Virus record (IMG/VR): IMGVR_UViG_3300025137_003462
Location: 1-44,141 of that record
From: a virus
Length of the DNA stretch: 44,141 bases
Reading direction: 5' to 3' (one strand)
Shown one piece after another: positions 1 to 44,141 of this stretch. A program made the position numbers and the translations under genes. Numbering within the stretch: the stretch's first letter is position 1; each line of letters begins with the position of its first letter. Under the pieces are notes generated by a model. The model was not told where the DNA came from. It did not search any database and saw only the letters and a program-made list of their open reading frames with translations.

Positions 1-2695
1 TTAATGTTTTGTTAGTCATTGTTTGCGATGCTGTTAATAATGCAATCGCACTTGTATTTGATAAATCTGTTGATGCAATTGCTATGTTAGCAGAACCATC
101 GAATGATTGACCAGCGATTGTTCTTGCAGTTGTTAAAGTTGCAGCTGAACCTGTTGTGTCTTGGTTAAGTGTGCCGATTGCAAAGTCTAAGGTATTATCT
201 GCATCTTGATATGTTACTGTTATATTTGTCTCTGTATTAGATGAAACCATGGCACCCACAGTATCAGAAATAGTTTCTGCTAGTGATACTCCACCGATAG
301 TAATAGCATCTGCTTCAAGAGTACCATCAATATCTGCATCACCTGAAATGTCTAAAGTAGCTGCATCAAGTTCGCCTGTAATAGTTAAATTTCTTTGACC
401 TGTTGTGTCTTTATTTGAATCTGTTGTAACAGTTTTAGAAGCGATAGCAGTACCAAGAGTTACTCCGTCATTAAAGTTTAATTCTGCAGCTGTTGATGTT
501 ACATCTGTTAAGTCTGTTGATGCAATTGCTATGTTGGCACTACCATCAAATGATACACCAGCAATTGTTCTTGCTGTTGTAAGAGTTGCAGCTGATCCTG
601 TTGTATTTTGATTAAGAGTTCCTATTGTAAAATCAAGTGTATTGTCTGCGTCTTGATATGCTACTGTAATACCTGATTCAGTATTTGATGAAACCATTGC
701 ACCAACTGTATCAGAAATAACTTCTGCAAGTGTCACACCACCAACTGTAATTGCGTCTGCCTCTAGTGTACCATCAATATCTGCATCACCTGATACGTCA
801 AGTGATCCAGCATCTAGTTCACCTGTTAATGTAATATTTCTTAATGATGCTACATCTTTGTTTGCATCTACTGTTAAAACTTTACTTGCAACAACCGTAC
901 CTACTGCAGCTCCTGTATCAGAATAGTTAAGTTCAGCAGCTGTTGATGTAACGTTAGTACCACCAATGTCTAAAGTAGTAACTGATATTTCACCTGCAAC
1001 AGTAGCGATACCATCTGCAAGTGTAATTAAATCAGTATCATCTGTATGTCCGATAGTTGTTCCATTAACAATCACATTATCAACTGTTAATGTTGTTAGT
1101 GTTCCTAATGAAGTAATATTTGATTGTGCTGCGGTAGTTACTGTAGCTGCTGTACCTGAAGTGTTTCCTGTTACATTTCCTGTTAAGTTACCTTCAAAAG
1201 TTGAAGCCACAACTGTTCCAGCAGTACCAGAAAATACTTCACTTGAATTAGTTGCATCTGGTATAAATGTAAACTTACCTGTGCTGTCATCAAATCCGAA
1301 GAAACCAAGTTTAGCAGCTGAACCTGTATGATATTTAAATTCTATTCCTCTATCTTTATTATCATCTGAAGATGCATCGCCATCACCACCTAATGTAAAG
1401 ATAGGATCATCAATTGTAACAGTTGTACTGTTTACAGTAGATGTAGTACCGTTTACAGTAAAGTTTCCACCAATAGATAAGTTGCCAGTAACCGTTACTG
1501 AATCCATAAAAGCATCTTTGAAACGAGCACCTGTTGTACCTAGATCAACATCACTATCTGTTTGTGGTCCAAATACTCCGTCTGATACAAATACTTGTTC
1601 AGCATTAGCTGCATAAAAATGTATCTCATCTGCTGTTTCGAAATCTATTTTAGTTTGATCGTCTTCACCAATTTTAATATCTGTTGCTAATAAAGAAGTA
1701 ATACCTGTTTGAGCTGCATCAACGTTTAAAGTATTCGTTGATAATGATATACCTGTTCCAGCAGTTAAAGCAGTTTTTGATATAGCAATGGCTGCATTTG
1801 AAGCCACACTTGCGTTTACAACAGCGTTAGCAGCTAACTCATCAGCTCCCACAGCATCGTCTGCCAACATAGAATTTTCTACTGATCCAGCAGCGATTGT
1901 TAATGCACCGTTTGAAGCAACTGTAGCGTCACCACTTACTTTAGTAAATACATAAGTTGGTATACGAGAAGCCAACATAGATTTTTCTGTACCACCAGCA
2001 CCATCATCTACAATTAATAAATCAGCGTCAGCAATAGCCGCACCCATTTCACTTGCACCATCAATATCTAATGCACCTATATTTACTTTACCAGCAGTTG
2101 ATATTGTTGCAAGTTTACTATCTGCGATTGCAGCTGAAGCATTAATATCTGCGTTTACAATAACTCCACTTCCAATAGCAGCTGTTCCACTTGATATAGT
2201 AATGTCACCAGATATACCACCCTCGATATATGTAGCAACTCTTGCCATTGTTGCTTTTCTGTTTGTTCCACCTGCACCATCATCTACTATTAATAAATCT
2301 GCATCTACAAGAGCAGCGTTAATATCTGCACCACCATCTATATCTAATGATGTAATCGTTGTTCCACCTACGCCACTTACATATGTTTTTATTTGTGATG
2401 CTGTAATTCTTTTCTCTGTACCACCATCTGAAATAGCAAATATATCACCATCTGCAATAGTAATACTTGTACCATCAGTCATTCCGTCAATATTAAATAC
2501 TGTTTCTACTGATCCAAACTCTAACGCACTAGCGCCAGAGTTAACTTTTAGTACCTGACCTGCTGATCCAATAGATAAAGACGCACCTAACCCACCATGC
2601 GTTAGTCCTATAAACTCGCCTGATTGATATTCAGCAAGACCTGTCGCATTGTTCGACCCATCGAATACTGTTCTTATTGGTGTTTTTACTGCCAT
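1..2695 (-). CDS. Large tail-fibre-like virion protein, 3' end outside window
   Basis: Reading down from the ATG at 2695, the frame stays open to base 2 (at least 898 residues), so the C-terminus lies outside the window. The protein is rich in Ala, Thr, Ser, Asp and Gly, lacks Cys and catalytic motifs, and is built from repeats. Near the N-terminus three related blocks (about residues 80-260) carry a DADLLIVDDGAGGT-like core followed by a TYV segment. Residues about 390-470 carry the DLGTTGARFKDAF-type motif common in marine phage fibres. Two tandem 149-residue copies follow (about 581-878), then SQTMTNKTL, another common fibre motif. Family knowledge suggests a distal tail or host-contact protein; the receptor cannot be inferred. 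It is the last gene visible in the late operon, 15 bp after the 187-aa protein. The start is preceded by AAAGGA and a GATAAATA late-promoter-like motif. Confidence 0.8.
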   Translation of the reverse strand, partial: MAVKTPIRTVFDGSNNATGLAEYQSGEFIGLTHGGLGASLSIGSAGQVLKVNSGASALEFGSVETVFNIDGMTDGTSITIADGDIFAISDGGTEKRITASQIKTYVSGVGGTTITSLDIDGGADINAALVDADLLIVDDGAGGTNRKATMARVATYIEGGISGDITISSGTAAIGSGVIVNADINASAAIADSKLATISTAGKVNIGALDIDGASEMGAAIADADLLIVDDGAGGTEKSMLASRIPTYVFTKVSGDATVASNGALTIAAGSVENSMLADDAVGADELAANAVVNASVASNAAIAISKTALTAGTGISLSTNTLNVDAAQTGITSLLATDIKIGEDDQTKIDFETADEIHFYAANAEQVFVSDGVFGPQTDSDVDLGTTGARFKDAFMDSVTVTGNLSIGGNFTVNGTTSTVNSTTVTIDDPIFTLGGDGDASSDDNKDRGIEFKYHTGSAAKLGFFGFDDSTGKFTFIPDATNSSEVFSGTAGTVVASTFEGNLTGNVTGNTSGTAATVTTAAQSNITSLGTLTTLTVDNVIVNGTTIGHTDDTDLITLADGIATVAGEISVTTLDIGGTNVTSTAAELNYSDTGAAVGTVVASKVLTVDANKDVASLRNITLTGELDAGSLDVSGDADIDGTLEADAITVGGVTLAEVISDTVGAMVSSNTESGITVAYQDADNTLDFTIGTLNQNTTGSAATLTTARTIAGVSFDGSANIAIASTDLTDVTSTAAELNFNDGVTLGTAIASKTVTTDSNKDTTGQRNLTITGELDAATLDISGDADIDGTLEADAITIGGVSLAETISDTVGAMVSSNTETNITVTYQDADNTLDFAIGTLNQDTTGSAATLTTARTIAGQSFDGSANIAIASTDLSNTSAIALLTASQTMTNKTL
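62..955 (-). repeat. Two tandem 447-bp coding repeats (149 residues each) in the fibre gene
   Basis: Copies span about 62-508 and 509-955. Matching landmarks are exactly 447 bp apart: TGTTGATGCAATTGC at 68 and 515, and CCATCAATATCTGCATCACC at 324 and 771. The period is a multiple of three, so the frame is kept. The encoded copies share the segments GELDA, DADIDGTLEADAIT, SDTVGAMVSSNTE, YQDADNTLDF and GSAATLTTARTIAG with scattered substitutions, mostly at third positions, suggesting an old duplication under protein-level selection. Confidence 0.85.
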
Positions 2696-2710
2696 AGTAC
2701 TATTTATCCT

Positions 2711-3274
2711 TTAAAACTCAAATAGCTGAGTTGCGTTTGTTACTGATAAAGCATTTCCGTCTGCCTTCGTAAATGCACTAAACACTAGATTTCTAGCATT
2801 TGATGCTTTAAATGTGAATTTTTTTACAGGTGTAGTTAGTCCACCAGCCGCTGTAAATAAAGGAACAGACCTCGCTGGTGCTCCCTCTTCATTTGTAATT
2901 GCTAGTTTATTATCACCTGCTTTTGAGTTTTCTGGTAAAGTAACACCATTAGCAGAAATAGAGATTGTGCCAGTTCCGTCTGAACTAAGAGTTGCCCCAC
3001 CTAAGTTAATTGTGTCACCTGAAAGAAATAAGTCTGAAAATCTTTTACTTGCACTACCTAAACTTCTAGTGTTATTTGCATCAGGTACTATATCTTGAGC
3101 AACTGCTGATAAGTCAACAGAACCACCACCACCACTACTTGAGACAGAAGTAATCGTTCCACCAATATTTACATATAGTTGATTGTTAGATGTATTTAAT
3201 CCTATTTCACCAGACTCTAAATCTGAAGTACTTGGTACACCTGAAATTCTTTTTATCTTTATCTTTAATGCCAT
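2711..3274 (-). CDS. Tail-fibre-like virion protein, 187 aa
   Basis: A 187-residue protein with the composition and motifs of phage fibre or adaptor proteins. Its N-terminal PSTSDLESGEIGLNTSNNQLYV segment resembles the start of many phage fibre and tropism-determinant proteins (a 'counts on grid' GEIGLNT...LYV motif). A Ser/Gly linker (about residues 46-53) follows, then a NNTRSLGSASKRFSDLFLSG motif shared with other marine phage structural proteins, and a beta-rich C-terminal half. No enzyme motif is seen. The start codon overlaps the stop of the upstream PAP2-fusion gene (TAATG), so the two are translationally coupled. The N-terminus is basic (MALKIKIKRI). A virion role is family-based inference; attachment site and partners are unknown. 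Confidence 0.7.
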   Translation of the reverse strand: MALKIKIKRISGVPSTSDLESGEIGLNTSNNQLYVNIGGTITSVSSSGGGGSVDLSAVAQDIVPDANNTRSLGSASKRFSDLFLSGDTINLGGATLSSDGTGTISISANGVTLPENSKAGDNKLAITNEEGAPARSVPLFTAAGGLTTPVKKFTFKASNARNLVFSAFTKADGNALSVTNATQLFEF

Positions 3275-4695
3275 TAATTACCATCCACTTGATCTGTAAA
3301 TTCTAGTTTACCCGATGTTGAGTTAAATACCAAAAATTTTCCATTACCAAGTGATGATGTATCAATGTCGTCCAAGTCAAGTAAGTTCACAGCTCCACCG
3401 CCACCTATTGTGGACATTTGCCGTGATACCATTTCTCTAAAGTGATTAAATTCTCTTCTTATGTTTTCAATTTCATTTAATTCTTTTTTCTTAGGAAGAT
3501 GATTTGTCATATGATCTGCATAGATATGACCTGCTGATGCAGTTGTTTTTTCTTCTAGTGTCTTTTCAAAATCATCTAATTTATTAAAAAATGTTTTTAG
3601 AATATCTACTCTCTCTGAGTTATCTTCTCTAAGAATAACTTCTTCATTTTGCATTTCTTTAGTTTTCTTTTTCATCTGTTCAATGTATGCACGATACACA
3701 GCAGCCTCTTCTCTTTTACCCATTTCTTTTGCTCGTTGTTCCATAGCAACAGCAGCTTGAATTTTATGTGCATGAGTTTTACCAGAGTTTTTAATTTTAC
3801 TTACACTTGCTCTTGCAGTTTCAACATCTTTAAATCCTAAACCATGTATTGTTCCTTTTGGATTCTCATCTGTATATAAGTCAGAATGTTTATCTGATCC
3901 AGCAGGTTGACCTTTCTTTCTAGGTATTCTAGGTGCTTCATTTAAATAATCACCATAGTTATCTTTGTTCATAACTAGAAACATTTTTTCTGCAAGTAAA
4001 TTACCAGCAACATAATCTGCTAGATAATGAAATCCTGCTTTTACTCTTCCCATACCACATTCTTTTGCAGCTTCTATAATACCTTCTTCATGCTTTGGAA
4101 ACTTAGCAGATACATATAAACCAACTAACATTGATTGACACGCATGACCACTAGGATATGCAGGTGTATTACTAGTCGTACTAGACATTGGTTTAATAGA
4201 TGGGTCAATTCTCTGTGGTCTAGCAACATTAAACATTTCTTTAAAATATTTTATTGTTGGTTTTGCTTGTTGAACAATATCTTCCATTTCATTATCATGA
4301 AATCCTAATCCATGTTTTTTACAATACATATCTATCGCATAGAAAGCATGTTCATCATGATCATTAATTGATTGTTCATCGTCTAAAGTTCTATTTGCAA
4401 TAATAGTTTTTAACTTGTCTGCTTCTTTTTCTAAGTCTGCAGGTGGATTGGGTAATGTAATTCGTTCATATAATTTTTTTGGAAAAAAGTCAAACTCTTC
4501 AAAAACCTTAGGGTCTTCCATAATCTGTGGTACTGATCTTGCCTCAGATATTACAGCAAAGAAATCGCCAAGAGATTTAGTTGTTTCGATACGAAACATT
4601 TTATCTTTCTCTTTTTGTACTCTTTGTTTTTCTGCTTCTATCTGTTGAGATTTAATACTTTCCTCAGATACAAGTTGTATAAAGTTTTCTAACAT
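3274..4695 (-). CDS. PAP2/haloperoxidase-type phosphatase fused to virion-like C-terminus
   Basis: A 473-residue protein with three recognisable parts. Residues about 100-240 carry the full PAP2/vanadium-haloperoxidase signature: K152-x6-R159-P160, then P181-S-G-H184, then R217-x5-H223-x3-D227. The first Ser of the usual SRx5Hx3D box is Gly. No membrane helices are evident, so it resembles the soluble acid-phosphatase or haloperoxidase branch rather than membrane lipid phosphatases. Residues about 281-350 form a basic helical domain (IHGLGF...KTHAHKIQAAVAMEQRAKEMG). The last 45 residues (GGGG, then LLDLDDIDTSSLGNGKFLVFNS) look like the C-termini of phage fibre and adaptor proteins. It lies between an NMNAT-like fusion and fibre genes, with an AAAGGATAAG ribosome site. 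Phosphatase activity and presence in the virion are both inferred; the substrate is unknown. Confidence 0.75.
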   Translation of the reverse strand: MLENFIQLVSEESIKSQQIEAEKQRVQKEKDKMFRIETTKSLGDFFAVISEARSVPQIMEDPKVFEEFDFFPKKLYERITLPNPPADLEKEADKLKTIIANRTLDDEQSINDHDEHAFYAIDMYCKKHGLGFHDNEMEDIVQQAKPTIKYFKEMFNVARPQRIDPSIKPMSSTTSNTPAYPSGHACQSMLVGLYVSAKFPKHEEGIIEAAKECGMGRVKAGFHYLADYVAGNLLAEKMFLVMNKDNYGDYLNEAPRIPRKKGQPAGSDKHSDLYTDENPKGTIHGLGFKDVETARASVSKIKNSGKTHAHKIQAAVAMEQRAKEMGKREEAAVYRAYIEQMKKKTKEMQNEEVILREDNSERVDILKTFFNKLDDFEKTLEEKTTASAGHIYADHMTNHLPKKKELNEIENIRREFNHFREMVSRQMSTIGGGGAVNLLDLDDIDTSSLGNGKFLVFNSTSGKLEFTDQVDGN

Positions 4696-4696
4696 C

Positions 4697-6826
4697 TTAT
4701 CCTTTCATCAAATCTGTTACAGACTTGCCTGACCAAAACTTACAAGACCAATACTTTGCTTTCCATTTAGGACCTGGGTTATCACAACCATGTCTATCTC
4801 TGAAAGCTTTTCTTCTTGCTGGGTCGTCTCGTTTGATTGACATGTTAGGATCACCAAACTCAACTTTAACTACATTTCCTTTATCGTTTTTTACATAAAC
4901 TTTTGTCTTCTTAATATCACCTTTCATGGGATTATTAAGTTTTACTTTTCTACCTTGATACTCAGCGTCTTCTTCTATTTCGCCCCATGAGTTTCTATTT
5001 GAATCAGTAAATTCTTTAAACTTTTCTGGTACACAATTAGGTACTTTTTTACCACCCTTGTCTTTCATACCTACTTGTTTATATCCTGTCCAACAAGCTT
5101 CTTTCTTTAATGCTTTACCAGACATAGAAGCAACTCTTGTCACTCCGTCTGATTTACTAAGATCAATTTTCTCTATCATAGTATCGTGGACTTCATTTAA
5201 TTTCCACCACCAATTTTCACCATGGTCTAATTGATATGAATCTCTAGTATCTTCTGACTCAAACCATTCGGTAACCTGAGCCATTTCAACTTTTTTGTAC
5301 TTCTTTTTATCCTTCGCTTCGCCAGGTGTAACATCTTTAGTATGTTTAGCATACTCGTTAGGATAACTAAATGATTCGCCTCTGACTTTATCTGCTAAAT
5401 CTTTATCTGCTTTACCCCATGTTCCACTTGACTTAGTAATAAAAGAATTAACTCTAGCAAATGCCCATTGTTGTGGGGTAGTACCAGGTCTATGACCTGT
5501 CTTCCATGCAGCCATTCCTCTATCATAAACTTTCTTTAGAATAGAATATGGCATACCAGACTTATCTGCTTTCTTAATCAATCCCTCAATCTTTTCATTT
5601 AATTCATCGACAGATTCTTTACCAAACATTGCTTGATATTTTTTAGTATGTTTAGATGGTTTTGTTTTTCCGTCTGAATCACCAGGTGCTGGTTTGTAAC
5701 TTTTGTCCATATCGTCATCTTTCTTTCCATATTTAGCAAAGTGTCTTGCCCTTGCTTGTTTTGTTGATTTAGATAGTTCGTCACCTTCAGCATCTTTAGC
5801 ATAATATTTCGCAGGTTGTGTACCCTCTCTATCTTTAATGTCTGTATCTTGTTTTACTTCTCTAATTTGTTTTAATGCATTTTCAATAGGCACTTTTCTT
5901 TTTACTAATTTTTTTACAGTCGCTTTATCTTTAGTAGATAATTTTTTATATCTTCTATCTTGATCTTTACTTATAGTACCTATATCTCTATTAAATACAG
6001 TTGGATTAAAAGCACTAGAACCTTCTTCAATATCGTGTAACCAAGCTTTATGTACCTTGTTTGTTTCATCTGTAAATGCAACATAATTTGTACCTCTTAG
6101 AATAATTCTACCTGATACATCATTCGCTTCTACTATATCACCAATGTTCCATATCTTACCTGTTAGATATTGATCTCTTAAATGTTCATAGTCATTCATT
6201 TCACCCATGTCTTTTTCTTCACGAATGCCCATGTACTTTCTTACATCTCTATATAATTTTCTTGCATCTTTAAAACCTGATGGTACTCCACTTTCAAAGT
6301 CTTGTACTTTGCCATCAACTGCAGCTTGTCTCATCTTACTAGCAGACATACCTGATACATCTTCAGCATCGGGGTCTCTGTCTCCAGCAGATACTACTTT
6401 AATATTTTTAAAATTGTAGAACCCATGTTTTTTTCCTTTGACATTATTGTATGTTGTCAATAGTCTTTCAAACTCTTTTACTCTATCACTACCAACAACC
6501 ATAGTTAATTCTGTATAACCTTGATCGTATAATGATACTGCAATATTCATAGCAGTAATTGCTTTCTTATCTGCAATTATATTTCTTGCATGTCTAGAAA
6601 ACATTTTTCTCATGTACGCTATCTTTAACGAATGAGGTAATGGGTCTTTCTTTTGATTTTGTGAAAATGACGGAAATATTTTATAGTCATTACTACCTGC
6701 AACTGACTTTACTTTACTAATAAGTTTCTCATGACCAGTAGTTGGTGGATTGAATCTACCGAATGTAAATACAACTTCGCCTTTACCTGGTGCTTCGTAG
6801 AGACTAAATTTTTCCAATTTTATCAT
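4697..6826 (-). CDS. NMNAT-like nucleotidyltransferase fused to several phage domains
   Basis: A 709-residue multidomain protein. Residues 1-200 are a cytidylyltransferase-fold nucleotidyltransferase: GRFNPPTTGH (23-32, the T/HxGH nucleotide-binding motif), a VVGSDR segment near 110-115, and SGMSASKMR (158-166, matching the ISxTxxR motif). The closest functional family is NadM/NMNAT-type adenylyltransferase, which makes NAD from NMN and ATP, but the substrate cannot be read here. About 220-265 is a small beta domain (WNIGDIVEAN to AFTDETNKVHKAWL). About 340-410 is a charged linker; about 420-480 a helical domain with GMPYSILKKVYDRGMAAWKTGHRPG. The C-terminal 90 residues (GRKVKLNNPM to WKAKYWSCKFW) resemble a C-terminal domain I recall from T4-like marine phages. 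It overlaps the upstream basic-protein gene by 23 bp. Its late-operon position suggests a virion-associated or late function. Confidence 0.7.
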   Translation of the reverse strand: MIKLEKFSLYEAPGKGEVVFTFGRFNPPTTGHEKLISKVKSVAGSNDYKIFPSFSQNQKKDPLPHSLKIAYMRKMFSRHARNIIADKKAITAMNIAVSLYDQGYTELTMVVGSDRVKEFERLLTTYNNVKGKKHGFYNFKNIKVVSAGDRDPDAEDVSGMSASKMRQAAVDGKVQDFESGVPSGFKDARKLYRDVRKYMGIREEKDMGEMNDYEHLRDQYLTGKIWNIGDIVEANDVSGRIILRGTNYVAFTDETNKVHKAWLHDIEEGSSAFNPTVFNRDIGTISKDQDRRYKKLSTKDKATVKKLVKRKVPIENALKQIREVKQDTDIKDREGTQPAKYYAKDAEGDELSKSTKQARARHFAKYGKKDDDMDKSYKPAPGDSDGKTKPSKHTKKYQAMFGKESVDELNEKIEGLIKKADKSGMPYSILKKVYDRGMAAWKTGHRPGTTPQQWAFARVNSFITKSSGTWGKADKDLADKVRGESFSYPNEYAKHTKDVTPGEAKDKKKYKKVEMAQVTEWFESEDTRDSYQLDHGENWWWKLNEVHDTMIEKIDLSKSDGVTRVASMSGKALKKEACWTGYKQVGMKDKGGKKVPNCVPEKFKEFTDSNRNSWGEIEEDAEYQGRKVKLNNPMKGDIKKTKVYVKNDKGNVVKVEFGDPNMSIKRDDPARRKAFRDRHGCDNPGPKWKAKYWSCKFWSGKSVTDLMKG

Positions 6827-7211
6827 CTGCTTTATTTGCCTTTGCGGCTCTCGCCTTTTTAACTTTTATTAATTCATTTTTCTTAACTTTAACTAATGCT
6901 CTTTTAGCAATCTTATCAATTGCACCACCGTACTTAGATGCTACCTTTTGATCAATTTTGATTTTGGCCATAGGTGCTAACTTATTATAGTTTGGATAAA
7001 ATTTATTAAGGATTTTTTTCTTTGCTAATTTTCTTGCTTTAATTGCAATCTTAGCTGGACTTGCTACTCTTAATTTTGCTCTTGCAACTTTATTTTTGAA
7101 TGCCGAAGATTTTGCCAGACGTGCCATACGTCTACCCATTTTACGTCTCTGAACCATGTTCACGACTCTAACACCTTCTAGTGTTACTGCAAGTTCTTTA
7201 AAGGTAATCAT
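6804..7211 (-). CDS. Highly basic conserved phage protein, 135 aa
   Basis: A 135-residue protein dominated by Lys, Arg and Ala (for example RRKMGRRMARLAKSS near 22-36), with a central YPNYNKLAPMAKIKID segment and predicted helices throughout. I recall similar short basic proteins in the late regions of other marine T4-like phages, but know no assigned function. The charge fits nucleic acid binding or an internal virion protein; this is inference from composition. The gene sits between the ligase-like protein (4-bp gap) and the NMNAT-like fusion (23-bp overlap). The N-terminal MITFKELAVTLEG is similar in style to the neighbours MKTLLEQAA and MIKLEKFSLYEA, which may be shared short leader-like segments. 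Confidence 0.6.
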   Translation of the reverse strand: MITFKELAVTLEGVRVVNMVQRRKMGRRMARLAKSSAFKNKVARAKLRVASPAKIAIKARKLAKKKILNKFYPNYNKLAPMAKIKIDQKVASKYGGAIDKIAKRALVKVKKNELIKVKKARAAKANKADDKIGKI

Positions 7212-7215
7212 CTTA

Positions 7216-8448
7216 TCATTTATCCCATGCTTTTATCGCTGTAAAGTTATTGAAACTAAACTCCATACGATCTACTAATTTTACTGCATTACCAGACACC
7301 CTGTCAATAGCGACATAACCTTCGGGGTTAGTGACTTTAAACCCATCTTTTGTCTTAACAAATGTATCCGTTAACTGTTTAACATTATTTAGTTTTCTTA
7401 CAATTTGCATCTTAGCATCAATTAAGTAGTTTTGAAACTTGGCAACTTGAGATAAATTGTTGACATGTTTCTTCATTTCTATTGAATATTGTTTTTGTAT
7501 ATTTTGATACTTCCCTTTTGCATTTGGTGTCTTTACTTTATCAATTTGTTTCTGTACATTATCCTCTACCCATTTAACGTACTCTTTTGCATGTTTATTT
7601 GGATTTGATATCTTCTCTCCTCTTCTTACTTTACTATTGTTATACGTCTTGTATGACGCTCCTACAAGGGCTCCTGTCATGCTTTCTTGAAGTTTAAGAA
7701 ACTTCCTTAACATTGGACCATTAATAGATTGGAATGTTTTTCCTACATCTGAAAGAATTGTAGTAATTGAAGCAGTCTCTTTTTCAGTAAATGTTGATCT
7801 ACCTGATACATCTTTATATGTTGCATCATCCATCCAAACCGAATTAGATTTAGTTAGTTTAGAAACGTCAGCACCAAAAGATGCTTTCATACTCTGTAAT
7901 TCTTTTCCTTTATATGTTGTATGCCAGACTACACCAACTTTTGCTTTCTTTATTTGGGAGCCAAGATCAGAGTCAACATCAACAGCATATACGATAGTAT
8001 TTGGTTGGAAAGTATAATACTTCTTGCCATCAATTTTATCTGTCGATACATCATCTGTAAACATAAGGTCACCTTGAAGTACACCTGTAATTCCAAGTTT
8101 TTTAAACTCTGCCAAAGCAATTTTAAATTTTGAGTTAAGAGCACCTGATAAGTCATTGTCGATCTCCTTGTTTGATTTGTATAATTTTGGACTAACATTA
8201 AATACAGATTTCTTGGCAACAAAAAACTTGCCATCTGCTGGATCAATCCCAGCGAATATCGCTGGTGCGCCATCCCATTTAACAGTCATATTAACAGAAG
8301 ACCTAGCAGAACCTGCTAACATATCTCTTAAACTTCTTAAAAAGTTAAGTGATGCTCGTCCACCCTCAACACCAAAGTTTAGAATATGATCTTCTAAATG
8401 TTCTAAGTGTAAATTTTTAGTTGCAGCTTGTTCTAATAAAGTTTTCAT
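7216..8448 (-). CDS. Ligase-fold nucleotidyltransferase-like protein, 410 aa
   Basis: A 410-residue protein showing the ordered motifs of the covalent nucleotidyltransferase superfamily (DNA/RNA ligases and capping enzymes). Motif I is VKWDGAPAIFAG with K57 as the candidate adenylated lysine (KxDG, 57-60). A VLQGDLMFT segment (123-131) and IVYAVDVD (152-159) resemble the strands around motifs III and IIIa. NPEGYVAID (374-382) matches motif IV and NAVKLVDR (387-394) matches motif V. A long helical region (about 215-365) lies between IIIa and IV, where ligases are normally compact. It is annotated hypothetical in relatives as far as I recall. It is coupled by ATGA to the Gly/Asn-rich gene and lies in the late block, unlike T4 ligase genes. 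Whether it seals nucleic acid or modifies another substrate cannot be told. Confidence 0.55.
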   Translation of the reverse strand: MKTLLEQAATKNLHLEHLEDHILNFGVEGGRASLNFLRSLRDMLAGSARSSVNMTVKWDGAPAIFAGIDPADGKFFVAKKSVFNVSPKLYKSNKEIDNDLSGALNSKFKIALAEFKKLGITGVLQGDLMFTDDVSTDKIDGKKYYTFQPNTIVYAVDVDSDLGSQIKKAKVGVVWHTTYKGKELQSMKASFGADVSKLTKSNSVWMDDATYKDVSGRSTFTEKETASITTILSDVGKTFQSINGPMLRKFLKLQESMTGALVGASYKTYNNSKVRRGEKISNPNKHAKEYVKWVEDNVQKQIDKVKTPNAKGKYQNIQKQYSIEMKKHVNNLSQVAKFQNYLIDAKMQIVRKLNNVKQLTDTFVKTKDGFKVTNPEGYVAIDRVSGNAVKLVDRMEFSFNNFTAIKAWDK

Positions 8449-8702
8449 TGTCCGTTTCCACCATTTCCGTTACCACCGTTTCCACCATTGCCATTTCCGT
8501 TTCCACCATTTCCGTTTCCATTACCATTACCATTGCCGTTACCATTTGTAGGTGCAGTACCACCAACGTCTGTATTCTTAGGAACAAAAATATAATTTCC
8601 TCTGTATCTTATTTTTTTAGCAACACATTGTTTTAACTTAGGATCATATTTTGTACCTGGTGGACATTTAGTTGATGCCATTAATTCGTTATATGTTTTC
8701 AT
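8445..8702 (-). CDS. Small protein with Gly/Asn-repeat tail, 85 aa
   Basis: An 85-residue protein. The first half (to about residue 45) has a short compact region with two Cys (CPPGTKYDPKLKQC), resembling small cysteine motifs such as chitin-binding or EGF-like fragments, followed by a basic RYRGNYIFVP strand. The second half is nearly pure Gly-Asn repeats to the C-terminus. The gene is real by context: its ATG overlaps the stop of the 443-aa gene (TAATG) and its stop overlaps the next start (ATGA). The repeat DNA (8455-8545) is a simple 6/9-bp periodic sequence likely to vary in length between relatives. Function unknown; a flexible virion linker is one possibility. Confidence 0.6.
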   Translation of the reverse strand: MKTYNELMASTKCPPGTKYDPKLKQCVAKKIRYRGNYIFVPKNTDVGGTAPTNGNGNGNGNGNGNGGNGNGNGGNGGNGNGGNGQ

Positions 8703-10033
8703 TATCCTTTTGCCAATCCGTTGTATTTAACACTAAGAGAAAATTGTCCTAATTTTTTCTGACCAGCGTGACCTGATTTATTTGTTCTTATTGCCATATT
8801 CATTATTATACTATCTGCACCAGACTTTAATTGTATATGCCAATTTTGTTTAGATGTTTTACTAGGATATGCTTTTACAAAATCTACTTGAGGAATGAAT
8901 ACACCCAAAGCATCTTTGTCTGTTACTTCTTCATATCCTTTACCAACTGCTTTGATAACCATTGTAGGAACATCTGGTGCATCCCTTAAAATTTCTGTCT
9001 TAATATATTGTAAAGTATTTTTTTTATTCATGTTAAATAAATTAATAATTTCTGTTCTCATCATTTCAAGATATGAATTATAATCTGCTTCGTATTTTGC
9101 TTTACTCTTTCTATCATAGTCTCTTAAAACTTGTTGTGTTTTTCTATCTTTCATAAATTTATTTACTGGTGGCATACCTTTAATTTTGCCCCATACACTA
9201 TTATACACTTTTCCATAGATGTTGGCAAGTTTTCTTTCTTGTTTAAATGTCTTGAATATTGGATTAACATAAGTGTTTAGTTGTGGTTCAGAAGTTTTTT
9301 TACCACCTGCTTTTAAACTAACACCTAAAATTGCTTTATCAACATATATGATGAACACATCACCAGGGTGTTTCTTTGGAACGCCAGCTGGTTTAGTTCT
9401 ATATCCCCAATACGTTGATGTAATTTTTTTGTCTTTACCTTGATCTTTTAGGAATTGATGAATTGCAATTGCATTGTTCATCTTGTCTTCAAACTTACTT
9501 GAGGTATCTGCTTTGTTGATTGTTTCTTGAGCACTAACAACATCTTGAGCACCAACACATTTAAGTGATTTTAAATCAACATCCATTAAGAATTGATGAA
9601 ATGATGCTGGGTCTTTTGGTTGATAGTTTTTTTCAAATGCAATACATGGAAAGAGTTCAGTCATGGAAGCATTTAAAGTTGTCTCTGCCATACCACCTGA
9701 CTCAGGTTTAACAAAGATTCTAAATGGACGATCTTCGTAAGTACCGTCAATTGGGTCAACACTAGATTGTGCTGATCCTAATTTTGCATCTACTCCAGCT
9801 TGTCTTAAGTTTCTTAAGATTTCGTCTCTGTCCGTTTCTCTATCTTTAGAACGAACAATAATAACATCCCTCTTGGTAGAAGAAAGTTTTGCCGACTTTT
9901 CGTAATCTAATCCTCTGAAAATATCAATAGGAAGATTGTCTGCACTCTCGACAATCTCTTGTATCTTATCTACTTTAGACTCGTATATTGTTTGTCTTCT
10001 TCGTACCTGTTGTACGAACCTATTTACTGACAT
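8702..10033 (-). CDS. Late protein with possible PD-(D/E)XK nuclease-like core, 443 aa
   Basis: First gene of the late block, 38 bp below a CATAAATA late promoter, with a clear GGAG ribosome site 8 bases before ATG 10033. The 443-residue protein is not confidently assigned. Residues about 116-240 show a pattern like PD-(D/E)XK nucleases: AETTLNASMTELFPC (helix with E126), a helix near 185-200, HPGDVFIIYVD (D225) and ILGVSLKAGG (S239-L-K241, an SxK variant of the ExK half-motif), then the polar EPQLNTYV. The N-terminus is basic (FVQQVRRRQ). If the fold is right it could be a DNA-processing enzyme made late; the SLK variant could mean altered or lost activity. The gene is coupled to the Gly/Asn-rich protein by TAATG. 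Confidence 0.55.
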   Translation of the reverse strand: MSVNRFVQQVRRRQTIYESKVDKIQEIVESADNLPIDIFRGLDYEKSAKLSSTKRDVIIVRSKDRETDRDEILRNLRQAGVDAKLGSAQSSVDPIDGTYEDRPFRIFVKPESGGMAETTLNASMTELFPCIAFEKNYQPKDPASFHQFLMDVDLKSLKCVGAQDVVSAQETINKADTSSKFEDKMNNAIAIHQFLKDQGKDKKITSTYWGYRTKPAGVPKKHPGDVFIIYVDKAILGVSLKAGGKKTSEPQLNTYVNPIFKTFKQERKLANIYGKVYNSVWGKIKGMPPVNKFMKDRKTQQVLRDYDRKSKAKYEADYNSYLEMMRTEIINLFNMNKKNTLQYIKTEILRDAPDVPTMVIKAVGKGYEEVTDKDALGVFIPQVDFVKAYPSKTSKQNWHIQLKSGADSIIMNMAIRTNKSGHAGQKKLGQFSLSVKYNGLAKG

Positions 10034-10072
10034 TCAATCGCTCCATTTTACATATGTTTTTACTAATAGTAG

Positions 10073-10080
10073 TATTTATG
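10073..10080 (-). promoter_or_regulatory. T4-type late promoter CATAAATA
   Basis: The minus strand reads CATAAATACTACTA, one base from the T4 late consensus TATAAATA recognised by gp55. It lies 40 bp before the ATG of the 443-aa gene and overlaps the stop codon of the 77-aa gene. It marks the border between the replication block and the late virion block. Confidence 0.65.
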
Positions 10081-10309
10081 TATTGTAAATTCTAATGCAT
10101 TTAGGTATTTCAAAGTGGCCAAATGTGGGTGTTTTATTTTGAAAGTCTCTCCACGATATCGCTTCTTCCTCTGTTTTGAAGTTTCTGCCTACATAATTGT
10201 TAAATTTAGAGTCAACTACTGCATAAGGATAGTTCTTATTATCCTTTTCAAATCTAAGTAAGAACCTCTTACGTTTTGATCTAAACTTTGAGTTTACCGA
10301 ATTTCTCAT
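10076..10309 (-). CDS. Small conserved-looking protein, 77 aa
   Basis: A 77-residue basic protein starting at ATG 10309, chosen because GTGGAGCAAGGT lies directly upstream (GGAG about 8 bases before); a longer reading to 10366 would sit further inside gp41. It overlaps the last 29 bp of gp41 in another frame. The N-terminus is Lys/Arg-rich (SKFRSKRKRFLLRFEKDNK), followed by YAVVDSKFNNYVGRNFKTEEEAISWRDF, which looks like a small beta-beta-alpha fold with a conserved Trp. I do not recognise the family. Its position at the end of the UvsX-gp41 run suggests a replication-related accessory protein, by context only. Confidence 0.5.
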   Translation of the reverse strand: MRNSVNSKFRSKRKRFLLRFEKDNKNYPYAVVDSKFNNYVGRNFKTEEEAISWRDFQNKTPTFGHFEIPKCIRIYNT

Positions 10310-11672
10310 ACCTTGCTCCACTTTCTGATTTATCAAATACAGGAATGTTTTCTGCTTCCTGTCCATTATTGACTAGATCGTGTTGAGCATTCAACTCAAC
10401 ATCATATAACTTCATTTTAGATCGGTCAATTCCTAATACAAATCTTTTGTTAACAGTAGGATCATTGTACCTGTTCTTCAACTGTTTAACTGTGATTTGT
10501 CCTAACTCATCCATTTCTTCATTCGATACTAACGCAAACATAAAGTCAGCAGTCGCTGGTAATCCAAACGATTCTGCTGTATCTTCTAATCCGATATCAC
10601 TAGATACGAATCCACTTCTTGTTGTTTGTGTTGCCGAAACAATCGGTAAGTTATTCTCTACTGCAAGTCCTCGCAATTCTTCTGCGATAGACTTAATCAT
10701 TGTATAAGAATTTATATTTGATCCACCTTTAAATCTAGATGATGCACAGATATTTAGATAGTCAATAAAGATGATGTCTGCTTTGAAACTCTTCTTAATT
10801 GCTAGTTCTTGTATCAATGCTCTAAAATGATTTGTATGTGCTGATGCGGTTGGGTATTCTTTTATGATAAGTCTGCCTTTAGTCTTGTTGGCAATTCTTT
10901 CCATTTTATCTTCGTACATTTTTTTTGGTAAGTCATGTAAATCTTCCATAGAAATATTCATAAGGTTTGCATCTATTCTTTCTGCGATACGTTCCTCTGC
11001 CATTTCCATTGTAATATAAAGAACACTACGTCCTTGATTTAAACAGTTTGCAGCCATGTGACACATGAACAAAGATTTACCAACCCCTGTACCTGCCAAT
11101 GCAATGTTTAGTGTTTTTTGTGGTAGTCCACCTTTAGTAATCTTGTTAAAGAAATCTAAATCAAATGGAATACGTTTTTCTGTTTTGTGATAAAAATCAA
11201 ATCTTTCTTCTGCATCTGTTAGATAATCATGTCCAACTCTATTGTCAAAAGATACTGCAAGAGCATTCGTTAATAGACTAGGTAATGCATCTGGCTTTCT
11301 ATTTTTATCTCTTCCCTCAATAATAGATATACCGTCAACTACTGCGTTATAAACTGCTTTGTCTTTACAAAATGTTTCAGTAGTATCTAACAACCATTGA
11401 CTATCAACATCGTCTGTCGATAACGTTGTTACTAATTCTGATATATCTTTAAACTGCTGTTCGTTTAAATCTTTCCTAGTACCAAGTTCAACTTGTAATG
11501 ATGTTGTTGTTGGCAACTTGCTATACTTCATAGCAAATTTGCTTATCTCATCAAATACAATCTTTTCGTTATTGTCTTGAAAATAATCTGGCTTTAGAAA
11601 TGGTAGTACTTTTCTTGCGTACTCATCATTACATATCAGATTTGCTAGTATTGTCCGTTCTATATTTTTCAT
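10281..11672 (-). CDS. 41: Replicative DNA helicase gp41 (DnaB-like)
   Basis: A 463-residue DnaB/T4 gp41-type hexameric helicase that unwinds the lagging-strand template and works with the phage primase. The N-terminal helical domain (about 1-105) is followed by the RecA-like motor: Walker A GTGVGKS (194-200), ITMEMAEERIAERI (about 215-228), Walker B IIFIDYLNI near 293, VSATQTTRSG (sensor/H3 region) and an Arg-rich ending. Length matches gp41 of T4-like phages (about 460-475). GGAAGTAATGG precedes ATG 11672. It overlaps the upstream 93-residue gene by 44 bp and is downstream of UvsX in the same run. Confidence 0.95.
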   Translation of the reverse strand: MKNIERTILANLICNDEYARKVLPFLKPDYFQDNNEKIVFDEISKFAMKYSKLPTTTSLQVELGTRKDLNEQQFKDISELVTTLSTDDVDSQWLLDTTETFCKDKAVYNAVVDGISIIEGRDKNRKPDALPSLLTNALAVSFDNRVGHDYLTDAEERFDFYHKTEKRIPFDLDFFNKITKGGLPQKTLNIALAGTGVGKSLFMCHMAANCLNQGRSVLYITMEMAEERIAERIDANLMNISMEDLHDLPKKMYEDKMERIANKTKGRLIIKEYPTASAHTNHFRALIQELAIKKSFKADIIFIDYLNICASSRFKGGSNINSYTMIKSIAEELRGLAVENNLPIVSATQTTRSGFVSSDIGLEDTAESFGLPATADFMFALVSNEEMDELGQITVKQLKNRYNDPTVNKRFVLGIDRSKMKLYDVELNAQHDLVNNGQEAENIPVFDKSESGARYEKFGKLKV

Positions 11673-11910
11673 CCATTACTTCCATTAATATATCACCAAT
11701 CAATTTAAAAAATTTATCATCAAATTGATCTCTTGGTATTGCATTGTTTTCAACTATATCATATTCAAACTGCATTGTCAACATATTATCTTTCTCAATT
11801 GGTGTGACTTTACCATACTTGTACACAACACCTGCAAACTTGCCTTCATTGATTCCTATACAAGTTTGTTCGGGGTACTTTGCAGTTTCTATATAACTAA
11901 ATTTTGTCAT
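11629..11910 (-). CDS. Conserved small protein upstream of gp41, 93 aa
   Basis: Starts at ATG 11910, two bases after the stop of the 2OG oxygenase, and overlaps gp41 by 44 bp. A longer upstream reading would run inside the oxygenase gene, so I reject it. The protein begins MTKFSYIETAKYPEQ, with alternating hydrophobic strands (CIGINEGKFAGVVYKYGKVTPIE, LTMQFEYDIVEN) and a helical, acidic C-terminus. It has the look of a small single-domain beta protein. I recall small proteins of this style beside gp41 in T4-like marine phages, but no function. Context suggests a helicase or recombination accessory role. Confidence 0.6.
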   Translation of the reverse strand: MTKFSYIETAKYPEQTCIGINEGKFAGVVYKYGKVTPIEKDNMLTMQFEYDIVENNAIPRDQFDDKFFKLIGDILMEVMDEKYRTDNTSKSDM

Positions 11911-11912
11911 TC

Positions 11913-12467
11913 TTAAATGTCGCCAACGTAATGTAAATAACTTCCTATCATATACTTCGGTTTGTCTTTTGGTTTTAACCCAGCATGTAAGTGTGTCCAC
12001 ATAGGCGGAAACATTAACATGTCACCTTTCTTGCATTTAGCATGAAAGTTTAATTTTGGAAATACGGTACCACCTTCTTCATTATCATCTAGATAAACAA
12101 AGAAAACCATAAATCTTGTACAGTTTTTATTATCACCTACATCCACATGAGGTCCAAACTCATCATGATCATTAGGTAAATATTTTTTTAATCTAAGGTC
12201 TTCCAATGCATATTTCATTGGCCATTCGTTTGTGATACCCACAGAAGATGCATACTTCTTAGCATGTTCAACATATATTTGTACAAGTTCAGCTTGTTCT
12301 TTTTCCCAACCTGCTTCTCTAAGATTTAGTTGTGTGAAATTCATACGTCCAGCACCATGTCTTTGTTTGTCTTTGTCAAGAGAGTCCTCATACTTTTTAA
12401 CTAACCTATCGCATAGTTCTTCACTAAACGCTTTGGGAAATACTCTTATTAGATTATCTTTTTCCAT
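11913..12467 (-). CDS. 2OG-Fe(II) oxygenase (prolyl-4-hydroxylase-like), 184 aa
   Basis: A 184-residue Fe(II)/2-oxoglutarate-dependent oxygenase. The iron site is visible: FGPHVDVGDN supplies the HxD pair, THLHAGLKP the distal His, and a basic residue about ten positions later (PKYMIG) is placed to bind 2-oxoglutarate. The RFMVFFVYLDDNEEGGTVFP strand is typical of the prolyl-4-hydroxylase-like phage group. Substrates of phage members are mostly unknown (protein side chains, nucleobases or small molecules). Its ATG overlaps the UvsX stop (TAATG). It is one of three such enzymes in this window, the others at 20032-20553 and 28440-29006. Confidence 0.85.
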   Translation of the reverse strand: MEKDNLIRVFPKAFSEELCDRLVKKYEDSLDKDKQRHGAGRMNFTQLNLREAGWEKEQAELVQIYVEHAKKYASSVGITNEWPMKYALEDLRLKKYLPNDHDEFGPHVDVGDNKNCTRFMVFFVYLDDNEEGGTVFPKLNFHAKCKKGDMLMFPPMWTHLHAGLKPKDKPKYMIGSYLHYVGDI

Positions 12468-13498
12468 TATTCACTTTCCTCTTCATTTCCATACATAAAT
12501 TCTTTCTTTGCAGCGATGTCTAGTTTTTCTAGAACCTCTTCTGTAAAGTATGTTTCGGGGTTATCATTAATTGTTTTACCAAAAAATTTCTTGCCATCTG
12601 GTAGTTCGTATTTTGTAGATACTTTCTTGAAGATATTATATTTCTCTGCAAGTGATAATAGACCATAGTATCTGTCAAGACCTTTATCGTATGTAAGTCT
12701 AACTTCACACATAGAGTTTTCTTTTGTCAATCTAGATTTCTGATTCTTAATCTTTATAATATTACCTACGACCTCTGTTCCGTCTTTTTCTTTTTTCTTA
12801 GAAAGATATACAATAGAAGAAGCTGCATATTTTAATCCACTTCCACCACCCATTTCTTTCATAGGTATATACGATCCAACTACATCATAAGTATGATTAG
12901 TAACAACCATTGGTACTTTTGCTTTACCAAGTTTTAATGTTAATACTCTAAATGCAGCTTTCAAGACTTGAGCTCTTGTCATGTCTCTAGTCTCTTTACC
13001 CTCAGCAGTATCTTCTACTTCTTTTGTAGTTGATAACATACCAAGAGAATCTAAACACATAAACATTGGTTTACGATTTGCCTCTGGTGTTTGTTGATAT
13101 GTTTCTAAAACTTTTAATGCTTGAGTTCTAAATTCTTGTACAGTTGCAACTGGCATTATAACCATTCTCTTAGAATCAATTCCTCTAGTTTCTACCATAT
13201 TTTTAGTAATCGCACTTTCTGATTCAAAAAATATAACACCACCCTCTGGGTTCTGATCTAAGAAATGTTTACACATTCCCATTAAGAAAAATGTTTTACC
13301 TGTTGCAGATTCACCTGCCAATGCAGTAATTTTATTACCTGCCAATCCACCATGAATAGAACCTGATAAGATTGCATTCATCATGTAACTTCCTGTATCG
13401 ATAAAGTTCTCTACATCACCAGACTCGACACCATCTGATACTAGATTAGCATATTCATTGCCCGTACTCTTAATTATATCTTTTAAAAAATCACTCAT
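12467..13498 (-). CDS. uvsX: Recombinase UvsX (RecA-like)
   Basis: A 343-residue RecA/UvsX strand-exchange protein that forms filaments on single-stranded DNA, loaded by UvsY (also here at 40157-40588). Walker [10 protein letters not shown] (61-69), [12 protein letters not shown] (about 85-95), Walker [12 protein letters not shown] (about 135), and the L2-side [11 protein letters not shown] region are clear. I place the start at ATG 13498 because TTGGAGATAATA provides a good ribosome site; an in-frame TTG 12 bases earlier is part of that site. The start overlaps the end of the MazG-like gene by 8 bp. Confidence 0.95.
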
Positions 13499-13877
13499 TA
13501 TTATCTCCAAATAGAACCTTGTTTAAATTGGGTTCTTTATAGTTTTCACCTTTCATTACTTTTCCACTAGGGCCTTTTACTGGTTTGCCGTCTTTACCCA
13601 TCTTGCTCATGTTAGAAGTGTGTACTTCTTTAAAACATTTATCAAGATCGATGCCCATTGCATGTCCAGCTCCATAGGTGACGTATAGGATATCTGTCAA
13701 TGCATCTGCTATCTCTACCAGATCAAACTTATTTATTGCTGTAATAAGTTCGGTAAATTCTTCCTTAATTAATTCAGTTCTTAATTCTGCTAATTCAAAT
13801 GTTGGTAATTGTGGCGTAGTTAAAACTTCTTGATCATACGCTTTCATAAACTTTTCTACTTTTTTAAAGTTGCTCAT
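13491..13877 (-). CDS. MazG-like NTP pyrophosphohydrolase, 128 aa
   Basis: A 128-residue all-alpha NTP-pyrophosphohydrolase-like protein. The metal-binding pattern is visible: KEEFTEL (about 36-42, EExxE) and EIADALTD (about 55-62, ExxD), followed by [25 protein letters not shown], a typical MazG/PRA-PH-like ending. Such enzymes cleave nucleoside triphosphates to monophosphates and PPi and are common in marine T4-like phages; the true nucleotide is unknown. Start and stop overlap neighbours (ATGA with the CmoA-like gene, 8 bp with UvsX). Being coupled to a suspected DNA-modification run, it might clean up an unwanted nucleotide, but that is speculation. Confidence 0.8.
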
Positions 13878-14566
13878 TTTACTGCTACTGCTCCTACAAA
13901 CATATGATTACGCCAGAATGGTTGTACATCTTTGAAACCTGCATCATACATGTATTGTTCTATTTGTTTCCAAGTATTAGGTTTCATAATATTTCTTAAC
14001 ACTTGTTCTTTGTCCATAATATCTTCGGTAGTAAAATACTTTCGTTTGTAATCATAGAAGTTAAAAGTAATCATTTCTTGAAACTTAGCATTCTCACATA
14101 TAGTTTTTTCTGCAAAGACAAACGCACCACCTTCATTTAAACCATCATAAATCTTTTTAATCATTGGTGCTCTATCTTTCATTGACATAAACTGTAAAGT
14201 AAATATTGAAGTAATTAATGATGCATTAGACATTGTAGAGTCTCTTACATCTTCATGTAGGAATTGAATTTTTTGTTTAGGATATTCTTGTTTTAAAAGA
14301 TTACCTCTATGTTTCATATCACCAACAAATCCGTCAGCAACTTCTATACCGTGGTAATATACATCTTCAATATCCTTATTCTTTTTAATTAATGCTTCTG
14401 TTAGTTTACCTGTTGAACAACCAACATCATAAACGTTGGTATGACTTTCAATAAAGTATCTAGACAATGAAACTACATCGGTTAGTAAATCTTGATACCC
14501 ACGAATACTTTTATCTATGTGATTATCAAAACCTTCTTCTCTATGTGCAAAAGTAAAATCAGCCAT
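13874..14566 (-). CDS. CmoA-like carboxy-SAM synthase homologue
   Basis: A 230-residue class I SAM-fold protein that looks like CmoA along its whole length, not just in the SAM site. CmoA makes carboxy-S-adenosylmethionine from SAM and prephenate. Matches include DKSIRGY (18-24, compare QRSVPGY in E. coli), VYDVGCSTG (45-53), NASLITSIFTLQFM (114-127), KIYDGLNEGGAFVFAEK (138-154), YDYKR (171-175), RNIM (191-194) and the AGF...VGAVAVK C-terminus. Automatic labels would call it tRNA (cmo5U34) methyltransferase. By my hand alignment the Arg that holds the carboxylate in E. coli (R199) falls on E188 here, so product identity is uncertain. No CmoB partner is visible. It is coupled to the 54-aa gene (TAATG) and the MazG-like gene (ATGA), two genes below a cytosine methyltransferase. 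Confidence 0.7.
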   Translation of the reverse strand: MADFTFAHREEGFDNHIDKSIRGYQDLLTDVVSLSRYFIESHTNVYDVGCSTGKLTEALIKKNKDIEDVYYHGIEVADGFVGDMKHRGNLLKQEYPKQKIQFLHEDVRDSTMSNASLITSIFTLQFMSMKDRAPMIKKIYDGLNEGGAFVFAEKTICENAKFQEMITFNFYDYKRKYFTTEDIMDKEQVLRNIMKPNTWKQIEQYMYDAGFKDVQPFWRNHMFVGAVAVK

Positions 14567-14730
14567 TACATCCTCTCTTTATTTTTAAATTTATGTCCAT
14601 ACTTCTTACTCTTTCTAATTCCCATATAAAATTCACCTGCTTCATAATCCCACTTCTTGCCATGATGTCCTCTTATATCTGCCCATTTCATTCTTAGTTT
14701 AACTATAAATTTTCTTACTACTCTGATCAT
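14566..14730 (-). CDS. 54-aa basic protein in the modification run
   Basis: A 54-residue protein from ATG 14730 to a TAA that overlaps the CmoA-like start (TAATG). Its own start overlaps the stop of the preceding 21-aa ORF (ATGA). It is Lys/Arg-rich with a distinctive aromatic/His core, KWADIRGHHGKKWDYEAGEF, then YMGIRKSKKYGHKF. The two-sided coupling and conserved-looking core argue it is translated. It may bind nucleic acid or a partner enzyme; no family is recognised. Confidence 0.6.
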   Translation of the reverse strand: MIRVVRKFIVKLRMKWADIRGHHGKKWDYEAGEFYMGIRKSKKYGHKFKNKERM

Positions 14731-14792
14731 AATTTTGTTTTATACCTATACATAACTAAACACACAAAGAGTATTATTAAAAACTCTATCAT
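14727..14792 (-). CDS. 21-aa hydrophobic micro-ORF
   Basis: ATG 14792 overlaps the cytosine-methyltransferase stop (ATGA) and its TGA overlaps the start of the 54-aa gene (ATGA). The peptide is one hydrophobic stretch (IEFLIILFVCLVMY) followed by a basic end (RYKTKL), as in single-span membrane micropeptides with an N-out/C-in or coupling role. It may only carry ribosomes from one gene to the next. Confidence 0.4.
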   Translation of the reverse strand: MIEFLIILFVCLVMYRYKTKL

Positions 14793-15925
14793 ATATTTTT
14801 TAAAACTTTTTTATACATCGAGTCTGCAAGATGAGCCATCATTAAACTAGGAACCATACGACCACAACGTTCACTTTTTTGTGACCACTTCCCTGTCAAT
14901 TTAAAATCATCAGGTAATGATGTCACTCTTTTTAATTCACCCAAAGTAAATTTTCTATCATCATTCCAATGACAAACACCAGCAGTTTTTTCTGTTGCAC
15001 CCATTGCTGTAATAGTAGGACTTGGTTGAAATTCTGAAGCAATCTTAAGATTGAAATGCCATCCTTTAGGATGATAATCTGTTCCTGTAATAACCTTTGC
15101 TGGATTTCTTGGCATCAATGTACACGTTTGTTTATAGTATGCTGTTTCTTTCCATTTAGTAGTAAGCATTTCAAGTTCTTCTTGATCATACTCTAATCCG
15201 TCAAATGCACCCTGTAAAGTTGTTATTGTATTGTTTGGTGTAGGAAACAAAGATGATAATGTCATAAAGTTTAAACCAACTTGATCCATAATATCGTCTC
15301 TTACTCCCATGAAGAAAACTCTACGTCTTCTTTGTGGAACACCAAATAGAGAACAATCATGTACTTTTGCAACTACTTGATATCCAATGTCCTCAAATGT
15401 ATTTTGTATTTTGTTGAAGTATTGTTTTGCTTCTCCAACTGTTAGACCTTCAACGTTCTCTGCAATAATAGTTTTTGGTCTGATAACATTAGCAACTCTT
15501 AAAAACTCAAAGAATAAATCTTCAATGTTAGTTACTGTTTTGCCATCTGAATATTGTTTAGTTTTTCCAAACCCATCACTATGTACAGTTCCCTCTCTTG
15601 CAAGAGTACCACACATACTAAATGCTGAACAAGGTGGACTACCATCTAATAAATCTAGTTCGCCTTCTTTTAAACCTGTAAGTTTTAGAAAGTCTTCTCC
15701 TTTTAAATCTTTTATATCACCATCAAGTATAGGTGTGTTTGGATAATTATCTCTGTAAGTATTTCTTGCCTCTTCAACAAATTCATTGATTGCAAGTATC
15801 TTACCACCAGCAAGTCTGTAACCTGTTGATGATCCACCACCACCAGCGAAAGTAGATATTACTCTAAATTTTTCTAATGCTTCTCCAGCATAAACGTCTT
15901 TCATTAGATATGGTTTGTACTTCAT
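14789..15925 (-). CDS. C5-cytosine DNA methyltransferase with Arg in motif X
   Basis: A 378-residue C5-cytosine methyltransferase. Motif I FAGGGGSSTG (26-35), motif IV GSPPCSAFS with catalytic C99, motif VI ENV (156-158), motif VIII QRRRR (198-202) and the late PSPTITAMGA segment (301-310) are all intact, so it should be active on DNA cytosine. In motif X, where most members read GN(S/A)VP, this one reads GRMVP (355-359), placing R356 at the usual Asn. In the engineered M.MpeI enzyme an Asn-to-Lys change at this conserved site allows use of carboxy-SAM. Start ATG 15925 is chosen because it forms an ATGA overlap with the upstream gene; a longer frame would lie inside that gene. No partner restriction enzyme is seen. 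Target site unknown. Confidence 0.9.
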   Translation of the reverse strand: MKYKPYLMKDVYAGEALEKFRVISTFAGGGGSSTGYRLAGGKILAINEFVEEARNTYRDNYPNTPILDGDIKDLKGEDFLKLTGLKEGELDLLDGSPPCSAFSMCGTLAREGTVHSDGFGKTKQYSDGKTVTNIEDLFFEFLRVANVIRPKTIIAENVEGLTVGEAKQYFNKIQNTFEDIGYQVVAKVHDCSLFGVPQRRRRVFFMGVRDDIMDQVGLNFMTLSSLFPTPNNTITTLQGAFDGLEYDQEELEMLTTKWKETAYYKQTCTLMPRNPAKVITGTDYHPKGWHFNLKIASEFQPSPTITAMGATEKTAGVCHWNDDRKFTLGELKRVTSLPDDFKLTGKWSQKSERCGRMVPSLMMAHLADSMYKKVLKNI

Positions 15926-16737
15926 AATATAAATGCCTCCAAGTTTGCAGGTACAGTTTGTTTTTGTTTCGGCCAATCTCTTACTAAATCCATTACTCTT
16001 GTTCTACCTTTGTAATTAATTTCAGTATTATTTAGCAGTCTTTCAAATAGTAAGTTGACACCAGAATCTAATTGTAAGTTTAAATGTTTCTTAACATCTT
16101 TACCAATATTAAAAGCAGTTCTAACATGATGCTTTTGATAAGGTTGATTTAATTGATACCAATCCATACTATAAAAATAATCTTTCACTTCCTTTGTTAG
16201 ATAAGGTGTAACAAAAACTTTATTATACTTATCTGCAATTTTTTTGTGCCAGTTGTATCCAGCAGTATTCTCGGGCAAGAAATAGTTATCTCTAAATTCA
16301 TCAAACTTTTCTTTTGTATGTTTGTAATGGATATTTGCTTTTTTACTCACTCCATAATAACCATCTGCAGCCCAACCAGATAGAACATACGTTTCTGCAA
16401 TCTTTGGGTAGACGTACATAAAAGGATACACACATTCATAATGAGTTTTCTTTACACATCCTAAGTTTACTAGTTTGTAAAAGTCTTCCTCTAGTTTGCT
16501 CGTATCAATTACAGTTCCAACGAATCCCCAGCCGTTTTTAATTGCAATCTCTTTAGCCTTATTATAATCATAACTGACCTGATTGTCAAGGCAAAAAGAG
16601 TATGCATTGATCTTTTTTCCACACTCTTGAGCTGCTAAACCTACTGATATACTGTCAATTCCACCAGATAATAATACTGCAACATAATCATCTTTTACAG
16701 TTTTATCTATATGTTCAACTAGCAGTTTATCTATCAT
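15922..16737 (-). CDS. Asparagine-synthetase-like ATP pyrophosphatase
   Basis: A 271-residue N-type ATP-pyrophosphatase domain like the synthetase half of asparagine synthetase. The PP-loop SGGIDS (24-29) binds ATP pyrophosphate; NAYSFCLDN (about 44-52) and SGWAADGYYG (about 119-128) match the adenine-binding strand and the SGEGxDExxGGY segment of AsnB. The N-terminal glutaminase domain is absent (the protein starts only 20 residues before the loop), so ammonia or another amine would have to come from elsewhere. Family chemistry is adenylation of a carboxylate followed by attack of an amine. It is coupled by ATGA to gp43 upstream and to the cytosine methyltransferase downstream. Acting on a DNA-borne carboxymethyl group is an inference from position only. 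Confidence 0.7.
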   Translation of the reverse strand: MIDKLLVEHIDKTVKDDYVAVLLSGGIDSISVGLAAQECGKKINAYSFCLDNQVSYDYNKAKEIAIKNGWGFVGTVIDTSKLEEDFYKLVNLGCVKKTHYECVYPFMYVYPKIAETYVLSGWAADGYYGVSKKANIHYKHTKEKFDEFRDNYFLPENTAGYNWHKKIADKYNKVFVTPYLTKEVKDYFYSMDWYQLNQPYQKHHVRTAFNIGKDVKKHLNLQLDSGVNLLFERLLNNTEINYKGRTRVMDLVRDWPKQKQTVPANLEAFIL

Positions 16738-19208
16738 ACAAAGAAATCCTCTAGGTTTCCAGCAGTACCATATGATCTATCAACATTCCAATTGATTTTT
16801 TCAATGATATAGTTTAGTGGTTCAACAAAAGACTTTTCGAATTGTAGTTCATAGTCAATTGCAAAGTTTAATTGTTTTGGAAGTTTTGTCATAAATGCAA
16901 TAGAAGAAGATTGATATATGTTTGGTAATTTCATATAAAGAAACTTAATTTTATCACCTTCTTGAATATAAGGATAACGACTTTGTAATTTATTCTTTTC
17001 TATTAAATGATTGTAAAGTATTGCACCCTTAACATGTATAGGGGCACCTTTCTTAAATAGTGAATGTGATTCTGTCCATTTAGATAAACCATTTACACTT
17101 CTAGGATACGCAACTAGTTCAGGTGGTAAGTTCATAAACTCTTCTCTAAACGTTTGTATAAATGTGTTCATTTCTTTTTCAGTACCAGACATCAAAATAT
17201 GTAATGCTTCCTTGATCTTATCTCTACATGCAGCTGGTGTGGATGATTTAACTGCCTCAATCCCCATAATCTTAAGTTCAGGTTCTTTGTATCGAACACC
17301 TTCAACATCCCACGCATTTAGAATATATCTTTTCTTTGCTGTCCATATACCTTTGTCTGCGATAACTTCTCGTTTCATCTGCATCTTTTGATCATATGCA
17401 TTTAAATACTCTGCAAGTTCTTTGTATGATGTATCAATAAAAGGTTCAATCTTTTCTTTTGCAATTGTATCAAGAAAGTCCACAGGGTTTTTTGGTTGAA
17501 ACTTTTCTACCAATGTATCGAATGTAATGTAAACTGAATCTGTATCAGAAGCAATTACATAATCTTTATCTTTTGTTTTAAGCAAATCATTCATAAATTC
17601 ATTAATCTTTTTTTCAATCCAACGAATAGATAACTGACCAGAAGAAGTGATTGCCTCTGCCATTGTGTTTGAATAATATCTAAACCAATTGTTTCCAATC
17701 GCACCATAAGCTGAGTTAAGAGATATCTTTTTTGCCATTTGAATATTATCAAACTTTGATATCTGTTTAACAAATTTTGGGTCTTTTGTATTTACATATT
17801 GTTGTTTTGCATCCAACATATAACGTTTGTATTTTACACGATCATTATACATGGTCTGCATAATCTCTGGTAGGAATCCTTGTTTCTTTGTATTGAATAA
17901 TGCACCATTAGGAGTCATCGTTACGTTATCACCAAGTGGTGATGTATCAACTTCTTGGTTTAAAAGTTTATCAATTGTCATACCAGGTACCGTTTGTTCA
18001 GACTTCATTGTTTCTGGTGATATATTATATTGCATAATTAAGTGTGGATACAAAGAGTTTAAGTCAAAAGATAATACCCATTTGTGCATACCGACTTGAG
18101 GGTCTTTAACATATGCACCCATATACTTACTATCTTTAGATGATGATTTTTTCTGTGGTATAACAACACCTTTACTCATTAAGTAATTGTGTATTAGAAT
18201 ATCCCAATACTTAACCGAACCAAGAACATCTGTATAATTTACTTTGGCTTCATATGCCATAGTTAAACATAGTTCAATTAGTTTCATCTTGTCTTCTAAT
18301 GCATCAACAATTTCTACATCTTTAATATTGTAATCGATGAATGATTGATAATCGTTTGTGTACCAATCTCTAAATGTATCGTGTGGGTTTTCATCTTTTT
18401 TTACACCAAGTTCAACACTAGCAATATGATCTAGTCTATAACTTTCTTGATTGGTGTATGTAAATTTTCTATAAAGGTCAAAGTAATCTAAAGCTGCAAT
18501 ACCTTGAATGTCATATACCATTTGAGTTCTACCCATTTGATATACATCTTTTGAATGTACAGATTTCCAAGGTGATAATCTTTTAGCATCATCTTCGCCT
18601 AAGACCTTTTTAATTCTATTAACTAGATATGGAATATCAAAAAACTCTGTATTCCAACCAGTAATAATATCGGGGTAATTAGAACACCAGAAGTTTAGAA
18701 AATCGTATAGTAAATCTTTTTCACTATTACATTTGATATAAGTTACATCTTTTCTGTTTGTTTTATATTCGTGTAAACCAAATACAATAATCTCTTTGTT
18801 TGATTGATTTTTTAATGTAATTGATAGCATTTCTTCTTCTGCTACATCGGGGTTAGGAAACCCATTCTCACAAGCGACTTCTATATCGATTGTAGTAATT
18901 AGAATTTGATCTTTGTCAAAGTCTGTATTGTATTCTTCATTTAAAAATGAATATTGAAATTGTGTATTACCATATACTAAGTGTGGTTGATTTTTATATG
19001 CTTCAACCCACTCTTTGGCTTCTTTGATTGTTTGATGTTTTACTGGTGTAACGTATTTTCCGTCTAGCGTTTGAAACTTAGTCTCACGCATAACAGGGCA
19101 ATAGAGAGTTGGCGAGTACTTAATTTTTCTAGCAACTCGTTCTCCATTGACTACCTCACGCAAGAGTAATGAATTACCCCACGGCACAATGTTCGTATAA
19201 AACCTCAT
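16734..19208 (-). CDS. 43: Replicative DNA polymerase gp43 (family B)
   Basis: An 824-residue family B polymerase, close to the length of gp43 in marine T4-like phages and somewhat shorter than T4's. Proofreading motifs ExoI TTIDIEV (D108, E110), ExoII GWNTEFFDIPYLV (about 180) and ExoIII YNIKDVEIV (about 293) are present. Polymerase motifs A (DLNSLYPHLI, about 385), B (KISLNSAYGAIGN, about 505) and C (SDTDSVYI, about 555) are intact, so both activities are expected. It replicates the phage genome with the gp45 clamp and gp44/62 loader, all encoded just upstream. TGAAGGTTATATT precedes ATG 19208. The stop overlaps the asparagine-synthetase-like gene by ATGA. Confidence 0.96.
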   Translation of the reverse strand: MRFYTNIVPWGNSLLLREVVNGERVARKIKYSPTLYCPVMRETKFQTLDGKYVTPVKHQTIKEAKEWVEAYKNQPHLVYGNTQFQYSFLNEEYNTDFDKDQILITTIDIEVACENGFPNPDVAEEEMLSITLKNQSNKEIIVFGLHEYKTNRKDVTYIKCNSEKDLLYDFLNFWCSNYPDIITGWNTEFFDIPYLVNRIKKVLGEDDAKRLSPWKSVHSKDVYQMGRTQMVYDIQGIAALDYFDLYRKFTYTNQESYRLDHIASVELGVKKDENPHDTFRDWYTNDYQSFIDYNIKDVEIVDALEDKMKLIELCLTMAYEAKVNYTDVLGSVKYWDILIHNYLMSKGVVIPQKKSSSKDSKYMGAYVKDPQVGMHKWVLSFDLNSLYPHLIMQYNISPETMKSEQTVPGMTIDKLLNQEVDTSPLGDNVTMTPNGALFNTKKQGFLPEIMQTMYNDRVKYKRYMLDAKQQYVNTKDPKFVKQISKFDNIQMAKKISLNSAYGAIGNNWFRYYSNTMAEAITSSGQLSIRWIEKKINEFMNDLLKTKDKDYVIASDTDSVYITFDTLVEKFQPKNPVDFLDTIAKEKIEPFIDTSYKELAEYLNAYDQKMQMKREVIADKGIWTAKKRYILNAWDVEGVRYKEPELKIMGIEAVKSSTPAACRDKIKEALHILMSGTEKEMNTFIQTFREEFMNLPPELVAYPRSVNGLSKWTESHSLFKKGAPIHVKGAILYNHLIEKNKLQSRYPYIQEGDKIKFLYMKLPNIYQSSSIAFMTKLPKQLNFAIDYELQFEKSFVEPLNYIIEKINWNVDRSYGTAGNLEDFFV

Positions 19209-19233
19209 AATATAACCTTCAATGTATTAATGT

Positions 19234-19647
19234 TTACTTCGCTTCTTTAATGTTCTTACCAATATTATACTTAGTTTTCAATTCCCAATCTTTTTTATCT
19301 TTAAACGAAATGATTTTAATCTGACTTAATGGTGACATGTTTTCTTGATCACCACTAGGAATAGTTACAAGACCCCAATCTTTTAAAAGATTAGCGATTC
19401 TGTTTCTACGACCAATATCGTTTTCTGTTAGATTTGTTTCTTTACCATCCAAAGCAAATAGTTCTTTAAAGTGTACAATATAGTACTTGCCTTGTTTGTG
19501 TAGGATATGACAACTTTGATATAAGATTTTTTCTTTTCTAGATGCGACACCAATACGAGAAAGAGTTTCTCTGACTTTTAAAAAGTCATCTGGTTCTTTC
19601 AATATCACTTCGAGCATTTGCTCTTTAGTCCAATTAATGTTTTCCAT
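19234..19647 (-). CDS. regA: RegA translational repressor
   Basis: RegA binds the ribosome sites of phage early mRNAs and represses their translation. The match to T4 RegA is strong: KEPDDFLKVRETLSRIGVA, KILYQSCHILHKQGKYYIVHFKELF, RRNRIANLLKDWGLV and the K-D-W-L-K-KYNIG ending. I give the ATG at 19647 (137 residues), preceded by AAGGGTGGTAAGC and overlapping gp62 by 14 bp. The T4 protein begins where ATG 19617 (MLEVILKEP) lies, preceded by AAAGAGCAA, so a 127-residue product is equally possible. RegA next to gp62 and gp44 is the T4 order. Confidence 0.93.
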   Translation of the reverse strand: MENINWTKEQMLEVILKEPDDFLKVRETLSRIGVASRKEKILYQSCHILHKQGKYYIVHFKELFALDGKETNLTENDIGRRNRIANLLKDWGLVTIPSGDQENMSPLSQIKIISFKDKKDWELKTKYNIGKNIKEAK

Positions 19648-20029
19648 GCTTACCACCCTTATTCAATCTTTCTTTAATTCTTATAATTTGTTCATTACTT
19701 AGTATGCCAAGAGCAGATTTGGCTTTCTCATTACTGTAACCATAATACTCTTTTACTACTTCTAAGTCTTTTTGTTTGCTTGCTTTCATAAATGGTGCAA
19801 ACCTTTTTCGACTTCTAATGCTATTTAGTAAAAAATCATATTGTAGTTTATTGTCAATGTGATGCATACGATTCATTTCATTAACCAGTGATACAGTATC
19901 GCTAAAGGGCGCTAGACATTTATTTACTATATACGCTGGATATTTTTTTTCCCACATAGGATCATCACCATCCATTAAATTAGTTTTTGTGTGGTTAATA
20001 GAATTTAAATATTCTTTCAATTCATACAT
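19634..20029 (-). CDS. 62: Clamp loader small subunit gp62
   Basis: A 131-residue helical protein in the T4 gp62 position, between gp44 and RegA. Features shared with gp62 relatives are the N-terminal LKEYLNSINHTK, YPAYIVNKCLAPFSDTVSLVNEMNRMHH and LQYDFLLNSIRSRKRFAPF. It joins gp44 in the loader that opens the gp45 ring on DNA. The C-terminal Gly/Lys/His tail overlaps the RegA start. It is shorter than T4 gp62 (187 residues), as in marine relatives. Confidence 0.88.
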   Translation of the reverse strand: MYELKEYLNSINHTKTNLMDGDDPMWEKKYPAYIVNKCLAPFSDTVSLVNEMNRMHHIDNKLQYDFLLNSIRSRKRFAPFMKASKQKDLEVVKEYYGYSNEKAKSALGILSNEQIIRIKERLNKGGKHGKH

Positions 20030-20031
20030 AA

Positions 20032-20553
20032 TTATACTTTCTTTGTTTTAAACACCACGCATGTTCTTAACATAAAACACTTCTTGCTTACTGGCATTGC
20101 TTGATGATGGTTCTTAGCAGTAAATCCAATTAGTCTATTGCCTTTGTAATTAAGTAAAGTACCTTTTACTAGATCATCATCATAAACTGTTGTTCCACCA
20201 CCATAATTGATATTCCAATCCATATTAGGATAGTAAATATATGTTATCTCGCCATCGTCTTGATGAATAGATGGTTCTACACCTGGTGTATGTGCGTTAA
20301 AATATGCTCTAATGATTTTTGTTTTAGGAACATCTGGCAAGTTTTCGATACCTTCCCATAAAGGAATAAGATAATCAAAACCATTTGCTGTCATTTCTTC
20401 TATATCATGACCTGCCAATGTATGCCAATGTCTATCTGGTTCGTTCTTGTTTGCTTTATAATGCCAATGCCAATTAAAGTCTGTATTGTGTACAGACCCA
20501 TCAATCAATTGTGCAAGATGATGTTCTAAAAAATTATCTTTACAGATTATCAT
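20032..20553 (-). CDS. 2OG-Fe(II) oxygenase between gp44 and gp62, 173 aa
   Basis: A 2-oxoglutarate/Fe(II) oxygenase with IHQDDGEITYIYY (HxD iron ligands, then a strand), GGGTTVYDDD and NHHQAMPVSKKCFMLR (distal His and the Arg that would bind 2-oxoglutarate). The WHWHYKANKNEPDRHWH region is rich in aromatics and His. Start ATG 20553 overlaps the gp44 stop by ATGA; a longer reading would lie inside gp44. T4 has no gene between 44 and 62, so this is an insertion into the clamp-loader pair, kept in perfect coupling. Substrate unknown. Confidence 0.8.
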   Translation of the reverse strand: MIICKDNFLEHHLAQLIDGSVHNTDFNWHWHYKANKNEPDRHWHTLAGHDIEEMTANGFDYLIPLWEGIENLPDVPKTKIIRAYFNAHTPGVEPSIHQDDGEITYIYYPNMDWNINYGGGTTVYDDDLVKGTLLNYKGNRLIGFTAKNHHQAMPVSKKCFMLRTCVVFKTKKV

Positions 20554-21485
20554 TTGAATTTCACCTGACTCATGATTTCTGTCATACACGCAAGCATATT
20601 AATTTCTTGATCTGCTACGAATGCTGACTTGTATTGATAGTCTGATAAGATGACCACAGCGTGTGGTATTGTACTTGGGTCTACATTGTCATAAAGACTA
20701 TCATAGATCGTTCTATACACCCTGCTAGGATCGTTATCTAGATTATTTACAATCCATTTACGAACATTGGTAAATTCTTTCTTCTTAAGATGAGATACCA
20801 ACTCTTTAATATTTGCACTTCCAATATCTAAAAGAATACCAGCATCTATTTGACCAGATACAGAATACCTTTGTAGTTCATTTAAAGTTCTTCGCCAATC
20901 GGGAAAATATGAATTGATTAATTCAGCAACAGCTTTAGGTTCAAACTTAATTTTTTCATCGGCAAGAATAGTTTGCGTTCTTTTAAAGAAAGCTTCTGCA
21001 AGTTTAATACGTTCACCATTCTTGATTTGGAAATCAATATTAGAACATCTTGATTGTAAAGGTTCTATTAATCTGTTTTTGTAATTACATGTAAGAATGA
21101 ATCCACAGTTCTTATGAAACTCTTCCATGAAACCACGCAACGCAGGTTGAGTAGATTGAGGATTTAGATAATCTGCCTCATCTAGAATAATGTACTTACG
21201 TCCACCTTCTAATGAAACAGTTGATGCAAAGTTTTTAATCTTAGTTCTTAATACATCAATACCAGATTCTTCTGATCCATTTATAATCATCCATGTACTA
21301 CCGATCTGTTCCACCATTGCTTTTGCAATAGTAGTTTTGCCAGTTCCAGCACTACCAGATAATATTAAATTTGGAATGTGACCTGTGTCAACAAACTCTT
21401 GAAATGTGTTTTTTAGTTTGGACGGAAGAATACAATCTTCTACTTTAGATGGTCGATACTTTTCGACCCATAAAAATGTTTCCAT
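20550..21485 (-). CDS. 44: Clamp loader large subunit gp44 (AAA+)
   Basis: A 311-residue AAA+ clamp-loader ATPase. WVEKYRPSKVEDCILP at the N-terminus, Walker A GSAGTGKT (44-51), Walker B ILDEAD (100-105), the sensor-1 ILTCNY strand and the QSRC Arg-finger motif (about 143) are all intact. Four copies with gp62 load the gp45 clamp in T4. It follows gp45 by 2 bp and its stop overlaps the downstream oxygenase by ATGA. Confidence 0.96.
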   Translation of the reverse strand: METFLWVEKYRPSKVEDCILPSKLKNTFQEFVDTGHIPNLILSGSAGTGKTTIAKAMVEQIGSTWMIINGSEESGIDVLRTKIKNFASTVSLEGGRKYIILDEADYLNPQSTQPALRGFMEEFHKNCGFILTCNYKNRLIEPLQSRCSNIDFQIKNGERIKLAEAFFKRTQTILADEKIKFEPKAVAELINSYFPDWRRTLNELQRYSVSGQIDAGILLDIGSANIKELVSHLKKKEFTNVRKWIVNNLDNDPSRVYRTIYDSLYDNVDPSTIPHAVVILSDYQYKSAFVADQEINMLACMTEIMSQVKFK

Positions 21486-21487
21486 TA

Positions 21488-22165
21488 TTAAACCTCAAAT
21501 TTTGATTCAGGTTCTAATGCAATCCAATACTCCACTTTATTAGTTCTTGATTTGAAGTGACTAATATTTTTTGAAGAAACAGATACATCATAAGTACCAG
21601 GTAATAATTTAAGGTTCTCTACTTTATAGAAAAACTCAAAAGACTTAGCACTATCTTGAGTAACAACATCTACTGAATAATCATTTGCAGTATCATTTTT
21701 CTTATCTGATACTTTCATAGTTGTCTTGCCACCTTTTTTCTGTAAACACAAATCAGGTGCTTGTATTACAGACGCAGCTCGTTTCAATTGATTTAGTGTA
21801 TCACTAGTCAATTCAAAAGTAACATCCGTTGATGGCATAGTAATCATCTTACTAGGACTTGTCACAACCGATGGGTCTGAATAGAAGTACTTAAGTTTTG
21901 TACCTTTACTTGTCTCTTCTTTGATTGTTAAAAATTGATCTTGAAAATCAATCACAGGTGCTTTAAATAAACTTGTACTAGACAGAAATTCATTCAAATC
22001 ATATATTGCAAATTGTTGAGGAAATACTTCTTCAACATCTGCTTTGGCAACAATGTTTTTCATTGCTGACATTGTAGTAAGTGTGCTACCTTCTTTAACC
22101 AATAGATTAGGATTGATTGTAGAAAAGTTTTTTAGTACATTTACTGTATTATCATTTAGTTTCAT
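21488..22165 (-). CDS. 45: Sliding clamp gp45
   Basis: A 225-residue protein in the T4 gp45 position with the N-terminal LNDNTVNVLKNFSTINPNLLVKEG that is characteristic of phage clamps, FAIYDLNEFLSSTSLF, and alternating strands as expected of the ring-forming clamp fold. It tethers gp43 to DNA and, in T4, also couples replication to gp55-dependent late transcription; gp55 is present in this window. Its ATG overlaps the stop of the 92-aa gene (ATGA). Confidence 0.93.
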   Translation of the reverse strand: MKLNDNTVNVLKNFSTINPNLLVKEGSTLTTMSAMKNIVAKADVEEVFPQQFAIYDLNEFLSSTSLFKAPVIDFQDQFLTIKEETSKGTKLKYFYSDPSVVTSPSKMITMPSTDVTFELTSDTLNQLKRAASVIQAPDLCLQKKGGKTTMKVSDKKNDTANDYSVDVVTQDSAKSFEFFYKVENLKLLPGTYDVSVSSKNISHFKSRTNKVEYWIALEPESKFEV

Positions 22166-22440
22166 TTTTTCACTTTCTCCATATTGTTATCATTACTTGA
22201 TATTAACAAAACGATATAATGTATTGCTTTAAATAAATCCATTCTGTTTTTACCATTCTTCTTACCATACCTTGCAAGATATTTTATTGCATTGGCCTGA
22301 CAAAAATCTTCTGCTATTCCAAGATGCCTTAGCATATCTTGTACTTGAAACCCATCTTTATCTACACTATAATGTTCTTTATAAGTTACATCAATATAGT
22401 TTTTGATTTGTTCAAGAATTTGTTCTTCATTATATTTCAT
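22162..22440 (-). CDS. DUF3310-like small protein, 92 aa
   Basis: A 92-residue protein with the pattern of the phage DUF3310 family (often labelled nucleotide-kinase-like without biochemical proof): FCQANAIKYLARYGKKNGKNRMDLFKAIHYIVLL, combining an Ala/Lys/Tyr helix with the DLxKAxHYI motif. The N-terminal half is helical and charged. It lies between the 186-aa gene (1-bp gap) and gp45 (ATGA overlap). The family is widespread in phages; function is not known to me. Confidence 0.7.
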   Translation of the reverse strand: MKYNEEQILEQIKNYIDVTYKEHYSVDKDGFQVQDMLRHLGIAEDFCQANAIKYLARYGKKNGKNRMDLFKAIHYIVLLISSNDNNMEKVKK

Positions 22441-22441
22441 A

Positions 22442-23002
22442 TTAAAACTTCACCCCCCACAACCTAAACTCTTTTAGTCTCATTAAATTTAAAGTTGCAT
22501 ACGCTGGAATGATTAACATCACACCTGACTCTGCTGGAACACTATCATAAATTTTAGGATATAGATCATGTCCGTATCCAAAGTTTTCAGCAGAACCCCA
22601 AGTAACATTCATGTCACCGATGTTATCTAGAAACAAAACAACCTTTAATTGATCATTACTTGCATCATAACCCTCGTCACTAGGATTTGTAATAGTAATC
22701 ATCTTTTCAAGATCGTATGCTTTTTTCAAATATGTTTTTGAAACTTTTTGTAGAATAGCATCTAATGCGTCTTCATCAGGTGTATTCTTAATTTCTTCAG
22801 CAATCTCATTTGGAAATTCAACACGCATAATAGGACACATGGTTTGATTCCTCATTTCGATTTTCAAACCTTTATTAGTTTCTTGTTGTTCTTTTTCTAG
22901 AGATTGTGTTTGTTCTTGTAGTTTTTCATCAATTACTTTTGCCTCTTTATTAAAATCTTCGTCAGGCGTAATCTGATTTCCTATTTGGTCAAATGCTTTC
23001 AT
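22442..23002 (-). CDS. Uncharacterised protein at head of replication operon, 186 aa
   Basis: A 186-residue protein not recognised. Residues about 15-45 are a Gln/Glu/Lys-rich helix likely to form a coiled coil (KVIDEKLQEQTQSLEKEQQ). The rest looks like a mixed alpha/beta domain (RVEFPNEIAEEIKNTP, LKVVLFLDNIGDMNVTWGSAENFGYGHDLYPKIYD, VMLIIPAYATLNLMRLK). AAGGA lies 9 bases before ATG 23002, and a host-type promoter lies at 23028-23057. As first gene of the gp45-gp43 run it is probably expressed early. Confidence 0.55.
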   Translation of the reverse strand: MKAFDQIGNQITPDEDFNKEAKVIDEKLQEQTQSLEKEQQETNKGLKIEMRNQTMCPIMRVEFPNEIAEEIKNTPDEDALDAILQKVSKTYLKKAYDLEKMITITNPSDEGYDASNDQLKVVLFLDNIGDMNVTWGSAENFGYGHDLYPKIYDSVPAESGVMLIIPAYATLNLMRLKEFRLWGVKF

Positions 23003-23027
23003 AATTTATTTCCTTACTGTTAGTAGC

Positions 23028-23057
23028 AATCTATCATAAACTAGGGGCTGTTGTCAA
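23028..23057 (-). promoter_or_regulatory. Candidate host-type promoter before the gp45 operon, with hairpin
   Basis: The minus strand has TTGACA (23052-23057) and, 18 nt on, TAGATT (23028-23033, 4 of 6 to TATAAT). The -35 sits inside a TAGGGG...CCCCTA inverted repeat (23041-23063), which may be the hsp20 terminator or an operator. Confidence 0.5.
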
Positions 23058-23081
23058 CCCCTAATTTACTTTTATGATATA

Positions 23082-23525
23082 TTACTTTATAGTGATTGTT
23101 TTGAGTTTATCTTTCTCTGGTACAACCTTTTCCATTGACACTTTCAATAGACCATCTTTAAGTTCAGCACCAGTGACTTTTACATCATCAGCGATTGTCC
23201 AAACTTTCTTGAATGATCTCTTTGAAATACCTTTATGCAGTACACCATTATTATCTTCGACCTCTTTAGTGTCTTTGTCTTTAATAGACTCGATAGTAAG
23301 TTTACCTGCTTCTACTTCCACTTTAATATCTTTCTTAGAGAACCCTGCTAGGGCAACTTCGATATCAAACTTATTTTTATCAGTTTGAATGATATTGTAT
23401 GGTGGGTAGTTTACTTGATTTATAAATTGATTGTCTGCATCAAACATTTTATCGAATTGAGAAAAAACGTCATCAAATCCAATTGATACTGGTTGCAGTT
23501 GTTGAAATATGCTTAGTCTGGTCAT
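23082..23525 (-). CDS. Small heat-shock protein Hsp20/IbpA family
   Basis: A 147-residue alpha-crystallin-type chaperone. The N-terminus (LSIFQQLQPVSIGFDDVFSQFDKMF) and NYPPYNIIQTDKNKFDIEVALAGFSKKDIKVEVEAGKLTIE are typical of IbpA-like proteins; the conserved A-x-x-x-x-G-L-L segment reads AELKDGLLKV. The last residues are KLKTITIK. Such proteins hold unfolded proteins and are common in marine T4-like phages. It has the best ribosome site of the window (TAAGGAGGTACATATA before ATG) and its own promoter region, so high expression is expected. Confidence 0.93.
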   Translation of the reverse strand: MTRLSIFQQLQPVSIGFDDVFSQFDKMFDADNQFINQVNYPPYNIIQTDKNKFDIEVALAGFSKKDIKVEVEAGKLTIESIKDKDTKEVEDNNGVLHKGISKRSFKKVWTIADDVKVTGAELKDGLLKVSMEKVVPEKDKLKTITIK

Positions 23526-23588
23526 TATATGTACCTCCTTATTTTAAGCAAAGTTTAAATTTGATACCTCTAATGAGCGTATCATACT

Positions 23589-23620
23589 TATTTATATGGG
23601 GATTAAACTTCAAAAGTCAA
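23589..23620 (-). promoter_or_regulatory. hsp20 promoter: perfect TATAAATA overlapping a host-type promoter
   Basis: The minus strand carries TATAAATA at 23589-23596, an exact T4 late motif. The same bases supply a TATAAA -10 (23591-23596) placed 18 nt after TTGACT (23615-23620). A TATGGGG...CCCCATA inverted repeat (23595-23601 with 23622-23628) brackets the spacer. The overlap would allow both early (host sigma) and late (gp55) expression. Confidence 0.65.
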
Positions 23621-23638
23621 CCCCCATAAAAATTTTAC

Positions 23639-24838
23639 TTAAATGTTTGTATCAGTTTCGTCTTCTGATACTTCATCTTGTTCGATCTCTGATTGATCAT
23701 CCGTACTGATTTTTGAAACATCAACTCCAGCATCAATCTTAGTGTAAAGATTTAAGAATGATTCTTTTGTATCATCGTCAAATCTATTCACACACAACTC
23801 AACGGCTTTCATTTTTTCACCGAAGATTGAAAATGCTTTTGCAATGTGATCAAGTCTTCTTGTTGAGATAATCTCATCGACTCCACCTTCATAGAAAGTT
23901 TTTCTAATGACTTCTGCCCAAGTACATAAGTTGGCGGCAAACTTCTTATCCATTTTGCCATACTTATCCATAGAATTAATAACAATCTTTTCTTCTACTT
24001 TTTTCGCAGCATAAGGTTGTTCGATTGTTACGGCAAATCTTTCTAGAAATGCTTCGTTAAGAATGTTAGTTCCGATAAATCTACCGTCTTCTGAACCTTT
24101 ACCTTTGGTATTGGCAGTAGCGATAACATTGAAACCGTTCTTTGGTGTAATCCATTTATTTACTTTTTTAAGATAAACACCTTTACCTTCTAAGATAGGT
24201 TGTAAACACATTAACTTGTTTGAACCTAGGTCACACTCATCAAGCAACAAAGTACATCCCTTATCCATAGCTTCAATAACAGGGCCAGGAACAAATTTAG
24301 TTTCACCAGATACTAATCTGAATCCACCAAGAAGATCGTCTTCATCCGTTTCAATTGTAATGTTAACTCTGATTAACTCTTTCTTAAGTTCGGCATGTAA
24401 TTGTTCGACCATTAAAGTCTTACCGTTACCAGATAGACCTGTAATGAATACAGGATAGAACATGTTAGATTTAATAACTTGTTTCATCGTTTGATAATGA
24501 CCCCAAGGTACAAATCCTTTAAACTTACTAGGAATAAGATTTTCTTTTTCCATGTGAGTAGCGAACAAGTTCACTTCCATTGATTCAGGTATTGATTTTG
24601 GAACATTAACCGTTTCTGTTTTAGAAACTAGTTTTCCAACAGACACCTCACCTTCAATAGGTAATTTGTATTGTCCATGTCCAACTTTATATTCGGGTTT
24701 CTTTAACCAACTAGGATTAGAATATCCGTTCTTGGTTGCAAAGTTATTAATGTCTGATCTAGAAAGAATGGCACCTTGTCCATACTTTTTTGATATCGCA
24801 TCAATAAATGACTCTTTATTATTGTTCAATGATTTCAT
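23639..24838 (-). CDS. CobS-like MoxR-family AAA+ ATPase
   Basis: A 399-residue AAA+ ATPase of the MoxR/CobS group. Walker A is GLSGNGKT (134-141), Walker B LLLDECD (197-203), followed by a sensor-1 strand NVIATANTKGKG and an Arg-finger region near AFLERFAVTI. The N-terminal 100 residues are a separate small domain (YGQGAILSRSDINNFATKNGYSNPSWL looks like a DNA- or peptide-binding helical motif). The C-terminus is very acidic. Start ATG 24838 follows GAGAGGATATATT. Cyanophage homologues are usually called cobS, but pairing with a VWA/peptidase protein (next gene upstream) fits a MoxR-VWA remodelling machine better than cobalamin synthesis. Confidence 0.85.
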   Translation of the reverse strand: MKSLNNNKESFIDAISKKYGQGAILSRSDINNFATKNGYSNPSWLKKPEYKVGHGQYKLPIEGEVSVGKLVSKTETVNVPKSIPESMEVNLFATHMEKENLIPSKFKGFVPWGHYQTMKQVIKSNMFYPVFITGLSGNGKTLMVEQLHAELKKELIRVNITIETDEDDLLGGFRLVSGETKFVPGPVIEAMDKGCTLLLDECDLGSNKLMCLQPILEGKGVYLKKVNKWITPKNGFNVIATANTKGKGSEDGRFIGTNILNEAFLERFAVTIEQPYAAKKVEEKIVINSMDKYGKMDKKFAANLCTWAEVIRKTFYEGGVDEIISTRRLDHIAKAFSIFGEKMKAVELCVNRFDDDTKESFLNLYTKIDAGVDVSKISTDDQSEIEQDEVSEDETDTNI

Positions 24839-24875
24839 AATATATCCTCTCGATTGTTGTTTTCTCATCATTAGT

Positions 24876-24905
24876 ATATAATAACACGATTCATGCGTTA
24901 TTGTC
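24876..24905 (-). promoter_or_regulatory. Host-type promoter before the CobS-like gene
   Basis: Minus strand TTGACA (24900-24905), an 18-nt spacer, then TATTAT (24876-24881). The start site would fall about 30 nt before ATG 24838. Preceded by AGGGG as at the 23.05 kb promoter. Confidence 0.7.
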
Positions 24906-24925
24906 AACCCCTAAAAAGGCGGGGC
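24905..24925 (-). terminator. Weak candidate terminator after the VWA gene
   Basis: On the minus strand a GC-rich block (GGGGCCCCGCC) is followed by TTTTT and AGGGG. A CCCC/GGGG hairpin can form around the T-run, or the GC block plus T-run may end transcription. The structure is ambiguous and overlaps the next promoter. Confidence 0.3.
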
Positions 24926-24936
24926 CCCTCATTATT

Positions 24937-27222
24937 CTAGGCAACTAACCCTATGAATTTGTTGAGTAATTGTCTATTAACAGTTTTTGCATTCATAGAT
25001 TTTGCAAAAGCACTCTTAATTGACCCTACTTTTGCACCAGGTTTGATTGTCAATTCCTCTGATTCGGTTGAATTGCCACCTGATGGTAGGATGTAATACT
25101 CATCATATCCTTGAGTCTTACAAACAGCTACTCTGTTTTTTCTTAATTCTTTTTGAATTTCAACAACTTTCTTTTTATCTGAATAGCTAGACAGTTTAAA
25201 CTTCTCTTCAATAGTTCTAAGAGTAACTCTTCCAGCTCTGCCTGATCCAGCAATAAAGAATCCTGTAATAGTCAATGATGGTTTGATCTTTTTAACTAGT
25301 GTCAGTAATGATTCTGTCATTTCACTTCTATAACCGTCTGTAACTACAATAGACTTGCCAGACTCTTTGTGAGTAACATGAGTCTCTTTATTCCAAGGTT
25401 GGAAACTGTCTCTAGTTATATTTCCTTGACTATCTGATCTAAATGCGTCACTAAGAGAATGACTATCACCATCAGTTAAAATTACAATATTTGATTTTTG
25501 TACTTTGTATTTTTCAACAAATGTTTTTTCAATTTGAGGAATTGTAAGGATTGAATGATTTAATGGTGTTCCACCAAGATTGTAAGCAGTAGGAACATAA
25601 AGAGGATCACCGTCATATTCGTTTGTTCCATTCCCTCTTCTATCTACCCAATAGTAAGAAAATCCTAAAAGATATTTCATCATTGTCATAGTTTGATCTT
25701 TAGTCATATTAGAATTAAAGTATTCTAACAATCTTGTATTGTCAATATTCATATCATTATGAATCATTTCTTGAGATAGTTCTTCAACAGGGGTTTCACC
25801 ATATCTACCATAATCACCTTGTACTCTACCATACTGATCTGAAAATGCAAATACTTGATATGGAATTTTAGTTCTTTGACAAAACCAAATAAGATTGAAT
25901 AACTGTTTTACGGTATCTCTCATATTGTAGGCCATTGAACCAGACCAATCTAAGTACATAATCATTCCATGATTAGTTGCACCAGGTATAGTTGTCATTT
26001 TTGCAAACAGATCATCATTGTATTTGTAAGTATGAATCTTGTTCATATCTAACATACCAGTTTTTGAAGTAGTAGCTCTCTTGTACATATCAGCAGATTT
26101 TTTCATTTCAAACTCTTTGACCATGTATTGAACAACTTTTTTATTGTCATTAAATAGTTTAATGATTTCAGCATCTAACCATTTTTTAAATGCGTCTTCA
26201 GCATAGTGATTAGTTTTATTTGTCCAATATCTCTCACCAGACAATTCTTGCATAATTTGTTTTGTTGGAATAATCAATTTAGTCAAATCAAATTTACTAG
26301 GTATATTAACATAATCTCTGTCTCTAGCATTATCGTCAATTTGATTTAAGAAACTTCCATTCTCTAAATCTTTTTCTTTCATGTCAGTAGCAGACGTTAA
26401 TTCTGATCCGTCAGATTTTCCCCCAGCACTTGCATGTTCAGCTGATTTTGATTTACTTTTTTCTGTATCAGATTCTTTATCTTCTTTTTCTTGATCATCT
26501 TGATTATCATCTTCACCAGATGTATCTTCTTGTTGATCGTCTTCTTCTTTTGAATCTCCAGCTTCTCCAGCACCTTCTTGTTTTTCGCCGTCATCATCCA
26601 TTTTCATTTTAGATTTTCCAGCAGATTCTTGTTCTTCTTTTTTCTTTTTTTCTTTGTGGTATCCAGCGATCTCAACTGCAAGATCAAGAACGTCTTGAGG
26701 AGTCTTACATGCACCAACTTTTTTTGCAAGTTTTTTTTCTTCATCACTAAAGAAAACATCAAGACCTGTCTTAAAGTAAATATTAATTTTATCAATAATA
26801 TTCATCTTAGATAAATCTTGATTTTTGATACCGAAGAAATCTTGTTTTAATAATTCTTTGTAACCATTTGTAAAGTTCTTAACAGAACCAGGGTATTTTT
26901 TTTGTATCATTGCTTCAATTCTTGCGTCTTCAAGAACATTAACAACAGACTTATTAAGTCCTAAATCGTGAGATTTTTTTAACATATCTAAAGGTGTCCA
27001 TAATGCATGGGCAACTTCATGACATACAAACATGTCATATACATCATCTGATATATCGTTTTTAAATATTGGTAAAGTTAGTTCTCTAGTTGCAACATTG
27101 AAACTTGCTGTCTGAGTCTTTTTGTGTACAACGTGTACATTTTCAGTAGCAAGTAATTTTGCAATAGTACTCTTTTTGTTTTGATTTATTGTTTTCAATT
27201 TAACCTCTTTCTGTATCATCAT
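24937..27222 (-). CDS. VWA-domain protein with N-terminal zincin motif (CobT-like)
   Basis: A 761-residue protein with three parts. The N-terminus holds a zinc-peptidase motif HEVAH (68-72) and a downstream NVLEDARIE (95-103) that matches the third-ligand helix of gluzincins. Residues about 190-260 are a highly acidic Lys/Glu/Asp linker. From about 420 a von Willebrand A domain begins with MIDAS DWSGSM (425-430) and continues with LGGTPLNHSI and VILTDGDSHS, the other metal-site loops. VWA proteins of this type are partners of MoxR/CobS ATPases, here the next gene down. The start is one of two adjacent ATGs (27222 or 27219). The target of the machine is unknown; called CobT or peptidase in relatives. 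Confidence 0.85.
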   Translation of the reverse strand: MMIQKEVKLKTINQNKKSTIAKLLATENVHVVHKKTQTASFNVATRELTLPIFKNDISDDVYDMFVCHEVAHALWTPLDMLKKSHDLGLNKSVVNVLEDARIEAMIQKKYPGSVKNFTNGYKELLKQDFFGIKNQDLSKMNIIDKINIYFKTGLDVFFSDEEKKLAKKVGACKTPQDVLDLAVEIAGYHKEKKKKEEQESAGKSKMKMDDDGEKQEGAGEAGDSKEEDDQQEDTSGEDDNQDDQEKEDKESDTEKSKSKSAEHASAGGKSDGSELTSATDMKEKDLENGSFLNQIDDNARDRDYVNIPSKFDLTKLIIPTKQIMQELSGERYWTNKTNHYAEDAFKKWLDAEIIKLFNDNKKVVQYMVKEFEMKKSADMYKRATTSKTGMLDMNKIHTYKYNDDLFAKMTTIPGATNHGMIMYLDWSGSMAYNMRDTVKQLFNLIWFCQRTKIPYQVFAFSDQYGRVQGDYGRYGETPVEELSQEMIHNDMNIDNTRLLEYFNSNMTKDQTMTMMKYLLGFSYYWVDRRGNGTNEYDGDPLYVPTAYNLGGTPLNHSILTIPQIEKTFVEKYKVQKSNIVILTDGDSHSLSDAFRSDSQGNITRDSFQPWNKETHVTHKESGKSIVVTDGYRSEMTESLLTLVKKIKPSLTITGFFIAGSGRAGRVTLRTIEEKFKLSSYSDKKKVVEIQKELRKNRVAVCKTQGYDEYYILPSGGNSTESEELTIKPGAKVGSIKSAFAKSMNAKTVNRQLLNKFIGLVA

Positions 27223-27226
27223 CCTT

Positions 27227-27255
27227 ATAATGACAGGTTATGAGGGAATTGTCAA
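27227..27255 (-). promoter_or_regulatory. Host-type promoter directly before the VWA gene
   Basis: Minus strand TTGACA (27250-27255), 17 nt, then CATTAT (27227-27232). The expected start site (about 27220) falls on the ATG itself, so the transcript would have almost no leader. Confidence 0.6.
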
Positions 27256-27272
27256 GGGCTTAAAAAACCCTT
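27254..27272 (-). terminator. Candidate terminator hairpin after the 279-aa gene
   Basis: AAGGG (27254-27258) pairs with CCCTT (27268-27272) around a loop containing TTTTTT. It ends the 27.3-33.2 kb island and overlaps the -35 of the next promoter, and it is short, so the call is tentative. Confidence 0.35.
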
Positions 27273-28110
27273 ATAAATCAAGGGCTTCTAGTACACGATC
27301 AGCGAGAAATCTATGGGATTCCTCATTTGGATGGGCATCGATGCCACTGATTCTGTATGATTCTCCGTATGTTTTCCTTAGTAATTCTAACATATTATAT
27401 CCACCTAATCTTTCGAATATAGGATATCCAATAAATTTACTATCTTCTATTAACAATGAAATAGGATTTTTGATAAAATCACGTTCTCTTATCTGTCGTT
27501 TTTCCATTTCAAGATCAGTTGGATATTTATCGGGGTCTAAAGTTTCTTCTGTATCATAATTTGCAGTTGTATTAGACTCTTTTCTAAATTTATTATATGT
27601 CGGTAACATCTGCATTTGTAAGAAATTTAAATGATTCTCATTACAGAAACATTGAAACATATACATTATTTGTAAGTTGTCATTCATAATATCAATATCT
27701 TTAGGAAACTTTGTTTCTAACATATCATAGTACGAATCTACTTTTGTTTCAGAATCAACAATACTGTCTTTAGTAAAACTATCTTTTACATCTGACACTC
27801 TAGGAAGAATTGTACGAAACGGATAGTCTGTATAATCTTTATTATCAGATAGTATATCTTGTCTAGTCCATTCTGACCAAGCAACAATGACAGCATCAAT
27901 ATCTTTAGGATTATGTTTTAATACTTCTTTAACAACATTATGTAATATCGATCTATTACCAGAACCACATACACCCACATTGATAACTTCACGCTCAGTA
28001 ACCTCACCTAATACTTCAGGCCACATTTTAAAATCCATAGCATTTGGCTTGGCATGCTTTGGCATACCCTTATCTGTAAATGAACATCCACCAACTATAA
28101 TTTTACTCAT
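27271..28110 (-). CDS. SGNH-hydrolase-like protein, 279 aa
   Basis: A 279-residue protein with SGNH/GDSL-esterase-like blocks. The first strand ends GGCSFTD (7-13), where S would be the nucleophile (GDS-like). [11 protein letters not shown] (about 44-54) matches the Gly block and GxND block. The C-terminal [17 protein letters not shown] supplies the Asp-x-x-His dyad. It shares AWSEWTRQ and [16 protein letters not shown] with the 215-aa neighbour at 30264 (FWSDWYR, WPILRFIGGKNLYDSV), so the two are distant paralogues. SGNH enzymes remove or transfer acyl groups from sugars, lipids or peptides; the substrate is unknown. It is the last gene of the island, coupled by ATGA to the ferredoxin. Confidence 0.65.
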
Positions 28111-28433
28111 AGATTTTCCTTAAAATATTTTTCATATTTATTTTCTTCATTTTTATATTTTTCTGAATCTAAAGGTGGTTCTTTTTTTTCTGTTATTCTT
28201 GGCCATATCTGACTGTACTTGTCATTTACTTCTAACCACTTTTCTATACCAGATTCTGCATCACTAACAATAGCATCAACAGGGCACTCTGGTTCACAAA
28301 CGCCACAATCGATACACTCATCGGGGTTAATTACAAGCATATTTTTACCTTCATAAAAACAATCGACAGGACAAACTTCAACACAGTCCATTAGTTTACA
28401 TTTAATACAATTGTCGTTTACAATATAAGTCAT
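28107..28433 (-). CDS. 7Fe ferredoxin (FdxA-type)
   Basis: A 108-residue ferredoxin closely following bacterial Fdx[18 protein letters not shown] (about 10-26) and [16 protein letters not shown] (about 40-55) hold the Cys ligands of one 3Fe-4S and one 4Fe-4S cluster, and the C-terminus has [15 protein letters not shown] as in proteobacterial FdxA. It is a cytoplasmic electron carrier. Among its neighbours the radical SAM protein needs low-potential electrons, so it could be the donor; this is inference. It looks acquired from a proteobacterial host. Confidence 0.93.
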
Positions 28434-28439
28434 TTAGTT

Positions 28440-29006
28440 TTAATCTTGTTTACCTTCTTTTGGATATAACCACCAACCTGTTGATATGTATTTTGATTCT
28501 GTATGTACAGGATTGCCTCTATGAGCCCAAGCAAAAGATGCTGGGAATATAGCCATCATACCTTTTTGTGGTTGTATTCTTAACTTTTCATATAAAAATT
28601 CTGTTTCACCTTCTTCGTCTGGTATATCGTTTAAATAAATCGTCCACGCCAAACATCTTCTAATGTTTTTATAATGAGATACCTCAGCATGAAAGTTATG
28701 AAATCCACCACCTTTAGGATCAGTTCTTTGTATTTTAGTTTCTTCTGATACTAGTTTTCTGTTTCCTCTATAAACAAAAGGATAATCTGCTAGATAAGAA
28801 TTTAATGTTTCTCTTTTAATAGTTTCTATTTTATCATATAACAACTGATCAGTAATAGGATCAACCCACTTTTGTATATCTTGTCTAGTGTCTCTATTTG
28901 CTCTTACTGTTTTTGCACCAGCGCTTTCAAACCATTGAATTAACTCTTCGCATAATTCTGGTGTAGCTGCATTATGATATGTTTTACAAAACTCAATTAA
29001 TTTCAC
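28440..29006 (-). CDS. 2OG-Fe(II) oxygenase of the island
   Basis: An oxygenase-like protein. FHNFHAEVSHYKN carries a candidate HxE iron pair, AWTIYLNDIPDEEGETEFLY is the typical strand-turn of the prolyl-4-hydroxylase-like group, and AWAHRGNPV gives the distal His. No ATG is available; I choose GTG 29006 because AAGGTGAG lies about 7 bases before it, although GTG 29015 is also possible. It overlaps the end of the amidinotransferase gene by 14 bp in another frame. HxE rather than HxD would be less usual but occurs. Probably modifies a product of this island; substrate unknown. Confidence 0.75.
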   Translation of the reverse strand: MKLIEFCKTYHNAATPELCEELIQWFESAGAKTVRANRDTRQDIQKWVDPITDQLLYDKIETIKRETLNSYLADYPFVYRGNRKLVSEETKIQRTDPKGGGFHNFHAEVSHYKNIRRCLAWTIYLNDIPDEEGETEFLYEKLRIQPQKGMMAIFPASFAWAHRGNPVHTESKYISTGWWLYPKEGKQD

Positions 29007-30267
29007 GACACTCACCTTCTCTGTATGTATCTAATGTTAAACAATGTAATCCACTATCCCAAAATCTTTTATGTCTAAAAGGAACGTATATTGGATTTAC
29101 GTTTGCTGATTTTAATTTATCATGTACTTCTGTTTGATAGTTTAATGTTAGTATATTCTTTTCATCTAGACTTAACATATTAACTTCAAATAATGTTTCA
29201 TCTTGCATACCAACCCAATCATATAACCATTGATCTACAAACTTAACAAACTTATGGTCATGCATTTTTTCTTTTACAAACCAATTAATTCTTTCTTTCT
29301 TTTTAATTTTTCTATTATATTGATCTTCTACTAATTTCGCATAATCTTTTGTAGATGCAAAATCATTTGGATCATTTATAATCATACAATCCCAACCAGG
29401 AAAAGTTTTATTAAAGAAATCTTCTTTCATCCACGGCGATCCTATAATCAACCCAGGTCTAACTAAACACATACTACCATCAGTATGGCCACCAATAGCA
29501 CATGTTGCTTTTTTGTACTTGGTGTCTGGTCGTTGTTTAGTATACCAATCAAAGAAACCTGACTTGTCAACTTCATCAACAATTAACTTATCACCAAGTC
29601 TTGTTAATGATGCAGCTGACATTTGCCATGTTGACCAAAGAAATTTGCTAAACTCAATAGGATGCTTTTTTATATTTGCTTCAAAATATTCTTGAACATC
29701 CCACGATGGCTCCCATGAATTAGGAACCCCGTCTTCAAATTGACCTTCTAGTTGTGGCGTGAATGGTCCAAGCATTGTTGGTACATCATGAATTTTATTT
29801 AACACATAATTACTAAACATATCTTTACATAGAGTAATATTACAATCAAACATATCTAATGGGTGTTCACCTGTTTCTTTACAATGTAGAGAAAATCCGT
29901 CTGTTAGAAATATCTCATCACCCATTGTTATATAATTGTCTCTAGGATTAATCATTGGTTTGGGTAATGAACCATTTGGATTATTCTCTTGCCATTCCAT
30001 AAAAGAGTTTTCTTTTAAAATGTTTCCGTTTTGTGTCCATTTAGAATCTGTTTGAATAACTTCTACACCTAAATCTATAAGTTTTTTCTTTATAATATCT
30101 AAGTCTTCAATAGTTTCATACATAACTTTCTGAATACTATCTCTTATACTAGTATCTGGTAGATCATCAAAAAACTTAGGATCGTAAATGTTTCCAATTA
30201 CAACTTGTTTTAATGGATCAAAATGTGTCCAACTATTAACCTTAGAATATTTTTTCTTTGTTATCAT
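28993..30267 (-). CDS. Amidinotransferase-family enzyme (GATM/StrB-like)
   Basis: A 424-residue protein of the amidinotransferase/arginine-deiminase fold. DPLKQVVIGNIYDP starts the first repeat (17-30). INPRDNYITMGDEIF (106-120) is the conserved PRD block, GGHTDGSMC (259-267) provides the catalytic His in HxD (H261), and SGLHCLTLD (405-413) the catalytic Cys (C409), matching the GFHCWTxD ending of glycine amidinotransferase. Length fits that enzyme rather than arginine deiminase. The reaction moves an amidino group from arginine to an amine. It is coupled by ATGA to the SGNH gene upstream. The acceptor in a phage is unknown. Confidence 0.8.
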   Translation of the reverse strand: MITKKKYSKVNSWTHFDPLKQVVIGNIYDPKFFDDLPDTSIRDSIQKVMYETIEDLDIIKKKLIDLGVEVIQTDSKWTQNGNILKENSFMEWQENNPNGSLPKPMINPRDNYITMGDEIFLTDGFSLHCKETGEHPLDMFDCNITLCKDMFSNYVLNKIHDVPTMLGPFTPQLEGQFEDGVPNSWEPSWDVQEYFEANIKKHPIEFSKFLWSTWQMSAASLTRLGDKLIVDEVDKSGFFDWYTKQRPDTKYKKATCAIGGHTDGSMCLVRPGLIIGSPWMKEDFFNKTFPGWDCMIINDPNDFASTKDYAKLVEDQYNRKIKKKERINWFVKEKMHDHKFVKFVDQWLYDWVGMQDETLFEVNMLSLDEKNILTLNYQTEVHDKLKSANVNPIYVPFRHKRFWDSGLHCLTLDTYREGECREIN

Positions 30268-30911
30268 AAGTCCATACCTTTTTGTATAATAAATTCTGCG
30301 TAATGGTCATGAGTCTTTTGACCATAGTGACTATCTGTATCTGTTAGATCATCTAATTTTACACTATCATATAAATTCTTGCCACCTATAAATCTTAGTA
30401 TAGGCCAACCCCAAAATCTATCTTTATCGATGAAATCAAATAAAGGATGATTAAAAATAAATTTAGTGGCAAACATTTCTTGTTCATACTCTATCATTGG
30501 TAGGGGGTTTAATTCTTGATAAAAAGTGTAATCTATATTAGACTCTTTTAATGCTGTTTGTAGCGTGTAGAATGTTTTTAGATTTAGATTAATAAGTGTT
30601 TCTAGATCAGCATTAAGTCTGCCATGCACTATATCAGTTTGCCATTTACGGTAAGCCTCAACATCATGATTTCTATTTTGTTCTTTGTAAACTCTATACC
30701 AATCTGACCAAAACACATATACATGATCAACTTTGTAATCATGCTCTCTTATTGCTTTTAGTGTATTGTCACATATAACATCATTCCCCACACCTGACTC
30801 AGCAATATTATCTACTTTAACATTTAACTTATCTGTCCAAACAGTAATATTATTTTTTCTGTAACCAGAATATTTTGGATCGTGATTGCTGTCGCCTGCT
30901 ACTATTATCAT
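30264..30911 (-). CDS. SGNH-hydrolase-like protein, 215 aa
   Basis: A 215-residue SGNH-like protein. AGDSNHD (5-11) is the nucleophile block, ESGVGNDVI (about 38-46) the Gly/Asn block and DTDSHYGQKTHDHY (about 192-205) the C-terminal Asp/His block. Shared segments with the 279-aa protein at 27271 show common origin. It lies between the carbamoyltransferase (9-bp gap) and the amidinotransferase (ATGA overlap), so a role in attaching or removing a group on the island's product is plausible; no substrate can be named. Confidence 0.65.
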   Translation of the reverse strand: MIIVAGDSNHDPKYSGYRKNNITVWTDKLNVKVDNIAESGVGNDVICDNTLKAIREHDYKVDHVYVFWSDWYRVYKEQNRNHDVEAYRKWQTDIVHGRLNADLETLINLNLKTFYTLQTALKESNIDYTFYQELNPLPMIEYEQEMFATKFIFNHPLFDFIDKDRFWGWPILRFIGGKNLYDSVKLDDLTDTDSHYGQKTHDHYAEFIIQKGMDL

Positions 30912-30920
30912 ATTATAACC

Positions 30921-32261
30921 TTAAAATACTTTGACATTGTATAACTTTTCAAACTCCATAGCATCATGCCATGTATTAACCATTGGTTTTCCTTTTATAT
31001 TTAAACTTGTATTCAATAACATAGGACAACCTGTTTGTTCGTAAAACTCTTCTAGAATATCTCTGATAACAGATACACAACTAATTTCAACTAATTGTAC
31101 TCTGGCACTACCATCAACGTGTGTAACTGATTTATAATCATGCATTGCCTTTGCTGTAAATTGCATGTATCTATTCATACGACCTTCAAAGTATTCTGGT
31201 GCAAACTCTTCAAGTATCGCTGGAGCAAATGGTCTAAACTTTTCTCTACGTTTAATAGTATTAACTGTATCTTTAATATCTAATCTAGGATCAGCAAGTA
31301 GTGATCTGTTTCCTAATGCTCTTGGGCCAAACTCTGCTCTTCCGTTTGCAACACCACAATATCCATGTTTCAATATATGTTTAACAACTTCTTTTGGATT
31401 GATCTTATTAGAAATGTTATGACCTAAGTATGGGTGTTTCCATTTTAACTTCTTCTTTTCTATTAAAGCAGCTGCACCAAGACTAGAACCTGCATCGCCA
31501 GGATTTGGCATAATCCAAATATTAAATCTTTCTGGTATCTTACTATTTGCTACACAGTTTAAAGCACACCCACCCATGATAACAAGATTTTTAGATGTAG
31601 TATATTTTAATAATTGTAATAGTTTTGTTTCATATAGATTTTGCATACTAGCTGCAATATCATATGGATGTTCATTAGGAAATATTTGACCACAACCTTT
31701 GTGATTGTTTTTGTAAAGTAAAGGTTCTAAATCTAACTTAGGTACTCCGTATGCAGCCATACCCATTACAATATATTCTTCTTCGTTTGGTTTATAACCA
31801 AGTCTTTGTGTAATTGCAGAATATAATAAACCAAGTGAATATGGATACTTCCATGACTTGATTTTTTTCATCTTGTCACCATTACACTCCCATATAGAAA
31901 CTGTATCCCATTCACCTATGGAGTCAATAACAATTACATTACAAGTATTAAACTTAGAAGTATAATAACCTGCAGCTGCATGAGTTTCGTGATGTTTAAA
32001 TATGTGTGAATATTTTCTTTTATACTTTACTCTAGGTTGACCACTCCAAAAATTTCTAGTATTTTTCCAAAAGTAATTTTCATAAAATGCCATGTTATCA
32101 TAATAAGGTGTCTTTGCTAATTGATCTTTATGTACCCATCGATCATTTTTAATTCCACTATATCTTTCTGCGTGTGAAGCTGATATTATATTTTGTCCGT
32201 AAAGGTGTGTTACAGACGCATCATGAAACCCTTCTGATATACCTAAATTAGTTTGTTTCAT
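30921..32261 (-). CDS. NodU/CmcH-family carbamoyltransferase
   Basis: A 446-residue O-carbamoyltransferase. The N-terminal half is the Kae1-like ATP-binding domain: FKHHETHAAAGYYTS (88-102) holds the metal-binding His residues, DSIGEWDTVS the nucleotide loop, and MGGCALNCVANS the phosphate loop. The C-terminal domain carries GRAEFGPRALGNRSLLADPR, the family signature, and PMLLNTSLNIKGKP. Relatives use carbamoyl phosphate and ATP to carbamoylate hydroxyls on antibiotics, Nod factors and, in some phages, hydroxymethylcytosine of DNA. No hydroxymethylase is visible here, so small molecule, glycan and DNA targets all remain open. Coupled by ATGA to the SPASM-like gene upstream. Confidence 0.93.
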   Translation of the reverse strand: MKQTNLGISEGFHDASVTHLYGQNIISASHAERYSGIKNDRWVHKDQLAKTPYYDNMAFYENYFWKNTRNFWSGQPRVKYKRKYSHIFKHHETHAAAGYYTSKFNTCNVIVIDSIGEWDTVSIWECNGDKMKKIKSWKYPYSLGLLYSAITQRLGYKPNEEEYIVMGMAAYGVPKLDLEPLLYKNNHKGCGQIFPNEHPYDIAASMQNLYETKLLQLLKYTTSKNLVIMGGCALNCVANSKIPERFNIWIMPNPGDAGSSLGAAALIEKKKLKWKHPYLGHNISNKINPKEVVKHILKHGYCGVANGRAEFGPRALGNRSLLADPRLDIKDTVNTIKRREKFRPFAPAILEEFAPEYFEGRMNRYMQFTAKAMHDYKSVTHVDGSARVQLVEISCVSVIRDILEEFYEQTGCPMLLNTSLNIKGKPMVNTWHDAMEFEKLYNVKVF

Positions 32262-32581
32262 TTTTTAATCCTTAATTCTGCTGGATCGTGTCCTTGAGTA
32301 CACCAAAATTTGCATTGTCTGGCACAAGTCTTTTCATCTTTCCAAGACTCTGGTAATGTTTTAGTAAACCACTCACTATTTAATATTTCTTTTAACGAAT
32401 GATTATTTAAATTTTGTTTGTCTTTAGTCTTTCTATATTCTTTAAACAAATTTTGATCTGTAACTTTTTTATCTTCACGCCAATTATAAGTACCCAAATA
32501 ACAACAAGGCCAAACTGACCCATCTGTTTGAACCATTGTTTTTGTTTTATGATTTAAAAATTTACAATCTATTTTAGGCAT
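32258..32581 (-). CDS. SPASM-like C-terminal half of a split radical SAM protein
   Basis: A 107-residue Cys-rich protein: CKFLNHKTKTMVQTDGSVWPCCYLG, NNHSLKEILNSEW and CARQCKFWC are the usual auxiliary iron-sulphur cluster and SPASM features found at the C-terminus of radical SAM enzymes. Its ATG lies inside the end of the radical SAM core gene (8-bp overlap, other frame). Together they make about the length of one normal protein, so this is a split gene or a two-subunit enzyme. Confidence 0.75.
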   Translation of the reverse strand: MPKIDCKFLNHKTKTMVQTDGSVWPCCYLGTYNWREDKKVTDQNLFKEYRKTKDKQNLNNHSLKEILNSEWFTKTLPESWKDEKTCARQCKFWCTQGHDPAELRIKK

Positions 32582-33227
32582 CAGCTCTTTCTAAGTGTTC
32601 TATTTTACCTTGTTCATTTGTAAAAGTAAATATGCCTTCATCATTTTCAAATCTATCTGATCTATAAAAAACATGATTAGAAGAACCATTATCCTTTACT
32701 AGTTTTTTTATTTCTTCTATGTAATCTTGATTATGTTTGAATAATATTGTTTGAGATAATACAATTGATTGTGTTTCTGATAATGTACTCATATTTGCCA
32801 AACACCTTTTTAATGATGCACCTCTTCTATATTTTTGATGCATGTCTTCATTTATTCCGTCAATATCAAATACAATAGAAAGTCTTTTACCACAAAGAAC
32901 ACCTATGTTCCAATAAAACTCTTCGTTACGAATACTACCATTTGTTGTGATTGATACGTTTGATTTTGAGTTATCAATAATATATTGTACGATCTTTTGA
33001 ATATCTTTACACATCATAGGGTCACCCCATGTACCACAAAAACTATATTCTTCTACATCGTTAAGTGTTTCTATTGGAAATTTATTTTTAAAATCTTCAA
33101 ACGACCATTGTGTTAATGGTATATAATCATACGTCTTTGTAATATTATTTTTATCTGTTCTATCGCATTGTGGACATCTAGCGTTACATAGATTAGTAAT
33201 TGCAATATCAAGTTGTTTAACTATCAT
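32574..33227 (-). CDS. Radical SAM core protein, 217 aa
   Basis: A 217-residue radical SAM core. CNARCPQC (14-21) binds the 4Fe-4S cluster through CxxxCxxC, SFCGTWGDPMM matches the GGExP/GGDP SAM-binding block, and SITTNGSIR and LSIVFDIDGINEDMHQKYRRG are typical core strands. The protein ends abruptly at about the point where an auxiliary domain would begin, supplied by the next gene. Function depends on the substrate and cannot be named; radical SAM/SPASM proteins modify peptides, sugars and cofactors. Overlaps the 44-aa gene upstream by 11 bp. Confidence 0.85.
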   Translation of the reverse strand: MIVKQLDIAITNLCNARCPQCDRTDKNNITKTYDYIPLTQWSFEDFKNKFPIETLNDVEEYSFCGTWGDPMMCKDIQKIVQYIIDNSKSNVSITTNGSIRNEEFYWNIGVLCGKRLSIVFDIDGINEDMHQKYRRGASLKRCLANMSTLSETQSIVLSQTILFKHNQDYIEEIKKLVKDNGSSNHVFYRSDRFENDEGIFTFTNEQGKIEHLERADA

Positions 33228-33351
33228 CTTTTTTATCTAGATCATTTTCATAAATGAAACTAACACTTTTTGATCTCTTCGGTTTAATAAAAATATATTT
33301 AATTCTATTCCAATAAAATATAAGATATAATTTTAATAATCTTTTATTCAT
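33217..33351 (-). CDS. 44-aa basic protein after gp46
   Basis: ATG 33351 overlaps the gp46 stop (TAATG); the TAA stop lies 11 bp inside the radical SAM gene. The N-terminal 23 residues are hydrophobic-aromatic (LLKLYLIFYWNRIKYIFI), then basic, with an acidic end (ENDLDKKDD). It may be membrane-associated. It fills the only gap in this part of the map; the coupling supports translation, but I see no family. Confidence 0.5.
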   Translation of the reverse strand: MNKRLLKLYLIFYWNRIKYIFIKPKRSKSVSFIYENDLDKKDDS

Positions 33352-35057
33352 TACATTATCCTACTGAAGTTTTGTTCTTTAGCAAATCTAATACTGTTTC
33401 TAAACTTATCTGCTAGTTGATCACCTTTGTGAGATATGACAAAAGTATTTTCACCTTCTAGTGTATTCAGTATTCTTAAAAACTCTCCTGTACCTGTATC
33501 ATCTAAACTTGAATCAAATATCTCATCTAGTATTAATAGATTTGTATTAGTAGAGTTTTTCATTTTTGCTACTGCTCTCCATGTAAATAATAATGCTAAG
33601 TCAATACGCATTTTCTCACCTTCACTAAACGAAGCATAATTAAATGTATCTCTAAACCTTGACTTAATTGTTTCAGTAAAGTTTTCGTCAAGTTGAAAAT
33701 TAACATAGAAGTCCATACTCATAAGATACTTATTAATTAGTTGATTCATAATAGGCAAATATTGTTTAATGATTTTAGTTTTAATTCCTGTATCGTTTAG
33801 TATCTCTCTAGCAGTATTAACATAAACCATTTCTTCTTTAAGTTTTGAACGTGATGCTTCAACACCTTTACACTTATCCTTTTCAAGTCTAAGGTTCTCT
33901 TCATCTTTTTCAGATACTTTACCTGATTTAAATTTTTCTATATCTATTTCTAGTTTTGCATTATACTTTTCTAGTTCTACAATAGAAGATAACAATCCAG
34001 CACGTTGAGCTTCTGATCCTCTAATAACTTGTAATGCTTTATCAATATCATCAACTTGTTGTTTAACTTTTTCCATTTCTACTTTTAATTTACTTGCACC
34101 ATCAGATATTTCAGAAACTTTATTTTTTCTTTCTGTTACCATGTGTTCTTTGTGTACGCTATCTATATCTTGATGGCATGTAGGACAGTTTTCATTATCA
34201 GCAAAGAATACTAATTCTTTTGTTAATGCTTTATGTTTTTCTGTTAGTGTTGATCTAACGTCTCTTAACTTTCGTAATCTATTATCATACAATGATTCAT
34301 CTGTAACTTTAGATTTTAACTCTTCTATTTGATTTTTTAGAATAGTACTTTCATCATTTCTTTCAGATAGTATTTCTTTATTCTCTTCTAATGTTTTTTC
34401 TTTATCATTTATAATTTCATCTTTATCATTTTTAATATCACTAATAAAGTTTTCTTGTAACGCAATCTTTTCAACTGCCATATTAAATTGATAATCTAAA
34501 TCTTTTACTTCATCTGTTAAGTCTTTTAGTTTTGATTTAAGTATCATATTCATGATTGAGAATATTTTAATATCTAATATTTCTTCAACAACTTCTCTTC
34601 GATGTATTGCTTTCAATTGCATAAAAGGTACGAATGATGCATTACCTAAAATAACAACTTGGGTGAATGAACGAAAGTTTAATTTTAATACTTGTTGCTC
34701 TAAAAACTTCTGATAGTCTCTAGCATTTGCTTCTTGATTTATCATTACATCATCACAATAGATTTCAAACTTATTAGGTTTGATTGATCTAACAATCTTC
34801 CATTCTTTAGTACCAACTCTAAATTCAATCTCAACAACACAATCCGTATTATTAACTGTATTAACTAATTGTGATTTAGATATTACTCTAAATGGTTTAC
34901 CAAACAAAGCAAAACATAATGCATCAAGAATAGTAGATTTACCACTACCATTTTCTCCAACAATCAATGTAGATTTTTGTCTGTCTAATTGTATTTCTGT
35001 AAAACTATTTCCTGTACTTAAAAAGTTTTTCCATTTAATGCTTCTAAAATGTATCAT
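33351..35057 (-). CDS. 46: Recombination endonuclease subunit gp46 (Rad50/SbcC-like)
   Basis: A 568-residue SMC-like ATPase. Walker A GENGSGKS (34-41), a long coiled-coil region (about 170-430) interrupted by the zinc-hook CPTC (about 300), the signature SFSEGEKMRIDLAL and the Walker B LLILDEIFDSSLD are present. It pairs with gp47 (36041-37102) in the nuclease that resects DNA ends for recombination-dependent replication. Coupled by ATGA to the acetyltransferase gene. Confidence 0.96.
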   Translation of the reverse strand: MIHFRSIKWKNFLSTGNSFTEIQLDRQKSTLIVGENGSGKSTILDALCFALFGKPFRVISKSQLVNTVNNTDCVVEIEFRVGTKEWKIVRSIKPNKFEIYCDDVMINQEANARDYQKFLEQQVLKLNFRSFTQVVILGNASFVPFMQLKAIHRREVVEEILDIKIFSIMNMILKSKLKDLTDEVKDLDYQFNMAVEKIALQENFISDIKNDKDEIINDKEKTLEENKEILSERNDESTILKNQIEELKSKVTDESLYDNRLRKLRDVRSTLTEKHKALTKELVFFADNENCPTCHQDIDSVHKEHMVTERKNKVSEISDGASKLKVEMEKVKQQVDDIDKALQVIRGSEAQRAGLLSSIVELEKYNAKLEIDIEKFKSGKVSEKDEENLRLEKDKCKGVEASRSKLKEEMVYVNTAREILNDTGIKTKIIKQYLPIMNQLINKYLMSMDFYVNFQLDENFTETIKSRFRDTFNYASFSEGEKMRIDLALLFTWRAVAKMKNSTNTNLLILDEIFDSSLDDTGTGEFLRILNTLEGENTFVISHKGDQLADKFRNSIRFAKEQNFSRIM

Positions 35058-35527
35058 AATTTATACTCAAAGTTTTGTGTTTCTGAATTAACGTGAACCT
35101 GTTTGGCTCCGTTACTAATATGAAAGTGTGTTGCCATTGGATTCAATGGTGATAATGTAACTAATCTTTCTATCTTATTACTCTTTGCCCAATCAAATAA
35201 TTTTTTAACAATCTCTTTACCTGCACCTCTTTTTCTTGACCAAACAGTATAAGCAACTGCAATCTTACCATCTTTTACTCTAGACATGTAATCCATTTCT
35301 CTTACTGTAAATGGTACTTCGGGGCAAAAGGCAACACAAATAATTGCTTCTATCTTATCTTCAAACTTTAACCCAAATATTTTTCTACCATTTGTAATTC
35401 TAAAGCCTAAAGTTAATTCAGGTCTTACAGGGTCTTCTGCTACATCAATGTCATCAAGTTCAACTAACTCTGAACCTTTGACCCACTTAAAAAAATCTTC
35501 TAAATTATTTTTCCATTTTTTCATCAT
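35054..35527 (-). CDS. GNAT-family acetyltransferase-like protein, 157 aa
   Basis: A 157-residue GNAT-fold protein. IAVAYTVWSRKRGAGKEIVKKLFDWAKS includes the acetyl-CoA pyrophosphate loop (RKRGAGKE, a variant of Q/RxxGxG/A), and the ISNGAKQVHVNSETQNFEY ending is typical. The N-terminus has an acidic patch (DDIDVAEDPVRPE). Likely moves an acetyl group to an amine on a protein, nucleotide or small molecule. It lies between the adenine methyltransferase and gp46, both ATGA-coupled. Confidence 0.75.
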   Translation of the reverse strand: MMKKWKNNLEDFFKWVKGSELVELDDIDVAEDPVRPELTLGFRITNGRKIFGLKFEDKIEAIICVAFCPEVPFTVREMDYMSRVKDGKIAVAYTVWSRKRGAGKEIVKKLFDWAKSNKIERLVTLSPLNPMATHFHISNGAKQVHVNSETQNFEYKL

Positions 35528-36066
35528 AATTCATTACCCCAACTATCCCAACCTTCTCGTTCTCTTCTTGCAAACAATTCAACATAAGGACCAGGTAGTA
35601 ATTGTTCTATCCTAGTATAAATCTCGTCTGGCTTTCTACTATGTTCTTGTCTTGGTGCATGTATTAATTGTCTTACTGATTTTGATAGTCTGCTAGGTTT
35701 ACCTTTTGTTGCAAGTAAACACATTTCGGGGTTTGATCTTGTCCAATAACCTAAACCTGTAAACATACCCATATCATTTTTATTTTGCTTCGCCCATGTA
35801 AAACCTACTGTTTTGTATTTGAAACCCCACGCTTTAATAACTTCCAAAGCTTCTGGTAGCATTGGGTCAACGCACCACATAAGTAAGACACAGTTGTCAT
35901 CAGCAAGATCGCTAACAGGTAACTTACAAATATCAGATATAGACATGCAATCATAATGCTGTGTTGCATTACGCCCATCACCTTTTGAAGAGTAGCTTTT
36001 AAAGTGCCAGGGTGGGTCTGCATATATTACCTTATAGGTTTTAGAGTTCCAAGTCTTGAGCTTCAT
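35524..36066 (-). CDS. MT-A70-type N6-adenine methyltransferase
   Basis: A 180-residue MT-A70 methyltransferase. ADPPWHF (about 16-22) is the catalytic DPPW box; LLMWCVDPML, GFTWAKQNK, GYWTRSNPEMCLLATKGKP and APRQEHSRKPDEIYTRIEQLLPGPYVELFAR are typical family strands. It methylates adenine N6 in DNA or RNA. The small size, without a target-recognition domain, is usual for phage members. It overlaps the end of gp47 by 26 bp in another frame and is ATGA-coupled to the acetyltransferase. Confidence 0.93.
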   Translation of the reverse strand: MKLKTWNSKTYKVIYADPPWHFKSYSSKGDGRNATQHYDCMSISDICKLPVSDLADDNCVLLMWCVDPMLPEALEVIKAWGFKYKTVGFTWAKQNKNDMGMFTGLGYWTRSNPEMCLLATKGKPSRLSKSVRQLIHAPRQEHSRKPDEIYTRIEQLLPGPYVELFARREREGWDSWGNEL

Positions 36067-37102
36067 TGTATAATCCTCGCATAGTACTTTTAAGTCTATC
36101 TTTATCTAAATCAAGTTCTAGTTCGTCAACGTATTTGTCTAACAATGCTGTTGTGTCTTCTGCGTATTTTACAATATCATCTGATACGTTATCAGCATTT
36201 GTGTCTGAAAAATCCTCTATAATTTTTACTTCGTGTGCATTTGCTTTTAATAATTTTTCAGTAAACATATCAAACTTATATAAGTCTTTTTTATTTACTA
36301 CAATTAGTTTAACATATTTTCTTGCATACTTTGATACATCATGATTTGTATAATCCTCTTGAGTATCATCGTAATAAATCTTTTCAAATATTGTTAATGG
36401 ATTTACTATTCTTTCTAAGTCCATTGTTTCAGTATCAAATATATGAAAACCTTTTTGGTCTTTGTAATCATTCCAATAAATCTCATAAGGATTACCTAAG
36501 TAATATATGTGTCCGTCATCTGACTTGTGATGAAAATGTCCTGTGAATACTGTATGAAATTTTTTAAATAATTCTTTCTCATATCCTTGTTCATTTATTT
36601 GTCCTTTATGCATTTGGAAACCTTTGACTTCTAAATGACCCATACAAACTTTTGCTTTACTTTCATCTATCATACCCATAGAGTAAATGTAATTTTGTGG
36701 ATTGATCCACGGCATCATTAAAATATCTAGTCCACCAATATTGACATCTTGTGCCTCTGCATATAAATGAAAGTTTTTATGTTGTTGTCCTAGAAGTTCT
36801 TCTAGTGAGTTAACATCATTTGTATTCTTATAATAGATATCGTGATTACCAACTATACAATGAAAGTCAACCTCTAAATGTTTTAGTGGTAATACAAATC
36901 TTTCTCTAAAATCTTTTGCAGTTTTAAATGAAACGTATTTTCTACGATCCATAAGATCACCTAAGTGTAAAACTGTTTTAATATTATGTTGCTGTAAATA
37001 TGGAAAGAATACACCTTCATAAAAATTATAAAAAAATTCTGAAAAGTTCTCGTTGTCGTTTCTAGCACCAAAATGTGTATCAGTAATTATAGCAACTTTC
37101 AC
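36041..37102 (-). CDS. 47: Recombination endonuclease subunit gp47 (Mre11/SbcD-like)
   Basis: A 353-residue metallophosphoesterase nuclease. DTHFG (8-12), HLGDLMDRRKYVS (about 46-58), GNHDIYY (about 86-92) and the later GHLEVKG and TGHFHHKS blocks form the two-metal active site of the Mre11 family. Partner of gp46. Length matches T4 gp47 (339). ATGA-coupled to gp55 upstream. Confidence 0.96.
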   Translation of the reverse strand: MKVAIITDTHFGARNDNENFSEFFYNFYEGVFFPYLQQHNIKTVLHLGDLMDRRKYVSFKTAKDFRERFVLPLKHLEVDFHCIVGNHDIYYKNTNDVNSLEELLGQQHKNFHLYAEAQDVNIGGLDILMMPWINPQNYIYSMGMIDESKAKVCMGHLEVKGFQMHKGQINEQGYEKELFKKFHTVFTGHFHHKSDDGHIYYLGNPYEIYWNDYKDQKGFHIFDTETMDLERIVNPLTIFEKIYYDDTQEDYTNHDVSKYARKYVKLIVVNKKDLYKFDMFTEKLLKANAHEVKIIEDFSDTNADNVSDDIVKYAEDTTALLDKYVDELELDLDKDRLKSTMRGLYNEAQDLEL

Positions 37103-37653
37103 TCTTTATCCTCTTCCATAAAATTTTCAAGACCTTGATTAGAAGTGTCTTTAACTTTTTCTTTTGTTTTATATACAGGGCCATCTGTTGGCAACATAAT
37201 TGTTGGATCGAATCCTTGAATACTATATGCAGTTGTATCACTAGGTAATTGTGTATGAGTTATGTATGCTGACTTTTCTATGATTTTGTGTTTGATATGT
37301 GTTTGCTTTTTTTCTTTTTGTATTCTTCTAATAAACGCATAGTAGATAATTTGTGTGAAATATGCAAACGGATTTTTAGATTTAGCTGGATCAAAGTTGT
37401 AAAGATACTGCAAACAATTTTCAATACCATCTGATACCATTTCTTCTTTGTAAGTATAATTTACAAAGTTAGGTCTGAATGATAGTCCGTTTGCTATCTT
37501 TAAAAAACATTCTCCAATGTAATGAGGTACAGGTGGTCTTTGATCACCTGACTCGTCTGCATCTTTACATAGAGATTTAAAGATTTTCATTTCTTCAAAT
37601 AGTTTTTTATTATCTACATAATGTGCTGGGGATTTTTTTACTCTTGCTGCCAT
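37099..37653 (-). CDS. 55: Late sigma factor gp55
   Basis: A 184-residue sigma-like protein that directs host RNA polymerase to TATAAATA late promoters. The middle (YKEEMVSDGIENCLQYLYNFDPAKSKNPFAYFTQIIYYAFIRRIQKEKKQ) is the sigma region-2-like helix pair conserved in gp55 of T4-like phages. The C-terminal acidic end is the expected clamp-binding side, though I cannot see a clear motif. Its own promoter carries a palindrome. Presence of late motifs elsewhere in the window fits. Confidence 0.93.
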   Translation of the reverse strand: MAARVKKSPAHYVDNKKLFEEMKIFKSLCKDADESGDQRPPVPHYIGECFLKIANGLSFRPNFVNYTYKEEMVSDGIENCLQYLYNFDPAKSKNPFAYFTQIIYYAFIRRIQKEKKQTHIKHKIIEKSAYITHTQLPSDTTAYSIQGFDPTIMLPTDGPVYKTKEKVKDTSNQGLENFMEEDKE

Positions 37654-37679
37654 AGATTCTTTCTCATGTTATAGTGTTA

Positions 37680-37709
37680 AAGATAACATATAATACTATA
37701 TGTTGTCAA
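37680..37709 (-). promoter_or_regulatory. gp55 promoter with an 8-bp palindrome in the spacer
   Basis: Minus strand TTGACA (37704-37709), 18 nt, then TATCTT (37680-37685, 4 of 6). The spacer is filled by AACATATA (37685-37692), ATAC, TATATGTT (37697-37704), an exact 8-bp inverted repeat with a 4-nt loop. A repressor bound there would block polymerase. Confidence 0.6.
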
Positions 37710-37721
37710 GGTATTATTTGG

Positions 37722-38153
37722 TTAATGTAATTTTTTCTTATTAGGTGGATAATCACCCAATTCCATTAACTGATCTAAAAGTTCATCGTAATGTTCGCTA
37801 CGAGGTGCATTGATATTTGGTCTATGTTCTCGTTCTCTAACTTCCCATTCTCTACGAGCTAATTCTGGTCTTTCTTTCAAAAATCTTTTTAGTTGTCTAT
37901 TGTAAAAAGTTACTAGACCTGGTGATGCAGGTGCGACTGTAACGATGGCAGATTTTTTAATCTTAATATTACTCTCTTCTGTATAAGGATGCAACCAAGA
38001 TGATAATGATAGAGTCTCCATGATACCAGTATCCGTTATCGCTGGATGTGTGTTCATCTTCATTGGATTTTGTATTGTAGTGTGTTCTTTAGATGTTGTA
38101 GGTTTAATATTACATACAATATCCTCACCATTGAATAGTTTAATTAAATACAT
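37722..38153 (-). CDS. Conserved phage protein with LSm-like N-terminus, 143 aa
   Basis: A 143-residue protein. The N-terminus (MYLIKLFNGEDIVCNI, then TIQNPMKM, then IKIKKSAIVTVAPA) follows the strand order of small LSm/Hfq-like barrels that occur in T4-like marine phages; this is fold-level resemblance only. The C-terminal half is charged and helical (NRQLKRFLKERPELARREWEVRE). AAGGTATATG provides the ribosome site. It lies between UvsW and gp55. An RNA-binding or transcription role is possible but unproven. Confidence 0.6.
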   Translation of the reverse strand: MYLIKLFNGEDIVCNIKPTTSKEHTTIQNPMKMNTHPAITDTGIMETLSLSSWLHPYTEESNIKIKKSAIVTVAPASPGLVTFYNRQLKRFLKERPELARREWEVREREHRPNINAPRSEHYDELLDQLMELGDYPPNKKKLH

Positions 38154-38179
38154 ATACCTTCCTTAATGCCATGTTTAAA

Positions 38180-38195
38180 CGTGTTATAAGACACG
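38180..38195 (-). other. Small inverted repeat between UvsW and the 143-aa gene
   Basis: CGTGT (38180-38184) pairs with ACACG (38191-38195) around TATAAG. On the minus strand the loop reads CTTATA, which also looks like part of a -10. No T-run follows. It could be a weak promoter or operator; too little to decide. Confidence 0.3.
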
Positions 38196-38217
38196 CTAAT
38201 GGCCGTTAATAGATTAA

Positions 38218-39660
38218 TCATACATTGACCCTATCTATCGTGTAATCGAATTGTTCTTCGTTATAGATATTTATTCGTTCTTGAAAATGCAAGAGTGTGA
38301 AATTCTTTTTATTGTTGTGTGATATGTCGTCTGCTATGTCGAATAGTTTGACTTTATTCTTTGATTCTGTTTTTCTTAAACCTCGACCAATTGATTGTAG
38401 TACTTTTATCCGAGACTTATAGGGGCTTGCAAAAACAACGTTGTGTAGATTGCGAATATTAATACCAGTGGAAAACACTCCGTAACTTGCGAGTATAATG
38501 ATATTATCTTTCTTTTCAGCCAACGCCCTAATTTGTTCTCGTTCATCCGTTCCTACTCCCCCATGTACAAAGTATGTTTCTTTGTCTAGTTTTTTAAATA
38601 AGTCTAATAACGGTATGCCATGTTTCTCAACTCTTTGATAAAGACATAATGTATTACCTTTAAGATTTTTATGAAGATCGTATATAAACTTATTTCGTTT
38701 TTTGTTTGATACCAAGTATTCAATTTCTTCGTTGTAATTGAAATCCTTACATTGCTTACTTATCTTCTCATCGTGCTTTAATACTAAACAATTAATTGAC
38801 AGTTTGGCAATTGTGTTTTCATCCATAAGTTTTTTAGTTGTAGTTACTGTTTCTGCTTTACCAAACAATCCCTCTAGTACTAATCTGTTTGTTTGAGTAC
38901 CATCAAGTGTTCCTGTAAAACCAAAACGATATGGACACTCTTCCAATTTTTCCATAATCATTGTAAGAGATTTTGCTTTAAATAAATGTGCCTCATCACC
39001 AAAGATAACTCCATAAGGTTTAAAAAACTTCTTAGACATCTTATATAATGATTGCCATGTAGAAATCACTACGGGTTTGTGTGTTTCTTTATCATGACCT
39101 GAATAAATTTTATGTATTTGTTTTTGACTCCAACCATATGATACAAAGTCCGAAGCCATTTGTTCTACTAGTGATGTTGTTGGAACAATAATTAATATCT
39201 TCTTTTTCATTATGAAATAGAATCTAACTAAAACATATATGATATATGACTTACCACTTGCAGTTGGTGATACAAATAATCCTCGTTGTTTTGCTAATGC
39301 ACTCATGATACAATCTAATTGATAGTCTCTATGTTCAAACGGAATATTAAGTGACTTAATAAATCCTAACACATTTTTTTCTGTAACGTTAGCTTCATGT
39401 TTAAGATTATCATCTTTAACATACTTTACACCATTCTTTTCAAAAAACTCTTCTAGATATGGAAGTAGACCTACATAGATTTGATTGTTTCGTATTGAGA
39501 ACAATCTAATCTTACCATCCCACATTCTGTTTCTAACTGTGGGCATAAACTTTGCACCAGGCACTTCAAAAGTAAAATATGATGAAAGCTCTCTTGCTAC
39601 TGATGGTTCACAATGAACATATAGATGTACATCGTTTACTTTTTTTATCCAAGCTGACAT
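38218..39660 (-). CDS. uvsW: Recombination helicase UvsW
   Basis: A 480-residue SF2 helicase. An N-terminal domain (1-110, with AKFMPTVRNRMWDGKIRLF typical of UvsW) precedes the motor: FEHRDYQLD (Q-motif-like), Walker A SPTASGKS (131-138), DEAH (about 223-226), GFTGTLDGTQTN (motif III), ASYGVFSTGINIRNL (motif V) and QSIGRGLRKTE (motif VI). UvsW unwinds D-loops, R-loops and forks and shifts replication to recombination-dependent mode. Overlaps the upstream methyltransferase gene by 16 bp. Confidence 0.95.
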   Translation of the reverse strand: MSAWIKKVNDVHLYVHCEPSVARELSSYFTFEVPGAKFMPTVRNRMWDGKIRLFSIRNNQIYVGLLPYLEEFFEKNGVKYVKDDNLKHEANVTEKNVLGFIKSLNIPFEHRDYQLDCIMSALAKQRGLFVSPTASGKSYIIYVLVRFYFIMKKKILIIVPTTSLVEQMASDFVSYGWSQKQIHKIYSGHDKETHKPVVISTWQSLYKMSKKFFKPYGVIFGDEAHLFKAKSLTMIMEKLEECPYRFGFTGTLDGTQTNRLVLEGLFGKAETVTTTKKLMDENTIAKLSINCLVLKHDEKISKQCKDFNYNEEIEYLVSNKKRNKFIYDLHKNLKGNTLCLYQRVEKHGIPLLDLFKKLDKETYFVHGGVGTDEREQIRALAEKKDNIIILASYGVFSTGINIRNLHNVVFASPYKSRIKVLQSIGRGLRKTESKNKVKLFDIADDISHNNKKNFTLLHFQERINIYNEEQFDYTIDRVNV

Positions 39661-40160
39661 TTTTGTAATACCACTAAGTTGTTTTGGATTGTTACATACT
39701 CTGCCTGTTTGAATTTATTAACCCAATCATCTACAAACTTTGTTACATCTTCACTTATATTGTAATCATGAAAAATACAATAACCATCGTCATCTAAATT
39801 ATCCCAAAAATTCATTGTGTCTTTTCTTACCGAGTTTCCGAAATGATCTCCGTCAATTAAAAGACAACCAAATTTTTCTTTAGTGTTAAATGTTTTTGAA
39901 TCTTCTTGTATTGTTTGTAATCTGTTTTTGTATGTAATAGGTAAATACTGCATTGTATCTTTTAGTTTAAATTTTAAATCTATTGATACAACTTTTCTAA
40001 ATGTGTGAGCAGTTGCATCTAATAAAATTACAGTAGAACCACCTTGACCTATCTCTAAGATATCGCCATAAGTTTTTTCGCTGATAAAGTTATCAAGGAA
40101 TGAGTATTCTTCATTTCGCATTTGTTTAATAGGTTGAAACCAAGCGTCTTCTATTATCAT
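39645..40160 (-). CDS. Class I SAM methyltransferase-like protein, 171 aa
   Basis: A 171-residue protein with a methyltransferase-like Rossmann core: DILEIGQGGSTVILLDATAHTFRKVVSIDLK gives the Gly-rich motif I and the acidic end of strand 2, GCLLIDGDHFGNSVRKD the motif IV region (as in Methyltransf_24-type enzymes, which often act on sugars or small molecules), and CIFHDYNIS the next strand. The substrate is unknown. It lies between UvsY (ATGA overlap) and UvsW. Confidence 0.75.
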   Translation of the reverse strand: MIIEDAWFQPIKQMRNEEYSFLDNFISEKTYGDILEIGQGGSTVILLDATAHTFRKVVSIDLKFKLKDTMQYLPITYKNRLQTIQEDSKTFNTKEKFGCLLIDGDHFGNSVRKDTMNFWDNLDDDGYCIFHDYNISEDVTKFVDDWVNKFKQAEYVTIQNNLVVLQKCQLG

Positions 40161-40588
40161 CCTAATAATCCTGCCTCAAATTTTTGTGCTTCTAAACAAT
40201 TTTTTATATCCCAGCCTCTTGCCGATATAGACTTTAAAGCACCTTCAATATACTTACAAGTTTCGTCAAGATAAACTATTTTATTTTCTGATTTAATTAT
40301 GTCTTCATCTGATTCGATGTAAACAGAAAGGTCGGTCTTAAGTACTTTTAAATCAAATGGTTTAGTGGCATATATTTTGGCGTCTGCCTTACCACCATAG
40401 TATTCCCATTTTTGTCTGTAAAGTACTTTGTACTCCCCTTTCGCCTTCGCAAGTAAGAAAGCGAAATTGGATTTGTAATCTAAAAATTTTGCGTATAGTT
40501 CTTGGTTCCGTAAAGCTTCAGTATCTAAGTGATCACGATTTACAGGAAGTTCTTTATATACAATTTGTTTTAATTCTTCTAGTGTCAT
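40157..40588 (-). CDS. uvsY: Recombination mediator UvsY
   Basis: A 143-residue protein matching T4 UvsY (137): a charged N-terminal helix (LEELKQIVYKELP), YRQKWEYYGGKADAKIY (compare LDYYSGRGD in T4) and ALKSISARGWDIKNCLEAQKFEAG (compare ALDAIKSRGFAIKHIQDMRAFEAG). UvsY loads UvsX on single-stranded DNA in place of the gp32 protein. A strong host-type promoter lies only about 11 bp upstream of its ATG. Confidence 0.94.
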   Translation of the reverse strand: MTLEELKQIVYKELPVNRDHLDTEALRNQELYAKFLDYKSNFAFLLAKAKGEYKVLYRQKWEYYGGKADAKIYATKPFDLKVLKTDLSVYIESDEDIIKSENKIVYLDETCKYIEGALKSISARGWDIKNCLEAQKFEAGLLG

Positions 40589-40598
40589 AATAAAGATT

Positions 40599-40627
40599 AC
40601 TATACATTAAAAAGCAAGGAATGTCAA
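40599..40627 (-). promoter_or_regulatory. Strong host-type promoter before uvsY
   Basis: Minus strand TTGACA (40622-40627), exactly 17 nt, then TATAGT (40599-40604). The expected start falls 3-5 nt before the uvsY ATG (40588), so the transcript is nearly leaderless. It opens the uvsY-uvsW run and lies just after the stop of the 31-aa gene. Confidence 0.8.
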
Positions 40628-40630
40628 GGG

Positions 40631-40726
40631 TTATTTTTTCTTTTTATTAACTCTTTTTTTCTTCTTTGCTACTTTTTTCTTTGCAGGTTTAATTGATTTA
40701 AACCAATTGATTATTCTTTTAAACAT
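40631..40726 (-). CDS. 31-aa lysine-rich peptide
   Basis: ATG 40726 has the strong ribosome site AAGGAGTAAAAC. The peptide is MFKRIINWFKSIKPAKKK, then Val-Ala-Lys and Arg/Lys to the end; of 31 residues about half are Lys or Arg. An amphipathic aromatic N-terminus plus a poly-Lys tail resembles small nucleic acid-binding or membrane-active peptides. It follows the virion gene by 10 bp and is probably made late. Confidence 0.55.
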   Translation of the reverse strand: MFKRIINWFKSIKPAKKKVAKKKKRVNKKKK

Positions 40727-40736
40727 GTTTTACTCC

Positions 40737-41315
40737 TTAAACAAATTTGTTGATAGTATAATATTTATATTGAAAGTCAGCAGTTGCCTTTAGATAGTCC
40801 ACACTTGATTGTTCTTGAGAAAACTCTAATGAGGATAGTGATACAGGATATAAGTCTTCAAACTTAACTTCTGCAATAGGATTGTTCTTGTTTGTTAGTA
40901 ATGTTATTGTTGCATCTGAAAACATACTTCTTACTGCTGTAGCTTTTGATGTTTGTCCAATGTCTGTTGTCTTACCAAGTGTTGTTGATGGTGTAACTGA
41001 TTGATTTGCTCTGAAGTCTGAGAATTGTGAATTTGATTGTGGGAAACCAATTGCCATAAGCCAATTATGTATTTCCATATAGTTATCAAAAGTTTCGTTA
41101 ACTAGGAAACTTAGTGTAAGATTTTCAAAAGTTATTTCATCACCCATTGTAGGAATCTGTTTTAAAGGTGTAGGTATAACTGTCTCGCCCATGTTAACAC
41201 CAGGCAAAGTTAAACTATTTACGAAAAACTGAACCTCAGGCAACTGATTAATTGTCAGTTGAAACTGTGTCGGTGATGCGTAATCTATATTATCGGGTTG
41301 TCCTCTGATAGCCAT
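40737..41315 (-). CDS. Tail-tube-like virion protein (gp19/gp54-like fold)
   Basis: A 192-residue protein with the layout of T4-type tail-tube-fold proteins. PTQFQLTINQLPEVQFFVNSLTLPGVNMG near the N-terminus, MGDEITFENLTLSFLVNETFDNYMEIHNWLMAIGFPQ in the middle, and ATITLLTNKNNPIAEVKFEDLYPVSLSSLEFSQ then ATADFQYKYYTI at the end correspond to the tube strands and loops seen in gp19 and gp54. It could be a second tube protein, a tube initiator or another baseplate component; I cannot choose. Its start has a late-type CTAAATA six bases before the ATG and no clear ribosome site. Confidence 0.6.
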   Translation of the reverse strand: MAIRGQPDNIDYASPTQFQLTINQLPEVQFFVNSLTLPGVNMGETVIPTPLKQIPTMGDEITFENLTLSFLVNETFDNYMEIHNWLMAIGFPQSNSQFSDFRANQSVTPSTTLGKTTDIGQTSKATAVRSMFSDATITLLTNKNNPIAEVKFEDLYPVSLSSLEFSQEQSSVDYLKATADFQYKYYTINKFV

Positions 41316-41332
41316 ACTACTATTTAGTAGTA
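41315..41332 (-). promoter_or_regulatory. Late-type CTAAATA motif in a near-perfect palindrome
   Basis: Minus strand TACTACTAAATAGTAGTA: TACTACTA and TAGTAGTA are exact inverted repeats around two bases. CTAAATA (41321-41327) is a marine T4-like late motif; it ends five bases before the tail-tube-like ATG. The palindrome spans the end of the lipoprotein gene. Confidence 0.5.
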
Positions 41333-41544
41333 TTCGTATCGACTTCTTGCCAACTTTCTTCGTCAGCTTTTCTCATTTTCTCTTTAATTGCAGGTGGAAG
41401 TGTTTTGTAGTATTCTATTTTTGCTTTGATACCATACCATATATCTGTATGTGTATGTTTTGAACATGATATTAGCGATAAAGATGCTACAATTATGAAG
41501 CACCAGTATAATGATAAAATGAATATTCCTGCTTTCTTTTTCAT
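41320..41544 (-). CDS. Small lipoprotein, 74 aa
   Basis: ATG 41544 gives MKKKAGIFILSLYWCFIIVASLSLISC, a typical lipoprotein signal: positive N-terminus, about 20 hydrophobic residues and lipobox L-I-S-C. The mature part begins SKHTHTDIWYG and is short, charged and helical (IKAKIEYYKTLPPAIKEKMRKADEE). A longer reading from 41604 would put the gp23 terminator inside the gene, so it is rejected. Possible roles are spanin-like lysis component or superinfection exclusion at the inner face; neither can be shown. It overlaps the palindrome of the next gene. Confidence 0.6.
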   Translation of the reverse strand: MKKKAGIFILSLYWCFIIVASLSLISCSKHTHTDIWYGIKAKIEYYKTLPPAIKEKMRKADEESWQEVDTNTTK

Positions 41545-41555
41545 AGTAATTTTGA

Positions 41556-41585
41556 ATAAAAAAAAGGCGCCCCGAAGAGCGCCTT
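41556..41585 (-). terminator. Intrinsic terminator after gp23 (UUCG loop)
   Basis: Minus strand AAGGCGC (41579-41585) pairs with GCGCCTT (41564-41570); the inner bases allow a C(UUCG)G tetraloop. An eight-T run follows. This is the strongest terminator of the window, 26 bp after the gp23 stop. Confidence 0.92.
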
Positions 41586-41611
41586 CTTTAATTTTTTGAT
41601 CCAAACTAGGA

Positions 41612-42931
41612 TTACATTAAGTTTGTAACTTTAACTCTTCTGTAATATTTGTTAGAGTTCGCAGTAATTGTAGTAGCTCCATTTGAGCCAGCTGCAACTG
41701 TTCCTGTGTGGAACGGGTTCGCTGCGATTCCATATCTAGTTTTGAAACCGATTTTTGGTTGGAACGAATTCTCACCAACGGCTCTTACCATTTGTAGAGG
41801 TACATATGGACAATAGAACATACCAGCATCGTAAGGTGATGTTCCTTTGTAACCAACAACGTAGTACTGACTAGCAGCAACGTTAGCTGAATACGGGTCA
41901 ACATATACTTTGTATCTACCGTTAAGTACACCAGCAAAAGTTGTGCTTGTGTCATCAACGTTTAGGTTAGTTGATAGAGCAGGCGTGTAATCTAATACAC
42001 CAGCCATTTGTAGAGCAGAAGCAACATCAGCACTTGTAATGATGATATTCCCTTTTCCTCTTCTCGTTTGTTGTCCGATAGCATTTGCGTCTCTTTCGAT
42101 TGCAAATAATAGTCCTTTGAATTTCTCAACTGACCATCTACCGTTAGAGTCTGTATCCAAATCGAAAATACCAGCAGTTGTAGTATTTACCGCAGCGCCT
42201 TTAACAGCAGAGTGGTAAATGTTTCTAACTACTTCTCTGTTGATCTCTGTTAAGATTTCAGCAGAAAGGATATTTGCTAATTCAGTTTCAGCATCTAAGC
42301 CGTGAACTGCTTTAAGGTCTTGAGCAAGTTCCATTGTGTACTCAGCTTTAAGAGCTCTTGATACAGCAGTTACAGTATGTTTTTCAATAGAGAAAGCCAT
42401 TTCTGCAAATTCGTCAGTACCATCACCCAAAGTTTCAGCTTGAGTTGTAGTCATACCAGTTGCAGTAGAGTAAGTACCAGCAGAAGGTGAGTCGTTCAAT
42501 GCAGCAGGGTTAGTACCAGATTGATCGCCACCGCCAGTGTCTCCAGCTGCGTCTTGGTTTGACAAGAATGGAATTTGTTCGTCAACTAATGCTTCAGCAC
42601 CATCGCCAGAAGCTGCTCTTGCTCTCATAGCAAAAATCAGACCTGTTGGGCCAGTCATTGGTTGAACACCGCATACGTCATATGCGATAAGGTTAGGCAT
42701 ACTTCTTCTAACTAATGAAATTAGGATCGGGTCCCAATTGTCAACGTTAGCGCCAGTTGCGTTTGTTGGTGCAGCTTCGCCTAAGAAGCTTCTGTCTTCT
42801 CTCAAAGACTTCTCTTGGTTTTCCAAGATCAAAGTAGTCACAGCTCGTCTGTATGCATCATCGATTTTTGGTAATTCGGGATGCTCTAGGACTGGCTGCC
42901 ACTTTTCTTGTAGATGTTGTGTTTGAAACAT
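41612..42931 (-). CDS. 23: Major capsid protein gp23
   Basis: A 439-residue T4-type major capsid protein. KWQPVLEHPELPKIDD and FENQEK-like LENQEKSLREDRSFLGEA at the N-terminus, then RRSMPNLIAYDVCGVQPMTGPTGLIFAMRARA, are the gp23 signature. The prohead protease gp21 cuts after Glu in LxE-A/G sites; here FLGE-AA at E52 corresponds to FLTE-A at E65 in T4. Shorter than T4 (521), as in marine relatives. A strong AAAAAGGAG ribosome site and an AATAAATA late motif precede the ATG; a strong terminator follows. Confidence 0.97.
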   Translation of the reverse strand: MFQTQHLQEKWQPVLEHPELPKIDDAYRRAVTTLILENQEKSLREDRSFLGEAAPTNATGANVDNWDPILISLVRRSMPNLIAYDVCGVQPMTGPTGLIFAMRARAASGDGAEALVDEQIPFLSNQDAAGDTGGGDQSGTNPAALNDSPSAGTYSTATGMTTTQAETLGDGTDEFAEMAFSIEKHTVTAVSRALKAEYTMELAQDLKAVHGLDAETELANILSAEILTEINREVVRNIYHSAVKGAAVNTTTAGIFDLDTDSNGRWSVEKFKGLLFAIERDANAIGQQTRRGKGNIIITSADVASALQMAGVLDYTPALSTNLNVDDTSTTFAGVLNGRYKVYVDPYSANVAASQYYVVGYKGTSPYDAGMFYCPYVPLQMVRAVGENSFQPKIGFKTRYGIAANPFHTGTVAAGSNGATTITANSNKYYRRVKVTNLM

Positions 42932-42954
42932 TTTGGTTTCTCCTTTTTTATCTA

Positions 42955-42962
42955 TATTTATT
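42955..42962 (-). promoter_or_regulatory. Late-type promoter AATAAATA before gp23
   Basis: Minus strand AATAAATA, one base from TATAAATA, at the stop codon of gp22 and 24 bp before the gp23 ATG. The place fits separate high expression of gp23. Confidence 0.5.
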
Positions 42963-44141
42963 AATTGCCGTTACTTACAGCAGTTTTTCCAATAGCGGTC
43001 ATATATTTTGCCATTGGGGAACCCTCTGTAATGTCCTGTACAGCGGTGCCAGTTTCTACTCCATTATCAATACTTTTTGATTCAACCTTAATGCTTGGGA
43101 AGTAAGACTCTTTGATTGTGTTTAACTTTTCAGCGAAACCTTCTTCGTTAGAGTATTCTACATCTTGAGCTAAAGTTTGAAACTTCTCAATTTCAGTTTC
43201 AGTTAAATCAGAAGTGACATCTGATATAACTTTTTCTTTAATTAGATCAGAATTAGAGTTTTTCGTTTCAACAACTTGTTGAATTGTTTCTTCTAATTTC
43301 TTTTCTAATGTCGAGATTTTATCTGCCTGTGCTTCAAGTACATCGTACTTTTCATTAGGCACATCAATATAGTGATCTTCAAACAATGTTTTTAGACCAG
43401 ATATAAAGTCTTCTGCGATCTCACCTTTAAGTCCTCTTTCAAGGGCAAGTTCGTTTTCTTTCATCCACTCTTCAACAACATAGTTTAAATAGTTGTCAAC
43501 TTTTTCAGATAGTGAATTTCTGTTTTCAGTTTGAGCTTCAATTAACTCTGAAGCATACTCGTCTTCAAGTCTTTTGATCTCTGATCTGATTTTAGATTTT
43601 ACAGCAGTTTCAAAAATTGTAGCTGCTTTGACTTTGAAATCTTCTGAAAGATTAGAGTCATTTGATAAAAGAGCATCTACATGTTCTTTAACGTCAACTG
43701 ATTTTAGTCTTTCTTCTGTTTTCTTATCTTTTTCTTGTTCAGAAATTTCAACTCCTTTAGAGTCGAATGATTGATGTAAGTTTTCTATTTTTGCATCTGA
43801 TAAAGAAGATACACCGTCAGTCATTTCTTTGACCATTTCATCTTTGGTTTTATTCATAGATGCTTTCATGTAAGAAGCATACATGTTTTCCAATGCGTCT
43901 TTTTTCATAGACTTCATTGCTTTTAACATTGTTTCTTTCATTTTACCTGTGTCTGGTTTCATTTCTTCTTCTTTGTCATGCATTTCTTCAACCTCTTTTT
44001 TTTCAGATTTAGCGTCTAAAGATTTTTCATCTTCTTTTTCTTCTTCTTCTTTTAATTTCGGTTGTGCATCTGGTTTGCCTTCACCTTTTTGTGGGGCTTG
44101 ACCAGTAATTTCTTTTGCCTTTGCAACGACTTTCTTGACAG
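42961..44141 (-). CDS. 22: Prohead core scaffold gp22, 5' end outside window
   Basis: The frame is open to the window end (44141) without a required start, so the N-terminus lies outside; at least 392 residues. The visible start is Lys/Glu-rich (KEEEEKEDEKSLDAKSEKKEVEE), then MKPDTGKMKETMLKAMKSMKKDALENMYASYMKA. The rest is a long charged helical protein with a coiled coil near ISTLEKKLEETIQQVVE and ends GSPMAKYMTAIGKTA. T4 gp22 forms the scaffold inside the prohead and is digested by gp21. Order gp22-gp23 is as in T4. Internal ATG 43983 is probably not the start, as the same composition continues upstream. Confidence 0.88.
   Translation of the reverse strand, partial: VKKVVAKAKEITGQAPQKGEGKPDAQPKLKEEEEKEDEKSLDAKSEKKEVEEMHDKEEEMKPDTGKMKETMLKAMKSMKKDALENMYASYMKASMNKTKDEMVKEMTDGVSSLSDAKIENLHQSFDSKGVEISEQEKDKKTEERLKSVDVKEHVDALLSNDSNLSEDFKVKAATIFETAVKSKIRSEIKRLEDEYASELIEAQTENRNSLSEKVDNYLNYVVEEWMKENELALERGLKGEIAEDFISGLKTLFEDHYIDVPNEKYDVLEAQADKISTLEKKLEETIQQVVETKNSNSDLIKEKVISDVTSDLTETEIEKFQTLAQDVEYSNEEGFAEKLNTIKESYFPSIKVESKSIDNGVETGTAVQDITEGSPMAKYMTAIGKTAVSNGN

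Follow-up and report, generated by a model that had tools for sequence, protein, structure and literature searches.

Enzymes of the PAP2 family, cargo proteins targeted to phage capsids, and the swapping of modules among phage fibre proteins are all known already, each separately from the others. Vanadium haloperoxidases and PAP2 enzymes have a set of sequence motifs in common. In T4, residues 4 and 7 of the capsid targeting sequence serve in targeting and residues 8 and 10 in processing (PMC9026906); mass spectrometry has placed the cytidylyltransferase family GC190 in purified S-SM1 virions (PMC3037559). The literature searched contained no description of a virion-borne or fibre-fused PAP2 enzyme, and relative to that literature the PAP2 phosphatase discussed here, to judge from its sequence relationships an exchangeable and probably virion-borne cassette, would be new.

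The window analyzed is the whole 44,141-nt stretch of IMG/VR virus record IMGVR_UViG_3300025137_003462, from a marine T4-like phage. Cultured relatives include the Pelagibacter phages Mosig and HTVC008M, the Methylophilales phage Melnitz, and cyanophage P-TIM68; the loci compared are referred to below by L numbers.

The PAP2 gene and its enzyme domain

The gene (3274-4695, minus strand, as are all its parts) has an ATG start and encodes 473 aa in four parts. Residues 1-65 (4501-4695) are an N-terminal segment whose end, LGDFFAVISE-A, matches the same segment of proteins that lack PAP2. Residues 66-250 (3946-4500) are a PAP2 domain resembling class A acid phosphatases, supported by Pfam, AlphaFold2, Foldseek, synonymous divergence (dS) and recombination breakpoints. 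Residues 251-355 (3631-3945) are a separate, highly conserved basic module (pI 9.6; phrog_727), which we call MOD; it is common to many marine phage proteins and was overlooked in the initial annotation. The remainder (356-473) consists of a predicted helical, probably coiled-coil segment with matches to tail-fibre PHROGs (356-430; 3406-3630) and a fibre-type C-terminal motif (431-473; 3277-3405; ...LDDIDTSSLGNGKFLVFNSTSGKLEF...). In the arrangement proposed here, the N-terminal segment, coiled coil and fibre-type end would together form a carrier, with PAP2 and the small MOD inserted into it.

The initial annotation had reported three intact PAP2 motifs in a soluble-looking domain, and both observations hold. 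All three motifs are exact: K152-x6-R159-P160 (4216-4242), PSGH at P181-H184 (4144-4155), and R217-x5-H223-x3-D227 (4015-4047); Pfam PAP2 (PF01569) covers residues 150-240 with E=1.3e-8 and 35.1 bits, the cut-off being 27.2. The ten catalytic positions (K, R, P, PSGH, R, H, D) are invariant in 14 of 14 relatives, down to 33% identity, that were recovered with search peptides free of any catalytic residue. They are likewise invariant in 90 of 90 aligned homologues, a result that is partly circular because one search pattern there included YPSGH. Like class A acid phosphatases, the domain looks soluble and is without transmembrane helices (maximum 19-residue hydropathy 0.96). Those enzymes are secreted with a signal peptide; the window protein has no hydrophobic N-terminal segment.

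The AlphaFold2 model of the domain, made with 14 homologous domains, has the helical PAP2 fold (pLDDT 89, pTM 0.86) and 27 PDB matches at E<=1e-3 in Foldseek. The top matches are class A acid phosphatases (Pseudomonas aeruginosa 7f17/7f18, PhoC, PhoN, and the Escherichia blattae enzyme; 2e-6 to 5e-4), and the PAP2 family profile matches 7f18 at 5e-14. Sequence and model together make phosphomonoesterase activity of the class A acid phosphatase type very probable for the domain.

The PAP2 family is encoded in at least 589 viral-contig stretches in IMG/VR, in the orders PAP2-MOD, MOD-PAP2 and PAP2-NTase-cytidylyltransferase-MOD, or as PAP2 alone. Among 50,697 annotated phage records there was no convincing match, the best covering one third of the domain at an E of 0.07. 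Bacterial relatives number only eleven and are weak (24-37%); three of these (L167-L169) fall among the viral sequences in the tree and are possibly contigs of viruses inside bacterial assemblies.

MOD (phrog_727 start, ...KHSDLYTDENPKGTIHGLGF...) is about 100 aa long and extremely conserved, occurs in many different marine phage proteins at dozens of loci, and matched no Pfam family. Very large multi-domain proteins (L010, L015, L024, L044, L046, L048, L060) combine cytidylyltransferase, Pol-beta NTase, HNH, P-loop kinase, DUF6267, PAP2 and MOD domains in varying order, often with I/L-x-E just before MOD.

The carrier, its neighborhood and exchange of PAP2

The fibre-like C-terminus proposed in the initial annotation is borne out by profile matches of residues 427-470 to phrog_13853 (6e-6) and the tail-fibre family phrog_30742 (8e-4). 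The PAP2-free orthologue in L008 matches tail-fibre phrog_28263 at 7e-8, and the PAP2-free carrier also matches phrog_30742 at 2.7e-6, both being phage fibre families. The model of the coiled-coil and fibre part shows helices and a C-terminal hairpin at low confidence (pLDDT 61). The MOD and carrier models are weak and had no significant PDB match; a profile search with the C-terminal part gave chance matches only, and the carrier C-terminus matched nothing at 1e-2 in the 50,697 annotated phage records.

The gene order in relatives is conserved: DnaB helicase-g8702-DUF6267-basic-cytidylyltransferase-carrier-P0002-fibre. In the window all the genes around the carrier are on the minus strand. 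P0002 (2711-3274), a fibre-like protein whose start overlaps the PAP2 gene stop, is the next gene in every relative whose sequence includes that side; beyond it, a long repetitive fibre or virion structural protein (2-2695) runs off the contig. On the other side are a cytidylyltransferase (NadR/NMNAT-like) and DUF5824 protein (4697-6826) of the cyanophage family T4-GC190, a small basic protein (6804-7211) whose homologues have capsid-targeting-like N-termini, and a DUF6267 protein (7216-8448) with a KWDGAPA motif, nucleotidyltransferase/ligase-like by motif only. The earlier description of the gene as lying among virion genes is thus right for the two fibre-like genes downstream and for the cytidylyltransferase, of a virion protein family, upstream; farther upstream come the basic and DUF6267 genes and then replication genes, with gp22 and gp23 only at 41.6-44 kb. 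The late promoter TATAAATA/CTAAATA was not enriched near the PAP2 gene, falling below chance expectation, and a defence-system library search gave no match.

Elsewhere in the window, also on the minus strand, an 85-aa protein (8445-8702) starts MKTYNELMAS and has a tail of glycine-asparagine repeats; the MOD protein of P-TIM68 contains a segment resembling it. At 14789-16737 a DNA methyltransferase adjoins a protein with an SGGIDS motif, which suggests an ATP-pyrophosphatase; a DNA modification pair is possible. The make-up of a cluster at 27271-33227 (carbamoyltransferase, radical SAM protein, ferredoxin-like protein, two GDSL-like proteins) suggests modification of a small molecule or glycan.

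The carrier holds PAP2 in L001-L005 and L007; of these, L003 differs hardly at all from the window and could come from the same phage. Further marine phages also have the fusion (L001, L002, L004, L005, L007, and separately L185), so its absence from relatives, which had been named as grounds for doubting it, is not what is found. Other carriers, of 266-316 aa, have MOD and no PAP2 (L008, L009, L011-L014, L016, L017 and several later loci); PAP2-free orthologues also occur in L182-L184, L186, L196-L199 and L201, and the L202 carrier has neither module. In L025-L031, carrier and fibre are a single 925-aa ORF just upstream of homologues of gp13, gp14 and gp15. T4 fibritin occupies the same place, next to gp13, as this fused protein.

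Synonymous differences between the window and L001 amount to 3% in PAP2 (dS 0.03) and 43-63% in the flanking genes, indicating a recent swap of PAP2. The corresponding dS is 0.63-1.35 for the DUF6267, basic and cytidylyltransferase genes and 0.36-0.58 for the rest of the PAP2 gene; nucleotide identity goes up sharply to 97-100% at residue 66 and down again, as sharply, around 258-270. L001 and L004 have close flanks (dS 0.09-0.38; MOD 0.44), yet their PAP2 domains are 52% identical, with a dS of 0.79. The tree requires three changes in carrier status, at least two of them forced by well-supported branches; the same type of carrier has acquired PAP2 at least twice, and probably three times. Taken together, the synonymous divergence and breakpoints, the L001-L004 contrast and the tree changes identify PAP2 as a swapped module: on these sequence comparisons it is an exchangeable cassette, gained, lost and swapped as a unit in a conserved carrier. 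One recombination joint may be MOD, with its nearly invariant start. The swap, the repeated gain of PAP2, and its presence in some and absence from others of a set of genes that are alike in all else suggest strong, variable selection on the domain, related to host or phosphate.

The last ~42 carrier codons (3277-3405, minus strand) are nearly identical at third positions across the diverged L001, L002, L004, L008, L012 and L185. Against L001, 38 of 40 third positions in the carrier end are equal, compared with 227 of 328 in the DUF6267 gene. RNA structure at this end was not significant (z=-0.95); the near-identity possibly marks a recombination joint.

Location and role of the protein

The reading we put slightly ahead of even is that the gene encodes a fibre-type virion protein with an inserted soluble, acid-phosphatase-like PAP2 domain and MOD, acting at infection. 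The protein would be mounted on the virion, with the fibres or neck as the likeliest site, and its enzyme would strip phosphate from phosphomonoesters, whether host surface groups or released nucleotides, at adsorption or entry. In its favor are the PAP2 motifs and fold, the tail-fibre PHROGs, the 925-aa fusion, the synteny, the PAP2-free orthologues, the dS of the cassette, the virion occurrence of the adjacent cytidylyltransferase family, and the repeated acquisitions. Against it stand the capsid-type N-termini of stand-alone homologues, which would place the enzyme inside the head, as well as the linkers ISE|A and LNE|A, the low confidence of the fibre model, and the lack of a late promoter.

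The leading alternative is that the window protein is capsid-internal cargo, which the prohead protease would cut at I/L-x-E|A and which would enter the cell along with the DNA. Within the host, the phosphatase would then have nucleotides or the ends of nucleic acids as substrates, beside the cytidylyltransferase and the enzyme with DUF6267. Of 56 PAP2 proteins, 15 start with a strict T4-type targeting sequence, compared with 25 of 949 other genes (Fisher p=3e-10), although such p-values are inflated, since the sequences are related and the motif was drawn up after inspecting examples. Among the 25, several are basic proteins or kinases that look like members of this gene set. Targeting-like starts are found in many stand-alone PAP2 proteins, such as MKNFTGFIREA (L149) and MKTYKEYINED (L159), and in L149, L145, L157 and L158 consecutive PAP2, MOD, DUF6267 and cytidylyltransferase genes have similar M-x-S/N-F-...-E-A starts. 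The S-SM1 cytidylyltransferase GC190, the virion protein mentioned above, also has a targeting-type start (MKKFSAFLNEAERS; MKKFSAFLNEA...). The window's own gp23 retains an SFLGE|A site, of the kind cut by the T4 prohead protease; of 40 contexts of internal MOD modules, 21 have I/L-x-E before the module, compared with 8% at random positions, and the carrier linkers ISE|A and LNE|A are of this I/L-x-E|A type and compatible with that protease.

Nevertheless, the N-terminus of the window protein (MLENFIQLVSEES) fails the strict motif, which is also missing from the L185 and L202 carriers, and carriers in general show no conservation of a signal at their N-termini; the carrier also has homology to fibre proteins, one of which is joined to it in L025-L031. 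Packaging and injection are well supported by sequence for the stand-alone PAP2 relatives, and less so for the window protein, for which we consider them unlikely, if still a serious contender. Because of its N-terminus and those of other carriers, a fibre or neck position seems preferable to the capsid interior, at about an even chance for the former and a clearly lower one for the latter. In either location the protein would be a virion-borne phosphatase acting at infection. Members of the family probably travel as a rule as cargo packaged in the head, and the window protein would represent a version moved onto a fibre-type carrier. A broader and more tentative proposal is that marine T4-like phages widely carry virion-packaged enzymes with capsid-targeting tags (the PAP2 phosphatase, the cytidylyltransferase, the DUF6267 enzyme and MOD), and that some lineages mount the phosphatase on fibres as an exchangeable tool.

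It is improbable that PAP2 is an ordinary intracellular auxiliary metabolic enzyme for phosphate salvage, joined to a fibre-type protein incidentally: some stand-alone homologues do lack any targeting-like N-terminus (MIFFRQKL...), but the same carrier has acquired the domain at least two, and probably three, times in a virion-gene neighborhood. The haloperoxidase half of the original proposal (phosphatase or haloperoxidase) fares worst, a vanadium-dependent enzyme working at the host surface being very improbable even though haloperoxidases have the same motifs and vanadate and halide are available in seawater: the vanadium iodo- and chloroperoxidases come well behind the class A acid phosphatases in Foldseek (6e-3 to 0.15, against 2e-6), the large haloperoxidase fold is not the best match, and the matched chains are 410-472 aa long against about 190 aa for the PAP2 domain. 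Sequence and fold support the phosphatase half.

Should the particle indeed carry the enzyme, outside or inside, marine T4-like phages, which are abundant, would bring a phosphatase to the host at first contact, before gene expression. The N-terminal signal would offer a simple sequence rule for predicting which marine phage proteins of no assigned role are injected.

Comparison with known systems

The class A non-specific acid phosphatases (7f17/7f18, PhoN, PhoC, E. blattae AP) have the same motifs and an all-helical soluble fold (TM by query length 0.56-0.76). With about 190 aa the phage domain is the shorter one; its identity to them is about 20%, it has no signal-peptide-like segment, and it is embedded in a fibre-type phage protein.

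The stand-alone PAP2 and cytidylyltransferase N-termini are in the same register as those of T4 internal proteins and Alt (PMC9026906), with an aromatic at position 4, I/L at 8 and E at 10, a register not kept by the window protein's own N-terminus. The available part of that source describes no PAP2 enzyme among T4 capsid cargo.

The polyvalent proteins of phages (PMC5512222) are likewise multi-domain, with shuffled enzyme modules (here PAP2, NTase, cytidylyltransferase and HNH). The terms PAP2 and phosphatase are absent from that text, and the MOD-DUF6267 linkage was not found described in the portion searched.

The T4 fibritin or whiskers gene (wac; PMC3797505) is, like the carrier, a fibre-type gene with module swapping. 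A wac-like site just upstream of gp13 is occupied only by the fused proteins of L025-L031, the window gene sitting elsewhere in its genome, and the modules differ: in fibritin the C-terminal attachment domain is swapped, while here it is an internal enzyme.
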